64,000 nt of DNA from assembly GCA_902526165.1 (NCBI GenBank), contig CABZKA010000006.1, positions 1 to 64,000 of the forward strand. The letters are read 5' to 3'. The position numbers and the translations under genes were made by a program. Shown here piece by piece: positions 1 through 64,000 of the stretch. The notes below the pieces were generated by a model. It saw only the letters and a list, made by a program, of their open reading frames with translations, was not told where the DNA came from and searched no databases. The DNA comes from an uncultured Bacteroidota bacterium. GTDB taxonomy: Bacteria; Bacteroidota; Bacteroidia; Flavobacteriales; Flavobacteriaceae. Every line of letters starts with the position of its first letter. Positions within the stretch are counted from its first letter, which is position 1.

Positions 1-1
1 T

Positions 2-481
2 AACACTGATGTCATTGAGGGTTTTATTCCATTAGGGGAAGAGATTTTAGATCAGCTAGATGGAAATGTCGATGCAGTATGTGATACTGTTGGAACTGCC
101 GGAACTCTTATGGGTATTGCTAAAGCACTCAAAAGAGCAAAGTCAAATTGTAAAGTTGTTGCAGTTGAGCCATCTAGTTCACCAATTTTATCAAAAGGAA
201 TTAAAGGCTCACATAATGTTGAGGGCGTTGGTTTAGGTTTTGTTCCAAATATCTACGATGACAAGCTCGTTGATAATGTAATATCTATAGACGAGGTTGT
301 AGCTCGCAAAACATGTAAAGATCTTGCTAAAAAAGAAGGCATATTTTGTGGTACATCAAGTGGAATGAATGTAGCTGCAGCAATCCAAATTTCAAAGGAA
401 CTTGGTCCCAAATCAAAAGTAGTAACTGTTGCTTGTGATACTGGTTTAAAATATCTTTCTGAAGGATTATTTGACGATTAA
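2..481 (+). CDS. PLP-dependent cysteine synthase family protein, C-terminal part (5' truncated by window)
   Basis: Open frame continues upstream of the window edge; CDTVGTAGTLMGIAKAL and GIFCGTSSGMNVAAA match cysteine synthase/CBS-family motifs. Confidence 0.85.
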   Translation, partial: NTDVIEGFIPLGEEILDQLDGNVDAVCDTVGTAGTLMGIAKALKRAKSNCKVVAVEPSSSPILSKGIKGSHNVEGVGLGFVPNIYDDKLVDNVISIDEVVARKTCKDLAKKEGIFCGTSSGMNVAAAIQISKELGPKSKVVTVACDTGLKYLSEGLFDD

Positions 482-516
482 TATCATTTATTGTATTTAT
501 ATTTTAGTTTTAGTCT

Positions 517-2055
517 ATGATTGATTTTGTAATTGTCATTGTTTACTTTATACTAATTTTTTCAATTGCTATAAGTGGAAGGGTTAAATCCAAAAGTGCA
601 GAGGAGTATTTTCTTTCAAATAGAAATCTAAAATGGCATTCAATTGCATTATCAACAATCGCAACCAATGTTCAGGGTTATCAGTTTCTTGGCATGATGG
701 GTTCTGCATATTTATATGGATTAGCTCAGGCTAATCTAGAAATTAATGCAATTCAGGGTATTTTAATAGCTGCCTTTATTTTTGTACCAATTTATCTCAG
801 AGAAAAAATTTTTACTATAACAGACTTTATTGAAAAAAAGTTAGGAAAAAAAATAGCTCTTTTTTATTCATTAAGTAATATTGCACTCTTCTCCACTATA
901 ACACTAGGTGCAGCTCTTTTTTGGGGAGCATATGCTGCAGAGATGGTGTTTAGTGAACAGCTTTTATTTTTACATTCAAATAGAATTGTAAGAATTGGCA
1001 TTTTGATTTTTAGTCTTGGTATTTTTTCTGCTATTTACACATATTTAGGAGGATTAAATGCGGTTGTGAAGACCGACATAATTCAATTTTTAATCTTATT
1101 AACTGGTGGAGCAATTGTGTGTTACTTTTCAATTAATGCACTTGGTGGATGGGAGCAATTGTATATAAAAACACCCGAAAAGATGCACCTTCATTTATCT
1201 TCAGACCATCCAGTACTTCCATGGACTCATTTACTTGGATTATTTTTTTTAAATATTAATTATTGGTGTGCAAATCAATCTATAATGCAAAGAGCGATTG
1301 CAGCAAAAAACTTATCTCATGCTCAATCAGGTTTAATGATTGGGGGCTTTTTAAAATATTTAATGGCAATAATAATAGTTATCCCGGGAATTGCATTATT
1401 TGGAATATTAGGAGATTCTTTTAATGAGCCTGATCTAGCTTTTCCATATCTTGTTAACACATATCTACCTGTCGGGCTAAAAGGAATTGTTTTGTGTGGG
1501 TTATTTGCGTCACTCATGAGCACAATTGATTCAACTTTTAATTCATTAGCAACTCTATGGTCAATAGATATTTACTCTAAATATTTTAACAAAAATGCAA
1601 CTGACTCTGAAAAAATAAATTCAGGTAGAAGGGCAATTATATTTAGCCTTTTTACTGCACTTTTAATGTCGATGATTCTTTTATATTTAAAATTTGATAG
1701 TCCGGAGTCAGCATTTACTCATACCTTAAATAGCTTAAGATATTATATTAATTGTGGAATAGTAGTGCTAATTATCAGCGCAATACTTTTAATAAAACCT
1801 AAAGTCAAAGTAATATTAATAGCCTTTATAATGACAATTCCGCTTAATTTTTTAATTCAATTTTTATTTACAGAAATAAATTATTTTTTAAGGGCTTTTA
1901 TCGTTATTATTTTTGGATTAATTATCGTCTTTTTCTACAACAGAAAAAAAATATTGTCTTTTAATTCTGTCTTAAATTCATCATCAATTAAAAACACCTA
2001 CATTGGAATAATATTGCTATTAAGCCTAATCTTAACTCATATAATTTTTACTTAA
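517..2055 (+). CDS. Sodium:solute symporter (SSS) family transporter
   Basis: 512 aa, many TM segments; SSS-like N-terminus (AEEYFLSNRNLKWHSIALSTIATNVQGYQFLG) and YTYLGGLNAVVKTDIIQ. Confidence 0.85.
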   Translation: MIDFVIVIVYFILIFSIAISGRVKSKSAEEYFLSNRNLKWHSIALSTIATNVQGYQFLGMMGSAYLYGLAQANLEINAIQGILIAAFIFVPIYLREKIFTITDFIEKKLGKKIALFYSLSNIALFSTITLGAALFWGAYAAEMVFSEQLLFLHSNRIVRIGILIFSLGIFSAIYTYLGGLNAVVKTDIIQFLILLTGGAIVCYFSINALGGWEQLYIKTPEKMHLHLSSDHPVLPWTHLLGLFFLNINYWCANQSIMQRAIAAKNLSHAQSGLMIGGFLKYLMAIIIVIPGIALFGILGDSFNEPDLAFPYLVNTYLPVGLKGIVLCGLFASLMSTIDSTFNSLATLWSIDIYSKYFNKNATDSEKINSGRRAIIFSLFTALLMSMILLYLKFDSPESAFTHTLNSLRYYINCGIVVLIISAILLIKPKVKVILIAFIMTIPLNFLIQFLFTEINYFLRAFIVIIFGLIIVFFYNRKKILSFNSVLNSSSIKNTYIGIILLLSLILTHIIFT

Positions 2056-2132
2056 ATGGATTTCTATTAATTTTTTTCACACAATTAAGTTAGTAAAATT
2101 TTTGAGTTAATATATAACTAATTGATTATCAG

Positions 2133-3527
2133 CTATTTACCAATACAAAAGTTTGAAAATATATTTCCAAGCATCTCATCATTTGTTATTTGCCCATTTA
2201 TTTCACCAATTGAATCAATAGCTTTTCTTAGATCTATTGACAACAGGTCTCCCGAAATATCATTTTCCAAACCCTTTTCAACTTCACCTAAAGATATTAA
2301 AGCTTGTGATAAGAATTCATAATGTCTCATGTTAGTAACAACGGTATCTCCAGAATTATCCATAAACTGAAAAGAATTTGATAAATTTTTAATTAAACCC
2401 TCCACAGATTTTTTTTCTAAAGCGGATATTTCAAGAACTTCAGTGATTCCAAAATCACCGGATTTTTTTAAAAGATTTTCTAAATCAATTGTAGATTTAT
2501 TTTCTAAATCTACTTTATTTCTAATTAAGATAATTTTTAAGTCTTCCCGATAAAATTCTTTTATATCGCTTAAAATTTCAGATTCTTTTATATCGTTGAT
2601 ATCAAAGAGATAAATTAAAACAGATGCCTCTGAAATTTTTGATTTTGTTATTTCAATTCCTTTTGATTCGATAATATCTTTTGTTTTTCTAAGCCCTGCT
2701 GTATCTATGAATCTATACTTGATTCCATCAATAATAATTACGTCTTCAATCGCATCTCTAGTTGTTCCCGGTATGTCACTAACAATTGCTTTTTGCTCAT
2801 TTAATAAAGTGTTTAGTAGTGATGATTTTCCAGAATTTGGTTTACCGGCAATGGCAACAGGTACACCGTTTTTGATTGCATTTCCATACTTAAATGATTT
2901 CTTCAGATTTTCAACTTTCTCCTTTACTTTTTTAATCAACTTCTCAAGCTCACTTTTGTTTGCAAAGTCAACATCTTCTTCACTAAAATCCAACTCTAGT
3001 TCTATCATTGAAACGAAGTGCAGTAATTCTTCTCTCAAAACTTTTAAATCATTTTGAAATCCTCCTCTCATTTGACTCAACGCAATTTTATGCATAGAAG
3101 ATGAATCCGAATAAATAAGATCTGACACTGCTTCAGCTTGTGTCAAATCCATTTTACCACTCAAAAATGATCTCATTGTAAACTCACCGGGTTTGGCAAG
3201 TCTTATGTTTTTTTCTAGTAATATTTCAAGAATTTTCTTTTGAATGAAAGTAGATCCATGGCAGGAAATTTCAACAGTCTGTTGACCTGTGTAAGATTTG
3301 TCTTTATCAAAAAAAGAAACAACTACTTCATCAATTACTTCATCTCCATTAGTAAACTCCCCGAACATCATAGAATGGGATTTTATATCCAAAAGTCTTT
3401 TCCCGCTTTTTGATTTAAAAAATGGATTAACTTTTTCCAAGGCTTTTTCACCGCTAACACGAATGAGTGAAATAGCCCCCATTCCGCCGGGTGAGGATAT
3501 AGCAACAATATCATCTTTAAAGTCCAT
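2133..3527 (-). CDS. mnmE: tRNA uridine-5-carboxymethylaminomethyl modification GTPase MnmE
   Basis: GKPNSGKSSLLN G1 motif, DTAGLR, C-terminal CIGK; full length. Confidence 0.95.
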   Translation of the reverse strand: MDFKDDIVAISSPGGMGAISLIRVSGEKALEKVNPFFKSKSGKRLLDIKSHSMMFGEFTNGDEVIDEVVVSFFDKDKSYTGQQTVEISCHGSTFIQKKILEILLEKNIRLAKPGEFTMRSFLSGKMDLTQAEAVSDLIYSDSSSMHKIALSQMRGGFQNDLKVLREELLHFVSMIELELDFSEEDVDFANKSELEKLIKKVKEKVENLKKSFKYGNAIKNGVPVAIAGKPNSGKSSLLNTLLNEQKAIVSDIPGTTRDAIEDVIIIDGIKYRFIDTAGLRKTKDIIESKGIEITKSKISEASVLIYLFDINDIKESEILSDIKEFYREDLKIILIRNKVDLENKSTIDLENLLKKSGDFGITEVLEISALEKKSVEGLIKNLSNSFQFMDNSGDTVVTNMRHYEFLSQALISLGEVEKGLENDISGDLLSIDLRKAIDSIGEINGQITNDEMLGNIFSNFCIGK

Positions 3528-4655
3528 TTATTTAATGTTTTTAGTAAATGTTGCTCTTCTTTTATGCAGTGTGCTTTGATAGTTTTTCCAAAATGCCTGA
3601 ATAGCTTTGTTTTCAACAAGTTCAGGGTTTGTTTCTACTTCAACTATTCCTCTTTTATTGAAGGTGTTTTGTAACTCATTAAAAATAACCGCCGTAACCC
3701 CTTTACTTTGATATTTAGGATCAACGCCTATCAAATAAAGTGAAACCCTGTCGTTAAAATGTTGGGCTTTGAAAAGATGGAAATAACCCATAAGCCCCAT
3801 TTTACCATTTATTTTTTTTAGTGCTCTAGAGAAAGAAGGCATTGTTATTAAAAAAGCGATTAAATTGCCGTCTTTGTCTAAACAACATTTAATAAAATCT
3901 GGATGTATGTATTTGATGAATTTTTCTTTGTAAAAATCAATCTGATATTGCTTAATGGTGACATATGTTTGTAGGTTTGAATAAGTTACATTCAATAGTT
4001 CAAACATCTTATCAACGTAAGGAATAATCTCCTTTCTTGATTTAAAATTTAGAACCTTAAGCTCATACCTTTGCTGAATTATTTTTGAGAATTTCTTTAC
4101 TTTTTCTGGCGCATCATGTGCTGAGAAAATTTTGATTTTATATTCTACCCATTCCGCTAGCTTAGTAAATCCAAGTTTTTTTAAATGCTCTTTTTGATAT
4201 GGATAATGGTACCAAGTAATCATGGTGTTAAGCTCTTCATATCCCTCGATTAACAGTCCTGCTTTGTCCATATTTGAAAAACCTACTGGTCCATCAACAA
4301 ACTCCAACTTTCTGCTTTTACCAAATTCAACGACAGATTCAAGAAGCTTTTTACTAACCTCTAAATCATCAATTGTATCATACCAACCGAACCTTAATTT
4401 GTTTTTCTTTTGCTCTTCAATTTCAACCCAATTTACAATTGCTGCAATTCTACCAACAGTAACTCCATCTTTTTTTGCAACATAAAATTCTGCCTCAGCA
4501 TTTTTAAAAACAGGGTTTTTTTCTTTATCCATCGATTCCAGTTCCTCAGAAATTATTGGTGGCACCCAATAGTCACAACCTTTATATAATTTAAAAGGAA
4601 ACATAACGAAGTCTCTTTCCTGTTTTTTATTTTCAACCTTTATGACTTCTATCAT
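3528..4655 (-). CDS. GNAT-like acyltransferase / conserved hypothetical protein
   Basis: 375 aa; LYLIGVDPKYQSKGVTAVIFNEL acetyl-CoA-binding-like motif. Confidence 0.6.
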   Translation of the reverse strand: MIEVIKVENKKQERDFVMFPFKLYKGCDYWVPPIISEELESMDKEKNPVFKNAEAEFYVAKKDGVTVGRIAAIVNWVEIEEQKKNKLRFGWYDTIDDLEVSKKLLESVVEFGKSRKLEFVDGPVGFSNMDKAGLLIEGYEELNTMITWYHYPYQKEHLKKLGFTKLAEWVEYKIKIFSAHDAPEKVKKFSKIIQQRYELKVLNFKSRKEIIPYVDKMFELLNVTYSNLQTYVTIKQYQIDFYKEKFIKYIHPDFIKCCLDKDGNLIAFLITMPSFSRALKKINGKMGLMGYFHLFKAQHFNDRVSLYLIGVDPKYQSKGVTAVIFNELQNTFNKRGIVEVETNPELVENKAIQAFWKNYQSTLHKRRATFTKNIK

Positions 4656-5899
4656 TTGTTTTTCTTTCTGTCAATTCTGTTTTGACGTTTGGTTTCTTTA
4701 TCTAGTTTCTTTGACTCCTTTTTTAAGTCTTTTATCTCTTTCCTAACTTTTTTCTTTTCTGAAACTTCCCCTCTTTTAAAAAAGTCCAATATAGTTTTAC
4801 CTTTTCGATCATTTTTTCTCTGTTGTTTTTCGGAGTCTTTTTCGGCTTTTCTTTGAATTTTTTGATTTTTCTTAAAGTCTTTCATCTGCTTTAATTCAAC
4901 ATCTGTAATATCAATGTGCCAATCAAACCTTTTTGAGAAACCAAGGCTTAAATAAAATAGACTTGGTGTATTTTTTAAACTTCCTCCAACATTTAAGTCA
5001 GCTTGAATATCTTTTGATATTAAGTGAGCTGCTCCAAATTTGAACAACTGGTCAGAGTAAACGCCGTTTTTAAAAGTTTGAAATTCACCAAAAATACTCC
5101 AGTTGGGATTTCTCAAATTATGAGTAATTGTAAACAAATAATTAATAGTATTATTATTTGATGTACTAGGTGAAAAGCTTGACGAGTTTTTAGCTTTCAT
5201 TGCTAATTCGTAAGAAAAATTATTTACCACAACCCACCTGCCTTTAAAATGATTTTGTGTGGCTATTCCAATAAATGGTGTTATAACTTGATCCGCAAAA
5301 TTAAAGTTTCTCAATCGCCTTATATTTTGATTCAATAAATCTGGATCAAGTGGCATCTTAATTTTAAAAAATTGATCGTTATACTGAATTCGATCATCGA
5401 CATTAAATCCTGAACCAATCATGACAGAAATAGCAGGAATAAAATCAGTTAATTTTATTACTCTTCCAGCCTTCCAACTGTAAAAGTTTTCACCATGCCA
5501 TTTTTTATTTTTGAAGGGATCAAAGACAAGGTATTTGAATCCTAAAGTTTGCCTTCCAATTATTGTTTCGCTGATATCTGTGAAGTAATTATTTTGATAA
5601 TTATTATCTAAAATATACCTAGTTACAACAGATCCCTCTAGAAAAACTTCCAATTTATCATTTAGCAATCCATATCTAAATAAATAGTTAAAGTTTAATC
5701 CATCAATTTTAGAGTTATTTAAATTTTTATGCTCCAAACTATACCTAGAAACACCTGTCTCAACCTGAAGAACATTCCAACCAATTGAAAAAGCCCCGTG
5801 GGAGGTTCCAGGTCTATTTGAGTTTATAGTTTCGGTGTACTGAGCATTAGCAGTAAATGTTATTAGAGAGAGAAAGACAAAACATCTGGCTATTAGCAT
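4652..5899 (-). CDS. Putative outer-membrane beta-structured protein (transporter-like), signal peptide
   Basis: ATG at 5899 gives MLIARCFVFLSLITFTANAQ signal peptide; the track start (TTG 5920) overlaps a -7-like box, so 5899 is preferred; Lys-rich C-terminal tail. Confidence 0.6.
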   Translation of the reverse strand: MLIARCFVFLSLITFTANAQYTETINSNRPGTSHGAFSIGWNVLQVETGVSRYSLEHKNLNNSKIDGLNFNYLFRYGLLNDKLEVFLEGSVVTRYILDNNYQNNYFTDISETIIGRQTLGFKYLVFDPFKNKKWHGENFYSWKAGRVIKLTDFIPAISVMIGSGFNVDDRIQYNDQFFKIKMPLDPDLLNQNIRRLRNFNFADQVITPFIGIATQNHFKGRWVVVNNFSYELAMKAKNSSSFSPSTSNNNTINYLFTITHNLRNPNWSIFGEFQTFKNGVYSDQLFKFGAAHLISKDIQADLNVGGSLKNTPSLFYLSLGFSKRFDWHIDITDVELKQMKDFKKNQKIQRKAEKDSEKQQRKNDRKGKTILDFFKRGEVSEKKKVRKEIKDLKKESKKLDKETKRQNRIDRKKNK

Positions 5900-5917
5900 A
5901 ATAGGATAAATATAATT

Positions 5918-5925
5918 CAAAGATA
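5918..5925 (-). promoter_or_regulatory. Bacteroidetes-type -7 box TATCTTTG upstream of 4652..5899
   Basis: Matches TAnnTTTG; 18 nt before ATG 5899. Confidence 0.4.
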
Positions 5926-5964
5926 AATTGAAATATGCAATTAACTAATTCATTTGATTAATTG

Positions 5965-5972
5965 TATTTTTG
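5965..5972 (+). promoter_or_regulatory. Bacteroidetes-type -7 box TATTTTTG
   Basis: Matches TAnnTTTG; 11 nt before ATG 5984. Confidence 0.45.
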
Positions 5973-5983
5973 AAAGAAAGGAC

Positions 5984-6181
5984 ATGCTTTTTATTTATAT
6001 TTTTTTATTTATTGTCATCTTCAGTTATATATTAAAAAGACTGGCACCATATATTTTAACATATATAATTAAGAAACAATTTGAAAAATTTCAAAAAAAA
6101 CAACCTCCAAAAAAAGATGATTATAAGATGAAATCTAATAAAAAGGTAGGTGAATATATCGATTATGAAGAGATTGATTAA
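5984..6181 (+). CDS. Small membrane-anchored protein (DUF4834-like)
   Basis: N-terminal TM MLFIYIFLFIVIFSYIL followed by a basic tail; ATG 5984 preferred over the track start 5954. Confidence 0.55.
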   Translation: MLFIYIFLFIVIFSYILKRLAPYILTYIIKKQFEKFQKKQPPKKDDYKMKSNKKVGEYIDYEEID

Positions 6182-8570
6182 ACGTTATTTGAATAGAAAT
6201 TTGATCATTGATTTTTTAATCCTTTGCTCTTTTTGTCTAATCTCTTTAATTTACTTCAAACCCGTTCTATCAGGAAAAAAAATCAAACAGTCCGACATTG
6301 ATCAATTCTCAGGCATGTCTAGACAAATTGTTGAACACAGAGAAAAGTTTAATGAAGAGCCCTATTGGCTGGATAATGCATTTTTAGGAATGCCCACATA
6401 TCAGGTTGCTGCGAAATATCCATTTGATCTTCTAGATAAAGTTGACAACTTAATTCGTTTTCTACCGAGACCAGCTGATTACCTTTTTGTTTACTTGCTT
6501 TCATTTTTCCTATTACTAAAAAGTATGAAAGTTAGAAGTGACTATGCTTTTTTTGGATCTTTTGCATTTGCATTTTCAACTTATCTCATCATTATTTTGG
6601 GTGTTGGGCATAATACAAAGGCATTGGCGATTGGTTATACTCCATTGGCTTTGGCTGGACTTTTCAAAATTCTTAATCAAAGGGTTTTAAGCGGTGTTCT
6701 TATTTGCTCAATAGGACTGGGGCTTCAAATAAATGCAAATCATTATCAAATGACTTACTACTTCATGATGCTAATGGGTCTTATTTTGATCATATCAACT
6801 TTCATAGTAGGAAATAAAAACACCAAATCCAGTTTTACTAAAATTGGAGCATTTGCATCATCTGTTTTGATTGCTATTCTTTTGAATTCTTCATCAATTA
6901 TGGCAACAAAAGAGTACTCGGAATTTAGCACAAGAGGTAATTCTGAGATTTCTATAAATGCAGATGGTAGCGAAAAACAAGATCTAGATGGGCTTAGTAA
7001 AGATTATATTACAGAGTACAGTTATGGAAAACTTGAGAGTTTAAATCTTATTATTCCCAGGTTTATGGGCGGGGGGAGCTCAGATCTTATTGGAAAGGAT
7101 ACAGAGTTTTTTAAAAGCTTATCCAACTATGATCCTCAATCTGCAAACTTAATCTATCAAAATGCAAGGTTGTATTGGGGCGATCAACCAATTGTTGCTG
7201 CGCCTGCATATATAGGTATAAGTGTCTTTTACTTATTTATAATATCGCTGTTTTATTTAGATAAAAAAACTTTAGGATGGGTGATTCCATCTTTGCTTTT
7301 TGCTTTATTCTTATCATGGGGTAAAAACTTTTCTTCATTGACTAACTTGATGATTGACTATTTCCCCTTTTATGATAAATTTAGAGCTGTATCTTCTATA
7401 CAAGTGATTATTGAACTTCTCATTCCCCTAATAGCTACAATTGGTCTATTTAAAATGTTTGATAGTAAAAATCCCGAAAAGTTGAATAGTAAAAAAATCC
7501 TTTATCCGTCATTAATTTTTATCGCAACTCTATTTTTATTTTTGATGTTTGGTGAATCTATTTTTAGTTTTCAATCTGAACGAGAAGTTTTTGGGGCATA
7601 TCCTGAAATTCTTGACATGATCTTAAATGAGAGAAAGTCTGTATTTAGAGAAGATGTCATGCGATCTATATTTATTGTTTCTATTCTTTTCATTTCAATT
7701 TTTGCTGTCAAGAAAAAGTATTTATCAAAAAAATATATTATTCCAATTCTTACAATAATTGTTTTGGTTGACTTGTGGTCATTTAATAAAGATTATGTTA
7801 ATGATGATAACTTTACTAATTCATCAAAAGTTAAAACACCTTTTAATATTAACGAGTTAGATAAGGAGATTTTATTGGACAAATCCGACTTTAGAGTTTA
7901 TGAAAGCTTCCGTGGATTTGTCAATGGAAGAACCTCTTTTTTTCACAATTCGATCTCCGGGTATCACGCTGCAAAGCCTAAAAGAATGCAGGATATTTAT
8001 GATTTTTATCTTTTAAAAAATGACCTGGGTATTTTGGACATGCTAAATGTAAAGTACATTATTGACATAAATCAAGGTGGGGATATCGAGTTAAAGACTA
8101 ATCAAAATGTTTTAGGTAGTGCTTGGTTTGTGGATGAGGTTAGAAATGTAGAGAGTCCCAACCAGGAGCTTCTTGGACTGTCAAATCTTGACTTTAAAAC
8201 AAAATGTATAAGTGTCAATTTAGAGAACAAAATATATAAAGAGAGTTCTAAAAATAAAATTGAGGTTGTTGAAAAAACACCAAATAAAATTACATATAAA
8301 GTCTCAGCCGTTGATACTGGTTTTATAGTTTTTTCTGAGGCATTTTATAAAAATGGGTGGGAGGCAAAAGTAAACGGTCAAATTAAAAAACATCACAAGG
8401 TGAATTATTTATTGAGAGGTTTAGAGGTTGAAAAAGGTGAATATGAAATTGTATTTAGCTTTGACCCCTCAGTAGTAAAAACAGGTTCATTCCTAATGGC
8501 AGGTTCTAATGTTTTATTATTGATTTTAATCTTTTTTTATTTTCGAAATCAATTTAAAAATGTACGATAA
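6165..8570 (+). CDS. YfhO family membrane protein
   Basis: About 800 aa polytopic protein; C-terminal FSEAFYKNGWEAKVNGQ typical of YfhO family; ATG at 6165 overlaps the upstream ORF. Confidence 0.8.
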   Translation: MKRLIKRYLNRNLIIDFLILCSFCLISLIYFKPVLSGKKIKQSDIDQFSGMSRQIVEHREKFNEEPYWLDNAFLGMPTYQVAAKYPFDLLDKVDNLIRFLPRPADYLFVYLLSFFLLLKSMKVRSDYAFFGSFAFAFSTYLIIILGVGHNTKALAIGYTPLALAGLFKILNQRVLSGVLICSIGLGLQINANHYQMTYYFMMLMGLILIISTFIVGNKNTKSSFTKIGAFASSVLIAILLNSSSIMATKEYSEFSTRGNSEISINADGSEKQDLDGLSKDYITEYSYGKLESLNLIIPRFMGGGSSDLIGKDTEFFKSLSNYDPQSANLIYQNARLYWGDQPIVAAPAYIGISVFYLFIISLFYLDKKTLGWVIPSLLFALFLSWGKNFSSLTNLMIDYFPFYDKFRAVSSIQVIIELLIPLIATIGLFKMFDSKNPEKLNSKKILYPSLIFIATLFLFLMFGESIFSFQSEREVFGAYPEILDMILNERKSVFREDVMRSIFIVSILFISIFAVKKKYLSKKYIIPILTIIVLVDLWSFNKDYVNDDNFTNSSKVKTPFNINELDKEILLDKSDFRVYESFRGFVNGRTSFFHNSISGYHAAKPKRMQDIYDFYLLKNDLGILDMLNVKYIIDINQGGDIELKTNQNVLGSAWFVDEVRNVESPNQELLGLSNLDFKTKCISVNLENKIYKESSKNKIEVVEKTPNKITYKVSAVDTGFIVFSEAFYKNGWEAKVNGQIKKHHKVNYLLRGLEVEKGEYEIVFSFDPSVVKTGSFLMAGSNVLLLILIFFYFRNQFKNVR

Positions 8571-9120
8571 AATTCCTGTCAATAGGTATAAAAAAACTTT
8601 AAAGATGCTCAATGAGGTCTGCCCATCACCAAATGTAATTTTTGATCTTGGCGTCAGGAACCCCTTTTCAGAAGTCATGGAAAAAAATAATTATAAGGTT
8701 TACAATACAAGTGGACAAGATTTCGACTTGGATCCAAATATTGATATTCCTGGTGATGTAGATTTGGTAACTGGTTTTGAAATTATAGAGCATTTAGTAT
8801 CACCATACACACTATTAAAGAACCTAAATGCAAAGAAGATTTTATTAACAGTTCCCCTGAAGCTTTGGTTTGCGAAGGCTTACAAAAGCAAACATGATAA
8901 AAGGGATCGTCACTATCATGAATTCGAAGCTTGGCAGTTTGACTGGCTTTTGGAAAAATCTGGATGGAAAATAATTAAAAAAGAATTCTGGAAAAGTCCA
9001 ACAAATAAAATTGGTATTAGACCTTTTTTAAGACTATTTACAGACAGATATTATGCTGTATATGCAGAAAGAACAACACAAGATTTTAATAATTATTACA
9101 AGGGGGTTTTAAATTTATAG
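8560..9120 (+). CDS. Class I SAM-dependent methyltransferase-like protein
   Basis: IFDLGVRNPFSEV ... VDLVTGFEIIEHL; in glycosyltransferase context. Confidence 0.65.
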   Translation: MYDKIPVNRYKKTLKMLNEVCPSPNVIFDLGVRNPFSEVMEKNNYKVYNTSGQDFDLDPNIDIPGDVDLVTGFEIIEHLVSPYTLLKNLNAKKILLTVPLKLWFAKAYKSKHDKRDRHYHEFEAWQFDWLLEKSGWKIIKKEFWKSPTNKIGIRPFLRLFTDRYYAVYAERTTQDFNNYYKGVLNL

Positions 9121-9123
9121 ACA

Positions 9124-10302
9124 ATGAAATTAGGAATGATTTTAGACGCTCCATTCCCTGACGATGCTCGGGTTTCAAATGAATGTGATGAACTGATTAA
9201 GTCTGGTCATGAAATTTTTTTATTTTGTCTTTCATACAAAAAAAAATTTCAGAAAATTGCGGTTTATAATGGTATAAACATTAGAAGATATTTTTGTTCA
9301 AAAATACTTTATAAAAGCTCTGCTCTTGCTAATGATTTACCATTTTATACAATCAAAATGAAAAAAAAAATAAGACATTTTGTGGTTAATAATAATTTGA
9401 ATTATTTACATATTCATGATATTCAAATTGCTAATGCTGCAGTTCAAATTTGTGATGAATTAGGTTTAAAATTTACATTAGATCTACATGAAAATCGACC
9501 TGAAATAATGAAATACTACAATCACGTCAATAAAATTTTTGGAAAACTTTTTATTAGTCCAAATCGCTGGAAAATTGCAGAAGAAAAATTTGTAACAAAA
9601 GCTCACAAAATAATCACAGTTACAGAATATGCTAAAAACGAACTTGTCAAAAGATGTGGGGTTGATCAAAAAAAGGTAGTTGTATATCCAAATACGGTAA
9701 AACAAAGCTTTTACTCACATAAACATCCGGATGAAGAGCTGAAAAAGACTTATTCAAAAAATTTTGTTTTAATCTACATTGGAAATACTTCTGAAAGAAG
9801 AGGGCTTGAAACCGTGATAGATTCTTTGCCATCTATAAAAAAGAAAATAAAAAATATCAAATTGATTATAATTGGTAAAAGTTCTTACGATAATACATTA
9901 AAGCATAAAATTGAAAAACTAGATCTGCTCAGTTGTGTTGATTTTATTGGCTGGAAAAAAGAAGATGAACTTTATAAGTATTTGATGGTTTCAAAGCTAG
10001 GGTTATCACCACTACACAAGAACAAACACCACGATACAACTTATGCAAATAAACTTTTCCAGTATATTTCATTTGGTCTGCCAGTGATTTGCAGTAACTC
10101 AACTGCACAATCAGAGCTTATAGAAAGTTATAAATGTGGAAAAGTATTTAAAGAGAAAAACAATACAGATTTTGAAAGAGTGGTTGTATCAATTTTCAAT
10201 AATGAAAAAGAATATGAATTGTTGAGGTCAAACTGTTTTAAAGCTATTAAAAAATTAAATAATAGTGTTGTTTCAAAAAAAATGATTTCTAGTTATGGAT
10301 AG
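9124..10302 (+). CDS. Glycosyltransferase (GT4-like)
   Basis: DAPFPDDARVSNECDEL, LDLHENRPE, LVYIGNTSERRGLETVI-type donor domain, SFGLPVICSN. Confidence 0.8.
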   Translation: MKLGMILDAPFPDDARVSNECDELIKSGHEIFLFCLSYKKKFQKIAVYNGINIRRYFCSKILYKSSALANDLPFYTIKMKKKIRHFVVNNNLNYLHIHDIQIANAAVQICDELGLKFTLDLHENRPEIMKYYNHVNKIFGKLFISPNRWKIAEEKFVTKAHKIITVTEYAKNELVKRCGVDQKKVVVYPNTVKQSFYSHKHPDEELKKTYSKNFVLIYIGNTSERRGLETVIDSLPSIKKKIKNIKLIIIGKSSYDNTLKHKIEKLDLLSCVDFIGWKKEDELYKYLMVSKLGLSPLHKNKHHDTTYANKLFQYISFGLPVICSNSTAQSELIESYKCGKVFKEKNNTDFERVVVSIFNNEKEYELLRSNCFKAIKKLNNSVVSKKMISSYG

Positions 10303-11566
10303 AAAATCTGTAGGAATTTTAACTTATTATTGGCCTCCATCAGGTGGATCTGGTGTTCAAAGGTGGCTCAGATTTTCTAATCACCTAGCAGAATTGGGTT
10401 GGGAGGTTCATGTTTTTACATTTAAAAATCCTCAGTTTGAGGTAATTGATAATGATAATATTGGATTAGTAAATCCATCAATAAAGGTGAATAAAATCAA
10501 AGGATTTGAGCCATCCAAGTTTTTAAAAAGCCTGTTTACATACAAATCAAAATTTAGAACTTATTCTGATGGAGTTGGTTTCAGGCATGACAATAACTCC
10601 ATCACATCAGCAGTAATTCGCGAGTTATTTTTCTTTCCCGATGCAAGGAAATTTTTAATTGGTCCTGCATACAAGTTTATTAAAAAATATTTTCAAGAAA
10701 ACAGTTTAAATCATCTCATTACAACAGGCCCTCCTCATTCAATGCATAATGTTGGGCTAAGGCTCAAGAGAGATATCAAAATAAAATGGATAACAGATTT
10801 CAGGGATCCCTGGTCCAATTTTTTTCAAAATAAATTACTAAACCAATTGGAATCAACAAAAAAGAAACACCTTAGAGAAGAAGAAAGAATTTTAAAAAAT
10901 GCAGATGCTGTATTAACAACCGCAAAAAGTTTAAATCAAGAGTTCTCTAAAGTTAACAATGAATGTTTTTATATTCCAAATGGATTTGAAAATACTATAT
11001 CTTGTAAACCTCATAAAAAATTTAGAATTCTTTACGCGGGTTCTATGAAGCCAATACAAAATCCTAGAAATCTTTGGTCTGCATTGTCAGACTTAATTGA
11101 AACAAAAGAAGATTTTAAAGAACTTGTTGAAATAGTTTTAATTGGGAATATTGACAACCATATTTTAGTTTCTGATGAATTCAAAAGAATTAAAAAAAGA
11201 AAAGTAATTGATCCTATCTCCAAAAGTGAGCTCGACAAAGAAATTGGAATTTCAGAACTTTTGATTGTTTGTTCGGTAAATATGAAAAGCTCAAATGACA
11301 TAATTCCTGGGAAGTTTTTTCATTATCTATCGTCAAATAAAAATATTCTTGGGATTACTAATAAAGGAAGTGATCTCGAAAATATTATAATCGATACGCA
11401 GTCAGGCAAGTCATTTGACTATAATAATTATCATGATTTAAAAAATTATATTTACGAGAGCTTTAAGAGCTATTTAATAGGAAAATCAAAAAAACGAAAA
11501 ACAGTTTCTAAATATATGTCCAATAATATTGCAGAAAAAATTGAACAAATAATTACAAAATTATAG
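10295..11566 (+). CDS. Glycosyltransferase family 4-like protein
   Basis: ILTYYWPPSGGSGVQRWLRFSNHLAELGWEVHVFT; ILYAGSMKPIQNPRNL. Confidence 0.8.
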   Translation: MDRKSVGILTYYWPPSGGSGVQRWLRFSNHLAELGWEVHVFTFKNPQFEVIDNDNIGLVNPSIKVNKIKGFEPSKFLKSLFTYKSKFRTYSDGVGFRHDNNSITSAVIRELFFFPDARKFLIGPAYKFIKKYFQENSLNHLITTGPPHSMHNVGLRLKRDIKIKWITDFRDPWSNFFQNKLLNQLESTKKKHLREEERILKNADAVLTTAKSLNQEFSKVNNECFYIPNGFENTISCKPHKKFRILYAGSMKPIQNPRNLWSALSDLIETKEDFKELVEIVLIGNIDNHILVSDEFKRIKKRKVIDPISKSELDKEIGISELLIVCSVNMKSSNDIIPGKFFHYLSSNKNILGITNKGSDLENIIIDTQSGKSFDYNNYHDLKNYIYESFKSYLIGKSKKRKTVSKYMSNNIAEKIEQIITKL

Positions 11567-11567
11567 T

Positions 11568-13034
11568 ATGGGAATTGTTTTAAACCAGTCATATAAAAAT
11601 ATCATTACAATTATTATTGCAATAATAATCGGTGGTTTTAACACCTTGTTCTTTTATCCAGCTTTCCTTCAAGCTGAATACTATGGACTTGTTATTTTTT
11701 TACTAGCTACTTCAAATCTTTTAATGCCGCTAGTTTCATTCGGAAGTCAACATACAATTATAAAATATTTTTCTTCCTACGAAAATAAAGTTGAAAAAGA
11801 TGTTTTCATGTCGTCCGTTATTTTTATTCCATTACTAACTATTATTCCAATTTCAATATTGGTAGTGCAATTTCATGACACAATCGGTCATTTTTTATCA
11901 GTTCAAAATCCAATAATTGATTCTTATGTTTGGGTAATATTTTTAGTAGCTTTTGCAACTTCTTATTTTGAAGTTTTTTATTCTTGGTCTAGGGTTCAGT
12001 TGAAGACTGTGTTTGGGAATTTTTTAAAAGAAATATTTCCAAGGCTGTCAATTCTGATTTTACTGACCTTGGTTTATCTTGGACAAATAACAAAGGAGAA
12101 TTTTATTTGGTGGTTAATTGGCTTTTATTACCTGAGGCTTTTGATTATGATGATTTATTCTTTTTATTTATACCTGCCAAAATTTTATTTTTCTATTCCC
12201 AACAACATAGGTGAAATTTTAACCTATTCACTATTTATTTTCTTGGCAGGATCAGCTGCCAGTATATTAATTGATATTGATAAGTTTATGATTCCTCAAA
12301 AAGAAGTAATATCACAAACAGCATTTTATGCTGTAGCTGTTTTTATTGCGACTGTTGTTGAAATTCCTGGAAGAGCTATGTTTCAAATAGTAAACCCTCT
12401 TGTTGCAAAAGCGCTAAATGAAAATGATTTTAGGGGTCTTGAAACCCTTTATAAAAAAAGCTCGCTTAATCTAATTATAGTATCAGGACTGTTTTTCTTG
12501 CTGATAAATTTAAATGTAAATCCTTTTTACAATTTGATTTTAGATTCCTCATATTCGACTGCTGTTTTGGTTGTTTTAATAATATCTGCAAGCAAATTGA
12601 TTTTAATGAGCTTTGGTTGCGGACCTGCAATTCTTGCCACAGCAAAATTTTATAAAATAACGTTACCCTTTTCTCTATTGATGGCTGTTTCCGTTTATTT
12701 TCTTAATGATAAGCTGATCGATTTATATAGTATTAATGGAGCGGCCTTATCAACATTAATTGTAATATTTGTTTTTACTTTTTTTAAAATCATCTACTTA
12801 AAATATAAGCTAAAAATACAACCATACTCTTTGAGTACACTTAAGGTGTTTGTCCTGATTGCAATTCTTTTTTTTATAACTGATTCAGTTAATTTTAATG
12901 ATAACTATTTGGTTGAAATAATTGTAAAATCTGCATCAGTTTCTGCAGTTTATATTATTTTGATTTATGCAATGGGAATTTCTGATGAAATAAATTCAGT
13001 GATAAAAAAAATCTTATCCAAGTTTAGTTTTTAA
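11568..13034 (+). CDS. Polysaccharide/lipopolysaccharide flippase-like (MATE/Wzx) membrane protein
   Basis: 488 aa polytopic protein following the glycosyltransferases. Confidence 0.75.
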   Translation: MGIVLNQSYKNIITIIIAIIIGGFNTLFFYPAFLQAEYYGLVIFLLATSNLLMPLVSFGSQHTIIKYFSSYENKVEKDVFMSSVIFIPLLTIIPISILVVQFHDTIGHFLSVQNPIIDSYVWVIFLVAFATSYFEVFYSWSRVQLKTVFGNFLKEIFPRLSILILLTLVYLGQITKENFIWWLIGFYYLRLLIMMIYSFYLYLPKFYFSIPNNIGEILTYSLFIFLAGSAASILIDIDKFMIPQKEVISQTAFYAVAVFIATVVEIPGRAMFQIVNPLVAKALNENDFRGLETLYKKSSLNLIIVSGLFFLLINLNVNPFYNLILDSSYSTAVLVVLIISASKLILMSFGCGPAILATAKFYKITLPFSLLMAVSVYFLNDKLIDLYSINGAALSTLIVIFVFTFFKIIYLKYKLKIQPYSLSTLKVFVLIAILFFITDSVNFNDNYLVEIIVKSASVSAVYIILIYAMGISDEINSVIKKILSKFSF

Positions 13035-15791
13035 AAATTTAGTAAGAAGAGATTTTTTATTTTTAACCAATTTTTCAGGTGATCCCTCAAAAATTAATTC
13101 TCCTCCTTTTATTCCACCATACGGCCCAAGATCTACAATGTAATCAGAAGACTTTATTAGTTCTATATTGTGTTCTACTACTATGATTGAGTGGCCGTAA
13201 CTAATTAAATGGTTAAACGAATTTAGTAGCTTTTTAATATCATGGAAATGAAGGCCAGTTGTTGGCTCATCAAAAATAAATAGTGTTTTGGCAGCTGATT
13301 GCCCTTTTAATATAAAAGATGCTAACTTAATTCTTTGTGCTTCACCACCACTCAAAGTTGATGAAGATTGTCCTAAGTTGACATAGCCCATACCAACATC
13401 AATTAAAGCTTTTAATTTATTTGCAATTTTATTTTGACCATTTTCATGAAAAAAATTATAACCTTCGTCAATTGTCATTTTTAAAATATCATCAATGTTT
13501 TTATTTTGATATGTTACTTGTAAAACATTTTTTTTAAATCTTTTTCCTTTACATGTTTCACAAATTAAATTGATGTCTGCCATAAACTGCATTTCAACTT
13601 TTATTGTGCCTTCCCCCTTACAATCATCACACCTTCCTCCATCAACATTAAATGAAAAATGTTTTGGCTTAAATGAGAATTGTTTAGATGCTGATTGTTT
13701 AGCAAAAAGGTTGCGAATGTCATCATATGCTTTTATATATGTAACAGGGTTTGATCTAGAAGATTGGCCAATGGGGTTTTGATCAATGAACTCAATAGTG
13801 CTCATATCATCCAAATTTCCACTAATGGATGAGAATTGACCAGGCTTAGTTGTATAAATACCTTTTGATTGTAACAAAGCGGGGTACAATATTTTTTTTA
13901 CTAGTGTTGTTTTTCCACTTCCAGAGATTCCAGTGACACAGACTAAAGAGTTTAAGGGAAAGCTTATGTTAATGTTCTTTAAATTATTTTCCCTGCAACC
14001 CTTAAGTACAATTTTTCTATTGCTAATTCTTCTTTTTGACGGTATGGGAATTTCATTTTGGTTTTGAAGATATTTAGCTGTAATGGTTTTTGACTTTATA
14101 ATATGATTTAAAGATCCTTGAGCAACAACCTCACCCCCTAAAGTTCCAGCCCCAGGGCCTAAATCAATAATTTGGTCAGCTGATCTAATTATGTCTTCGT
14201 CATGTTCAACAATTATGACTGTATTACCTATAGATCTTAAATTCTGTAAAATCGAAATTAGTTTTGTTGTATCCTCAGGATGTAATCCAACACTGGGTTC
14301 GTCCAATACATAAATTGATCCAACTAGTGCACTACCAATTGATGTTGCTATGTTTATTCTTTGAGTTTCGCCACCTGAAAGAGTATTTGATTTCCTGTTT
14401 AGGGTTAAATATGGAAGTCCCACTTTACATAAAAACGACAATCTGTTTTTTATTTCTACAATGATTCTATTAGACTTTTTTAAATCTGTTTCTGATAGTT
14501 CAATTTTATTAAAAAAATCTAAAACCTCGTCAATTGGAAGTTCTACTAATTCAGAGATGGATAATCCATTTATTTTAACATAATTTGCCTCCTTTCTAAG
14601 CCGTGTCCCTCCACATACAGTACATAGAGTTCTTCCTCTGTACCTTGAAAGCATAACTCTGTTTTGAATTTTATACATTTTTTTTTCAAGTTTAGTAAAG
14701 AAGTAATTGATTCCTTTAAAATATTCATTACCCTCCCAAATTAGTTTTTTTTCATTTTTACTTAATTTAAAATATGGGCGATGAATAGGGAAATTAAATT
14801 TTTGAGAGTTTTTTACAAGTAAATCTTTGTACTTACTTAGCTTCTGTCCTCTCCAAGGCGCTATACAATTTTCATAAACAGAAAGGCCAGTGTTTGGTAT
14901 TACAAGTTCCGGGTCAATTCCCATTATATCACCATATCCATTACAATTACTACATGCTCCAAATGGGTTGTTAAAACTAAATAAATGTTCTGTTGGTTTA
15001 ATGAACTTTATACCATCTTGCTCAAATTTTTTAGAAAACAATCTATAGCAACCATCTCTCAAAGTTTTTATATAAACCTCATGATTTCCTTGATAAAAAG
15101 CGTTTTCAATTGAGTCAGTGATCCTGTCTAAATAATCTTTATCATTTTTGTAAATAGATCTGTCAATAACCAAATAGAGTTTTTCTTTATTTGTAGAATT
15201 GAAATCCTCTATTTGATAAATGACTCCCTCTGATTCTATTCGAGCATAGCCTTCATCTAGAAATAGATTTAGGTATTTTTTTAGTTCAATATTTTCTGGG
15301 CAGTTAAGTTTGACCATAACTAAAAACTTATCTCCTTCGCTGAAACTACCTATATAATCAATAACCGTATCAAGGCTATCAATAATTACTTCTTTGTTTG
15401 TTACTGGACTATATGTTTTTCCAATTCTAGAGTAAAGCAATTTCAGATAATCATAAATTTCTGAGCTCGTTCCAACGGTTGACCTTGGATTTGAATTATT
15501 TACTTTTTGTTCAATTGCAATTGCGGGAGACAAGCCATTTATTTTTTTTACTTTAGGTTTTTTAATTTTACCTAAGAACTGTCTTGCGTATGAAGATAAA
15601 CTTTCAATGAACCTTCTCTGACCTTCAGCAAATATTGTATCAAATGCTAGACTTGACTTGCCGGAACCTGAAAGACCTGTAATAACTATTAATTTTTTTT
15701 TTGGAATTTTTAAATTTATATTTTTTAGGTTATGCATCTGCGCACCCTCTATAATTATTTCCTCTTTTATTTTTTTCGTGTCTACAGACAT
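13014..15791 (-). CDS. uvrA: Excinuclease ABC subunit A
   Basis: GLSGSGKSSLAFDTIFAEGQRRFIESLSSYARQFL; CxxC zinc motifs; LSGGEAQRIKLA; in-frame ATG at 15791 preferred over TTG 15803. Confidence 0.95.
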   Translation of the reverse strand: MSVDTKKIKEEIIIEGAQMHNLKNINLKIPKKKLIVITGLSGSGKSSLAFDTIFAEGQRRFIESLSSYARQFLGKIKKPKVKKINGLSPAIAIEQKVNNSNPRSTVGTSSEIYDYLKLLYSRIGKTYSPVTNKEVIIDSLDTVIDYIGSFSEGDKFLVMVKLNCPENIELKKYLNLFLDEGYARIESEGVIYQIEDFNSTNKEKLYLVIDRSIYKNDKDYLDRITDSIENAFYQGNHEVYIKTLRDGCYRLFSKKFEQDGIKFIKPTEHLFSFNNPFGACSNCNGYGDIMGIDPELVIPNTGLSVYENCIAPWRGQKLSKYKDLLVKNSQKFNFPIHRPYFKLSKNEKKLIWEGNEYFKGINYFFTKLEKKMYKIQNRVMLSRYRGRTLCTVCGGTRLRKEANYVKINGLSISELVELPIDEVLDFFNKIELSETDLKKSNRIIVEIKNRLSFLCKVGLPYLTLNRKSNTLSGGETQRINIATSIGSALVGSIYVLDEPSVGLHPEDTTKLISILQNLRSIGNTVIIVEHDEDIIRSADQIIDLGPGAGTLGGEVVAQGSLNHIIKSKTITAKYLQNQNEIPIPSKRRISNRKIVLKGCRENNLKNINISFPLNSLVCVTGISGSGKTTLVKKILYPALLQSKGIYTTKPGQFSSISGNLDDMSTIEFIDQNPIGQSSRSNPVTYIKAYDDIRNLFAKQSASKQFSFKPKHFSFNVDGGRCDDCKGEGTIKVEMQFMADINLICETCKGKRFKKNVLQVTYQNKNIDDILKMTIDEGYNFFHENGQNKIANKLKALIDVGMGYVNLGQSSSTLSGGEAQRIKLASFILKGQSAAKTLFIFDEPTTGLHFHDIKKLLNSFNHLISYGHSIIVVEHNIELIKSSDYIVDLGPYGGIKGGELIFEGSPEKLVKNKKSLLTKFLKTKLG

Positions 15792-15792
15792 T

Positions 15793-16995
15793 TTATTTGA
15801 CAATCCACATGTATGGATCTATAGCTTTGGTGTTATTAAAAATACTAAACTGCAACGTTGATTTAGAGCCGTCTTTTGGATTAAATACTTTTCCTATTTT
15901 CTGCAAAGCAGAAACCTTTTCTCCTTTTTCAACATAAACTTTATCAATGTTTTTGTAAGCTGTAATATAACTTCCATGCTGAACGAGTACGGTAATATTA
16001 CTGCCTTTAAATTTTAAAATTGAAAGAATAGTACCGTTAAATACCGTTCTAATTTCAGCATCTTTTGTGGTAGCAATAACTAGACCATTACTTTGAATCT
16101 TGGTTGTTCTGACTACAGGGTGGGGCTGTAAACCGAACTTTTGTATTACCGCACCTCTCTCAACAGGCCAAGGTAAATTTCCCTTATTTGCACTGAACTT
16201 TTCGGAAAGTGCCCTTGCTTCTGGTGTTAGTTTGAATAGGTTATTGTCAGACTCATCATTAGACTTTCTTATTGCCTCTTTAATTAGACGATCAATTTCT
16301 TTATCAAGGTTTATTGAAATCTTTTGTTTTTCATTGATTTGTTTTTTGTATGCCTTTTCCTTTCTTCTTAATCCAGATATCAATCTTTCTTTTGATTTTT
16401 CTTCAGTTTCTAAATTGATTTGATTTTCTTGATTTTGTTTAAGCAAATTGTTTTTGTCAGATTTCAAGGAATTTAATGTTACAATTTTTTTATCTAACAG
16501 CTTTATTGAATTTGAGATTTTATTAGCTACTCTTTTTCTGTCCTTTGAAAATTGATTTATATACCTAGAACGTTTTAAGGCCTGTAAAAAATCATCAGAG
16601 GAAAGTAAAAACATCAGCCTAGATTCTTTAAGTTTACTTTTGTATGAGTTTTTAATCATTAGTGAATACTGTTCTCTAACTTGTTTTATTTCGCCTTCAA
16701 GAAAATCAATTGAATCATTTTTTTTATCAATTTCATTTGTTAAAATATTGATTTGCTGATTGGTCAACTTGATCAGCTCCTGATTTTTATATATTCTAAT
16801 TGAAATGTTTTCCAGATCATTATATGCAATTTTAGTTGTCTTTGAGTTATCAAATAATAATGCATTAATATTTTCAATTTCCTTTTTAATTAAAATCCTT
16901 TGGCTCTCAAGCTGTTTAATTTTTGTGGTTTGGGAAAAGGCCCAGCTACTGAAAAAGAATATAAAAATTAAGGAATATGTCTTGATGTTTACCAA
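15793..16995 (-). CDS. Murein hydrolase activator EnvC-like, M23 peptidase domain
   Basis: Coiled-coil N-terminus plus degenerate M23 domain; TTG at 16995 gives a signal peptide (track start 17076 overlaps dut by 53 nt). Confidence 0.8.
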   Translation of the reverse strand: MVNIKTYSLIFIFFFSSWAFSQTTKIKQLESQRILIKKEIENINALLFDNSKTTKIAYNDLENISIRIYKNQELIKLTNQQINILTNEIDKKNDSIDFLEGEIKQVREQYSLMIKNSYKSKLKESRLMFLLSSDDFLQALKRSRYINQFSKDRKRVANKISNSIKLLDKKIVTLNSLKSDKNNLLKQNQENQINLETEEKSKERLISGLRRKEKAYKKQINEKQKISINLDKEIDRLIKEAIRKSNDESDNNLFKLTPEARALSEKFSANKGNLPWPVERGAVIQKFGLQPHPVVRTTKIQSNGLVIATTKDAEIRTVFNGTILSILKFKGSNITVLVQHGSYITAYKNIDKVYVEKGEKVSALQKIGKVFNPKDGSKSTLQFSIFNNTKAIDPYMWIVK

Positions 16996-17023
16996 TTTTA
17001 AAAAATTCGAATCTATCAATATA

Positions 17024-17458
17024 TCAATTAGTCCCGGTACTACCAAACCCGCTTGAGGATCTTTCTGTTTCATCAAGGTTTGATGAATTTTGCCAATTAA
17101 CTTTAATTATTTTTGCAAAAACAAGCTGAGCAATTCTATCTGAAGGCTTTATTTCAAATGGAGTTTTAGAAGAATTAATCAAAATAACACCTATCTCCCC
17201 TCTGTAATCGGTATCAATTGTCCCTGGTGAATTTAAAACTGATATGCCTTTTTTTAATGCGAGTCCGCTTCTAGAACGAACTTGTGCTTCATATCCTTCA
17301 GGGATTTCTAGATATATGCCTGTGGGTACTAATTTTCTTTCGCCAGGTAATAAAATAATGGGAGATAATAAAAATGCCCTAAGATCCATTCCTGAAGATC
17401 CACTAGTTTGATAAAAGGGGTTTTGATTATTGGACTTATTAATTATCTTAACTTTCAT
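17024..17458 (-). CDS. dut: dUTP diphosphatase
   Basis: SGMDLRAF, RSRSGLALKKGISVLNSPGTIDTDYRGEIGVILIN, RSSSGFGSTG. Confidence 0.95.
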   Translation of the reverse strand: MKVKIINKSNNQNPFYQTSGSSGMDLRAFLLSPIILLPGERKLVPTGIYLEIPEGYEAQVRSRSGLALKKGISVLNSPGTIDTDYRGEIGVILINSSKTPFEIKPSDRIAQLVFAKIIKVNWQNSSNLDETERSSSGFGSTGTN

Positions 17459-18318
17459 TAACCGTTTAGTGCTTCAGCTCCAGAAACGATTTCAAGAATT
17501 TCATTTGTAATTGCAGCTTGTCTTGCTTTATTATATGTCAGAACCAATTCGCTTTTAAGTTCACTTGCATTGTCTGTAGCTTTATGCATAGCTGTCATTC
17601 TAGCTCCATGTTCACCCGCAAATGAATCTCTTATTGCTTTGAATAGTTGTATTTTTAATGACTTGGGCACCAAGTCAGAAACAATTTGTTCCATTGAGGG
17701 TTCAAAGATATAATCAGATAAAACTTCTGAATCTTCCGGTGCAGAAATGGGTAAAAATTGTTCTGAAATGGTAGTTTGATTAGCAGCGTTTTTGAATGTA
17801 TTGTAGATAAGCTCCACATGATCATATTCACCATTTGTAAATAATTCAATTATATTGTCAACTATCGTTGCTGTATCATCATAATTAATATTTTCAAAAA
17901 TACTACTATGATTTGAAATTACATTTTCTGTTTTAGAAATTATATCATTTGCTTTTTTACCAATAATCAGGAAACTGAAATTTGCTTTTGAAAAACTTGA
18001 TTGATTTTTTAGGGAAATAGCTTTTTTAACAACATTAGAGTTAAATGCACCACAAAGCCCTTTGTTAGAACATATTGGGATTAAAAGAACATTTTTAATA
18101 TCTCTACTTTCAGATAATTGAGACACACTGGATGATAAAATTATGTCATAAAAGCTAGACATCAACTCTCCTAATTTTTCAGAGTAAGGCCTCATTGCAG
18201 TAACCGCATCTTGTGCTTTTTTAAGCTTAGCCGCTGAAACCATTTTCATCGCACTAGTTATCTTCATTGTTGAAGTTACTGACGTAATTCGGTTTCTTAT
18301 CTCTTTTAAATTTGGCAT
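17458..18318 (-). CDS. atpG: F1F0 ATP synthase subunit gamma
   Basis: N-term PNLKEIRNRITSVTSTMKITSAMKMVSAAKL; C-term TYNKARQAAITNEILEIVSGAEAL. Confidence 0.95.
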   Translation of the reverse strand: MPNLKEIRNRITSVTSTMKITSAMKMVSAAKLKKAQDAVTAMRPYSEKLGELMSSFYDIILSSSVSQLSESRDIKNVLLIPICSNKGLCGAFNSNVVKKAISLKNQSSFSKANFSFLIIGKKANDIISKTENVISNHSSIFENINYDDTATIVDNIIELFTNGEYDHVELIYNTFKNAANQTTISEQFLPISAPEDSEVLSDYIFEPSMEQIVSDLVPKSLKIQLFKAIRDSFAGEHGARMTAMHKATDNASELKSELVLTYNKARQAAITNEILEIVSGAEALNG

Positions 18319-18325
18319 ATACTAA

Positions 18326-19903
18326 TTATTCGTAGGACGATGAAAGATCTGCGGCTACACTTTCTAAAGTAGATAATACATCATCTGTAAGCTTACCTTG
18401 CTTAATTGTGTCAAGAGTTTTTTTATGCTTTACATTCATCAAGTCCAAAAACTTCTTTTCAAATTCTTTTATCTTATCGACAGGAACTGATTTCAAAAGG
18501 TTTTTTGAACCCAAGTATATAATGGCTACTTGATCCTCAACCGTAAATGGATCATTTTGTGCTTGTTTTAAAATTTCAACATTTCTTTTTCCCTTTTCAA
18601 TTACGCCCAGTGTTACAGGATCTAGATCTGATCCAAATTTAGCGAAGGCTTGTAATTCCCTAAATTGAGCTTGATCAAGTTTAAGAGTACCTGCAACTTT
18701 TTTCATTGATTTAATTTGAGCTGATCCACCCACCCTTGAAACAGAGATTCCAACATTGATTGCGGGTCTTACTCCTGAGTTAAACAGATCTGATTCAAGA
18801 AAAATCTGACCATCTGTAATAGAAATAACGTTTGTAGGAATATAGGCGGAGACGTCTCCAGCTTGTGTTTCAATTATTGGTAACGCTGTCAAAGAACCAC
18901 CACCTTTAACTACAGGCTTAAGACTATCAGGAAGATCGTTCATTTTTTTTGCAATACCATCATCATTGATAACTTTAGCTGACCTCTCTAGTAATCTTGA
19001 ATGTAAATAAAATACGTCTCCGGGGTAAGCTTCGCGACCTGGTGGCCTTCTCAAAAGAAGTGAAACTTCTCTGTATGCAACAGCTTGCTTTGATAAATCA
19101 TCATAAATAATTAAAGCAGGTCTGCCAGTATCCCTGAAATATTCTCCAATTGCTGCTCCGGCAAAAGGAGCATAAACCTGCATAGGTGCAGGGTCTGAAG
19201 CATTTGCAGCTACTATTGTGGTGTAAGAAAGAGCTCCTTTTTCTTCCAAGGTTTTTGCTATTCCAGCAACTGTTGATGCTTTTTGCCCAATTGCAACATA
19301 AATACAATATACAGGTTCCCCAGCATCAAAAAATTCTTTTTGATTTATAATTGTATCGATACACACTGTTGTCTTACCTGTTTGACGATCTCCTATTACT
19401 AACTCTCTCTGTCCCCTTCCCACGGGAATCATAGCATCAATTGATTTTATTCCAGTTTGTAAAGGCTCATTAACGGGCTGTCTATATATTACGCCTGGTG
19501 CTTTTCTTTCAAGTGGCATCTCATACATTTTTCCTTTGATTTTTCCTTTTCCATCAATTGGCTCACCAAGAGCATTAACGACTCTTCCAACTACACCATC
19601 ACCAACATTAATCGATGCAATTCTTTCTGTTCTCTTTACGGTATCCCCCTCTTTAACATCTTTAGATGGCCCCAGTAAAACTACTCCAACATTGTCTTCC
19701 TCAAGGTTTAATACGATGCCTTCCATTCCATTTTCAAACATGACCAATTCTCCGTATTGTACATTTGAAAGACCATAAACTCTTGCTATCCCATCACCAA
19801 CCTGAAGAACTGTCCCAACCTCTGCCAATGAAGGACCAATGTCTGATCCGGTTAATTGTTTTTTTATAATTGCTGATATTTCAGCTGGTTTTATATCTGC
19901 CAT
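18326..19903 (-). CDS. atpA: F1F0 ATP synthase subunit alpha
   Basis: [18 protein letters not shown] Walker A; full length 525 aa. Confidence 0.97.
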
Positions 19904-19906
19904 AAT

Positions 19907-20452
19907 TTATTGTATTGATGTATTGAAAAATTCTTGCTCTAAGTTTTTCAATTGTTGTTTGAAGCTAGCATCATATTGCTTATCCCCAACCTTAAGTATA
20001 AAGCCTCCAATCAGATTTTTATCCACTTTATTGGTTAGGTGAACATTTTTAGATGTTAAGGATTTCACTTTGGATTTAATTTCTCTTAGTAACTCGTCCG
20101 ATAATTTTGTTGCCGAAATCAAGGTAACATTTTGGTTACCTACTTTTTCGTTATAAAGATTGACAAAGCATTTCGCAACATCATCAAACAAATCAATACG
20201 ACCACTATTCATTAGATGTACAAGTAGGTTTGTTGATTGGATTGACAAGTCAGTGAACACCTCTTTCAAGGTTTCTACTTTATCATTGTCTTTTATAACT
20301 TTTGAATCAATAAATAACTTTAACTCATGAGATTCTTCAAATGCCTTTTTTACAGAACTCATGTCTTTAAACATTATCATCAGATCGTTTTTTGATTCTG
20401 TAATACTCAAAAAAGCTTTTGCGTATCTGTTTGCAGCCCTAGTATTTATCAT
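19907..20452 (-). CDS. atpH: F1F0 ATP synthase subunit delta
   Basis: NTRAANRYAKAFLSI N-terminus; position between atpF and atpA. Confidence 0.92.
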   Translation of the reverse strand: MINTRAANRYAKAFLSITESKNDLMIMFKDMSSVKKAFEESHELKLFIDSKVIKDNDKVETLKEVFTDLSIQSTNLLVHLMNSGRIDLFDDVAKCFVNLYNEKVGNQNVTLISATKLSDELLREIKSKVKSLTSKNVHLTNKVDKNLIGGFILKVGDKQYDASFKQQLKNLEQEFFNTSIQ

Positions 20453-20949
20453 TTAAGTTTAACGTCTTTTATTAATTCTTCGACAATTTTCATTTGCTTA
20501 TCATCATCTGAAAGTTTTTCTTTTATGAGTTTTTCAGCAATTTCAATCGAAAGTGACGCAACTTGTTTTTTAATTTCTGAAACAGCTGCTTCCTTTTCGT
20601 TTTTAATCGAGTCGTTGGCGTTGTCTATAATTTTCTGGGCTTCTGTTTTCGCCTCAGATTTAGCCTCTTCTAAGATTGACTTTTTTAAACTACTGGCTTC
20701 CTTTAAAATATTATCTCTTTCAATTTTAGCTTCTTCAAGCACCTTATCGTTGCTGGCCTTTAATGTCTTTATTTCCTCTCTTGCTTTTTCAGCAGACTCT
20801 AAAGCATTCTTTATGCCTTCCTCCCTATCATTAATTGTATTGAGGATCGGGGTCCATGCATACTTTTTCAATAACCAGATTAACAACAAGAAAATAACGG
20901 TTTGCCAAAAAAACAAACCAATTGAAAACTCTTCAATTAATTTTTCCAT
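20449..20949 (-). CDS. atpF: F1F0 ATP synthase subunit b
   Basis: N-terminal TM followed by long Lys/Glu-rich helix; operon position. Confidence 0.93.
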   Translation of the reverse strand: MEKLIEEFSIGLFFWQTVIFLLLIWLLKKYAWTPILNTINDREEGIKNALESAEKAREEIKTLKASNDKVLEEAKIERDNILKEASSLKKSILEEAKSEAKTEAQKIIDNANDSIKNEKEAAVSEIKKQVASLSIEIAEKLIKEKLSDDDKQMKIVEELIKDVKLK

Positions 20950-20964
20950 AAAATTTAAAAATTA

Positions 20965-21171
<207 letters not shown>

Positions 21172-21182
21172 TTATTCATTTA

Positions 21183-22268
21183 TTAATGTTCAGTTTCACC
21201 ATGCTCCTCTACAGCAAATCCAAAATAAAGCGCGGATAACATAGTGAAAATGTACGCTTGTAATAACGCTACTAAAATCTCAATAATTGATATAAAAAAT
21301 GCAAGTACAAAAGACAAGCTACTCCCTATCAAATTTTGAAAAACAAACATTAAACCTATCAGACTGTATAGCACAATATGTCCAGCTTGAATGTTTGCGT
21401 ATAAACGTATTAGTAGTGAAAAAGGCTTTATAAATAGGCCTAAAAATTCGATTGGTGCCAATATTATTTTAAGCGGTATTGGTACTCCAGGCATCCAGAA
21501 AATATGTCCCCAATAATTTTTATTAGCGGTTAAATTAGTTAGTAAAAAAGTTAATAAGGCTAAGGAAAATGTTACTGCTATATTTCCGGTAACATTAACG
21601 CCTAAAGGTGTTAGTCCTAGCATATTCAAAAACCAAATAAAGAAGAAGACAGTTAAAAGGTAACTCATGTAATTTTTGTACTTTTTTCGTCCAATTCCTG
21701 GAATTGCGATTTCATCTCTAACATATAAAATTATTGGCTCCAAAAATCTACCTACACCATCAGCAATACCATTGTTTCTTAAGTAAGATCTCGCAAGTGA
21801 GTTAAATAAAAATAACATCAAAAAGGAAACAAGAAGTATGGTTACAATATTTTTTGTAATTGAAAAATCTAAAGGTTTTTCATTTGTTATTTTACCGTTT
21901 TCGTCTTTAATTATATCACCCTGAAGGTTTGTCTTATAAATTTTATTATTGTCATAATTCATTCTGTAAAAACTTTCATTATCGGCTACAACCTCTTTGC
22001 CGTGCTTAAAGTCAGATGACATAAAAAACTTGAAACCATTATCGTATAAAATTACAGGAAGTGGTAATTCTATGTAAACTTTTTTTCCATCAGCTTTTGT
22101 GTAAGAAGTCAAATAAAAACTGTGAGAATCTTTGAGGTGATGGGTAATATATTTTTTAATCTCTGTTTTTTTATCCTTTTTTTCATCAAAGGGTTCAGCC
22201 GAAAAAGCACTACAAAAAACTAAAGTTGAAAATAGGGTTACAAGTAGAAATTTTTTTGAAAAAAACAT
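21183..22268 (-). CDS. atpB: F1F0 ATP synthase subunit a
   Basis: FIKPFSLLIRLYANIQAGHIV and Bacteroidetes-type N-terminal extension. Confidence 0.95.
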   Translation of the reverse strand: MFFSKKFLLVTLFSTLVFCSAFSAEPFDEKKDKKTEIKKYITHHLKDSHSFYLTSYTKADGKKVYIELPLPVILYDNGFKFFMSSDFKHGKEVVADNESFYRMNYDNNKIYKTNLQGDIIKDENGKITNEKPLDFSITKNIVTILLVSFLMLFLFNSLARSYLRNNGIADGVGRFLEPIILYVRDEIAIPGIGRKKYKNYMSYLLTVFFFIWFLNMLGLTPLGVNVTGNIAVTFSLALLTFLLTNLTANKNYWGHIFWMPGVPIPLKIILAPIEFLGLFIKPFSLLIRLYANIQAGHIVLYSLIGLMFVFQNLIGSSLSFVLAFFISIIEILVALLQAYIFTMLSALYFGFAVEEHGETEH

Positions 22269-22327
22269 TTCAGATTTTCTGTAAAATATATGCCCCCAAA
22301 GTTAGGATAATTAGTTAAAAAATAAAG

Positions 22328-22561
22328 CTATTTATTAAGTTTATTTACTTGTTTATAAACAATGTAGAACGCTAAAATAAAACCTAAAAATGTTAGTGAA
22401 AAAGTAAATAATTTTTGGAAATTATAATGATAATCCAGCCACTTACCAAGTCTTGAAAAAAGGAACATGATGATCCCCATTTCAAAACTAATTACAACAA
22501 AAACCAATAAAGGATTAGGCTGTTTTTTCAGACTGTATTTTATTTTCTGATTTGCCTTCAA
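22328..22561 (-). CDS. AtpZ/AtpI family small membrane protein
   Basis: 77 aa, two TMs, G-W-D motif (LGKWLDYHYN), directly upstream of atpB. Confidence 0.75.
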   Translation of the reverse strand: MKANQKIKYSLKKQPNPLLVFVVISFEMGIIMFLFSRLGKWLDYHYNFQKLFTFSLTFLGFILAFYIVYKQVNKLNK

Positions 22562-22919
22562 CAGCTTTCAGCTGTTTACCAGATTTCATCGAAATTGAAG
22601 CATCTACTTGAGCACCTTCTTCGACTGAAAGTTTTCCTGTTACAATATCTCCCTGGATTAATGACTCGGACATCAATGAAAGTGTTTCAGCAACTTCAAT
22701 TTTACCAGAAACAGAGCCAGAAATATCAGCATTAGAAGAATTGATTTTACCATTGATTTTACCTGATTTTCCAACAACAACTTTTCCAGTTGTTGTTATA
22801 TTTCCCTCAACAATACCATCGATTCTAAAGTCTGCTTTTGAGTAAATATCCCCTACAATTTTTGTGGATGACTCAATTATATCTACGGATGGTGATGAAA
22901 AAAATTTATTCTCTGCCAT
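22515..22919 (-). CDS. Bactofilin / polymer-forming cytoskeletal protein
   Basis: Repeating beta-helix IVGDIYSKADFRIDGIVEGNITTTGKVVVGKSGKING. Confidence 0.85.
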   Translation of the reverse strand: MAENKFFSSPSVDIIESSTKIVGDIYSKADFRIDGIVEGNITTTGKVVVGKSGKINGKINSSNADISGSVSGKIEVAETLSLMSESLIQGDIVTGKLSVEEGAQVDASISMKSGKQLKAVEGKSENKIQSEKTA

Positions 22920-22922
22920 AAT

Positions 22923-25262
22923 CTAATTTTTATTTATTTCTAATGTTTTAAATATCAGCATATTAATATACTGGGAGGTTGAAAGTACAAAATATTTATC
23001 GTTTGACAATATTTTTTTGTTTTGGATAATCAAGTCCACAAACTCTTCCGCCTTAACTCTACTACCTAAACCATATTTAACCAAAAGATATGTATTCTTG
23101 TCATATGGCTCCTGAACAAATCCATACCCACTTAGCAATTCATGCATTTTTTTTTCGTTGTAAATAAAAGCTAAAATATAATCGTTATCGTTATATGAAA
23201 TTTTATTTTCTACAAGACCCTCAACGTATTTAATTTTTTTTGATAAATAGTCTGTCTTTTCTGGATAGAGGACATTTATGTTTTTTAACTCTTCCAAGTA
23301 TTTACTTGGTTTGTAAAGCCTACCTAATACTTTCAGCTTTTGTTCATATAGACTAAACCTAAAGTCTCGACTTGCTGATAAATTAATTAACGAATCAATA
23401 ACTTTTAACGCTAACGGGTGCTTATTTAATTCGATTGTATTTTTAATATAACCGACTAAAGAGTCTTTAGTATTTTCTGAAAGTGCTTCAAGTTGTTGAT
23501 TGCTCAAAAACTTTGCATAAGTTGACTGAGGATAATTATTTGTAATAAACTCCTTAATCTCCATTGCTTTTTTAGGTGCGTTAAATTCCTTTGATGAATA
23601 TATTTGATGTAAATAGTATTTGCTTTGAAGAAACTCTTTCTCTTGAACTTTTCCCATTAACTTAACTTTTGACAGTGCATCCTCTGAACTTATTTGGTCG
23701 TTGAAATATTCGTATAAATACAGTCCTAGCTTTGAAAGGTTTTCATTAGAAATATTCAAAAGACTATCTTTATCTTGTTTTGATCTAGGAAGATCATTAA
23801 AAGATCTAAGATCTTCCATAACTTCTTGCTTATTCTCATTTTGCAAAACTGTATTTGAAGACCCAACAGAATAAGTTCTCCAATTGTCAACATTCGTCCG
23901 GTTTCCCCATTTTATTAAAAAAATTCTTTTTCCATTTTGAATAGCAAGTTGATTATCAAAGTAAAATGAACTTAGGGATGTGTTTAAAGTTTTTTTCTTT
24001 TCCTGATTAATTATATTTAACTCGTTTTCTTTATTGTTAAGCATCGTGTTGATTTCCTCATCAGAAAATTGGCTCATATATATCAATGAATCAATTTTTT
24101 TGTTTTGTTGAACTAAATCTGAAATTAAGTTTAACTTCTCTCTTTGCTCGTTCAACAGTAAATAACTCTTTGAATTAGGGTCATAGTATGTGATTAAGGT
24201 GTCCAAATAATTGGAGGAAACTAAGTATTCTTTATTTTTTAACTCTGTTAAGAAAAGTTCGTTGTAAGCATTGGTAAATAGGTTTATGTCTCTTTCGTTA
24301 ATTCTAATTGCTTGTTTTAAAAGAGTTTTTGCCTTATCGTCTTCGTTTACTAGCAATAGTTTTTTTGCATTATAAAAATTAATCCTAGGAATTTGGTTAA
24401 AGCTTCTCAGGTCAGAGCTTAGATTTGAAAAATCCTTTTCTTTTGATTCTTTGCTTAGATTTAAATTAAATAGCTTGGCATTGATTACCAGGCCAGAGGC
24501 TTTACTCTTATGTGATTTAATTGTTTTTGAGAAATACACTTTTGATGAATCTTTTAGGCCCTTCTGCATATAAACTTGCCCAATTATAAAATTTGACCTT
24601 GCGTTTTGATTTTTATCTTTTGAGAAAATAATCGACTTTTTCAAATTAGAAATTAATGAGTCGTACTCTTTATTAGAATAGTTGACCTCCGATTTAGCCA
24701 GGTATAATTTTGATTTATTTTCATCTGAAAGAGCTTCCTTTTTGATTGCTTGATCAATTATTGAATAAGCTAAGTTTCTTTGTCCTAAATTAGAATTAAT
24801 TAGTGCTTTCCAAAAGGTTGCTTCACACCAAACGTCAGTTATTTTTTCCTGTTTTGTTATATAATTGAAAGCTTGCAGAGAAGAAATAAACCTTTTGTCG
24901 TAAAATCTAGATTTTCCAAGAAGCAAGTAAGCCTTATTGATATAGTCTGAGTCTAAATTGTTTTCATTTCCAAACCTTTGAATAACTTTTATTGCTTTTT
25001 CCTCAGATCTTGTGAAGTTTTTAGTCGGATAGTCTGATTCTAATTCAAGTACATTATTAAGCATGATTGGTGGTAATATTTCCCAATAGTTTTCCAGGTA
25101 TAGATCCTTAAGTTTATTAACACCTTCATCTAAGAAAAGATTGCCATTGAAAAGTATATTAAATTTTGCCTTAAGTGGTTTTAATGAAACAATAGGCTCT
25201 TTTTTTGCAGAACAAGAAATAAATAATAGTATCAAAAAAACAAGGCTTAGCTTTTTATACAT
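22923..25262 (-). CDS. TPR-rich lipoprotein, PorW/SprE-like type IX secretion component
   Basis: Lipobox LLFISCSA; KFNILFNGNLFLDEG...YLENYWEILPP near N-terminus; TPR content; locus next to bactofilin/atp. Confidence 0.7.
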   Translation of the reverse strand: MYKKLSLVFLILLFISCSAKKEPIVSLKPLKAKFNILFNGNLFLDEGVNKLKDLYLENYWEILPPIMLNNVLELESDYPTKNFTRSEEKAIKVIQRFGNENNLDSDYINKAYLLLGKSRFYDKRFISSLQAFNYITKQEKITDVWCEATFWKALINSNLGQRNLAYSIIDQAIKKEALSDENKSKLYLAKSEVNYSNKEYDSLISNLKKSIIFSKDKNQNARSNFIIGQVYMQKGLKDSSKVYFSKTIKSHKSKASGLVINAKLFNLNLSKESKEKDFSNLSSDLRSFNQIPRINFYNAKKLLLVNEDDKAKTLLKQAIRINERDINLFTNAYNELFLTELKNKEYLVSSNYLDTLITYYDPNSKSYLLLNEQREKLNLISDLVQQNKKIDSLIYMSQFSDEEINTMLNNKENELNIINQEKKKTLNTSLSSFYFDNQLAIQNGKRIFLIKWGNRTNVDNWRTYSVGSSNTVLQNENKQEVMEDLRSFNDLPRSKQDKDSLLNISNENLSKLGLYLYEYFNDQISSEDALSKVKLMGKVQEKEFLQSKYYLHQIYSSKEFNAPKKAMEIKEFITNNYPQSTYAKFLSNQQLEALSENTKDSLVGYIKNTIELNKHPLALKVIDSLINLSASRDFRFSLYEQKLKVLGRLYKPSKYLEELKNINVLYPEKTDYLSKKIKYVEGLVENKISYNDNDYILAFIYNEKKMHELLSGYGFVQEPYDKNTYLLVKYGLGSRVKAEEFVDLIIQNKKILSNDKYFVLSTSQYINMLIFKTLEINKN

Positions 25263-25301
25263 CGTATTTAATTCTAAAATATTTCATATAATTGCACGAA
25301 T

Positions 25302-25589
25302 ATGGCAAACACTACAAATGTAACAGTAATTTTAGATGATGAAAAACTCGAATTTGTCATGGATTCTGATAAGACGATATTAGACGGTGCTTTAGAAAAT
25401 GGAATTGATGCCCCACATTCATGTCAAGGTGGCATCTGTACTACATGTATCTGTAAGGTTGTTTCAGGCAAAGCAGAAATGGAAGATGTATATGCCCTTT
25501 CTGATGAGGAGCAAAACGAAGGTTTTGTTCTTGCCTGTATTTCCAAACCTTTAGGCGATAAAATAACAATTGATTTTGATGATGTTTAG
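25302..25589 (+). CDS. 2Fe-2S ferredoxin
   Basis: APHSCQGGICTTCICKVVSG cysteine motif. Confidence 0.9.
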   Translation: MANTTNVTVILDDEKLEFVMDSDKTILDGALENGIDAPHSCQGGICTTCICKVVSGKAEMEDVYALSDEEQNEGFVLACISKPLGDKITIDFDDV

Positions 25590-26620
25590 TAGGTTAGAAT
25601 TGCCTCAGCTCTTGTCAACACTTCATTGTAACTTATTGATCTCATTGCATCTTCATATCCATCAAGATCCTTGTTCCCGTAGATAGAGTTGGGAACCATG
25701 GGGTATTTTTCTCTATCAATACATAATTGATTTTCAGGTCTTGAATTAAAGGTTGAAAAACCAGCATAAGGATGGGTAAGCCCCCAGATAGTAATAACGG
25801 GTATATTATAAATAGACGCTATATGGCCGTTAGCAGAATCCATTGATATCATTAAATCTAAATTTGAAATCAAGGCAATTTCATTTTCAAATCCACCCAA
25901 ACTTGAACTTGAATAAACATTCTTAAATGCTTTTGACCATTTTTCAATTATCTCCATTTCAAATTTTCCAAAGCCAAATAAAAAAACTGTATGTTTTTGA
26001 TCTAAAAACCCTACTACTTTCTGCATTAAGTCTAGGGGATACATCTTTGTTGAATATCTAGCAAAGGGGGCAACCCCTATTAGTTTTCGGTTTGTTAGTT
26101 CAATCTTTTCAGTATTTAAATTAAATTTTTGTGATGGAGGGAAATAATGATCTGTGGTTAAGTCAATATCAAACCCTAGCTTGTTAAACACCTCTTGGTA
26201 ATTAAAATAAACTGATGTTAATGGTTTGAATATTTTATTTTTTTTTCTTGTAAGCGCTTTTCTTTCACTTCTTTTTTTATCAACAGAAACAACCACGTGA
26301 AATGATAGTTGAAACAAAAACTTTAGAAGGCGAGTTCTTAATACGCTATGAAGATCCGCAATTTTATTGGGGTTGGTTTTTTTTAGGTCCCTAAAAAGCC
26401 TTATAAGTCCAAAAAATCCTTTGTGTCTTTTTTTAAAGTCTACTTCAAAAAATGTTATGTTTTTAAATTCACCAAAAAAAGGAGTAAACTTTTTTCTTGT
26501 GACAAAAACAAATTTTTCATTTGGATATTTTTTTTCAAGACATCGGAGAACTGGAATCGTCATTACCACATCTCCTAAAGATGAAAATCTTAGAATCAAG
26601 GTTTTTTTTTCATCAATCAT
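25586..26620 (-). CDS. Glycosyltransferase family 9 protein (heptosyltransferase-like)
   Basis: LILRFSSLGDVVMTIPVLRCLEKKYP; DSANGHIASIYNIPVITIWGLTHP. Confidence 0.85.
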   Translation of the reverse strand: MIDEKKTLILRFSSLGDVVMTIPVLRCLEKKYPNEKFVFVTRKKFTPFFGEFKNITFFEVDFKKRHKGFFGLIRLFRDLKKTNPNKIADLHSVLRTRLLKFLFQLSFHVVVSVDKKRSERKALTRKKNKIFKPLTSVYFNYQEVFNKLGFDIDLTTDHYFPPSQKFNLNTEKIELTNRKLIGVAPFARYSTKMYPLDLMQKVVGFLDQKHTVFLFGFGKFEMEIIEKWSKAFKNVYSSSSLGGFENEIALISNLDLMISMDSANGHIASIYNIPVITIWGLTHPYAGFSTFNSRPENQLCIDREKYPMVPNSIYGNKDLDGYEDAMRSISYNEVLTRAEAILTY

Positions 26621-27224
26621 TTTGCGAATAAAGCTCTGGGTTTAGAGATTCATCATTATACATTTTCATTTGCTTATAGGTTGCTATTCTTACTTTTCCA
26701 CTTGAAATATTATCAAATAATTGATCTATAGCCATAGATAAATTTGATTTTTGCTCCAATAAAGTACTCAGTTTTAATGAGCATTTTTTTCTATGATCTA
26801 TTGAGGCAGTATCTCTTTCAGCCTCCTCTTTCATATGATATATTTTTAATGACAAGATTGACAATCGGTCAATAGCCCAAGCTGGAGTTTCTGTATTTAA
26901 AATTGCTTCCTGTTTGAGGTTTTTTGCGGAATATTTTTTAAAAAAGTAATCATCCAACTCTTCAACCATATCAGTTCTGTCTTGATTACTTGAGTCAATT
27001 CTTCTTTTTATTTTTAGGGCTTCAAAGGGCTCAATATTTGGTTTTCTTATAATGTCCTCTAAATGCCACTGAACAGTATCAATCCAGCACTTATTGTAAA
27101 TGATTTTTTCAAGCGATGAAGAATCACTGAAGGGGTTGGTTTTTTTCCCGTCTACAGAGTTAGAAATGTGGTAATCATCAATGGCTATTTTAAAGACCTT
27201 ATTACAAACTGAGCTTACTGACAT
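26613..27224 (-). CDS. DUF4254-like protein
   Basis: Family-like sequence (IDSSNQDRTDMVEELDD, NTETPAWAIDRLSILSLKIYHM) adjacent to GT9. Confidence 0.7.
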   Translation of the reverse strand: MSVSSVCNKVFKIAIDDYHISNSVDGKKTNPFSDSSSLEKIIYNKCWIDTVQWHLEDIIRKPNIEPFEALKIKRRIDSSNQDRTDMVEELDDYFFKKYSAKNLKQEAILNTETPAWAIDRLSILSLKIYHMKEEAERDTASIDHRKKCSLKLSTLLEQKSNLSMAIDQLFDNISSGKVRIATYKQMKMYNDESLNPELYSQND

Positions 27225-27283
27225 TTTTAATTAAATATATGAACTATATTCAAAATTAGATTAAATTTGCAAAAGCAGATACT

Positions 27284-27514
27284 ATGGAGGTAAAAGATTT
27301 ATTTGCAGCAATTGAGTTTCTATTCGTAGAGGTTTTATTCATACCCTTTGACTTCATTCGTTTAGAAATTTCTAACTGGATTTTTCAGAACGCTATCAAT
27401 TTTAGTTTGATGTTAGTTATTGCCTCCGCATTGGTGTATTGGACCCTTCAACTAGTAAAGTTTGATAAGTCTGGTAAGGAAGATAAAGATGTAACAGCTC
27501 ACTCTTTTCTATAA
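27284..27514 (+). CDS. Small conserved membrane protein (DUF6341-like)
   Basis: 76 aa, single TM, ALVYWTLQLVKFDKSGKED. Confidence 0.6.
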   Translation: MEVKDLFAAIEFLFVEVLFIPFDFIRLEISNWIFQNAINFSLMLVIASALVYWTLQLVKFDKSGKEDKDVTAHSFL

Positions 27515-28777
27515 ATCAAATCCGATATCTTTTCGAAAAGTCTTTCCTTGAAACTGTATTTTAGAGATTGTCTTATATGATTTTTTAAGCGCTTCCTTCA
27601 AATTAGGAGCAGTTGACACAACAGATAAAACTCTTCCCCCATTTGTATAAACCTCATCATTTTTCTTTAATGTACCTGCATGAAATATCACACTTCCCTC
27701 AACACTTTCAATACCCGAAATTACTTTTCCTTTCTCATATTTCTCTGGGTATCCACCTGAGGCTAATACAATGTTTACAAAATAATTTGAGTCCACCTCG
27801 AATTCTAACTCGTCCAAGGTTTGGTTATCACAACTAATCAAAAGATCCAAAAAATCATTTTTTAATCTCGATAATACCACTTGGGTTTCAGGATCTCCCA
27901 TTCTAACGTTATACTCTATTACATAGGGTTCGTTGTTGACATTTATTAATCCAATGAAAATAAAACCTTTATAATCAATATTCTCGTTTTTAATACCCTC
28001 AACTGTAGGTTTTATGATTTTATCTTCGATTTTTTGTTTTAAAGTTTTATCTAAAAAGGGTACTGGAGAAACAGAACCCATACCACCAGTATTTAGACCT
28101 GTGTCATTTTCTCCAATTCTTTTATAATCTTTTGCGTATGGTAAAACTTTATAATTTTTTCCATCAAATAAAACAAAGCATGACACTTCAATTCCATTAA
28201 GAAACTCTTCAACAACTACAGTTTTTGACGATTCTCCAAACTTACCAAGCAACATTTCTTCTAATTGTGTTTTTGCCTCTATAATATTATCAATTATTAA
28301 AACTCCTTTGCCAGCAGCAGGTCCGTCTGCCTTTAAAACATATGGGGGTTTGATTGTCTCAAGATAATCTAGCCCATCTTGAATTTGAGTCTGTGAAAAA
28401 GACCTGTATTTTGCTGTTGGAATATTATATTTTTGCATGAAATTTTTAGCAAAATCCTTACTACCTTCAAGTTGTGCTCCTTTTTTTGAAGGTCCTATTA
28501 CTGCAGTATTATTTGTTATAGGATCTTTTTTTAAATAATCTTGAATTCCCTCAATTAAAGGAATTTCGGGACCTACCAAAACCATATCAATTTTTAGATC
28601 AACTACTTTTGATTTTATGAATTCTAAATCCTCCTTTTGTGTGTATATTGGGGTTGACAATTCTTGAGTACCAGCATTTGGGTTAATTGAAAAAATATTG
28701 ATGTTTTTTCTTGACTGACTTAGCTTCCAAATAAACGCACTTTCTCTAGCCCCTGAACCAACAATTAATATATTCAC
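27509..28777 (-). CDS. purD: Phosphoribosylamine--glycine ligase
   Basis: NILIVGSGARESAFIWKL; ATP-grasp core; NVRMGDPETQVVLSRL. Confidence 0.95.
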   Translation of the reverse strand: MNILIVGSGARESAFIWKLSQSRKNINIFSINPNAGTQELSTPIYTQKEDLEFIKSKVVDLKIDMVLVGPEIPLIEGIQDYLKKDPITNNTAVIGPSKKGAQLEGSKDFAKNFMQKYNIPTAKYRSFSQTQIQDGLDYLETIKPPYVLKADGPAAGKGVLIIDNIIEAKTQLEEMLLGKFGESSKTVVVEEFLNGIEVSCFVLFDGKNYKVLPYAKDYKRIGENDTGLNTGGMGSVSPVPFLDKTLKQKIEDKIIKPTVEGIKNENIDYKGFIFIGLINVNNEPYVIEYNVRMGDPETQVVLSRLKNDFLDLLISCDNQTLDELEFEVDSNYFVNIVLASGGYPEKYEKGKVISGIESVEGSVIFHAGTLKKNDEVYTNGGRVLSVVSTAPNLKEALKKSYKTISKIQFQGKTFRKDIGFDL

Positions 28778-28793
28778 AAAATAAAATTAAAGC

Positions 28794-30305
28794 TTAATTT
28801 TTAGATTCTATTTTTTTAATGTACTTATTTAAACCAAGGACAAATTCTCTATTATTGGATAGTCGTGGAACCTTGTTTTGGCCACCTAATTTTCCTAGGG
28901 ATTTCATATAGTTTTTAAATGTTCCCATTGGCACATTAACCACCTTTAATGGTTGTAAAACCTTTCCCTCTACCAAGTCTTTGTAATATATGTTTTGATT
29001 CTTCATTTCAGAATCAATAATTTCTGCAAATTTATCAATCGGGCCAGTGTCTTTATCAAATTCGATCCACCACTCATGGTGAGGCAAGTCTGGTTTTGAA
29101 ACATTAATCATTGGTGCGACAGTAAACTCTTTGACCAATAGTTTGGTCTTATCTATTGCACACTTTATACTTTGCTCCACTTCTGAAGAAATAACATGCT
29201 CTCCAAATGCTGATATGAAGTGTTTATATCTTCCTGTTACGATTATTTTTGGCGGATTAATTGATTTGAACATAACAGTGTCACCAGTATTATAGGCCCA
29301 CAAACCTGCGTTTGTTGAAATTATCATTACATAATTTTTATTGAGTTTAACCTGTGATAGATTTAGCCGATTCGGTTGTTTTTTTTCAATCTGGTCAACC
29401 TCCAGAAACTCATAAAAAATTTCAGAATTATACTGCAAAAGAAGCGTGGGGTCATTTTGGTCATTTTGGTATGCAAAAAACCCCTCTGATGCAGGATAAT
29501 ATTCAATTGTGTTGATTTTTTTACCAATGAGTTTTAAGAAAATTCTTTTGTATGGCTCAAAGTTTACTCCTCCGTAAACAAATAATGATAGGTTCTTAAA
29601 TAAATTGATTATTTTTTTTTCTTTTTTATTGTGCAGTAGCCTCTCCAGATACATCTGCACCCATGATGGTATTCCTCCGATCACTCTTAGATCTTTTTCA
29701 TATGTCTCTTCACAGATAGCATCAATTTTTGACTCCCAATCATCTATTGAATTGGTCATCATTGATGGTAGGTTTCTGCTTTGTAAATACTTTGGAACAT
29801 GATGGGCTACTATTCCAGAAAGTCTCCCAATAAGAATTCCGTTCAAATGCTCTAGCACTGGTGAGCCTTGAATAAAAATATTTTTACCATTTAAAAACCC
29901 ACTATCTCCAGTTTCTTTAATATAAAAGAGTATTGCATCTCTTGATGAATTGATATGATTTGGCAAAGATTCTTTTGTTATTGGAATAAGTTTAACCCCG
30001 CTTGTTGTTCCTGATGTTTTCGCCAAGTACTTTGGCTTTCCTGGCCAAAGTATGTTTTCTTGACCTTTTTGGATGTCATTTATATAGTGTTTAAAGGATT
30101 CGTAATCCCTGATCGGAACCTTTTCTTTGAAATTATCATAATTTGAAATCTTATTGAACCCATGGTCTTTTCCAAATTTTGTCTTCAGCGCTTTTTTAAC
30201 TAACCTTTGGAGTATATCCTGTTGGATTTTAGTGACTTTTGTGTATGTTTTTTTTATTTTATTAACCCTAAAATGAGCCACGACTTTTGCAATAAGGCTG
30301 ATCAT
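28794..30305 (-). CDS. GH3 auxin-responsive promoter family protein
   Basis: GTTSGVKLIPIT, YPASEGFFAYQ, FISAFGEHVISSEVEQ typical of GH3 acyl-acid amido synthetase fold. Confidence 0.85.
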   Translation of the reverse strand: MISLIAKVVAHFRVNKIKKTYTKVTKIQQDILQRLVKKALKTKFGKDHGFNKISNYDNFKEKVPIRDYESFKHYINDIQKGQENILWPGKPKYLAKTSGTTSGVKLIPITKESLPNHINSSRDAILFYIKETGDSGFLNGKNIFIQGSPVLEHLNGILIGRLSGIVAHHVPKYLQSRNLPSMMTNSIDDWESKIDAICEETYEKDLRVIGGIPSWVQMYLERLLHNKKEKKIINLFKNLSLFVYGGVNFEPYKRIFLKLIGKKINTIEYYPASEGFFAYQNDQNDPTLLLQYNSEIFYEFLEVDQIEKKQPNRLNLSQVKLNKNYVMIISTNAGLWAYNTGDTVMFKSINPPKIIVTGRYKHFISAFGEHVISSEVEQSIKCAIDKTKLLVKEFTVAPMINVSKPDLPHHEWWIEFDKDTGPIDKFAEIIDSEMKNQNIYYKDLVEGKVLQPLKVVNVPMGTFKNYMKSLGKLGGQNKVPRLSNNREFVLGLNKYIKKIESKN

Positions 30306-30311
30306 AGGCTG

Positions 30312-31166
30312 TTAAAAAATAATAAAGTCCTCAGGGTTTATAGGGCCATTTGAGTCCCAAAGCTCAAAATGCAGGTGAGGTCCACTGGTTAGTTCTCCCG
30401 TGTTTCCTGAAAGAGCAACAACTTGGCCCTGCTTTACATAATCCCCTGTTTTGACTTTTGATAGATAGTTGTGTTTGTATACGCTTGTAAGCTGATCTTT
30501 GTGATATACAATTACAGTGTGTCCAGAATCAATTGTCCACTCAGACAATAGAACAATTCCGTCAGCTACAGCTTTTACCGGTGTTTGTTCTTTCAAGACA
30601 ATATCAATGCCATAGTGTTTGATGGAAACATCAAAAGACTCTATAATTATACCTCTTACAGGTGGAGACATTTCTAGGTTTAATGTTTGTGTCTCGGATT
30701 CAATAACGTTAAACTTGTCTTCTCTCTCAACAACTTTTCTAAGAATTGAATCTTCAACTCTCAGGCTCATATCTAACTCCGAAAGATCTACACTTATTCT
30801 TTGGCTTTCATTTGTGTATATATTCTTGTAATCTTCACCATTTATTGTTTGGAAAACAGCTTCAAGGTAGTTTTCATTTATTGAAAATTGATTGATTAGA
30901 GAGTCTAGTCTTTCTAGGTTGTTAATTGCTTGTGTTCTCATTTTCGTTGTGTCATAGCCTGGAATATATTCACGAACTGGTGTGAAAAAAATTATTGAGG
31001 TTGTGATTGAAACAATTATCAAGGAAAAAAAAGATCCTGTCAAAAAAACATTAGTCCTTGATAGTTTAAGTTTGAATTTTTCTTTGTAGGTTTTTTCTTC
31101 TTGAATAACAAGCCTGTAATTTTTAGATTCTCTTTTTTTTATATTATTCTTTTTTGAGCTTTCCAT
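30312..31166 (-). CDS. M23 family metallopeptidase
   Basis: HYGIDIVLKEQTPVKAVADGIV ... SGNTGELTSGPHLHFELW. Confidence 0.88.
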   Translation of the reverse strand: MESSKKNNIKKRESKNYRLVIQEEKTYKEKFKLKLSRTNVFLTGSFFSLIIVSITTSIIFFTPVREYIPGYDTTKMRTQAINNLERLDSLINQFSINENYLEAVFQTINGEDYKNIYTNESQRISVDLSELDMSLRVEDSILRKVVEREDKFNVIESETQTLNLEMSPPVRGIIIESFDVSIKHYGIDIVLKEQTPVKAVADGIVLLSEWTIDSGHTVIVYHKDQLTSVYKHNYLSKVKTGDYVKQGQVVALSGNTGELTSGPHLHFELWDSNGPINPEDFIIF

Positions 31167-31256
31167 CTATAACAGCAAATATAACAAACAGTAAGTTTTA
31201 CATTACAATCAATGAAAGAGTAAATTTTATTTTTAAATTAGCATTAAATATTTAGT

Positions 31257-31439
31257 ATGAGCTTATATTTATTTTATGCAATTGGTCCTTGGCAAATAAT
31301 TATAATTGTAGCTGTAATTCTGTTACTTTTTGGAGGTAAAAAAATTCCTGAACTCATGGGTGGATTTGGTAAGGGCATAAAAGAATTTAAAAAAGCAACT
31401 AAAGAAGAGGATAAGGAAGAGGACAAGGAGTCTAAATAG
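31257..31439 (+). CDS. tatA: Twin-arginine translocase subunit TatA/TatE
   Basis: [38 protein letters not shown]. Confidence 0.93.
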
Positions 31440-32409
31440 ATCCTTTTTTAAACTTTATCGACTTTATAATTGCTTCCAATTCAATGATGTTATCTCTTTT
31501 TCTTTTTGATGGAGCAAATACAAATCCCTCTACTAAAAGAATCCTATTGTTCACTTTATCTTCCACAATATAATTTATGAATGGTCCTCCCATAAAATCA
31601 CCTTGGACCTCCCACGTCCCTCTAGTTTCTAACATTTTTATTCCATAATAGTTAACCTTTTTTTGAAGGGGAAGGTATTCCTTTTCGGTTATCATAAAGC
31701 TATTTTCATTTCTACCAAGTAGAAAACTTCTACCAACAGAGTCTCTCAAGCTTGTTACCTCTTCTATTGTGTAATCAAAAACATCTTTTCCAACAAATAT
31801 TTCGGTAATTATCAGGTTTGAATGCCCTTTGTCAATAGGCTTTTGGTACCAGATAAAGTTTTTATCCTTTTTATATAAGCTGTATGCAGAAGGCATTTTA
31901 ATACTTATTGAGAATTCATCAATAGGCTTGAGGTCATTCATAGTTGATTTCAGTATCCTTCTTTTATTTTCTTCAATCTCACCATTTGAAAATTTTCTAA
32001 TAGCTTCATTACTTGATAAATCTAATTGTTCTATTATCGACTGAAGGCTGGTTCCCCTTATCTCCAAGTAAATTTGAGGGTTGGCAAATTTGTTTTTTTG
32101 GAATTCATAGTCAAGCTCAGATTTTTTATTGATAAATATAATATTGCGGCTTGTTCTGGAAAAACCGTCAAATGTTTCATAAGGCATTTGCTTTAAAGTA
32201 AATCTTTCCTCAATCTGTGGTAGCCCCATAAACTCATCAGCATATAATGTCCTTATCTTATCTCCAATTTTATTGTCCCAACTTTTATTGTCAAGCACAA
32301 CTGTTATTGAATTAATTCTCCCAGATGACTCAGGCTTGTAAACAGCATTCTTTTCTCCACAGGACTGAAGAACAGATAGAATGATTATTACAAACAGAAT
32401 CTTTTTCAT
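31432..32409 (-). CDS. DUF4837-like lipoprotein
   Basis: Lipobox SVLQSCGE; ends next to pgk and tatA. Confidence 0.7.
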
Positions 32410-33587
32410 TTTGCCAACGCACTAATACCAGGTAAAATTTTACCCTCCAAGCTCTCAAGCATCGCTCCGCCGCCTGTGGAAACATAGCTTACGTCCTTTT
32501 CTAATTTAAACTTCTTAACTGCGGAAACTGAATCTCCGCCTCCAACTAGTGAAAAAGCACCCTTTTTTGTGCTTTCAGCTATTGCTTTTCCTATTTCTTT
32601 TGTTCCTTTTGAAAAGCTGTTGAGCTCAAAGACTCCAACTGGCCCGTTCCATAAAATTGTACTTGAGGACAAAATAATTTGTTTAAATTTTTCTAATGAT
32701 TTTGGTCCAGAATCCAAGCCTTCATATTCATCAGGAATTGAGTTAATTGAAAATACTTTTGAGTCGGCACCCTCTTTAAACTCCTTAGCACAAACTACAT
32801 CCACTGGTAAATGAATTTTTGTGTTTTTTTCTTTAGCTGATTTCAAAATGCTTAAAGACTTTTTAATCATAGAGTCTTCATGAATGGATTCTCCGATTTT
32901 ACCCCCAAGTGCTTTAATAAATGTGAAGGCCATGCCCCCTCCGATTATTATATCATCAACCTTATCTATAATATTTTCGATAATTGGAATTTTGGAAGAG
33001 ATTTTTGAACCGCCCAAAATAGCGAGTATAGGCCTCTTTCCATTACTAATTACTCTTTTAATAGCAAGAACTTCTTTTTCAAGCAGCTTGCCAAAAAATT
33101 TTTTTTCAAAATATTTTGCAACCACTGTTGTTGATGCATGTGATCTATGTGCCGTTCCAAAAGCATCATTTATATAACAATCTGCAAGCTCAGAAAGCTT
33201 CTTAGAAAACAATTCATCTCCTTTGGTTTCTTCATTATAAAAGCGCAAATTTTCTAGAATTAAAACCTCACCCATAGATAATTTATCAGATGCTTCTTTC
33301 GCTATTTTGCCAATACAATCCTCGCAGAATTTTGATTTTATTGCCAAGATATTATCGAGAACTGATTTAATTTGAATTAAAGAAAGTCTTTTTTCAAACC
33401 CATTTGGTCGCCCAAGATGACTCATTAAAATACATGCTCCACCATCTTGAAGAATTTTTAATATTGTTGGTACAGCAGACCGGATTCTTGTTGAATCAAT
33501 AACCTTTCCGTTTTCAAGAGGAACATTAAAGTCAACCCTGATGAGTACTTTTTTATCTTTAAAATAGAAATCATCAATCGTTTTCAT
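32406..33587 (-). CDS. pgk: Phosphoglycerate kinase
   Basis: KKVLIRVDFNVPLENGKV; GGGDSVSAVKKF; STGGGAMLESLEG. Confidence 0.97.
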   Translation of the reverse strand: MKTIDDFYFKDKKVLIRVDFNVPLENGKVIDSTRIRSAVPTILKILQDGGACILMSHLGRPNGFEKRLSLIQIKSVLDNILAIKSKFCEDCIGKIAKEASDKLSMGEVLILENLRFYNEETKGDELFSKKLSELADCYINDAFGTAHRSHASTTVVAKYFEKKFFGKLLEKEVLAIKRVISNGKRPILAILGGSKISSKIPIIENIIDKVDDIIIGGGMAFTFIKALGGKIGESIHEDSMIKKSLSILKSAKEKNTKIHLPVDVVCAKEFKEGADSKVFSINSIPDEYEGLDSGPKSLEKFKQIILSSSTILWNGPVGVFELNSFSKGTKEIGKAIAESTKKGAFSLVGGGDSVSAVKKFKLEKDVSYVSTGGGAMLESLEGKILPGISALAK

Positions 33588-33595
33588 AATAGACT

Positions 33596-33603
33596 CAAAT
33601 ATA
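33596..33603 (-). promoter_or_regulatory. Bacteroidetes-type -7 box TATATTTG for pgk
   Basis: Exact TAnnTTTG; 8 nt before the ATG at 33587. Confidence 0.5.
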
Positions 33604-33641
33604 TGCTATTTGTAAGTTTTAAATATTAAATTTAAAGGATA

Positions 33642-34658
33642 ATGGAGTCTAGAAATCTTAGTCAGGAGCTAGAATTAATTATTCACTCAAAACGAATACC
33701 AAATGCATTAATATTTGAGGCTGATGGATCAGAAACCGAGTTGAAAATTTCACTAGAGTTTGCAAAAAAAATCCTTTTGTCCAATGAAACAAATCCTGTG
33801 ATTCAAAATAAGATAATTAAAGATATAAATGCTCTTTCTTATCCAGATCTGCATCTTGTATTCCCCATTCCAATATCTAATAACAAAAAAAAAGATCTAT
33901 ACGATTTCCACTATAACAATTGGTGTTCAATGGCTATTGAATCTGGTTTAAAAGTGTCTATGTCAAAATGGAAAGAAAGTAGTGATTACGGAAATAAGCA
34001 GCCCATAATCAACATTGACTCAATTAGGTCTTTGATTAAAAAATTATCTATAGCTCCTTTTTATGATAATTATAGGATTATAATTATTTGGATGGCGGAA
34101 AGGATGAATGAAGAGGCGTCTAACATGCTTCTTAAAACTATCGAAGAGCCTGGTAATAAAACAGTTTTTATCTTGTTAACTGATGACATTAGAAGATTGT
34201 TACCCACAATAGTTTCGAGATGCCAAATAATTAATTATGATCAAACAAAAAGAAAAAATAACATATTAAAAAACAGTGAGTTTGAATCTTTATTCAGTGA
34301 GTTAATGAGGAGTGCTTTTCAGTCAAACAAAAGCAGTAGAAGCTTGGCCGAACTAGTAAACTGGTCAAGGAGAATTGGGAAGATGGATAAGCAAGATGCT
34401 CAGGGTTTTTTTAACTATTCTATTGAAGTTTTAAGGCAAGCTTATTTAAAAAATATGGAAATTAATGAGCTGGTTTCATTTAGCCCCTCAACTGGATTTA
34501 ACTTTACTGCATTTTCAAAGTTTATAACTGAAAACAATATTGAGGATTTAAGTTCAGGTTTTGAAAATGCAATCTATGAATCCAAAAGAAACGTAAAGCT
34601 TTCAATGATTGCTACAGATATTGCATTTAAAACAACTAAGCTAATACATGAAGGTTAA
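33642..34658 (+). CDS. holB: DNA polymerase III subunit delta'
   Basis: Clamp-loader-like sequence: NEEASNMLLKTIEEPGNKTVFILLTDDIRRLLPTIVSRCQII. Confidence 0.85.
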   Translation: MESRNLSQELELIIHSKRIPNALIFEADGSETELKISLEFAKKILLSNETNPVIQNKIIKDINALSYPDLHLVFPIPISNNKKKDLYDFHYNNWCSMAIESGLKVSMSKWKESSDYGNKQPIINIDSIRSLIKKLSIAPFYDNYRIIIIWMAERMNEEASNMLLKTIEEPGNKTVFILLTDDIRRLLPTIVSRCQIINYDQTKRKNNILKNSEFESLFSELMRSAFQSNKSSRSLAELVNWSRRIGKMDKQDAQGFFNYSIEVLRQAYLKNMEINELVSFSPSTGFNFTAFSKFITENNIEDLSSGFENAIYESKRNVKLSMIATDIAFKTTKLIHEG

Positions 34659-34893
34659 GAAAAAAAAGCTTAAAAATAATGATAGGCTATACAAGCTTGT
34701 TGTAATTTACATTGGAACATTTTTCATGATGATTTCACCTTTTTTTATTGACACAAATCAAGGAAAAGTTGGAATGTTGATTGGGCTAGCATTAATAACA
34801 ATTCAAACCCAAAGAACAAAACAATACAACCTGTCTTTACTTAATTTCGTAGGGTTTTGCGGATACTTATATTCATTAATAAAAAACTTGTAA
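34648..34893 (+). CDS. Small membrane protein, hypothetical
   Basis: 81 aa, hydrophobic, overlaps holB by 11 nt. Confidence 0.5.
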   Translation: MKVKKKKLKNNDRLYKLVVIYIGTFFMMISPFFIDTNQGKVGMLIGLALITIQTQRTKQYNLSLLNFVGFCGYLYSLIKNL

Positions 34894-34999
34894 CACTATA
34901 TTGTTGCATTTATAACACGTTGTTTTGTAAAAAACATCTATAGTTTTTGTTTAAGGGCTGTTTTCTTTTTTTTTTAACACAAAGTCTTTTGATAGAGAA

Positions 35000-35017
35000 A
35001 AAGCGTGTTAAACGCCT
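35000..35017 (-). terminator. Weak intrinsic terminator downstream of the methyltransferase gene
   Basis: Minus strand AAGGCGTTTAACACGCTTTTT (GCGT/ACGC stem, T tract). Confidence 0.35.
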
Positions 35018-35019
35018 TA

Positions 35020-35835
35020 TTAATTGGTTTTTTTAAAAATAAAGATGTTTGAACTAGATTGTTTTGTGAAAAGTGCTGAAAGATTTGAGAAGAGCCCAAC
35101 AAGAAGACCTTTAATAAAATACATTTTGCTCCCTTTATATTTTTCAGACAAAATTGAAATATAAATTGCATCTAGAAACATTGGTTTGTTATACAGGTGT
35201 TTGAATCCGTGTTTTTGAACGGTGTTTATTATTCCTCTTTTATTAAAGTGAAACCTATGCCGTGGAGCGTCAAAAGCTGCCCAAAAACTTTTATAATATT
35301 TTGAATCAAACGAATCGTAGTTTGGGACAGCAACTATAAGTATACCGCTTTCCTTTAAATTTTTTCTACTTAAAATAAGCGTTTGGTTTACGTCGTTGAG
35401 GTGCTCTAGCGAATGCCAAAAAGTGATTGCACTGACGGCTTTAGATAGTTGTTCAAGCCTTTCATAAAACTTAATATTTTTTTTATTTAATTCTTTTTGA
35501 ACATCAGAAAGAAACTCTATGCCAGCAACATCAAAACCCCTTTTCTTTGCTGCTAAAAGAAAATCCCCCTTACCACATCCGAAGTCCAACAAAGAGTCTT
35601 TGTTTTTCAAGAGGCTTGAAATTAAGTTTATCTTTTTTTTTGTCATAAAACGTGATGACCAACTGTAAAGCAATGACATTATGGACTTGGTGGTGTTGTG
35701 TGAGTAATAGCTTTTAGAATTATAATATGGCTTTAGCTTCTTGTTGTCAATTTTAGGAAAAGTAGACATAACTCCTTTTGAAACCTTTTTTATTTCAAAA
35801 GTTTCACCTGTTAGAAAATGGTCTTTAACTATCAT
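35020..35835 (-). CDS. Class I SAM-dependent methyltransferase
   Basis: DSLLDFGCGKGDFLLAAKKRGFDVAGIE; ATG 35835 preferred because track start 35862 lies at the parS palindrome. Confidence 0.8.
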   Translation of the reverse strand: MIVKDHFLTGETFEIKKVSKGVMSTFPKIDNKKLKPYYNSKSYYSHNTTKSIMSLLYSWSSRFMTKKKINLISSLLKNKDSLLDFGCGKGDFLLAAKKRGFDVAGIEFLSDVQKELNKKNIKFYERLEQLSKAVSAITFWHSLEHLNDVNQTLILSRKNLKESGILIVAVPNYDSFDSKYYKSFWAAFDAPRHRFHFNKRGIINTVQKHGFKHLYNKPMFLDAIYISILSEKYKGSKMYFIKGLLVGLFSNLSALFTKQSSSNIFIFKKTN

Positions 35836-35845
35836 TTTAATTTTT

Positions 35846-35861
35846 TGTTTCACGTGAAACA
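35846..35861. promoter_or_regulatory. parS-like centromere site TGTTTCACGTGAAACA
   Basis: Perfect 16-bp palindrome identical to the established ParB/Spo0J parS consensus. Confidence 0.8.
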
Positions 35862-35862
35862 A

Positions 35863-37734
35863 CTATCTGCCCATAAACACAAGCATGGCGCTAATATCTG
35901 CGGGTGACACACCGCTTATCCTTGAGGCCTGAGAAAGAGAGACTGGTTTTATGTTTTCGAGTTTTGACTTTGCTTCAGAGGACAAACATTTAAGCTTAGA
36001 ATAATCGAAATTTTTCGGTATAGATATGTTTTCTAAAGCATTTAGTTTTTCTGCATTTGAGCTTTCTTTATCAATATACCCAGAATACTTGACTTGTATT
36101 TCGACCTGTTCGATAGTTTCAGTCATTACGTTGTTGTCTATTAAATAGTTTGCAACAGACTCAATTGATGATATATCTTTGAATGCAAGCTGAGGCCTTG
36201 AAAACAATTTGAATAACTTCATCGATTGTGATATAGGTGAGGAGCCTTTTGCAATAAGGGTTTCGTTAATTTCTTCAGGCTTGACGCTAAGATTTTTTAT
36301 AAAATCTAACATATGTTCTGTTTTTTTCTTTTTTGACATTACGATGGATAGGCGATCGTTAGATGCTAGACCAATATTGTTTGATATTTCGGTAAGGCGA
36401 AGATCAGCATTGTCTTGCCTTAACAGCATTCTAAACTCAGCTCTAGAGGTAAACATCCTGTAAGGCTCGTCAGTTCCTTTGGTAATTAAATCATCAATTA
36501 AAACACCAATATAAGCTTCATTTCTTTTTAAAATAAATGGTTCTTTACCGGAGAGTTTTAATGAAGCATTTATTCCGGCCATAAGCCCTTGAGATGCAGC
36601 CTCCTCATAACCAGTTGTACCGTTTATTTGGCCAGCAAAGAAAAGACCTTCAACAAGTTTTGTTTCTAATGAATGTTTGAGTTGAGTTGGGGGAAAGTAG
36701 TCGTATTCTATAGCGTATCCTGGTCTAAAAAACTTAACATCTTCAAAGCCCGGCACTGATTTTAAGGCTTTGTATTGAATCTCTTCAGGAAGAGATGTGG
36801 AAAATCCATTAACATAAACCTCTACAGTGTTCCAACCTTCAGGTTCTACAAAAATTTGATGTCTATCTTTTTCTGAAAATCTACTAATCTTATCTTCAAC
36901 AGAGGGGCAATATCTAGGGCCAACACTCTTAATTCTTCCATTAAACATTGGTGAGCGATCAAAACCCTCCCTAAGTAAATCGTGGGTTTTTGCGTTTGTG
37001 TATGTGACGTAGCAACTTCTTTGATTTGTTAAAACGGGTGATGAGGGCAGATAGGAGAAACGTCCGGGGTTAGCATCGCCTGGTTGCTCTTCCATTTTGT
37101 TGTAATTGAGTGATCTTCCATCAACTCTTGGTGGTGTTCCGGTTTTCATCCTGCCTGAGACAAAGCCAAGGGTGGTTAGATTTTCAGTAATTCCGAAAGA
37201 AGCTTTTTCACCAACCCTTCCTCCTCCAAACTGTTTTTCACCAACATGAATGAGGCCGTTAAGGAATGTGCCGTTAGTTAATATAACAGTCTTTGATTTA
37301 ATTTGTAAACCAAGTTGAGTAACTACTCCTTTAATTTTATTTTTTTTGACAAGCAGGCCAACTACCGAATCTTGATAAAAATCAAGGTTTGGCGTTTCTT
37401 CGAGAAGTTCTCTCCATTTTTGAGAAAACATCATTCTATCGGATTGTGCTCTGGGACTCCAAACCGCAGGGCCTTTGGATTTGTTTAACATTTTAAATTG
37501 TATAGCTGAGAAATCAGTGACAATACCACTGTATCCCCCAAGAGCGTCAATTTCTTTAATAATCTGACCTTTTGCTATTCCACCCATGGCGGGGTTGCAG
37601 GACATTTGTGCAATGTTTTGCAGATTCATTGTGATCAATAATGTTTTAGAGCCCATATTAGCTGCTGCTGCTGCTGCTTCGCTTCCAGCATGACCGGCTC
37701 CGACCACTATTAAATCGTATTCTTCGTTGAACAT
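35863..37734 (-). CDS. mnmG: tRNA uridine-5-carboxymethylaminomethyl modification enzyme MnmG
   Basis: VVGAGHAGSEAAAAAANMGSKTLL; CNPAMGGIAKGQIIKEIDALGG. Confidence 0.97.
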   Translation of the reverse strand: MFNEEYDLIVVGAGHAGSEAAAAAANMGSKTLLITMNLQNIAQMSCNPAMGGIAKGQIIKEIDALGGYSGIVTDFSAIQFKMLNKSKGPAVWSPRAQSDRMMFSQKWRELLEETPNLDFYQDSVVGLLVKKNKIKGVVTQLGLQIKSKTVILTNGTFLNGLIHVGEKQFGGGRVGEKASFGITENLTTLGFVSGRMKTGTPPRVDGRSLNYNKMEEQPGDANPGRFSYLPSSPVLTNQRSCYVTYTNAKTHDLLREGFDRSPMFNGRIKSVGPRYCPSVEDKISRFSEKDRHQIFVEPEGWNTVEVYVNGFSTSLPEEIQYKALKSVPGFEDVKFFRPGYAIEYDYFPPTQLKHSLETKLVEGLFFAGQINGTTGYEEAASQGLMAGINASLKLSGKEPFILKRNEAYIGVLIDDLITKGTDEPYRMFTSRAEFRMLLRQDNADLRLTEISNNIGLASNDRLSIVMSKKKKTEHMLDFIKNLSVKPEEINETLIAKGSSPISQSMKLFKLFSRPQLAFKDISSIESVANYLIDNNVMTETIEQVEIQVKYSGYIDKESSNAEKLNALENISIPKNFDYSKLKCLSSEAKSKLENIKPVSLSQASRISGVSPADISAMLVFMGR

Positions 37735-37735
37735 A

Positions 37736-38158
37736 TTATACGTGTTTCACGTGAAACATCTTTATTGCTTTTTTTTCTTTCTTAGACATTACCGTCTTAT
37801 CACTGCTTGCTTTATCGCTGTAACCCATGATGTGTAATAAGCCATGGGCCATAACTCTTTTTAGCTCGTCTTCAAATTCTACGCCATAAGTTTTCGAGTT
37901 GTCTAAAACTCTTTCAATGCTAATTATAATGTCTCCTGAGATTTTTTTGTCTTTAAGCTCTCCGAATGTGATAACATCTGTGTAATAATCGTGTTTTAAA
38001 AACTTTTTATTCATTTCTAAAATTTCGTTATCGTCAACGAATAAAAAAACAAGGGTGTCTATTAGAAAACCCTCATCATTAGCTACAGAGATTAGCCATC
38101 TTGAAAAAACCTCTTTGTTAGTAAGCCTAAAGTCTGTATTGTAAACAAAGTCAATCAC
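37736..38158 (-). CDS. ybeY: Endoribonuclease YbeY (rRNA maturation)
   Basis: HGLLHIMGYSD (HGxLHxxGYDH-like); GTG start. Confidence 0.9.
   Translation of the reverse strand: MIDFVYNTDFRLTNKEVFSRWLISVANDEGFLIDTLVFLFVDDNEILEMNKKFLKHDYYTDVITFGELKDKKISGDIIISIERVLDNSKTYGVEFEDELKRVMAHGLLHIMGYSDKASSDKTVMSKKEKKAIKMFHVKHV
37743..37758. promoter_or_regulatory. parS-like centromere site TGTTTCACGTGAAACA, inside the 3' end of ybeY
   Basis: Second perfect 16-bp parS palindrome; encodes the FHVKH tail of YbeY. Confidence 0.8.
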
Positions 38159-38172
38159 TTAAAATTTTTCTG

Positions 38173-38180
38173 CAAATATA
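38173..38180 (-). promoter_or_regulatory. Bacteroidetes-type -7 box TATATTTG for ybeY
   Basis: Exact TAnnTTTG in the divergent ybeY/alkB gap. Confidence 0.5.
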
Positions 38181-38219
38181 TAAGGTCCAAACATATTATA
38201 AAAAAGGTGAACGATTTTA

Positions 38220-38227
38220 TATATTTG
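38220..38227 (+). promoter_or_regulatory. Bacteroidetes-type -7 box TATATTTG for the alkB-like gene
   Basis: Exact TAnnTTTG, 4 nt before GTG start at 38232. Confidence 0.5.
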
Positions 38228-38231
38228 CCGT

Positions 38232-39281
38232 GTGAAAGATCTAAAATACTTAGCCGCATACACAATACCCTTGGCCTGTGTTATTTCGTTCGTGTCAAAT
38301 GGGGTTTTAACATACTCAGCTGTTTTGTATGCGTTTGTGGTAATTCCTTTACTGGAGCTTGTAGTCGGTGAAGACAATGTAAACCTAAACGAGGAGGATG
38401 TGAAAAGGAGAGGGGTTAACAAGCTTTTTGACCTAATGCTGTACCTAAATGTGCCAATTGTGTACACTATAGTTTTTTGGGGTATTTATATCATAACAAA
38501 CAATAGCTATACAGTTTTTGAAATTGTTGGAATTACTTTGTCTGGGGGGGTAGTCCTAGCAACAAACGCAATAAATGTAGCTCACGAATTAGGTCACAGA
38601 TCTTCAGTTTTTGAAAAAACTCTATCTAAAATATTATTACTGCCATGCCTTTACATGCATTTTTATATCGAACATAATTTTGGACACCACACAAACGTTG
38701 GTACGCCAAAAGATGGGGCGTCTGCCAGATATAAACAAAGTGTATATGGCTTTTGGATTAGCTCTGTGACAAAACAGTATATAGATGCTTGGAAAAAACA
38801 AAACGAACTTCTAAGTCGCTCAAAATCAGCGTTTTACTCTATAAAAAATGATATGCTTTGGTATTTACTAATACAATCTGCATATCTATCTATAATATGG
38901 TACTTCTTTGGCTCTGCCGCTCTTATTTTTTGTGTGAGCATCGGAGTAATCTCGTTTCTGTTCCTTGAGACAATCAATTACATTGAACACTATGGATTAA
39001 GGCGAGTTAAGACGGAATCTGGAAGGTATGAGCGTGTACACACATGTCACTCATGGAATTCAAATCACAGTATTGGCAGAATAGTGTTGTATGAGCTGAC
39101 GCGACACAGTGATCACCACTATAAATCCTCAAAAAAATATCAAATATTGGACTGTTATGACGAAAGCCCTCAACTACCGTACGGATACCCCACTTCGATA
39201 CTTATAAGTCTAGTTCCGCCCTTATGGTTTAAAATAATGAACAGGCGGGTTCCCGAAAGAATGAAAAAAATAAACTACTAA
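38232..39281 (+). CDS. Alkane 1-monooxygenase-like membrane di-iron hydroxylase
   Basis: Histidine boxes HELGHRSS, HNFGHH, RHSDHH; multiple TMs. Confidence 0.8.
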   Translation: MKDLKYLAAYTIPLACVISFVSNGVLTYSAVLYAFVVIPLLELVVGEDNVNLNEEDVKRRGVNKLFDLMLYLNVPIVYTIVFWGIYIITNNSYTVFEIVGITLSGGVVLATNAINVAHELGHRSSVFEKTLSKILLLPCLYMHFYIEHNFGHHTNVGTPKDGASARYKQSVYGFWISSVTKQYIDAWKKQNELLSRSKSAFYSIKNDMLWYLLIQSAYLSIIWYFFGSAALIFCVSIGVISFLFLETINYIEHYGLRRVKTESGRYERVHTCHSWNSNHSIGRIVLYELTRHSDHHYKSSKKYQILDCYDESPQLPYGYPTSILISLVPPLWFKIMNRRVPERMKKINY

Positions 39282-40753
39282 TGCCTAAACCAGTTCGAGT
39301 TAGGTTTGCTCCAAGCCCTACCGGGCCATTGCATGTGGGCGGGTTAAGAACCGCTCTTTACAACTATCTGCTTGCTAAAAAAAATGGTGGATCATTTATT
39401 TTAAGAATTGAAGACACTGACACAAAAAGGGAGGTTGAGGGAAGTTATAAATATATTGAAGAGGCCTTAAATTGGTGTGGTTTAACGCCTGATGAATCAC
39501 CATCTCAAGGGGGAGACTATGGTCCATATAAGCAAAGTGAAAGGAAGGGTATTTATAAAGAATATATAAATAAGTTAATTGAAAACGGTAGCGCTTACTA
39601 TGCTTTTGATAAGGTTGAGGACTTGGATAAGCATAGAAAAAATCATGAGAAAAGGGGAAAGACATTTATTTACAATGCACACAACCGGTTAAAACTTGTT
39701 AACTCTCTTTCGCTAAAAAAAAATGAAGTTGAAGACCTTTTAAAAACAACACCTTACGTTGTTCGTTTTAAAATGCCAGAGGAGAAGGTTATCGATTTTT
39801 ATGATGAAATAAGGGGGAAAATTGAGGTTTATAGCAGAGAGCTTGATGATAAAGTGCTTTTTAAATCAGATCAGATGCCTACATACCATTTTGCTAATGT
39901 TGTTGATGACCACCTTATGAATATCACTCATGTAATTAGGGGTGAAGAGTGGTTGCCATCCCTTCCGCTTCATGTTCTTTTATATAAGTCTTTTGGTTGG
40001 TCACCCCCATCGTTTGCACATATAGCACTAATTTTAAAACCAAATGGAAAAGGGAAGCTTTCAAAAAGAGATGGAAAAAAGTTTGGCTTTCCTGTGTTTC
40101 CTTTGGAGTGGAAAAATGGTGAAGGAAAATTTATGGCTTTTAAAAGTTTCGGTATTTTACCAGAGGCTTTAATAAACTATATGGCTTTATTAGGCTGGTC
40201 TAAAAGGGACAACAAAGAGCTCTATTTTATTGACGAACTCATTGAGTCCTTCGATATTAATTCGATTGGAAAGAGCGGTGCGAAGTTTGATTTTGAAAAA
40301 CTTATGTGGCTAAACGCTCAGCACATACAAAAATTGTCCTCAGAAGACATAGTTGAAAGAGAGTCTAAATTGGGGAAGGGGGATGGATTAGAGATCTCTA
40401 AAGGAGTTATTGACTTAATTAAAAGCCGTCTGGATAGACTGGGAAATATTAAAACTGAATATGACTATTTGTTTGGACAGCAAGAGTTGGATCCTGTTCT
40501 AAAAAATAAGCTCATAAATGATGACTCCCTCTCTTTTTTAAGAAAATACAAAACTGCTCTAGAAAAAAGTTTTGGAAATGCGGGGGAGCTTAAGTCTTTG
40601 CTAAACGTGTGCTCAACCATTGGGTTTGGTAAATCAATGGGGGCCATGAGGCTTTGTCTTGTTGGAAAGCTGGCTGGTCCAGATTTGTTTGAACTGATGG
40701 TTTTTTTAGGAAAAGATGAGGTCTTGAAACGGGTCGGGTCCATATTGGCTTAA
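39281..40753 (+). CDS. gltX: Glutamate--tRNA ligase
   Basis: RFAPSPTGPLHVGGLRTALYNYL; KLSKRDG. Confidence 0.96.
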   Translation: MPKPVRVRFAPSPTGPLHVGGLRTALYNYLLAKKNGGSFILRIEDTDTKREVEGSYKYIEEALNWCGLTPDESPSQGGDYGPYKQSERKGIYKEYINKLIENGSAYYAFDKVEDLDKHRKNHEKRGKTFIYNAHNRLKLVNSLSLKKNEVEDLLKTTPYVVRFKMPEEKVIDFYDEIRGKIEVYSRELDDKVLFKSDQMPTYHFANVVDDHLMNITHVIRGEEWLPSLPLHVLLYKSFGWSPPSFAHIALILKPNGKGKLSKRDGKKFGFPVFPLEWKNGEGKFMAFKSFGILPEALINYMALLGWSKRDNKELYFIDELIESFDINSIGKSGAKFDFEKLMWLNAQHIQKLSSEDIVERESKLGKGDGLEISKGVIDLIKSRLDRLGNIKTEYDYLFGQQELDPVLKNKLINDDSLSFLRKYKTALEKSFGNAGELKSLLNVCSTIGFGKSMGAMRLCLVGKLAGPDLFELMVFLGKDEVLKRVGSILA

Positions 40754-40813
40754 TTAACAGGGGAGATTGCTTTATTTTTTGCCGAAAAAATCGTAAATTA
40801 AAAGGAAAAAACT

Positions 40814-41812
40814 ATGGGATACCTTCTGACACCAATTATACTACTTACTTTTGTTGCATTAATCTTTGGAACTTTTTTCATTGTGAAACAACAATCAGCA
40901 GCCATTGTTGAAAGATTTGGTAAGTTTTTAAGTGTACGACAATCTGGGCTACAAATTAAAATTCCTCTTGTAGACAATGTTGCCGGCAGATTAAGCTTGA
41001 GAATTCAACAGCTTGATGTTGTGGTGGAAACCAAAACAAAGGATGATGTTTTTGTAAAAATTAAGGTGTCTGTACAATACAAGGTTATAAAAGATAAGGT
41101 TTATGATGCTTTTTATAAACTTGATTTTCCTCAAGATCAGATAACCTCCTATGTATTTGATGTTGTAAGGGCGGAGGTTCCAAAAATGATATTGGATGAC
41201 GTCTTTGAGAAGAAAGACGATGTTGCTGTAGCTGTTAAAGCAGAACTAAATGATGCGATGTCAAATTATGGGTTTGATATAATAAAGACACTTGTAACAG
41301 ACATAGATCCTGATTCTCAGGTTAAAGACTCGATGAATAGAATTAATGCGTCTGAAAGAGAAAAGGTTGCTGCTCAATTTGAAGGAGATGCTCAAAGAAT
41401 TTTGATTGTGGAAAGGGCAAAGGCGGAGGCTGAAAGTAAAAGGCTACAAGGCCAGGGTATTGCCGATCAAAGAAGAGAGATTGCAAGGGGGTTAGAAGAC
41501 TCTGTTAAGGTTTTAAATGGTGTGGATATAAATTCGCAAGAGGCTTCTGCGCTTATAGTTGTTACGCAACATTATGACACGCTACAATCAGTGGGTTCTG
41601 CAAGTAATAGTAATTTGATATTAATGCCAAACTCTCCACAAGCGGGGTCTGAGATGCTTAACAACATGGTTGCATCATTTACAGCAAGCAACCAAATTGG
41701 TGAAGAAATGAAGAAGGCTAAAAAAGCTAAAGATACCAATGAGGTGGGCTCTAGATTAAAAGCCCCACCAAAAAAAGATGATCCGCCAGCAGAGCTGGAC
41801 GTTATTAAATAA
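40814..41812 (+). CDS. SPFH domain / stomatin-like protein
   Basis: FIVKQQSAAIVERFGKFLSVRQSGLQIKIPLVD; long Ala/Glu helix. Confidence 0.88.
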   Translation: MGYLLTPIILLTFVALIFGTFFIVKQQSAAIVERFGKFLSVRQSGLQIKIPLVDNVAGRLSLRIQQLDVVVETKTKDDVFVKIKVSVQYKVIKDKVYDAFYKLDFPQDQITSYVFDVVRAEVPKMILDDVFEKKDDVAVAVKAELNDAMSNYGFDIIKTLVTDIDPDSQVKDSMNRINASEREKVAAQFEGDAQRILIVERAKAEAESKRLQGQGIADQRREIARGLEDSVKVLNGVDINSQEASALIVVTQHYDTLQSVGSASNSNLILMPNSPQAGSEMLNNMVASFTASNQIGEEMKKAKKAKDTNEVGSRLKAPPKKDDPPAELDVIK

Positions 41813-41826
41813 CAACGACAATGAGC

Positions 41827-41849
41827 AAAAAAGCTTAAAAGCTTTAAGC
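41827..41849 (-). terminator. Intrinsic terminator of glnS
   Basis: Minus strand GCTTAA-AGCTT-TTAAGC followed by TTTTTT. Confidence 0.6.
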
Positions 41850-41850
41850 C

Positions 41851-43521
41851 TTATTTATGTTTATTCTTCCAATTATCTCTTAAAGAAACTGTTTTGTTAA
41901 AAACTAACAATTCTTCTGATGAGTCCTTGTCTGCTATGTAATATCCTTTTCTTTGAAACTGAAATGAGTCACCGGGCTTGGATTTTGATAGGGCTAATTC
42001 TGCATGTCCAGTGTGTACAGACATTGAATCTTTATTTAAAATTGAATGTAATTTATCTGTGGGGAACTGCCCTGGTGATGGGTGAGCAAAAAGCCTGTCG
42101 TACTCCCTTATTGTAACCTTGGTGTTTTTTTCTGATGAAACCCAATGAAGGGTGCCCTTGACTTTTCTTTTGCTTTCCTCTGATCCAGATCCGCTTTTAC
42201 TTTTAGGGTCATATGTACATAAAATTTCTGTAACAGCTTGGTTTTCATTTAGCAATACTTCATTTGCCTTGATAATATATGCTCCCTTTAGCCTAACTTC
42301 ATTTCCAACAGAGAGTCTGAAAAACTTTTTTGGTGGATCGATCATGAAGTCAGACCTTTCAATAAGTATGGTCTTTGTAAACAACATTTCTCTGCTTCCT
42401 GCGTTGGGGTCCTCAGGATTATTTTCCACCACTAGTGTTTCATTATATCCATTTTCTAGGTTTGTAATTGTAATTTTTACAGGCTCTTGGACAACCATCA
42501 TTCTATTACACTTTTTGTTCAAATCTTCTCTAACGCAAAACTCTAAAAGAGACATTTCTATAATGTTATCCCTCTTTGCTACACCTGCAGATTTTACAAA
42601 GTTTTTTAGAGCTTCAGGTGAGTAACCCCTTCTCTTTAATCCTGAAATGGTTGGCATACGCGGATCATCCCATCCTTCAACTATCTTGCTTTCAACCAAA
42701 AACAAAAGTTTTCTTTTAGAGGTTATGGTGTGGCTTAAATTCAGTCGAGCAAACTCTCGTTGTTTTGGTCGAATTTTTTTTGGGTCAACCACTTGGTCTA
42801 AAAACCAATTATATAAATCTCTGTGTGGTTTGAATTCTAGTGTGCAAAGGGAATGTGAAACCTGTTCAATATAGTCGGACTCTCCGTGTGTCCAATCATA
42901 CATTGGAAAAATCACCCAGTCGGTTTTTGTCCTGGGGTGTGAGGCGTCAAGAACTCTGTAGATAACAGGATCCCTCATTAACATGTTTGGTGAAGACATA
43001 TCAACTTTTGCTCTTAAGACATGTTGTCCGGGTGAAGACTTTCCGTTTTTCATATCATTAAAAATTGAAAGGCTTTCATGGGTTGGTCTATCTCTATAGG
43101 GGCTGTTTTTTCCTGGTTCTGTTGGGGTTCCTTTTTGGTTGGCAATTTCTTCGGATGATTGAGAGTCGACATATGCCTTATCTTCACTTATTAATTGAAC
43201 AGACCAATCATAAAGTTGTTGGAAATAATCAGAAGCATAGCACTCTTTATCCCAGCTGTATCCAAGCCAAGAAATATTTTCTTTAATAGCGTCAATGTAT
43301 TTTTGATCTTCGTTTTCGGGGTTGGTGTCATCAAACCTAAGGTTGATTTTTGCTTTGTATTTTTTGGCTAACTCAAAATTTAAAACAATTGCTTTTACAT
43401 GCCCTACGTGCAGATAACCGTTTGGCTCGGGGGGGAACCTAAAACAAAGATCGGCAGGATCAAAGCCTTGCTCAAGGTCCTGATCAATAATAATTTCTAT
43501 AAAATTTTTGGATTCTTTCAC
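41851..43521 (-). CDS. glnS: Glutamine--tRNA ligase
   Basis: RFPPEPNGYLHVGHVKAIVLNF; GlnRS-type C-terminal domain; GTG at 43521 (TTG 43524 is the track start). Confidence 0.94.
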   Translation of the reverse strand: MKESKNFIEIIIDQDLEQGFDPADLCFRFPPEPNGYLHVGHVKAIVLNFELAKKYKAKINLRFDDTNPENEDQKYIDAIKENISWLGYSWDKECYASDYFQQLYDWSVQLISEDKAYVDSQSSEEIANQKGTPTEPGKNSPYRDRPTHESLSIFNDMKNGKSSPGQHVLRAKVDMSSPNMLMRDPVIYRVLDASHPRTKTDWVIFPMYDWTHGESDYIEQVSHSLCTLEFKPHRDLYNWFLDQVVDPKKIRPKQREFARLNLSHTITSKRKLLFLVESKIVEGWDDPRMPTISGLKRRGYSPEALKNFVKSAGVAKRDNIIEMSLLEFCVREDLNKKCNRMMVVQEPVKITITNLENGYNETLVVENNPEDPNAGSREMLFTKTILIERSDFMIDPPKKFFRLSVGNEVRLKGAYIIKANEVLLNENQAVTEILCTYDPKSKSGSGSEESKRKVKGTLHWVSSEKNTKVTIREYDRLFAHPSPGQFPTDKLHSILNKDSMSVHTGHAELALSKSKPGDSFQFQRKGYYIADKDSSEELLVFNKTVSLRDNWKNKHK

Positions 43522-43526
43522 CAAAT

Positions 43527-43534
43527 CAAAGTTA
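43527..43534 (-). promoter_or_regulatory. Bacteroidetes-type -7 box TAACTTTG for glnS
   Basis: Matches TAnnTTTG; 5 nt before GTG 43521. Confidence 0.45.
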
Positions 43535-43563
43535 ATTAATTTATAAATGAGGTGTTCATTTTA

Positions 43564-43571
43564 TATTTTTG
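43564..43571 (+). promoter_or_regulatory. Bacteroidetes-type -7 box TATTTTTG for folB
   Basis: Matches TAnnTTTG; 4 nt before ATG 43576. Confidence 0.5.
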
Positions 43572-43575
43572 AAAA

Positions 43576-43932
43576 ATGAAAGTACATGTAAATAATATAA
43601 AGGTGTATGCATACCACGGCTGTCTTGATGAAGAGGGTATCATTGGCTCTGACTATCGTGTTGATGCTGTAGTAGATGTAAAAAATAAGCTCTCGCATCA
43701 AAATGATGACCTTAATCACACGGTGGATTATTCCTTAGTTACACAAATAGTTGTGGAAGAAATGGCCATAAGGTCAAAACTAATAGAAACTGTTGCGGCA
43801 AAAATTATTAAAAGAATCCATAATGAGTGTGCTCATTCAAAGCACGTGTCTATAGCTGTTACGAAGATCAACCCGCCGATCGATGGTGATGTAGAAACGG
43901 TCTCTGTAACTTTAAGTTCAACAGATATTTAA
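43576..43932 (+). CDS. folB: Dihydroneopterin aldolase
   Basis: VNNIKVYAYHGCLDEEGIIGSDYRVDAVVDV; NHTVDYSLVTQIV. Confidence 0.9.
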   Translation: MKVHVNNIKVYAYHGCLDEEGIIGSDYRVDAVVDVKNKLSHQNDDLNHTVDYSLVTQIVVEEMAIRSKLIETVAAKIIKRIHNECAHSKHVSIAVTKINPPIDGDVETVSVTLSSTDI

Positions 43933-43958
43933 AAATTGTTACTTTTGATGCCTTAAAA

Positions 43959-44029
43959 GGCACTGTGGCCGAGTGGCTAGGCAGAGCTCTGCAAAAGCTT
44001 GTACAGCGGTTCGAATCCGCTCGGTGCCT
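43959..44029 (+). tRNA. tRNA-Cys (anticodon GCA)
   Basis: Acceptor GGCACTG/CGGTGCC, anticodon loop CTGCAAA, T-arm AGCGGTTCGAATCCGCT, discriminator U as expected for Cys. Confidence 0.93.
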
Positions 44030-44673
44030 CAATTTAAGACTGTAACTGAAGATACAGATCCGGATACCACCAAATAAACACCAAAGACAAAAACAAATAA
44101 GTTAAGAACTTGCTTCATTTTGTAAAGTATTGAGTCAGTAAGTTTCGTCTTTAGCTTGCTTGCGAAATAATACTTGCAAAGGTTTACAATAATATACGTT
44201 GAAACAGTTGCTAAGAAAAAGAGCCAAATTTTTCCTGTCTCCATTTCAAACTTAGGGCCTATTACAAATAGAACGCCTGTCCAAAAGAATAACACGGCAA
44301 CGTTTATTATGTTAAGCAAATATCCTTTTATCCCTAAGGAAAAAAGGTTTGGAGTTTCAATAACCTTTACTTTTCCTTTTTGTTGTTTCTTTCTTTTTTT
44401 ATATGTTTTAAAAAAAGAAAGCAGGCCATATGAGGAAAGCAAAACACCACCTAAAACAAATAATGCTGGCTGATTTTCTTCAGTGATAAGCTTACTTGCT
44501 CCGAAATATGCAACTGAAAAAAAGGTAATGTCAGCCGCAACAACACCAACGTCTATAAAAAAAGCTTGTTTTATGCCTTTTGAAATACTCGTTTCAAGAA
44601 GGATAAAAAACAGTGGTCCAAAAGAAAATGATAACAGAATACCAAGTGGAACCGCTGGTAAAAACTCTAGCAT
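44029..44673 (-). CDS. LysE family translocator
   Basis: LGILLSFSFGPLFFILLETSISKGIKQAFFIDVGVV; polytopic. Confidence 0.8.
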   Translation of the reverse strand: MLEFLPAVPLGILLSFSFGPLFFILLETSISKGIKQAFFIDVGVVAADITFFSVAYFGASKLITEENQPALFVLGGVLLSSYGLLSFFKTYKKRKKQQKGKVKVIETPNLFSLGIKGYLLNIINVAVLFFWTGVLFVIGPKFEMETGKIWLFFLATVSTYIIVNLCKYYFASKLKTKLTDSILYKMKQVLNLFVFVFGVYLVVSGSVSSVTVLN

Positions 44674-44690
44674 ATTTTAAAAATAATGTT

Positions 44691-46790
44691 TTATTCCGAC
44701 TTGCTGAGAATCTTAAAATCAATATGTTTTTTTTCTAGGTTGGTTTTTTCTACCCTTATTGAAACCTTATCACCTAGGCAGTATTCTTCTTTTGTGTTTT
44801 GACCGATTAAAGAGTTTGTTTTGTAATTGTAAACAAAGTAATCGTATGGAATGTCTTTCATTCTGACAAAGCCTTCGCATTTGTTTGATATCACCTCAAC
44901 AAAAACTCCTCTTTCATTTATGCCAGAAACAATCCCTACAAATTTTTCATTTATACGTTTGGACATGTATTTTACCTGCATCAGTTTGGTGGAAGCTCTT
45001 TCAGCTTTGGTGGCCAACTCCTCTCTTTGGCTACAATGAAAACATTTTTCTTCTATTTCTTTATCATAATATTTTTCTTTCTTCAGGATTGAAAATAAAA
45101 TTCTGTGAACCATAAGGTCTGGATACCTCCTAATTGGTGATGTGAAATGAGAGTAGTTTTCAAACTTAAGTCCAAAATGACCTATGTTCTGTGAGCTGTA
45201 TTTTGCCTTACTCATCGCTCTTATTACCATCATATCTATCACATTTTTTTCGGGCTTTCCTTCACATGCTTTTAACAAAGTATTTATCTCTTTATTTATG
45301 TTTTGTGAATTTACAAGCCTGTTGTTATATCCTAGGTTTTTTACAAACCTTTCAATTTCTACTAGTTTTTTTTCATCTGGAAGATCATGAACTCTGTAGA
45401 CACCCGACCTTGTATTTTCTTTTATTTTTGTGGCAACAGCTTTATTTGCCAAAAGCATAAATTCCTCAATTAGAAAATTTGCTTCTTTTTGCTTCTTTAT
45501 TTTATATCCTACAGGACTTCCTTTTTCATCAACTTTAAATCTTATTTCCTCTTTATTAAAAAAAATAGATCCTTTTTCTTCTCTTTCTTTTTTCAACGAT
45601 ACGGATATTGAATAAAGTTTTTTTATTGAGTCAAAAAGGTTTTTGTTTACTTTTTTTTCATTACCCAATATTGTTTTTTCCGCAGGAATGATGTTCTCTT
45701 TATTTTCTATTATGTGTTGTGCTTCTTCATAGGAGAACCTCTCGTCAGAAATGATAAGAGATTTACAAAACTTTATGTTTGAAATTTTATGGTTTTTATT
45801 AAAAATAAAAAAAACAGAAAAGACATTCTTTTTTTCTTTTGGATTTAAAGAGCAAAGATCGTTGGAAAGTTTTTCTGGCAACATAGGAACAACTCTATCT
45901 GCCAAATAAACACTTGTTGCTCTATAAAAAGCCTCTTTATCGAGCTCTGTTTCTTTCTTAACATAGTGAGATACATCAGCAATATGAACACCAACCTCTA
46001 TCCTTGAATCATCAAACTTTTTAAACGATAAGGCATCATCAAAATCCTTTGCATCATCAGGATCAATTGTAAATGTTAATTTGGTGCTGTGGTCTTCCCT
46101 GTATTTTTCTAAACTTTCTTCTTTTTTTATATTATTTGTTTCTTGTACAACCTTGTCTGAAAAAACATAAGGAAGAGAAAATTCTTCCAAAATAGCGTGC
46201 GTTTGTGACTCACTGTCGCTTGCTTTACCAATAACTTTTAAAACCTCCCCTTCTGGATCTTCATGTTTCCAATCTTTTAGTCTCACTACAACTAAATCTT
46301 CTTTTTTTGCATGCTTATCATCAATAATAAAGCGTACATTTTGTTTTCTTATGTATACACTTTTAATATTTTTATTTATTTCTACCTCTCCAACAAACTT
46401 TTGGTCTGTTCTTTTTTTGATAGATAAAATATTTACTTTTCCTTTCTTATTAATAGAATAATATACCTCATCGTTTTCAAAAAACCCTGAGCATTCTTTT
46501 CTGCTAATATCTAACTCAGTTGATGATGCCAAATCAATAAGTTTGCTTTTTCTTTTTCCTATAATACCAACTAAAAAAAACAAATTTTTGTTAAAGCTGT
46601 ATTTATCATGCTCCTTAATATTGATGCATTTTTTTAGAAGAAGGTTTCTTAATATATCTTTAATATAAATTGAATCAATCTTTACATTTAAAAAGAACTT
46701 AATTTGTTTGATGTTATAGGTTTTTTTCTTGTTTTCAAAAAACAAACAAGCCGCTTTTTTTTCTAAAATATTTAAATCTATTCTGTTCAT
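44691..46790 (-). CDS. rnr: Ribonuclease R
   Basis: TFTIDPDDAKDFDDALSFKK; HFTSPIRRYPDLMVHRIL; S1-like C-terminus. Confidence 0.95.
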   Translation of the reverse strand: MNRIDLNILEKKAACLFFENKKKTYNIKQIKFFLNVKIDSIYIKDILRNLLLKKCINIKEHDKYSFNKNLFFLVGIIGKRKSKLIDLASSTELDISRKECSGFFENDEVYYSINKKGKVNILSIKKRTDQKFVGEVEINKNIKSVYIRKQNVRFIIDDKHAKKEDLVVVRLKDWKHEDPEGEVLKVIGKASDSESQTHAILEEFSLPYVFSDKVVQETNNIKKEESLEKYREDHSTKLTFTIDPDDAKDFDDALSFKKFDDSRIEVGVHIADVSHYVKKETELDKEAFYRATSVYLADRVVPMLPEKLSNDLCSLNPKEKKNVFSVFFIFNKNHKISNIKFCKSLIISDERFSYEEAQHIIENKENIIPAEKTILGNEKKVNKNLFDSIKKLYSISVSLKKEREEKGSIFFNKEEIRFKVDEKGSPVGYKIKKQKEANFLIEEFMLLANKAVATKIKENTRSGVYRVHDLPDEKKLVEIERFVKNLGYNNRLVNSQNINKEINTLLKACEGKPEKNVIDMMVIRAMSKAKYSSQNIGHFGLKFENYSHFTSPIRRYPDLMVHRILFSILKKEKYYDKEIEEKCFHCSQREELATKAERASTKLMQVKYMSKRINEKFVGIVSGINERGVFVEVISNKCEGFVRMKDIPYDYFVYNYKTNSLIGQNTKEEYCLGDKVSIRVEKTNLEKKHIDFKILSKSE

Positions 46791-46936
46791 TAAGGGTTTA
46801 TAAAATTATGTCTTAATTGATTAAATTTTATAAAAATCAACAATTGTTATCAATCAATAATATTATAATTATAAAATATAAATACTTATAATGATGATTG
46901 TTTGTTAATATGTACTATAAAAAAAATAACATATAA

Positions 46937-46978
46937 GTTTACGAGGGTTATTAACACAACATTAACAAAAACGTAAAC
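46937..46978. repeat. Inverted repeat GTTTACG-N28-CGTAAAC in the rnr/rpiB gap
   Basis: Arms 46937..46943 and 46972..46978 are perfect reverse complements, in a very AT-rich 365-bp gap. Confidence 0.5.
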
Positions 46979-47155
46979 CTTAAGAATGCTTATATACAAA
47001 GAGTTAAACAAGATATTAAAACACTATTAAAATGGTAACGGTTGATAAATCAAAAAAAATATTATGTCAATAATTAGCTTAAATTTGTTAAAAAGAGATG
47101 ATAAAAAAAGAGTTATCAAAACCAATCATACTTATAAACAATTACTAAGAAGCTT

Positions 47156-47593
47156 ATGAACATTTTATTAGCAAATGATCACGCAGGAACAACTTTAAAA
47201 AATGAAATAAAAAAAGTTTTAGAAAGTAAGGGTTATAACGTAAATAATTTAGGCTGTGATAGTGAAGAAAGGGTAGATTATCCAGATTTTGCACATCCGT
47301 TAGCTGAGCAAGTTTCCAATGATGATAACCTAAAAGGGATAATAATATGTGGAAGCGGGATTGGGGTTAGCATGTCTGCAAATAAACATAAAGGAGTTAG
47401 ATCGGCATTATGCTGGAACAAGGAGACAGCCAAACTATCTAGATCTCATAACAACGCAAATGTTTTATCATTACCAGCTAGATTTTTAGAAAAAAAAGAA
47501 GCCATTGAAATTGTAGAAATATTTCTCAACACTGAATTTGAAGGAGGAAGACACGAAAGAAGAGTTAATAAAATCAATAAAAAAGACTCTTAA
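47156..47593 (+). CDS. rpiB: Ribose 5-phosphate isomerase B
   Basis: ANDHAGTTLKNEIKKVLE; VDYPDFAHPLAEQV; CGSGIGVSMSANKHKGVRSAL. Confidence 0.94.
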   Translation: MNILLANDHAGTTLKNEIKKVLESKGYNVNNLGCDSEERVDYPDFAHPLAEQVSNDDNLKGIIICGSGIGVSMSANKHKGVRSALCWNKETAKLSRSHNNANVLSLPARFLEKKEAIEIVEIFLNTEFEGGRHERRVNKINKKDS

Positions 47594-47594
47594 A

Positions 47595-48038
47595 ATGCAA
47601 ACAATTATTAAAAAGTGGGGTGACCTTTCTAAAGAAGAGGTTGAAAAAATTTTTAGCTTAAGATCAGAAGTTTTTATTGTTGAACAAGAATGCCCTTACC
47701 AAGACGTTGATGGAAGAGACGCTGAAGCAGATCACCTTTTATTATATGAAAACAATATCCTTTGTGGATATACTAGAATTTTTCCTAAAAACACGTATTT
47801 TAAAGAAGCTTCCTTTGGAAGAACCGTTGTAAAAAAAACACATAGAGGTAAAGGCTATGGGCACACCCTGGTTAAAGAGTCTTTAAAATATTTAAAAAAG
47901 AAAAACGAAGATATTGTTAAAATTTCTGCGCAGTCTTATTTGACTGAATTTTATACTTTTCACGGCTTTGTTCCAAAAGGGGATGAGTATCTGGAGGATA
48001 ATATTCCACACAACGCAATGTTTTTAACTTTTTCTTAA
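47595..48038 (+). CDS. GNAT family N-acetyltransferase (ElaA-like)
   Basis: FSLRSEVFIVEQECPYQDVDGRDAEADHLLLY; ATG 47595 preferred over track start 47538. Confidence 0.82.
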   Translation: MQTIIKKWGDLSKEEVEKIFSLRSEVFIVEQECPYQDVDGRDAEADHLLLYENNILCGYTRIFPKNTYFKEASFGRTVVKKTHRGKGYGHTLVKESLKYLKKKNEDIVKISAQSYLTEFYTFHGFVPKGDEYLEDNIPHNAMFLTFS

Positions 48039-48094
48039 AGAGAAAAAAGAAAATTTTACTTAAATTGTTCTTTTAATTTTTAAATAAACAATCC

Positions 48095-48805
48095 ATGAAA
48101 AATTTTTTTAGCATTTTATTAATATTGTTCGTTTCTGTGTCTTTTTCCCAAAGGTGGGCAGCGTACGGAATTAAAGTATCACCACAAAATGAAGAAGCTG
48201 TAGTTGGAATTATTGACCAATACTTTACAAACAACCCTATTGAAGGTGTTACAGTAAGTCTTTTCTCTGTGCTTTTTACACCAGCAGACCTGAACTTTAC
48301 ACATGAAATTATATTAGATGGAGATCCAGAATCAATCTCAAAGTTTTTTACGCCAGGCTTTCAGCAACAAACAGGATGGCAACTTTTCTCGTCAAAAATT
48401 AATGCGTTCATCGAAGAAACGGTGTTTTCTGCTAACGGATGGAGAGCGTTTGAGTTTGGAGAGGTGATGCCTTTTCAAATGGTAAATACTTTTTCAGCAG
48501 ATAACGAAAATGTAAATAAATGGAGAAATATGGCAAGAACACTAAACGAGAAATATCCAAGAGATTACAGATCTTTTGCGTCAGGAGGAATCTCAGTTGG
48601 CGGACCAACTTCCAAGGCCAACAACTGGATGGTAACAGGGTGGAAAACATATGAAGATTATTTAACTAACTGGTCAAACAACAGAAAGTTTGCGGAAGAC
48701 AATCCTAAAGTTGTAAAAGACAGAGAAAAAATGAATGCAGAAATTGATTATTCGGAGTTCGAGCCCGTAGCAAAATTTATGAGATTCCTTGTTAAGCAGT
48801 GGTAA
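48095..48805 (+). CDS. Secreted protein of unknown function
   Basis: 236 aa with signal peptide MKNFFSILLILFVSVSFSQ; no family recognised. Confidence 0.65.
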   Translation: MKNFFSILLILFVSVSFSQRWAAYGIKVSPQNEEAVVGIIDQYFTNNPIEGVTVSLFSVLFTPADLNFTHEIILDGDPESISKFFTPGFQQQTGWQLFSSKINAFIEETVFSANGWRAFEFGEVMPFQMVNTFSADNENVNKWRNMARTLNEKYPRDYRSFASGGISVGGPTSKANNWMVTGWKTYEDYLTNWSNNRKFAEDNPKVVKDREKMNAEIDYSEFEPVAKFMRFLVKQW

Positions 48806-48825
48806 TATTTACCAAAACCAAAATT

Positions 48826-48850
48826 AAGCCCCACGATTAGGGGCTTTTTT
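48826..48850 (+). terminator. Intrinsic terminator (potentially bidirectional)
   Basis: AAGCCCC-ACGATTA-GGGGCTT followed by TTTT. Confidence 0.8.
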
Positions 48851-48855
48851 ATTTA

Positions 48856-49059
48856 TCACCACCTAACCTTTTTGTCAACTATCTCTACCTCAAACCTTTC
48901 GTCTTTCAAGCTTTTAGAAATCTTTGACCAGCCAGACCTAACATATATTTGAGTGGCACATTCGTGAAATATAATAGATTTGGTCATTCCAAAACCAACA
49001 GGAATACCAAGGTCTTTAAACTTTACACGAAAAGTAACCTCGCCACTAAACCTTGCCAT
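48856..49059 (-). CDS. Small hypothetical protein (67 aa)
   Basis: Non-antisense ORF with upstream overlapping ORF (49046..49174), terminator just downstream; no family recognised. Confidence 0.5.
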   Translation of the reverse strand: MARFSGEVTFRVKFKDLGIPVGFGMTKSIIFHECATQIYVRSGWSKISKSLKDERFEVEIVDKKVRW

Positions 49060-49174
49060 ATCTATTCCTCATCATTTCAACATAAAGCTCAAGAGAGCCT
49101 TTGTCTATATTAAACAACTTATGTGTACCCTTTTCTTTTTTAAAAAAGGTAATTTGAATTTTTCTTTTCTTCAT
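49046..49174 (-). CDS. Tiny hypothetical protein (42 aa, MKKRKIQITFFKKEKGTHKLFNIDKGSLELYVEMMRNRYGKV)
   Basis: Read by eye from the minus strand; overlaps start of the 67-aa ORF by 14 nt; start region is identical to that of the methyltransferase gene. Confidence 0.45.
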   Translation of the reverse strand: MKKRKIQITFFKKEKGTHKLFNIDKGSLELYVEMMRNRYGKV

Positions 49175-49251
49175 TTTATTACAATTTAAATTAAATCGCA
49201 ACAAGAGAATTTAGGATTTCTCGTTTGTTTGGGAGGAGCCCCGCATTCTAA

Positions 49252-49279
49252 ACCACCGTGCAACGAGTTGTCGGTTGGT
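49252..49279 (+). other. Imperfect hairpin in inverted-repeat spacer
   Basis: ACC-ACCG-tg-CAAC-ga-GTTG-t-CGGT-t-GGT pairs over 11 bp with extrahelical bases. Confidence 0.55.
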
Positions 49280-49315
49280 ACGCCTCTAAGCGTTCTTGAT
49301 GCACATCAAAGATAG

Positions 49316-49349
49316 CTAAACGACAACACAAGACCAAAACTAAACGACA
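49316..49349 (+). repeat. Direct repeat CTAAACGACA x2, 24-bp period, upstream of the methyltransferase
   Basis: 49316..49325 and 49340..49349 are identical. Confidence 0.65.
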
Positions 49350-49380
49350 CAATAAATCCCTATATTTAAATTGTAATAAA

Positions 49381-50613
49381 ATGAAGAAAGAGCGATTCGA
49401 TATAGAAAAAATTGATAGAAGCTTGTTTGAAACAAAAATAGTTGATCAAGAGAACCCAACAGGAGCTTCTTTCACTCACTATTTACAAAACCATCAAAAT
49501 GGCGCTTCAGATTTTTACAAAAAAGACGCATTAGTATTTGTTGAGCAAATTCTAAAAAAAAAACATCCAAGACAACAAATAACAAATAAACTAACCGAAC
49601 GAGTGTTACAGCGCTTAACATCAAACTCAAATAAACCAGTCCCTTTCCCCGCACCAAAAACCCCAAAATTTAGATTTATTGATCTTTTTGCTGGAATAGG
49701 TGGATTTAGAATCGCAATGCAAAACTTGGGTGGTAAATGTGTTTATACAAGCGAATGGGATAAAGAGGCTCAAAAAACCTACAAAGCAAACTACGGGGAG
49801 ATTCCTTTTGGGGATATAACAAAAGAAAAAGTAAAAAAATATATTCCAGAAAGCTACGATATAGTTTGCGCTGGATTTCCATGTCAAGCATTCTCTATTG
49901 CAGGACATAGAAAGGGTTTCTCTGACACAAGAGGAACATTGTTTTTTGATGTTGAACAAATAGTTGAAAGAAACAGACCTAAGGTGGTTTTTTTAGAAAA
50001 CGTAAAAAACCTATTATCTCACGATAAAGGAAAGACCTTTAAAGTTATTGTGGAAATATTAGAAAAAAAACTTGGCTATAAAGTGTTTTATAAAATTCTA
50101 AACTCAATGACACATGCAAACGTTCCACAAAATCGAGAACGCGTTTTTATTGTGGCGTTTGAACCTAAAAAAGTTAAAAACTACAAGGATTTTAAATTCC
50201 CCAAACAAGTTAAGCTAACAAAAACAATTCACGATATTCTTGAAGGTGATAAGAAAGACGATAAATACTATTATTCCAAAACCCACATGTATTATCCCGA
50301 ATTGTCAAAAACAATGAATAATAAAAATACCGTTTATCAATGGCGCAGAGTATATGTACGAGAAAATAAAAGCAATGTCTGCCCGACACTAACAGCCAAT
50401 ATGGGCACCGGGGGACACAACGTTCCTTTAATTAAAGATGATTTTGGAATTCGAAAATTAACCCCAAAGGAATGTTTCGCGTTTCAAGGCTTTGACATGA
50501 GTAAATTTATTTTTCCAAAAATTGCTGATAGTAAACTATACATGCAGGCTGGAAATTCTGTAACTGTAAGCTTAATAGAAAGAATAAGCAAAGAAATTAC
50601 TAAGGTCATTTGA
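49381..50613 (+). CDS. DNA (cytosine-5) methyltransferase of a type II RM system
   Basis: FIDLFAGIGGFRIAM (motif I), CAGFPCQAFSIAG (motif IV), VFLENVKNLLSHDKG (VI), AGNSV (X); about 95-aa N-terminal extension. Confidence 0.95.
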   Translation: MKKERFDIEKIDRSLFETKIVDQENPTGASFTHYLQNHQNGASDFYKKDALVFVEQILKKKHPRQQITNKLTERVLQRLTSNSNKPVPFPAPKTPKFRFIDLFAGIGGFRIAMQNLGGKCVYTSEWDKEAQKTYKANYGEIPFGDITKEKVKKYIPESYDIVCAGFPCQAFSIAGHRKGFSDTRGTLFFDVEQIVERNRPKVVFLENVKNLLSHDKGKTFKVIVEILEKKLGYKVFYKILNSMTHANVPQNRERVFIVAFEPKKVKNYKDFKFPKQVKLTKTIHDILEGDKKDDKYYYSKTHMYYPELSKTMNNKNTVYQWRRVYVRENKSNVCPTLTANMGTGGHNVPLIKDDFGIRKLTPKECFAFQGFDMSKFIFPKIADSKLYMQAGNSVTVSLIERISKEITKVI

Positions 50614-51737
50614 AAACATTTGCGGAGCTTGACATAGAAAACAACGGCCAATACATAAAGTTACTTTCAGCAGTAGCCAAGCTTTCAGGCTTGTTTAGCG
50701 AAAATGCAATCCCGCTTGTCTACTATCGCGCCGTGGAAAATATTTTTTGCAAAAGCTTTAAAGCACAGGACTTGTCTCGATCAGATACCGCCTTCGATGC
50801 AAGATACAAATCGATCGGTATAGGTATAAAAACCTTTACTTGCCCAAGAAACTCAAAGAAAGAAAAAGTTGCAGAATTTAATTCAGTTTCTAAAGAGCTA
50901 AATGATCTTAACGGAAAAGGCTTAGCCCTAAAGCTAGCAGAATACAGAAACGAAAGAATTGATTTAGCTAACAGGACGTACGACATTACTAGCTCACTAT
51001 ATCACATCGTAGCAAGAAGGGATAGTGAGCTAGTGCTTTTTGAAACAGATTACGATAAAATAGACTTAAACAATATAAACTCCATTGTAGAGTCTGATGC
51101 AGGTTTACAGTTTGAGGATGGAAAAAACCTATATAAATACTATTATTCTAAAAGCACACTTTTCAGAAAGTTTACCATTCCAGAAAGAGCACACCACGTA
51201 CCAATTGACATAATTGAAGACCCTTACAGCCTTTTATTAGAATTATTTGAAAATAACGACCTAAAGTCAGACAAGAGCAAGTTAAAAAAAGGAATTAATT
51301 ATGTTGTGCTTCCCTTGTACGGAATAAAAAGGCGGCAGAAATTTGTTTTCGAAAAAAGCGGACTAAATCAATGGAACGCAGGGGGAAGAAAGCGTAACTT
51401 TGGTGAAGTCTATATTCGAATTCCTAAAGAGATACACAACCAATTTCCTGGTTTTTTTCCTGAAAGAGATAAGTTATTCGATTTAGAAATACCAACAGGT
51501 GAAAAACTTAAAACTAAAATTTGTCAAGATGATTCAAAAGCGTTGATGACAAATCCAAACAAAGCTCTTTCAGATTGGTTGCTTCGAAAAATTTTTCAAT
51601 TAGAAGAAGGGGAGATTTTAACAATTGATAAAATGAATAAACTTGGTTCCGACAGTGTAACAATTGAAAAAACCGATAATAGCAATTATAAAATTGATAT
51701 TTCACCCATTGATTCCTACGAGAAATTTATAAATTAA
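50610..51737 (+). CDS. Putative type II restriction endonuclease (partner of the C5 methyltransferase)
   Basis: TTG start overlapping MTase stop (TTGA); DTAFDARYKSIGIGIKTF resembles a PD-(D/E)XK core; position next to the MTase. Confidence 0.75.
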   Translation: MKTFAELDIENNGQYIKLLSAVAKLSGLFSENAIPLVYYRAVENIFCKSFKAQDLSRSDTAFDARYKSIGIGIKTFTCPRNSKKEKVAEFNSVSKELNDLNGKGLALKLAEYRNERIDLANRTYDITSSLYHIVARRDSELVLFETDYDKIDLNNINSIVESDAGLQFEDGKNLYKYYYSKSTLFRKFTIPERAHHVPIDIIEDPYSLLLELFENNDLKSDKSKLKKGINYVVLPLYGIKRRQKFVFEKSGLNQWNAGGRKRNFGEVYIRIPKEIHNQFPGFFPERDKLFDLEIPTGEKLKTKICQDDSKALMTNPNKALSDWLLRKIFQLEEGEILTIDKMNKLGSDSVTIEKTDNSNYKIDISPIDSYEKFIN

Positions 51738-52059
51738 TAAACCCCCCCCTTGTTTCTTTAAGGGCGCTTTCAATTTCTGACGAAGTTAACACCACGCTTG
51801 AATTATAAAGGATAAAAAAAGAAACGCCAGCACTAAGCTTGGGAAACGAGCTTTTTGAAATAATAGCTCTCAACCTACGCTTAATTAGATTTCTTTTGCT
51901 TGCCAAAGGAATGTTTTTTTTTGGAACCGCCAAGCCATAACACACACTATTGTCATTGAAGTTGTAGAGCTTTATCGAAATATCTTTACCCCTCAACAAA
52001 GTGCCTTGTTCAAAAATAAGCGCGATTTTCTTTTTGTCTTTGATCGGCTTTAGTTTCAT
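51727..52059 (-). CDS. rnpA: Ribonuclease P protein component
   Basis: GLAVPKKNIPLASKRNLIKRRLRAII (RNR motif region). Confidence 0.92.
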   Translation of the reverse strand: MKLKPIKDKKKIALIFEQGTLLRGKDISIKLYNFNDNSVCYGLAVPKKNIPLASKRNLIKRRLRAIISKSSFPKLSAGVSFFILYNSSVVLTSSEIESALKETRGGFINL

Positions 52060-53906
52060 TCAAAAGATATTGAGTTATCAGCGCTGTTTACATCAGCCAA
52101 TCTTTTGGAGGGGTCAATTTGAATTTTCGAGATCTTCTTATTTCCATCGACAATAAAAGAATATTCCGGTGTTACCCAATTCCAAGATTCAAGAGCTTTT
52201 ATGGTGGATAGCGAGTTGTTGTAAACAGGGTGCTCAAGTTTTTGTGCTATTATGGTCTTCGAGCTAGAATCATCCAGGTATAAAAGATCATTTGGAATGT
52301 AATACATTTCAGAGCTTCCGTCATCAAAGCTAACGACAACATCGAGTGGCATAGGGATTCTGCCTTTTCTTTTGATTTTTACAACCCTGTTTGGAATAAC
52401 ATCCGATATATCCAAAACATAATCAATTTTGTTTACTGTTCTTGTCCAGTCGTTCAAATACCACTCAAGCTCAACACCAGACACTTTTTCAGCAACACGT
52501 TTAAAATCATTCGGTGTCGGGTGCTTGAATTTAAAATCCAAATAATATCTTTTAATAGTTTTCTTAAGATTCTCTTCCCCAATTATATAACCAAGTTGAG
52601 CCATAAATACAGAGCCTTTGCTATAGGATGAAGCCCCGTACGCAAAATTAAAGTCATACCTGTCCGAGTGAACGGTTTGGGGTTGTTCAACCCCAGAATT
52701 GGCTAGCGCATAATATCTTTCATAACTGCTTTCGTTCGGAAACATAGGGCTAACCCCATTTACATAATTTAAAGCATGTGATGTTGCATATTCTGTAAAA
52801 CCCTCGTCCATCCAAGGATGTTTCGCCTCGTTTGTAGCTAATAAATGCTGGTGCCAGGCATGAGACATTTCGTGGGCTGTAACCCCAAGCAGACTAGGGT
52901 AGGGTCTTTCACCTGTTATCATTGTACACATCGCATACTCCATTCCACCATCACCTCCTTGAATAATTGAATATTGTTTCCACGGATAAGGACCAATGTT
53001 TTGTTCAAAATATTCCAGAAGCTTCAAAGAGTCGTATTGAAGCTTCTTCCAATCATCAATATTAACTGTGGGTTTATAGAAAAAGTGTAAATCAACACCA
53101 GTGTCTGATTTTACAATATCGTGCGCATATTCGGGGTCCGCTGCCCATGCAAAATCATGAACATTAGGTGCATAAAACCTCCAAGTCAAAGTTTCTTTAT
53201 TTTTTGATTTTGTTTTTTTAGCATAACCGTGACCAATCTCATCAGCATTCATTAAATAACCTGTTCCGCCAACCACATAGTTTTTGTCAATAGTGATATC
53301 GACGGTGTAGTTTCCCCAAACACCATGAAACTCACGGGCTATATATGGGTTTGGGTGCCAACCCTCAGAATCATATTCAGACAGCTTTGGAAACCACTGG
53401 GTCATTGTAAGTTGAACCCCCTCTTTGTTCATTTTTCCCGAGCGCCTAATTTGTTTTGGGACCTGACCTTCAAATTTCATGTCCAGAGTTGTTTTTTCAC
53501 CAGGCAAAAGAGGCGTATTAAGTTTTGCCAACAGAATAGTTTCTCTTTGACTAACGTCAAGCACCCTTCCATTTTGTTTTAATGAAAGCACATTCAGCTC
53601 GCCATAGTCTTTTTCTTCAAGTTCAAAAATTCGAGAACCTACTCGTCTATCGGGATCTCGGATTGTACGAGACCTAACATCCATTTGACTTCCAGGCCTA
53701 AAGGCATTAAAAAATAAATGATAATAGACTTTTGTAATTGTGTCAGGGGAGTTGTTTGTGTACTCAAGCTCCTGTTCGCCAGTAAAAGAAAAATCAGAAA
53801 CATCCATCTTAAAGTCCATATAATACTCGGCATGCTGTTGCCAGTACTGGGTCTGAGCCTCAAGGGCAGGAATAAATAGAAAAATAAGAATCAAATATTT
53901 TTTCAA
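52056..53906 (-). CDS. M1 family metallopeptidase
   Basis: Zinc site HEMSHAWHQHLLATNEAKHPWMDEGFTEYAT; signal peptide. Confidence 0.92.
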   Translation of the reverse strand: MKKYLILIFLFIPALEAQTQYWQQHAEYYMDFKMDVSDFSFTGEQELEYTNNSPDTITKVYYHLFFNAFRPGSQMDVRSRTIRDPDRRVGSRIFELEEKDYGELNVLSLKQNGRVLDVSQRETILLAKLNTPLLPGEKTTLDMKFEGQVPKQIRRSGKMNKEGVQLTMTQWFPKLSEYDSEGWHPNPYIAREFHGVWGNYTVDITIDKNYVVGGTGYLMNADEIGHGYAKKTKSKNKETLTWRFYAPNVHDFAWAADPEYAHDIVKSDTGVDLHFFYKPTVNIDDWKKLQYDSLKLLEYFEQNIGPYPWKQYSIIQGGDGGMEYAMCTMITGERPYPSLLGVTAHEMSHAWHQHLLATNEAKHPWMDEGFTEYATSHALNYVNGVSPMFPNESSYERYYALANSGVEQPQTVHSDRYDFNFAYGASSYSKGSVFMAQLGYIIGEENLKKTIKRYYLDFKFKHPTPNDFKRVAEKVSGVELEWYLNDWTRTVNKIDYVLDISDVIPNRVVKIKRKGRIPMPLDVVVSFDDGSSEMYYIPNDLLYLDDSSSKTIIAQKLEHPVYNNSLSTIKALESWNWVTPEYSFIVDGNKKISKIQIDPSKRLADVNSADNSISFE

Positions 53907-54757
53907 AACAGTTCAGAAAGGTTTAGTTTTTTATCAATTCGCACGCCCTTATCAGTTTTCAAAAGTGATGCCACTTCAATATTAGGGTCATGCTCAAAAA
54001 GCAAGAAAATATTGTTTTCATAACAATGGTTTAGAAATTTTTCTTTCTCATTTAAGGACAACAACGGCCTGACATCATAACCCATAATATATGGGAGAGG
54101 TATATGTCCATGAGTAGGAACAAGGTCAGCGGCGTAGGCAATTTTCTTGTCACCACAATTAATTATTGGAACCATTTGTTTTTCTGTATGTCCATCAACA
54201 AAAAGAGCGTCAAAACCAAGGGGTGTTCCTGTCAAATAACTTGAGCTGTCTTTTTCTATGTATTGCAGATGTCCAGACTCTTTAATTGGAAGAATATTTT
54301 CTTTTAAAAACGAAGCAACCTCTCTTTTATTTGGACTAGTTGCCCAGCTCCAGTGTTCTTTGTTGCTCCAATAAGTAGCGTTTTTAAAAGTGGTTTTAAG
54401 AGAGCCGTCTTCTTTTTTTGATACAGCACCCCCACAATGGTCAAAATGCAAATGTGTTAGAAAAACATCCGTGACATCATCAGGATGAAATCCAGCCTTA
54501 TTTAATGATGAACCCAACGTTTCTTCACCCCAGCGGTAATAATAACCAAAAAACTTTTCGCTTTGTTTGTTGCCCATACCCGTATCAATCAAAATAAGCC
54601 TTTCCCCGTCCTCTATTAATAGGCATCTTGCCGACATTTCAATCATGTTATTAGAATCAGACGGGTTTGTTCTTTGCCAAATACTTTTTGGAACAACACC
54701 AAACATAGCACCTCCATCTAGTTTAAATTTTCCAGCCTCGATTGAATGCAGTTTCAT
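53903..54757 (-). CDS. MBL-fold metallo-hydrolase
   Basis: LTHLHFDHCGG; VDGHTEKQM; DLVPTHGH. Confidence 0.9.
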   Translation of the reverse strand: MKLHSIEAGKFKLDGGAMFGVVPKSIWQRTNPSDSNNMIEMSARCLLIEDGERLILIDTGMGNKQSEKFFGYYYRWGEETLGSSLNKAGFHPDDVTDVFLTHLHFDHCGGAVSKKEDGSLKTTFKNATYWSNKEHWSWATSPNKREVASFLKENILPIKESGHLQYIEKDSSSYLTGTPLGFDALFVDGHTEKQMVPIINCGDKKIAYAADLVPTHGHIPLPYIMGYDVRPLLSLNEKEKFLNHCYENNIFLLFEHDPNIEVASLLKTDKGVRIDKKLNLSELF

Positions 54758-54758
54758 A

Positions 54759-56933
54759 TTATTTAATGGTAAGCCGTAAAACAGAGCAAGCAGCTTTTTT
54801 TACAAACCTGTCTTCTCCAGCGCCGAACAGCACACGAATCCAATTGTCTTTTTCCGGCGTTCCTAAAATCAACAAATCATAACTTGCAGACTCTTCAGAA
54901 ATCGCTTCAACCGGATTATTGCTTCTTATAATTTTAACAACGGATTTTGACTTAGTTTCAGAGATTAATTCAGAGGAACTTTTCTCGGTTCTTTTTATTT
55001 TCTGATTATTGTCAGACTCACCCACAATATTTAATAAGGTCAGTGATGCGCCAAAATGAGAGCAAATTTTGTCAGCAACATCGATAAAACGTTTGTTTCT
55101 TCTTCCTGGTCTAATTGCAATTAACACCTTTGAAAACCCCCTAACCCCATTGTCTTTGAAAAGCGCTAGACTTGAATTCACGTTTCTCAAAAGCCAGCCG
55201 ATAGGGTTTCCAACAAAAATCCCAGAGCTTTCTCTGCCATCCCAGCCCATAACCAACCACTTGCAAGCATTTTGCCCTGTAATATTATTAATTGAGTTTG
55301 CAACATCATGAGTTGTTAAACTCTCATAGGATATATCAATTTTCTTTGACTTTCTTAAAGCCAATACTCGTCTTTTTTTTGATTCAGATATAGGAGAATC
55401 AATTTTAATTGCCTCTAAAAACGTTTGGTTTGGAATTTCTATAAAGTTTATGGTATTCAGTTTTGATTTATCGTTAATTGACGAGGCAATTTCAACCAAC
55501 ATTTCAGTTGATTTTTCATCACCCAACAAAGGCACCACAATCTCAGCATCAACGTCAGTTATCTCACTGTAACCTTCATTTTTAATAATTGTTTTTATTT
55601 TTGAAGAGGAAGAACCCTTGAAAAGAAAGGATAAAATCCCGTAATTAGAAATCACACCATTTCTATCACTATTTCTTCCGTAGATTAAAAAAATTAAAAA
55701 TCCAAGAATGAAAACCCCCATCACTGAAATCAAAGGCATAACGCCTAAAAAAGCAAGAAGAACAATACCGCTAATAATTCCAAACAACTGCACATAAGGG
55801 TATAAAGGGGATCTAAAAGAGGGTCTATACCACTGGGCATTTGTTTCCCTCAAAACAATTACAGACAGCTCATTAAATATAAACATCAACACCTTAAAGG
55901 CACTTGCAAGTTTTGCAATTTTTATTACGTCCAAATAAACAATGGCAACACCTATTAGTAAAGAAGTGGTCAAAATTGCGGCAACTGGCGTCATAAACTT
56001 AGAGTTTACTGACCCAAGAAACCCCGGCATCATTTTATCTTTTGCCATAGCAAATGGAAAACGAGATGAAGCCAAAACACCAGAGTTGGCCATTGACATT
56101 AAGGTTATTACACCAACAACAGCTGCAAAATACCCAAAATAATCACCTCCGATTGTTTGAAATAAAGTGTGTATAGGTTTAATATCAGTTGACAAAATGG
56201 ATTGGTCAACATTTCCAACCAAAACCAAAGCAACTAAAATATAAACCACTGTGATTAATAATAAAGAAATGATCATAGTTTTAGGCAGGTTTTTTTCAGG
56301 GTTTTTAATTTCCCCAGCCACTGCTGCTATTTTTGTTACTCCGGCGTAGGATATATATAAAAAAGCAACCCCAGCAATAAACCCCGAACTACCATCTGTA
56401 AAAACCGGCTCCATCAATCTTGAATCAAACGAGTTAAAACCAAAAAAAACAATTGTCACAAGAGATAGTATGCTAATGGTTACTATTACAAGCTGAGTCT
56501 TTTCAACTTTTTTAACTCCAAATACGTTCAAAAGAAGAATAAAAAGCAAAGCCAATAATGCAATATATTTGGTGTATGAGGCGTCAACCTCAATTAACAC
56601 ATACAAATAGAAGCTGAGCCCAACTAACGAAAAAGCACTTTTCAAGAGGAGAGAAAGCCAAAGACCAATCCCCGCAATCGTTCCAAATAAAGGCCCAAAG
56701 GCTCTTTCAATGTAAACATATGTTCCACCAGATTTGGGCATAGCCGTAGCAAGTTCTGACTTAGACAGAACAGCAGGCAGAATACAAAGAGCAGCAACCA
56801 GAAAAGCAAGCCAAACAGATGAGCCAGTGATTCCAACCGCAAGCCCTGGAAGAACAAAAATACCACTTAACATACCGCCAACGCTAACAGCAATTGCACC
56901 AGGCAAAGAGAGGGTTCTTTGAAGTTTTTTCAT
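54759..56933 (-). CDS. Amino acid permease (APC family) with C-terminal universal-stress-like domains
   Basis: Polytopic APC core (SVGGMLSGIFVLPGLAVGITGSS, SGGTYVYIERAFGP) followed by about 250 aa soluble region with LLILGTPEKDNWIRVLFGAGEDRFVKKAACSVL. Confidence 0.85.
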   Translation of the reverse strand: MKKLQRTLSLPGAIAVSVGGMLSGIFVLPGLAVGITGSSVWLAFLVAALCILPAVLSKSELATAMPKSGGTYVYIERAFGPLFGTIAGIGLWLSLLLKSAFSLVGLSFYLYVLIEVDASYTKYIALLALLFILLLNVFGVKKVEKTQLVIVTISILSLVTIVFFGFNSFDSRLMEPVFTDGSSGFIAGVAFLYISYAGVTKIAAVAGEIKNPEKNLPKTMIISLLLITVVYILVALVLVGNVDQSILSTDIKPIHTLFQTIGGDYFGYFAAVVGVITLMSMANSGVLASSRFPFAMAKDKMMPGFLGSVNSKFMTPVAAILTTSLLIGVAIVYLDVIKIAKLASAFKVLMFIFNELSVIVLRETNAQWYRPSFRSPLYPYVQLFGIISGIVLLAFLGVMPLISVMGVFILGFLIFLIYGRNSDRNGVISNYGILSFLFKGSSSSKIKTIIKNEGYSEITDVDAEIVVPLLGDEKSTEMLVEIASSINDKSKLNTINFIEIPNQTFLEAIKIDSPISESKKRRVLALRKSKKIDISYESLTTHDVANSINNITGQNACKWLVMGWDGRESSGIFVGNPIGWLLRNVNSSLALFKDNGVRGFSKVLIAIRPGRRNKRFIDVADKICSHFGASLTLLNIVGESDNNQKIKRTEKSSSELISETKSKSVVKIIRSNNPVEAISEESASYDLLILGTPEKDNWIRVLFGAGEDRFVKKAACSVLRLTIK

Positions 56934-57039
56934 CAGTTAAAAATAAATATAGCCAAACCTTTAAATAATAAAGAATAATAGTTTTAAAATTATAGACAAT
57001 TAACTAAATTAAGAGGTTCAAAAAGTTAACTAACTAAAC

Positions 57040-58407
57040 ATGAAAAACATAATATACACATGCATATTTTTAATGTTTTTTACATCTTGTAAAACATTAA
57101 AAGTAACGGGTGAAATTCTTGATAATCCACCAAACGTGGTACCAAAAATAGCCCTCTCAACAGACCTTAATAGAAATAACTGGCAACACTTAGATCCAAT
57201 TAACGACAGTGTTCCGGGCATGAGTGTTGACAAAGCATACAAAGAATTAATTAAGGATTCTGAGGGGAAAACAGTTGTTGTCGCGGTGCTTGACACAGGA
57301 ATCGACATAAAACATGAGGATTTAAAAGGCAATATATGGGTCAATAAAAAAGAGATTCCAGGAAACAACGTGGATGATGACAAAAATGGATTTATAGATG
57401 ATGTTTATGGTTGGAACTTTTTAGGAGATGCCTATTACGAACAACTGGAATTAACAAGACTTCTTGCCAAAGGAGAAGACTTTCCAGAACAAGAGGACGC
57501 TCAGAAAGATTATGACAAAAGACGTGCTGAAGCCAGAGGAGAAGAGACTCTTAAGTACTATTTAAATTATGATTTTAAAGGGAGAACCACAGGTGATGAT
57601 CCTGATAATTTTGAGGAGATATATTATGGAGATAATAAAGTAGAACATTCCAGGGAGGACGAATCTCACGGAACTCACGTTGCGGGTATTATTGCAGCTG
57701 CAAGAAACAACAATTTTGGCATGAAAGGTGTTGCGAATAATGTTGAAATAATGACCCTTAGAGTTGTTCCTTACGGGGACGAGTACGACAAAGACATTGC
57801 GCTTGGTATAATATACGCAGCAGAAAACGGCGCAGATATAATAAACACAAGCTTTGGAAAAGGCTTCTCACCACACAGTGACAAAGTAAGAGACGCAATT
57901 AAATATGCTGCTTCAAAAAATGTTCTCATTGTAAATGCAGCTGGTAATGACAATAATAATCTTGACGTTATACCCGCATATCCTAATGACTCATATAAAA
58001 ACGGAACAGAAGTGGCTGATAACTTTATTACTGTAGGAGCTCTCAGCCCTTTTATTGGCAAGGATTTGAAAGCTAGCTTCTCAAATTATGGCAAAATAAA
58101 TGTTGATGTTTTTGCACCAGGAGTTTTAATTCGATCTGCAGTTCCTGAGAACAAGTATGCTAGATATAGCGGAACATCAATGGCCTCACCTTGTGTTGCG
58201 GGTGTTGCAGCTGTATTAAAGTCTTATTTCCCAAAGCTAAAAGCAGACCAATTAAAAAGGATTATCATTGATTCAGGCATTAAACTAAATTCTAAAGTGA
58301 TGCTTGATTATGATGAAGAAATTGAATTTGACGAGCTTTCAAAATCAGGGAAAATGGTTAACTTATACAATGCATTAATTTATGCTGCAAACAAAAAATA
58401 TAAATAA
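57040..58407 (+). CDS. S8 family serine peptidase (subtilisin-like)
   Basis: VAVLDTGIDIKHEDL (Asp), ESHGTHVAGIIAA (His), YSGTSMASPCVAGVAA (Ser); lipobox FFTSCK. Confidence 0.95.
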   Translation: MKNIIYTCIFLMFFTSCKTLKVTGEILDNPPNVVPKIALSTDLNRNNWQHLDPINDSVPGMSVDKAYKELIKDSEGKTVVVAVLDTGIDIKHEDLKGNIWVNKKEIPGNNVDDDKNGFIDDVYGWNFLGDAYYEQLELTRLLAKGEDFPEQEDAQKDYDKRRAEARGEETLKYYLNYDFKGRTTGDDPDNFEEIYYGDNKVEHSREDESHGTHVAGIIAAARNNNFGMKGVANNVEIMTLRVVPYGDEYDKDIALGIIYAAENGADIINTSFGKGFSPHSDKVRDAIKYAASKNVLIVNAAGNDNNNLDVIPAYPNDSYKNGTEVADNFITVGALSPFIGKDLKASFSNYGKINVDVFAPGVLIRSAVPENKYARYSGTSMASPCVAGVAAVLKSYFPKLKADQLKRIIIDSGIKLNSKVMLDYDEEIEFDELSKSGKMVNLYNALIYAANKKYK

Positions 58408-58438
58408 TTTTAAACGCTTAATTGCCACACTTATTTAA

Positions 58439-60955
58439 ATGAAAAAACTTATTTGCTACTTTATTATAGCCATTTCCTTCAATTACTCATTTTCTCAAGA
58501 TTATTTTTTAGAAAATTTTGGTCCTTTCAATGAAAATATCCAAAGCCCTGAAGAGTTTTTAGGTTATGAAATCGGAGATCAACACACTAGGCATGATCTA
58601 ATTTTAGCATATTTCAAATATTTATCCTCTGTTTCTGAAAAAGCAAACTTGATCAACTACGGAAAAACTCATGAAGGCAGAAGTTTGATTCTTCTTAGTA
58701 TATCATCATCCGAAAATTTAAAAAACTTAGAAGAAATAAAAACAGAACACCTAAAGTCTACCATTCCAGGTTCGATAAAAACTATTAATGAAAACTTACC
58801 TATAATAATCAATTTAGGGTACGGAATCCATGGAAATGAGCCATCGGGTAGCGAAGCGGCTTTGCTAACCGCATATACTTTGATTGCGTCAAAAAACAAG
58901 AAAATTGATCTGCTCACAAATGACTCAGTAGTGTTTATTGATCCAACTTTAAACCCTGACGGTAGAGACAGACATTCACAATGGGCAAACCAATACAAAT
59001 CAATAAATTTAGTTGCAGATTCTAATGACGCAGAACACAATGAATCATGGCCTAGAGGACGTACAAATCACTATTGGTTTGATTTAAATAGAGATTTTCT
59101 ATTGGCAATTCACCCTGAAAGCAGAGGCAAACTTAATTGGTTTCATGAGTGGTATCCAAATGTTGTATTGGATGTTCATGAGATGGGAACAAATAGTAAT
59201 TATTTCTTTGACCCCATGAAGGCCAGCGCATCTGTAAAGCCACTAATACCACAAGAAAATGTTGACTTATACCCAATTTTTGCTGAATATTATGTTAAAT
59301 ATATGGACAGTATAGGCTCATTCTATTATAGCAAAGAATCTTTTGATGAAACTTATCCTGGTTATGGATCTACTTATTCTGATTTGCAGGGCGGACTTGC
59401 TTTGCTTTTTGAGCAAGCAAGCTCAAGAGGACATGTTCAAGAAACTAATTACGGCGAGATGACATTTGGCTTTACAATTAGAAATCAATTTTTGAATTCA
59501 ATAGCAACTGTAGAGGCTGCTGTTGATAATAAAATACTTTTAAGGGATTATCAAAAAAGGTTCTTTGAATCTGCGCTTGAGGAGTTTAAAAACGAGAAGA
59601 TAAAAGCCTACGAATTTGGAGATATTCATGATAAAAACAGAACTAAAGCTTTTATTGATAAATTGCTAATCCATAAAATTGAGGTTTATGAGAAAGATGA
59701 TAAGTTCATAGTTCCCGTAAACCAACTGCAGTCAAGAATGGTCAAGAATTTTTTTGAAACCCATGACAAATATTTAGATAGCGTCTTTTATGACGCTTCT
59801 GCATGGTCGGTGTCAAACTTTTATAACATGAAACACAAAGCGGTCAGATCGTTTGATGTTAATAAATTAACAAAGGTTAACGATTTACTATTCAATAATT
59901 CAAAGGCCTCTAAATCAAACTATGCATATATTTTGGATTGGGACGACTACAACACACCTGCAGCGCTTAATCATCTTCACAAAAATGGAGTAATTAGTTA
60001 TTCAGCTTATAAACCATTTTCAATTAAAGTAAATGAAGATGTCTATGTAAAAAGTTTTAATCGTGGTACTGTGATGGTTCCAGTGAGTAAACAAAAAGTT
60101 GGTTCAGAAAAACTCTTTGAAATTGTTAAATCAACTCAAGAAACATTCAATCTTCCTGTTTTTAGCACTGAAACAGGGTATAGCTCCGCAGGAATTGATT
60201 TAGGAAGTAATTTTTTCAGGATAAATAAAGAAGTAAAAGTTGCGATGCTAATTGGTGATGGAGTAAGCTCATATGAAGCTGGAGAAGTATGGCATTTATT
60301 AGACACAAGGGTACACATTCCCTTGACCAAAATTAGGCTCAATCAATTTAACAGAACCTCATTGGATAAGTATACCACGCTTGTAATGGTTTCAGGAACC
60401 TATAATCAGATTTCTGACCTGGGTATTAAGAAAATAAAGGATTGGGTTGGTAAAGGAAATACTTTAATTACTATTGGATCAGCATCTAGTTGGGCTATTA
60501 AAAAAGAGATTGTAAAGGAATCATTAGTTGAGGCTAAAAATGACACCATCTTCGTTAGAAAAAGATACATTGATGCAAGAGAATATTCTGGAAGAGAGAG
60601 AATAGGTGGGTCGATTTTGAAAGCAGATTTAGACCTCACCCACCCACTTGCATTTGGGTATAGAGATAAATCAATACCCGTTTATAAAAATAACAATGTA
60701 TTTTTAAACAAATCAAAAAGTCACTATTCCTCAGTTGCCATTTATAACAAGAATCCACACATAGATGGTTATGTGTCTAAAAAAAACATGGAAAATAATT
60801 TGAAAGGCTCAGCCTCTTTGATTGTATCCGGCTTAGGCTCCGGCAGGGTAGTACTTTTTGCCGATAATCCAAACTTTAGAGGAACTTGGTATGGAACAAA
60901 TAAGCTTTTTTTAAATGCTATTTTTTTTGGGGCAAACATATCGGTTCCAAAATAA
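58439..60955 (+). CDS. M14 family zinc carboxypeptidase-like protein
   Basis: GYGIHGNEPSGSEAAL (HxxE) and FIDPTLNPDGRDRHSQW; signal peptide. Confidence 0.88.
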   Translation: MKKLICYFIIAISFNYSFSQDYFLENFGPFNENIQSPEEFLGYEIGDQHTRHDLILAYFKYLSSVSEKANLINYGKTHEGRSLILLSISSSENLKNLEEIKTEHLKSTIPGSIKTINENLPIIINLGYGIHGNEPSGSEAALLTAYTLIASKNKKIDLLTNDSVVFIDPTLNPDGRDRHSQWANQYKSINLVADSNDAEHNESWPRGRTNHYWFDLNRDFLLAIHPESRGKLNWFHEWYPNVVLDVHEMGTNSNYFFDPMKASASVKPLIPQENVDLYPIFAEYYVKYMDSIGSFYYSKESFDETYPGYGSTYSDLQGGLALLFEQASSRGHVQETNYGEMTFGFTIRNQFLNSIATVEAAVDNKILLRDYQKRFFESALEEFKNEKIKAYEFGDIHDKNRTKAFIDKLLIHKIEVYEKDDKFIVPVNQLQSRMVKNFFETHDKYLDSVFYDASAWSVSNFYNMKHKAVRSFDVNKLTKVNDLLFNNSKASKSNYAYILDWDDYNTPAALNHLHKNGVISYSAYKPFSIKVNEDVYVKSFNRGTVMVPVSKQKVGSEKLFEIVKSTQETFNLPVFSTETGYSSAGIDLGSNFFRINKEVKVAMLIGDGVSSYEAGEVWHLLDTRVHIPLTKIRLNQFNRTSLDKYTTLVMVSGTYNQISDLGIKKIKDWVGKGNTLITIGSASSWAIKKEIVKESLVEAKNDTIFVRKRYIDAREYSGRERIGGSILKADLDLTHPLAFGYRDKSIPVYKNNNVFLNKSKSHYSSVAIYNKNPHIDGYVSKKNMENNLKGSASLIVSGLGSGRVVLFADNPNFRGTWYGTNKLFLNAIFFGANISVPK

Positions 60956-61015
60956 CAATCAAGGCAAGAAAATAGCTAACTTGTAATACATATTATGCAT
61001 AATAAATAAATAATT

Positions 61016-63754
61016 TTGAAAAGAAAGCATCACATTCACATTAAGTTTTTTTTAAAAACACTGATTCTTTTGTTTCCTGTTTTTATTTTGTCTCAAGAGT
61101 ATTTTCCAACAAACACTGGAGTTAAAGTAACCAATGAGCCGTATAACGCAATCATTAACGCAACCATTATTACATCACCCGGGAATGTTCTTGAGAACGG
61201 AATAATATTGGAAAGAGATGGAAAAATAATCGCAGTTGGAAAGGATGTAAGCATACCTAAAAACACTGTTATTCATGATAAAAAGGGAACCTATATCTAC
61301 CCCTCATTTATTGAGCTTTATTCTTCTTCATCGGTCAAAAATGCTCAAAGAAGCACTTCATCTGGAAGAAGTGCTCAATATGGACCATCAAGAGAAGGGT
61401 TTTACTGGAATGACCACATAATAAGTGATTATAATTCGCACAACGATTTTTTATATGACAAAAAAAAATCTGAAGAACTTAGGTCTGCCGGGTTTGGTAT
61501 AATTAATACTCACAGGGCAGACGGCATTCATCGTGGAACTGGACTTCTCCTAGCATTAAGTGATGTTTCAACTGAAAATGAAAAAATCATCGACAACAAA
61601 AGTGCTGAATTTTTATCATTTTCAAGAAGCGTAAGATCTAGACAATCCTATCCAAACTCGATTATGGGGTCAATTGCCTTGTTGAGACAATTTTTCTATG
61701 ACAGCGAATGGTATTTGTCTGGCCAAGCTAAAAGTAAAGATTATGCAATTGAGTCATTTATTGAGAATAACAATCTGCCAAAAATTTTTTACTCTGGATC
61801 TGATTTAAACTTTATAAGAGCACTGAGCTTATCCAAGGAACTGAATATTCCGCTATCAATAGTAGGCTCAGGAAAAGAATATATGAATTTGAAAGAAATT
61901 TCAAACTATCAAAACGACATAATAATACCTGTTAACTTCCCCGATGCTTATGATGTCTCAGACTCAATAATTGCTCAAAAAATAAGCCTAGGTTCTTTAA
62001 AAGAGTGGAATCAAGCTCCATCAAACTTAAGTTCATTAGAAAGAAGTAAGATTAAATTTTCAGTCACATCTGATGGTTTAAAAAACTTATCAAAGTTTAT
62101 CCCCAACATAAGAAAAGCCATTGACTATGGCTTGTCAGAAAAAACAGCACTGGAAGCGCTCACAACTTTACCTGCAAAAATTTTAAACATTAGTGACCTT
62201 GCAGGTGAATTAAAAGCAGGCGCCCTTGCAAACTTTTTAGTTGTTTCTTCTCCGGTTTTTGGAAATGATGCTGTAATTTATGAAAACTGGGTACTTGGAA
62301 ATAAACATCTAGTAAACAGTAAAAAAGAAAGAAAAGAAGAAAAAAAAATAGAGATAAAAAGACCTCTTATTTTTGATGTTTTACCCGTTACTTATCCAAA
62401 CAAGGCTTTTGGAAATAAGTCAATTCCCAAATCACAAAATATAATAATAAGGAACACAACTGTGTGGACTAATGAGGTTGATGGGGTTTTAAAAAATACT
62501 GATGTAGCATTTTCTAAGGGGCTTATTGTTGATATAGGACAAAACCTCAAAAACACTAATAACTCAATTGAAATTGATGGGACAAACAAACATTTAACAT
62601 CAGGCATAGTTGACGAGCATTCACATATTGCAGCATCATCAATTAATGAATCTGGACATAATTCATCTGCAGAGGTTTCCATACAAGATGTTATAAATCC
62701 AAATGACATTTCAATTTTTAGAACGCTAACCGGTGGTGTCACAACAATACAAATTTTACACGGCTCAGCAAACCCCATAGGCGGACAGTCAGCAATTTTA
62801 AAATTAAAATGGGGAGAAACTGCAGAAAATATGTTGATGAAAGACGCAACCAAGTTCATCAAATTTGCTCTTGGAGAAAATGTTAAGCAATCCAATTGGT
62901 CCAGTTACTCTAGATTTCCACAGACAAGAATGGGGGTTGAACAGGTCTTTGTTGACTATTTCCAAAGAGCAAAAGAGTATGGAAAAAAATGGAATGATTA
63001 CAATGAGTTGTCTAAAAAATCCAAGTCCAAAACAACCAAGCCAAGGTACGATGTTGAAATGGAAACGATATGGGAAATTTTAAAAGGTGAAAGACATATT
63101 TCTTGCCACTCCTATGTCCAAAGTGAAATAAACATGTTGATGAAGGTTGCAGAAAGGTTTAACATTAAAATAAATACTTTTACTCATATTTTGGAAGGTT
63201 ACAAGGTTGCAACCAAAATGGCAGAACATGGTGCAGGAGGCTCATCTTTTTCTGATTGGTGGGCATATAAGTACGAGGTTAATGATGCAATTCCCTATAA
63301 CGGCCCAATTATGTCTCAAGCAGGAGTTACTGTTGCATATAATTCTGATGATGCAGAAATGATTCGAAGACTAAATCAAGAAGCTGCTAAAGCTGTTAAA
63401 TACGGCGGACTTAGTGAGGAGGAGGCTTGGAAGTATGTAACATTAAATCCAGCTAAGCTCTTGAGAATTGACGATAAGGTTGGAAGCATTGCTCTTGGAA
63501 AACATGCTGATGTGGTTTTGTGGTCACACAACCCACTATCTATTTATGCAGTTGCTGAAAAAACAATAATTGAAGGAGCAGTTTTTTATGATATTGAAAA
63601 AGCCTCTGAACAACTTAAACAAATTAAAAACGAAAGAAACACCGTGATTAGTCAATTGATTGATGCAAAAAAAAGTGGAGCTAAAATACAAACCCCACCA
63701 ATCAAAGAAAAAAAATACTACCACTGCGAAACAATAGATATATATGAGGACTAG
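61016..63754 (+). CDS. Amidohydrolase family protein, two-domain
   Basis: C-terminal half has SGIVDEHSHIAASS and NSDDAEM; N-terminal half repeats the amidohydrolase layout; TTG start. Confidence 0.85.
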   Translation: MKRKHHIHIKFFLKTLILLFPVFILSQEYFPTNTGVKVTNEPYNAIINATIITSPGNVLENGIILERDGKIIAVGKDVSIPKNTVIHDKKGTYIYPSFIELYSSSSVKNAQRSTSSGRSAQYGPSREGFYWNDHIISDYNSHNDFLYDKKKSEELRSAGFGIINTHRADGIHRGTGLLLALSDVSTENEKIIDNKSAEFLSFSRSVRSRQSYPNSIMGSIALLRQFFYDSEWYLSGQAKSKDYAIESFIENNNLPKIFYSGSDLNFIRALSLSKELNIPLSIVGSGKEYMNLKEISNYQNDIIIPVNFPDAYDVSDSIIAQKISLGSLKEWNQAPSNLSSLERSKIKFSVTSDGLKNLSKFIPNIRKAIDYGLSEKTALEALTTLPAKILNISDLAGELKAGALANFLVVSSPVFGNDAVIYENWVLGNKHLVNSKKERKEEKKIEIKRPLIFDVLPVTYPNKAFGNKSIPKSQNIIIRNTTVWTNEVDGVLKNTDVAFSKGLIVDIGQNLKNTNNSIEIDGTNKHLTSGIVDEHSHIAASSINESGHNSSAEVSIQDVINPNDISIFRTLTGGVTTIQILHGSANPIGGQSAILKLKWGETAENMLMKDATKFIKFALGENVKQSNWSSYSRFPQTRMGVEQVFVDYFQRAKEYGKKWNDYNELSKKSKSKTTKPRYDVEMETIWEILKGERHISCHSYVQSEINMLMKVAERFNIKINTFTHILEGYKVATKMAEHGAGGSSFSDWWAYKYEVNDAIPYNGPIMSQAGVTVAYNSDDAEMIRRLNQEAAKAVKYGGLSEEEAWKYVTLNPAKLLRIDDKVGSIALGKHADVVLWSHNPLSIYAVAEKTIIEGAVFYDIEKASEQLKQIKNERNTVISQLIDAKKSGAKIQTPPIKEKKYYHCETIDIYED

Positions 63755-64000
63755 TTTTTTATACATAGCATTAATGTGTTCGTTTTTTATTTCTGCCCAG
63801 CAAACTCCTGGTCCTGTTCAAAACCAAAGTATATTAATTCAGAATGCAACAATTCATGTGGGTAACGGATCTGTCATTGAAAACGCAAACCTTGGCTTTA
63901 TCAGTGGAAAAATATCATATATTGGACAAGAAAATCCAACAAAAAAATACGATCAAATTATCAAAGGCGAAGGCAAACACATATACCCTGGCCTCATAGC
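63744..64000 (+). CDS. Amidohydrolase family protein, N-terminal part (truncated by window end)
   Basis: MRTSFLYIALMCSFFISAQQ signal peptide, ILIQNATIHVGNGSVIENANLGFISGKISYIG, HIYPGLIA. Confidence 0.8.
   Translation, partial: MRTSFLYIALMCSFFISAQQTPGPVQNQSILIQNATIHVGNGSVIENANLGFISGKISYIGQENPTKKYDQIIKGEGKHIYPGLI

Follow-up and report, generated by a model that had tools for sequence, protein, structure and literature searches.

A proposed SAM-riboswitch companion of restriction-modification systems in Flavobacteriaceae, and the probable inverted copying of its start region onto a DNA methyltransferase gene

Introduction

Riboswitches of the SAM-I clan usually repress their genes at high SAM levels, and in Listeria a SAM riboswitch acts in trans on prfA. 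In Bacteroides, invertible promoters form a known class, with which the locus described here shares a short perfect inverted repeat, a promoter between the arms and a divergent operon facing it. It also resembles the Type II restriction-modification systems controlled by C proteins, in which a small gene stands beside a methyltransferase and an endonuclease. Its riboswitch belongs to the SAM-I/IV class (RF01725; Weinberg et al. 2010, PMC2864571), of which it is a full-length match above the gathering score, again in a marine bacterium. Finally, phage SAM-degrading enzymes, presented in PMC7877911 as a counter-defence through which phages exploit SAM, likewise tie the level of SAM to restriction.

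The locus lies in a window of 64,000 nucleotides (the whole stretch of DNA analysed, from an uncultured member of the Flavobacteriaceae) and departs from each of these systems. Unlike in Bacteroides invertible promoters, the arms of its repeat hold start codons and the strand of an RNA hairpin, neither an invertase nor a second orientation is seen, and the arrangement is not repeated in relatives. Unlike in C-protein-controlled systems, its two small genes, p42 and p67, include no HTH controller gene (no HTH family match in Pfam, NCBIfam, PADLOC or PHROG) and stand under a metabolite riboswitch. Elsewhere in the sampled Flavobacteriaceae, the commonest target of RF01725 is an NhaC-type transporter, whereas here it is p42–p67, beside restriction genes; no link between SAM-I/IV riboswitches and restriction systems was found in the literature searched. 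As for the SAM-degrading enzymes, they are a phage weapon, while with the p42–p67 module it would be the host that responds to a shortage of SAM.

Results

The two arms of the repeat (49166..49191 on the minus strand and 49364..49389 on the plus strand) are identical in sequence, i.e., complementary at 26/26 positions without mismatch, and 172 nt apart, just as a sequence-only reading had reported. Each of them also contains, as that reading stated, the in-frame ATG of its own gene, at 49174 (minus) for p42 and at 49381 (plus) for a C5 cytosine DNA methyltransferase. When the window was shuffled 40 times by dinucleotides, the longest perfect inverted repeat with a spacer of 20–1000 measured 13–17 bp (vs. 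26 observed); chance is thereby ruled out (maximum 17 bp), and the inverted repeat is a real, non-random feature. That the 26-mer might be a generic genome-wide leader, which would have undone the earlier interpretation, is ruled out as well, since the genome itself (1.2 Mb, 73% complete) has just two copies at up to three mismatches, while among 23 genomes of the genus the exact 21-mer core, apart from the methyltransferase copy here, is tied to the riboswitch. The methyltransferase (49381..50613, plus; PF00145) is adjacent to a Type II restriction endonuclease with an NgoFVII-type C-terminal domain (50610..51737, plus; REase_II PDLC03479, 9e-187), and the two make up a Type II restriction-modification system. 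In G471, a relative of this system, a HTH controller-like ORF was read by eye upstream.

Most of the 172-bp spacer (49192..49363) is a SAM riboswitch, invisible to the sequence-only reading and recognised through Rfam. Its minus strand carries a promoter, the aptamer and the 5' half of the expression platform. The SAM-I/IV aptamer (RF01725; 49215..49307, minus) matches the covariance model over its full length (1–99) with 55.7 bits, above the gathering score of 41.1. Bacteroidetes promoters follow the consensus TTG...TAnnTTTG, and a candidate of this type, TTG...TATCTTTG (49307..49337, minus), lies directly 5' of the aptamer and ends at its first base; a TAnnTTTG box occurs at the same place in G007, G008, G012, L046 and L053. 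On the 3' side of the aptamer, the order is TTGTTGCGATTTA-ATT-TAAATTGTAATAA-A-ATG, in which the two 13-nt strands pair ahead of the start codon as a 13-bp hairpin (49176..49204, minus) that would occlude the start of p42. The 5' strand of this hairpin belongs to the spacer, and the arm boundary falls exactly at its end, so that the p42-side arm starts at the loop and continues through the 3' strand and the ATG into the first codons. In place of the hairpin, a switching strand, TCTTGTTGC (49198..49206, minus), can pair with GCATCAAGA in the aptamer (49294-49302), an alternative that occupies the aptamer 5' strand together with the hairpin's first half.

Both pairings recur in related leaders. 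The occluding hairpin is kept, with changed sequence, in most of the other leaders (least well in L050, L052 and G005), and the GCATCAAGA/TCTTGTTGC duplex is found in 13/13 leaders (−5.1 to −10.9 kcal/mol), the sequence having changed in a compensating way in L052 and the pairing being weaker in L050 and G005. Over the 13 leaders, the two exclusive pairings recur, weakly in a few, with compensating changes in G017, L052, L053 and G005; by energy folding alone, the native leader gives a weak signal (z −1.33). The layout of the leader is that of a predicted translational off-switch. With SAM bound, P1 of the aptamer would form and leave TCTTGTTGC free to join the hairpin over the p42 start (off); without SAM, the aptamer 5' strand would pair with TCTTGTTGC and expose that start (on). 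Low SAM would then free the p42 start, a direction that fits the rule of the SAM-I clan.

The genes behind the riboswitch are p42 (42 aa; 49046..49174, minus) and p67 (67 aa; 48856..49059, minus), the latter overlapping the end of the former. Their pN/pS ratios are 0.10–0.12 for p42 (vs. G012, G021 and L046, the comparison with G008 being spoiled by an indel), i.e., purifying selection, and 0.10–0.18 for p67 (vs. relatives); on these comparisons, both are real conserved genes. p67 has no match in Pfam, NCBIfam, PADLOC, PHROG or PDB, and its structure model is of low confidence (pLDDT 59.5). A phage or plasmid origin was rejected: the p67 family and the 21-mer core are absent from a search of IMG/VR, while plasmid and phage relatives of the endonuclease are at most about 41% identical. 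In a mobile-element setting at L132 (G169), a SAM-I/IV riboswitch also precedes a p42-like ORF of 68 aa without p67 (about +339 to +545, counted from the start of the riboswitch); an integrase-like ORF and a toxin-antitoxin-like pair lie next to it, and no methyltransferase was detected there.

Searches of the genus and of the collection yielded 12 p67 loci, and their neighbourhoods separate according to p42. A DNA methyltransferase, of varying type (C5, HsdM type I, N4/N6), is adjacent in 8/8 loci with p42 and p67 vs. 0/4 loci with p67 but no p42. Beside p42 and p67, we find a C5 gene with the NgoFVII-type endonuclease (G000), a C5 gene with an MTaX1-domain protein and an N4/N6 gene (G008), type I HsdM/HsdS (G012), a fused C5 pair (G017), a C5 gene downstream (G019), two C5 genes with a large AAA ATPase (G021) and a C5 gene (L046 and L050). 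The four loci without p42 are G007, where p67 is frame-broken and no methyltransferase is nearby, and L051, L052 and L053, which lie in other genera and have neither methyltransferase nor restriction genes around p67. Exact tests give p 0.002 (Fisher, p42 vs. methyltransferase) and 0.0009, values made optimistic by the shared ancestry of the loci. The association does not extend to all restriction systems, some of which occur in the genus without the module. We propose the SAM-riboswitch–p42–p67 unit as a companion of restriction-modification systems, and as such the novel element of the locus.

Two side observations concern these loci. L046 sits on a contig labelled Opitutia, with a flavobacterial module (about 90% identical) and flavobacterial neighbours, and is probably mis-binned or recently transferred. 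As for the RF01725 loci of Flavobacteriaceae (L096-L155), they are of two kinds, before an NhaC-type transporter or before assorted small unknown genes; small-gene loci L104, L105, L112, L121 and L143 are near C5 or HsdM methyltransferases or Vsr, while no methyltransferase match was obtained near the transporter loci with the few seed proteins used as queries (L096-L155).

The interval from rnpA to GNAT-RpiB (47156-52059 in the window; L043, L044, L040 and L042) is variable and houses different restriction systems in different species. At face value, it might simply be an insertion hotspot that restriction systems and the riboswitch unit enter separately, without functional link, and the differences in restriction type and site content among genomes would agree with this. 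However, in nine further genomes that share the rnpA-RpiB site, both the module and restriction genes are missing from it, G017 and L050 pair the module with a methyltransferase at other chromosomal sites (for G019 and L046, one flank of the rnpA-RpiB site is visible), and the presence of p42 tracks that of the methyltransferases, which makes independent arrival unlikely.

The two arms probably have different histories. Behind the riboswitch, the p42-side leader is conserved at 26/26 positions in G008 and at 25/26 in G012, G019, G021 and L046, yet synonymous differences in the p42 and p67 genes reach 0.5–0.8 in several pairs. Across the genus (23 genomes), exact copies of the 21-mer core stand behind the riboswitch in five genomes and nowhere else, except for the methyltransferase copy here, and the second, methyltransferase-side arm is confined to the genome under study. 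Moreover, the leaders differ in methyltransferase relatives that share the endonuclease family (endonuclease 66–71% identical) or the N-terminal region, by which an ancestral methyltransferase leader is ruled out. Because the leader is conserved behind the riboswitch, the second arm is unique and the leaders of the methyltransferase relatives are unrelated, an ancestral p42-side arm and a derived methyltransferase-side arm fit these comparisons better. In L044 (G008), between methyltransferase and riboswitch, the C5 frame has no ATG, GTG or TTG ahead of the conserved motifs, and TGTAATAAAAT, a part of the arm, lies near the expected start of this gene.

The repeat is thus best read as an inverted copy of the riboswitch-controlled start region pasted onto the methyltransferase, a single case whose copying event we infer. 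In this lineage, the copy would have replaced the original start region of the divergent methyltransferase-endonuclease operon, probably via local template switching or gene conversion, and it would give the methyltransferase the ribosome entry site of p42 without SAM control. Its effect may be neutral, or it may improve translation of the methyltransferase or allow co-regulation in trans. Altogether, we regard as probable the explanation that combines a native p42–p67 start region behind the riboswitch, its inverted copy at the methyltransferase, and a role of the unit as a restriction-modification companion.

Shared control in trans can also be considered on its own: either the riboswitch RNA, or p42/p67, would bind the methyltransferase mRNA as their own leader and co-regulate the two operons. 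The strand with which the riboswitch would cover the p42 start can pair equally well with the methyltransferase leader (−12.2 kcal/mol), the arm boundary coincides with the end of that very strand, and the Listeria riboswitch is a precedent; nevertheless, the duplex is rich in A-U and G-U pairs, competes with the same pairing in cis and is available in one genome only, so that we find this explanation rather improbable.

The sequence-only reading had preferred an invertible switch, with a recently duplicated leader cassette as its alternative. Its geometry holds, in that inverting the spacer would leave both frames intact and exchange the upstream sequences. In such a switch, a recombinase would turn the 172-bp spacer and place either p42–p67 or the methyltransferase-endonuclease operon under the SAM riboswitch. 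Perfect inverted repeats do flank a promoter, the flipped spacer would restore the promoter, the full riboswitch and, by folding, the same occluding hairpin before the methyltransferase, and in the present orientation the plus strand leading up to this gene lacks a Bacteroidetes -7 box. Against this, the riboswitch faces p42/p67 here and at every related locus, and the second arm recurs in none of the related genomes searched. A search of the genome (73% complete) for tyrosine recombinases returned two of XerC/XerD size only, neither near the repeat, and no dedicated site-specific invertase. Inversion is therefore improbable in our view, and the duplicated cassette, given the unique second arm and the conserved p42-side leader, is the better fit. 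Still more ambitious, a mobile SAM sensor for restriction-modification, i.e., a cassette whose two new small proteins report the supply of methyl donor and which, in this lineage, could be flipped between identical start regions, handing SAM control to the methyltransferase-endonuclease operon, appears very doubtful. Lastly, single-cell genome amplification makes chimeras and, judging by isolate names (AG-...), most of the closest relatives identified by name appear to be single-cell genomes, but a chimera joins two places once, whereas here the 26-bp arm is flanked on both sides by unique intact genes and both reading frames continue through the arms, so that an amplification or assembly artefact is hardly credible.

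Discussion

Under the preferred reading, a native riboswitch-controlled unit with its start region copied onto the methyltransferase, p42–p67 would respond when SAM, the donor for the methyltransferases, runs short. Endonucleases become a danger to the host because low SAM starves the methyltransferases, and the unit might damp restriction while the host DNA is not fully methylated, a role that we advance tentatively for p42 and p67. Alternatively, the small protein made at low SAM would take a loss of SAM to signal an attack and respond to it.

Restriction-modification needs SAM to mark self, and how self-restriction is avoided when SAM falls (e.g., through starvation or phage SAM-degrading enzymes) is poorly understood. 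If our proposal is true, a SAM riboswitch on small conserved genes beside unrelated restriction systems would be a direct link from sensor to defence, and the copied start region would exemplify how one operon may adopt the control site of another.
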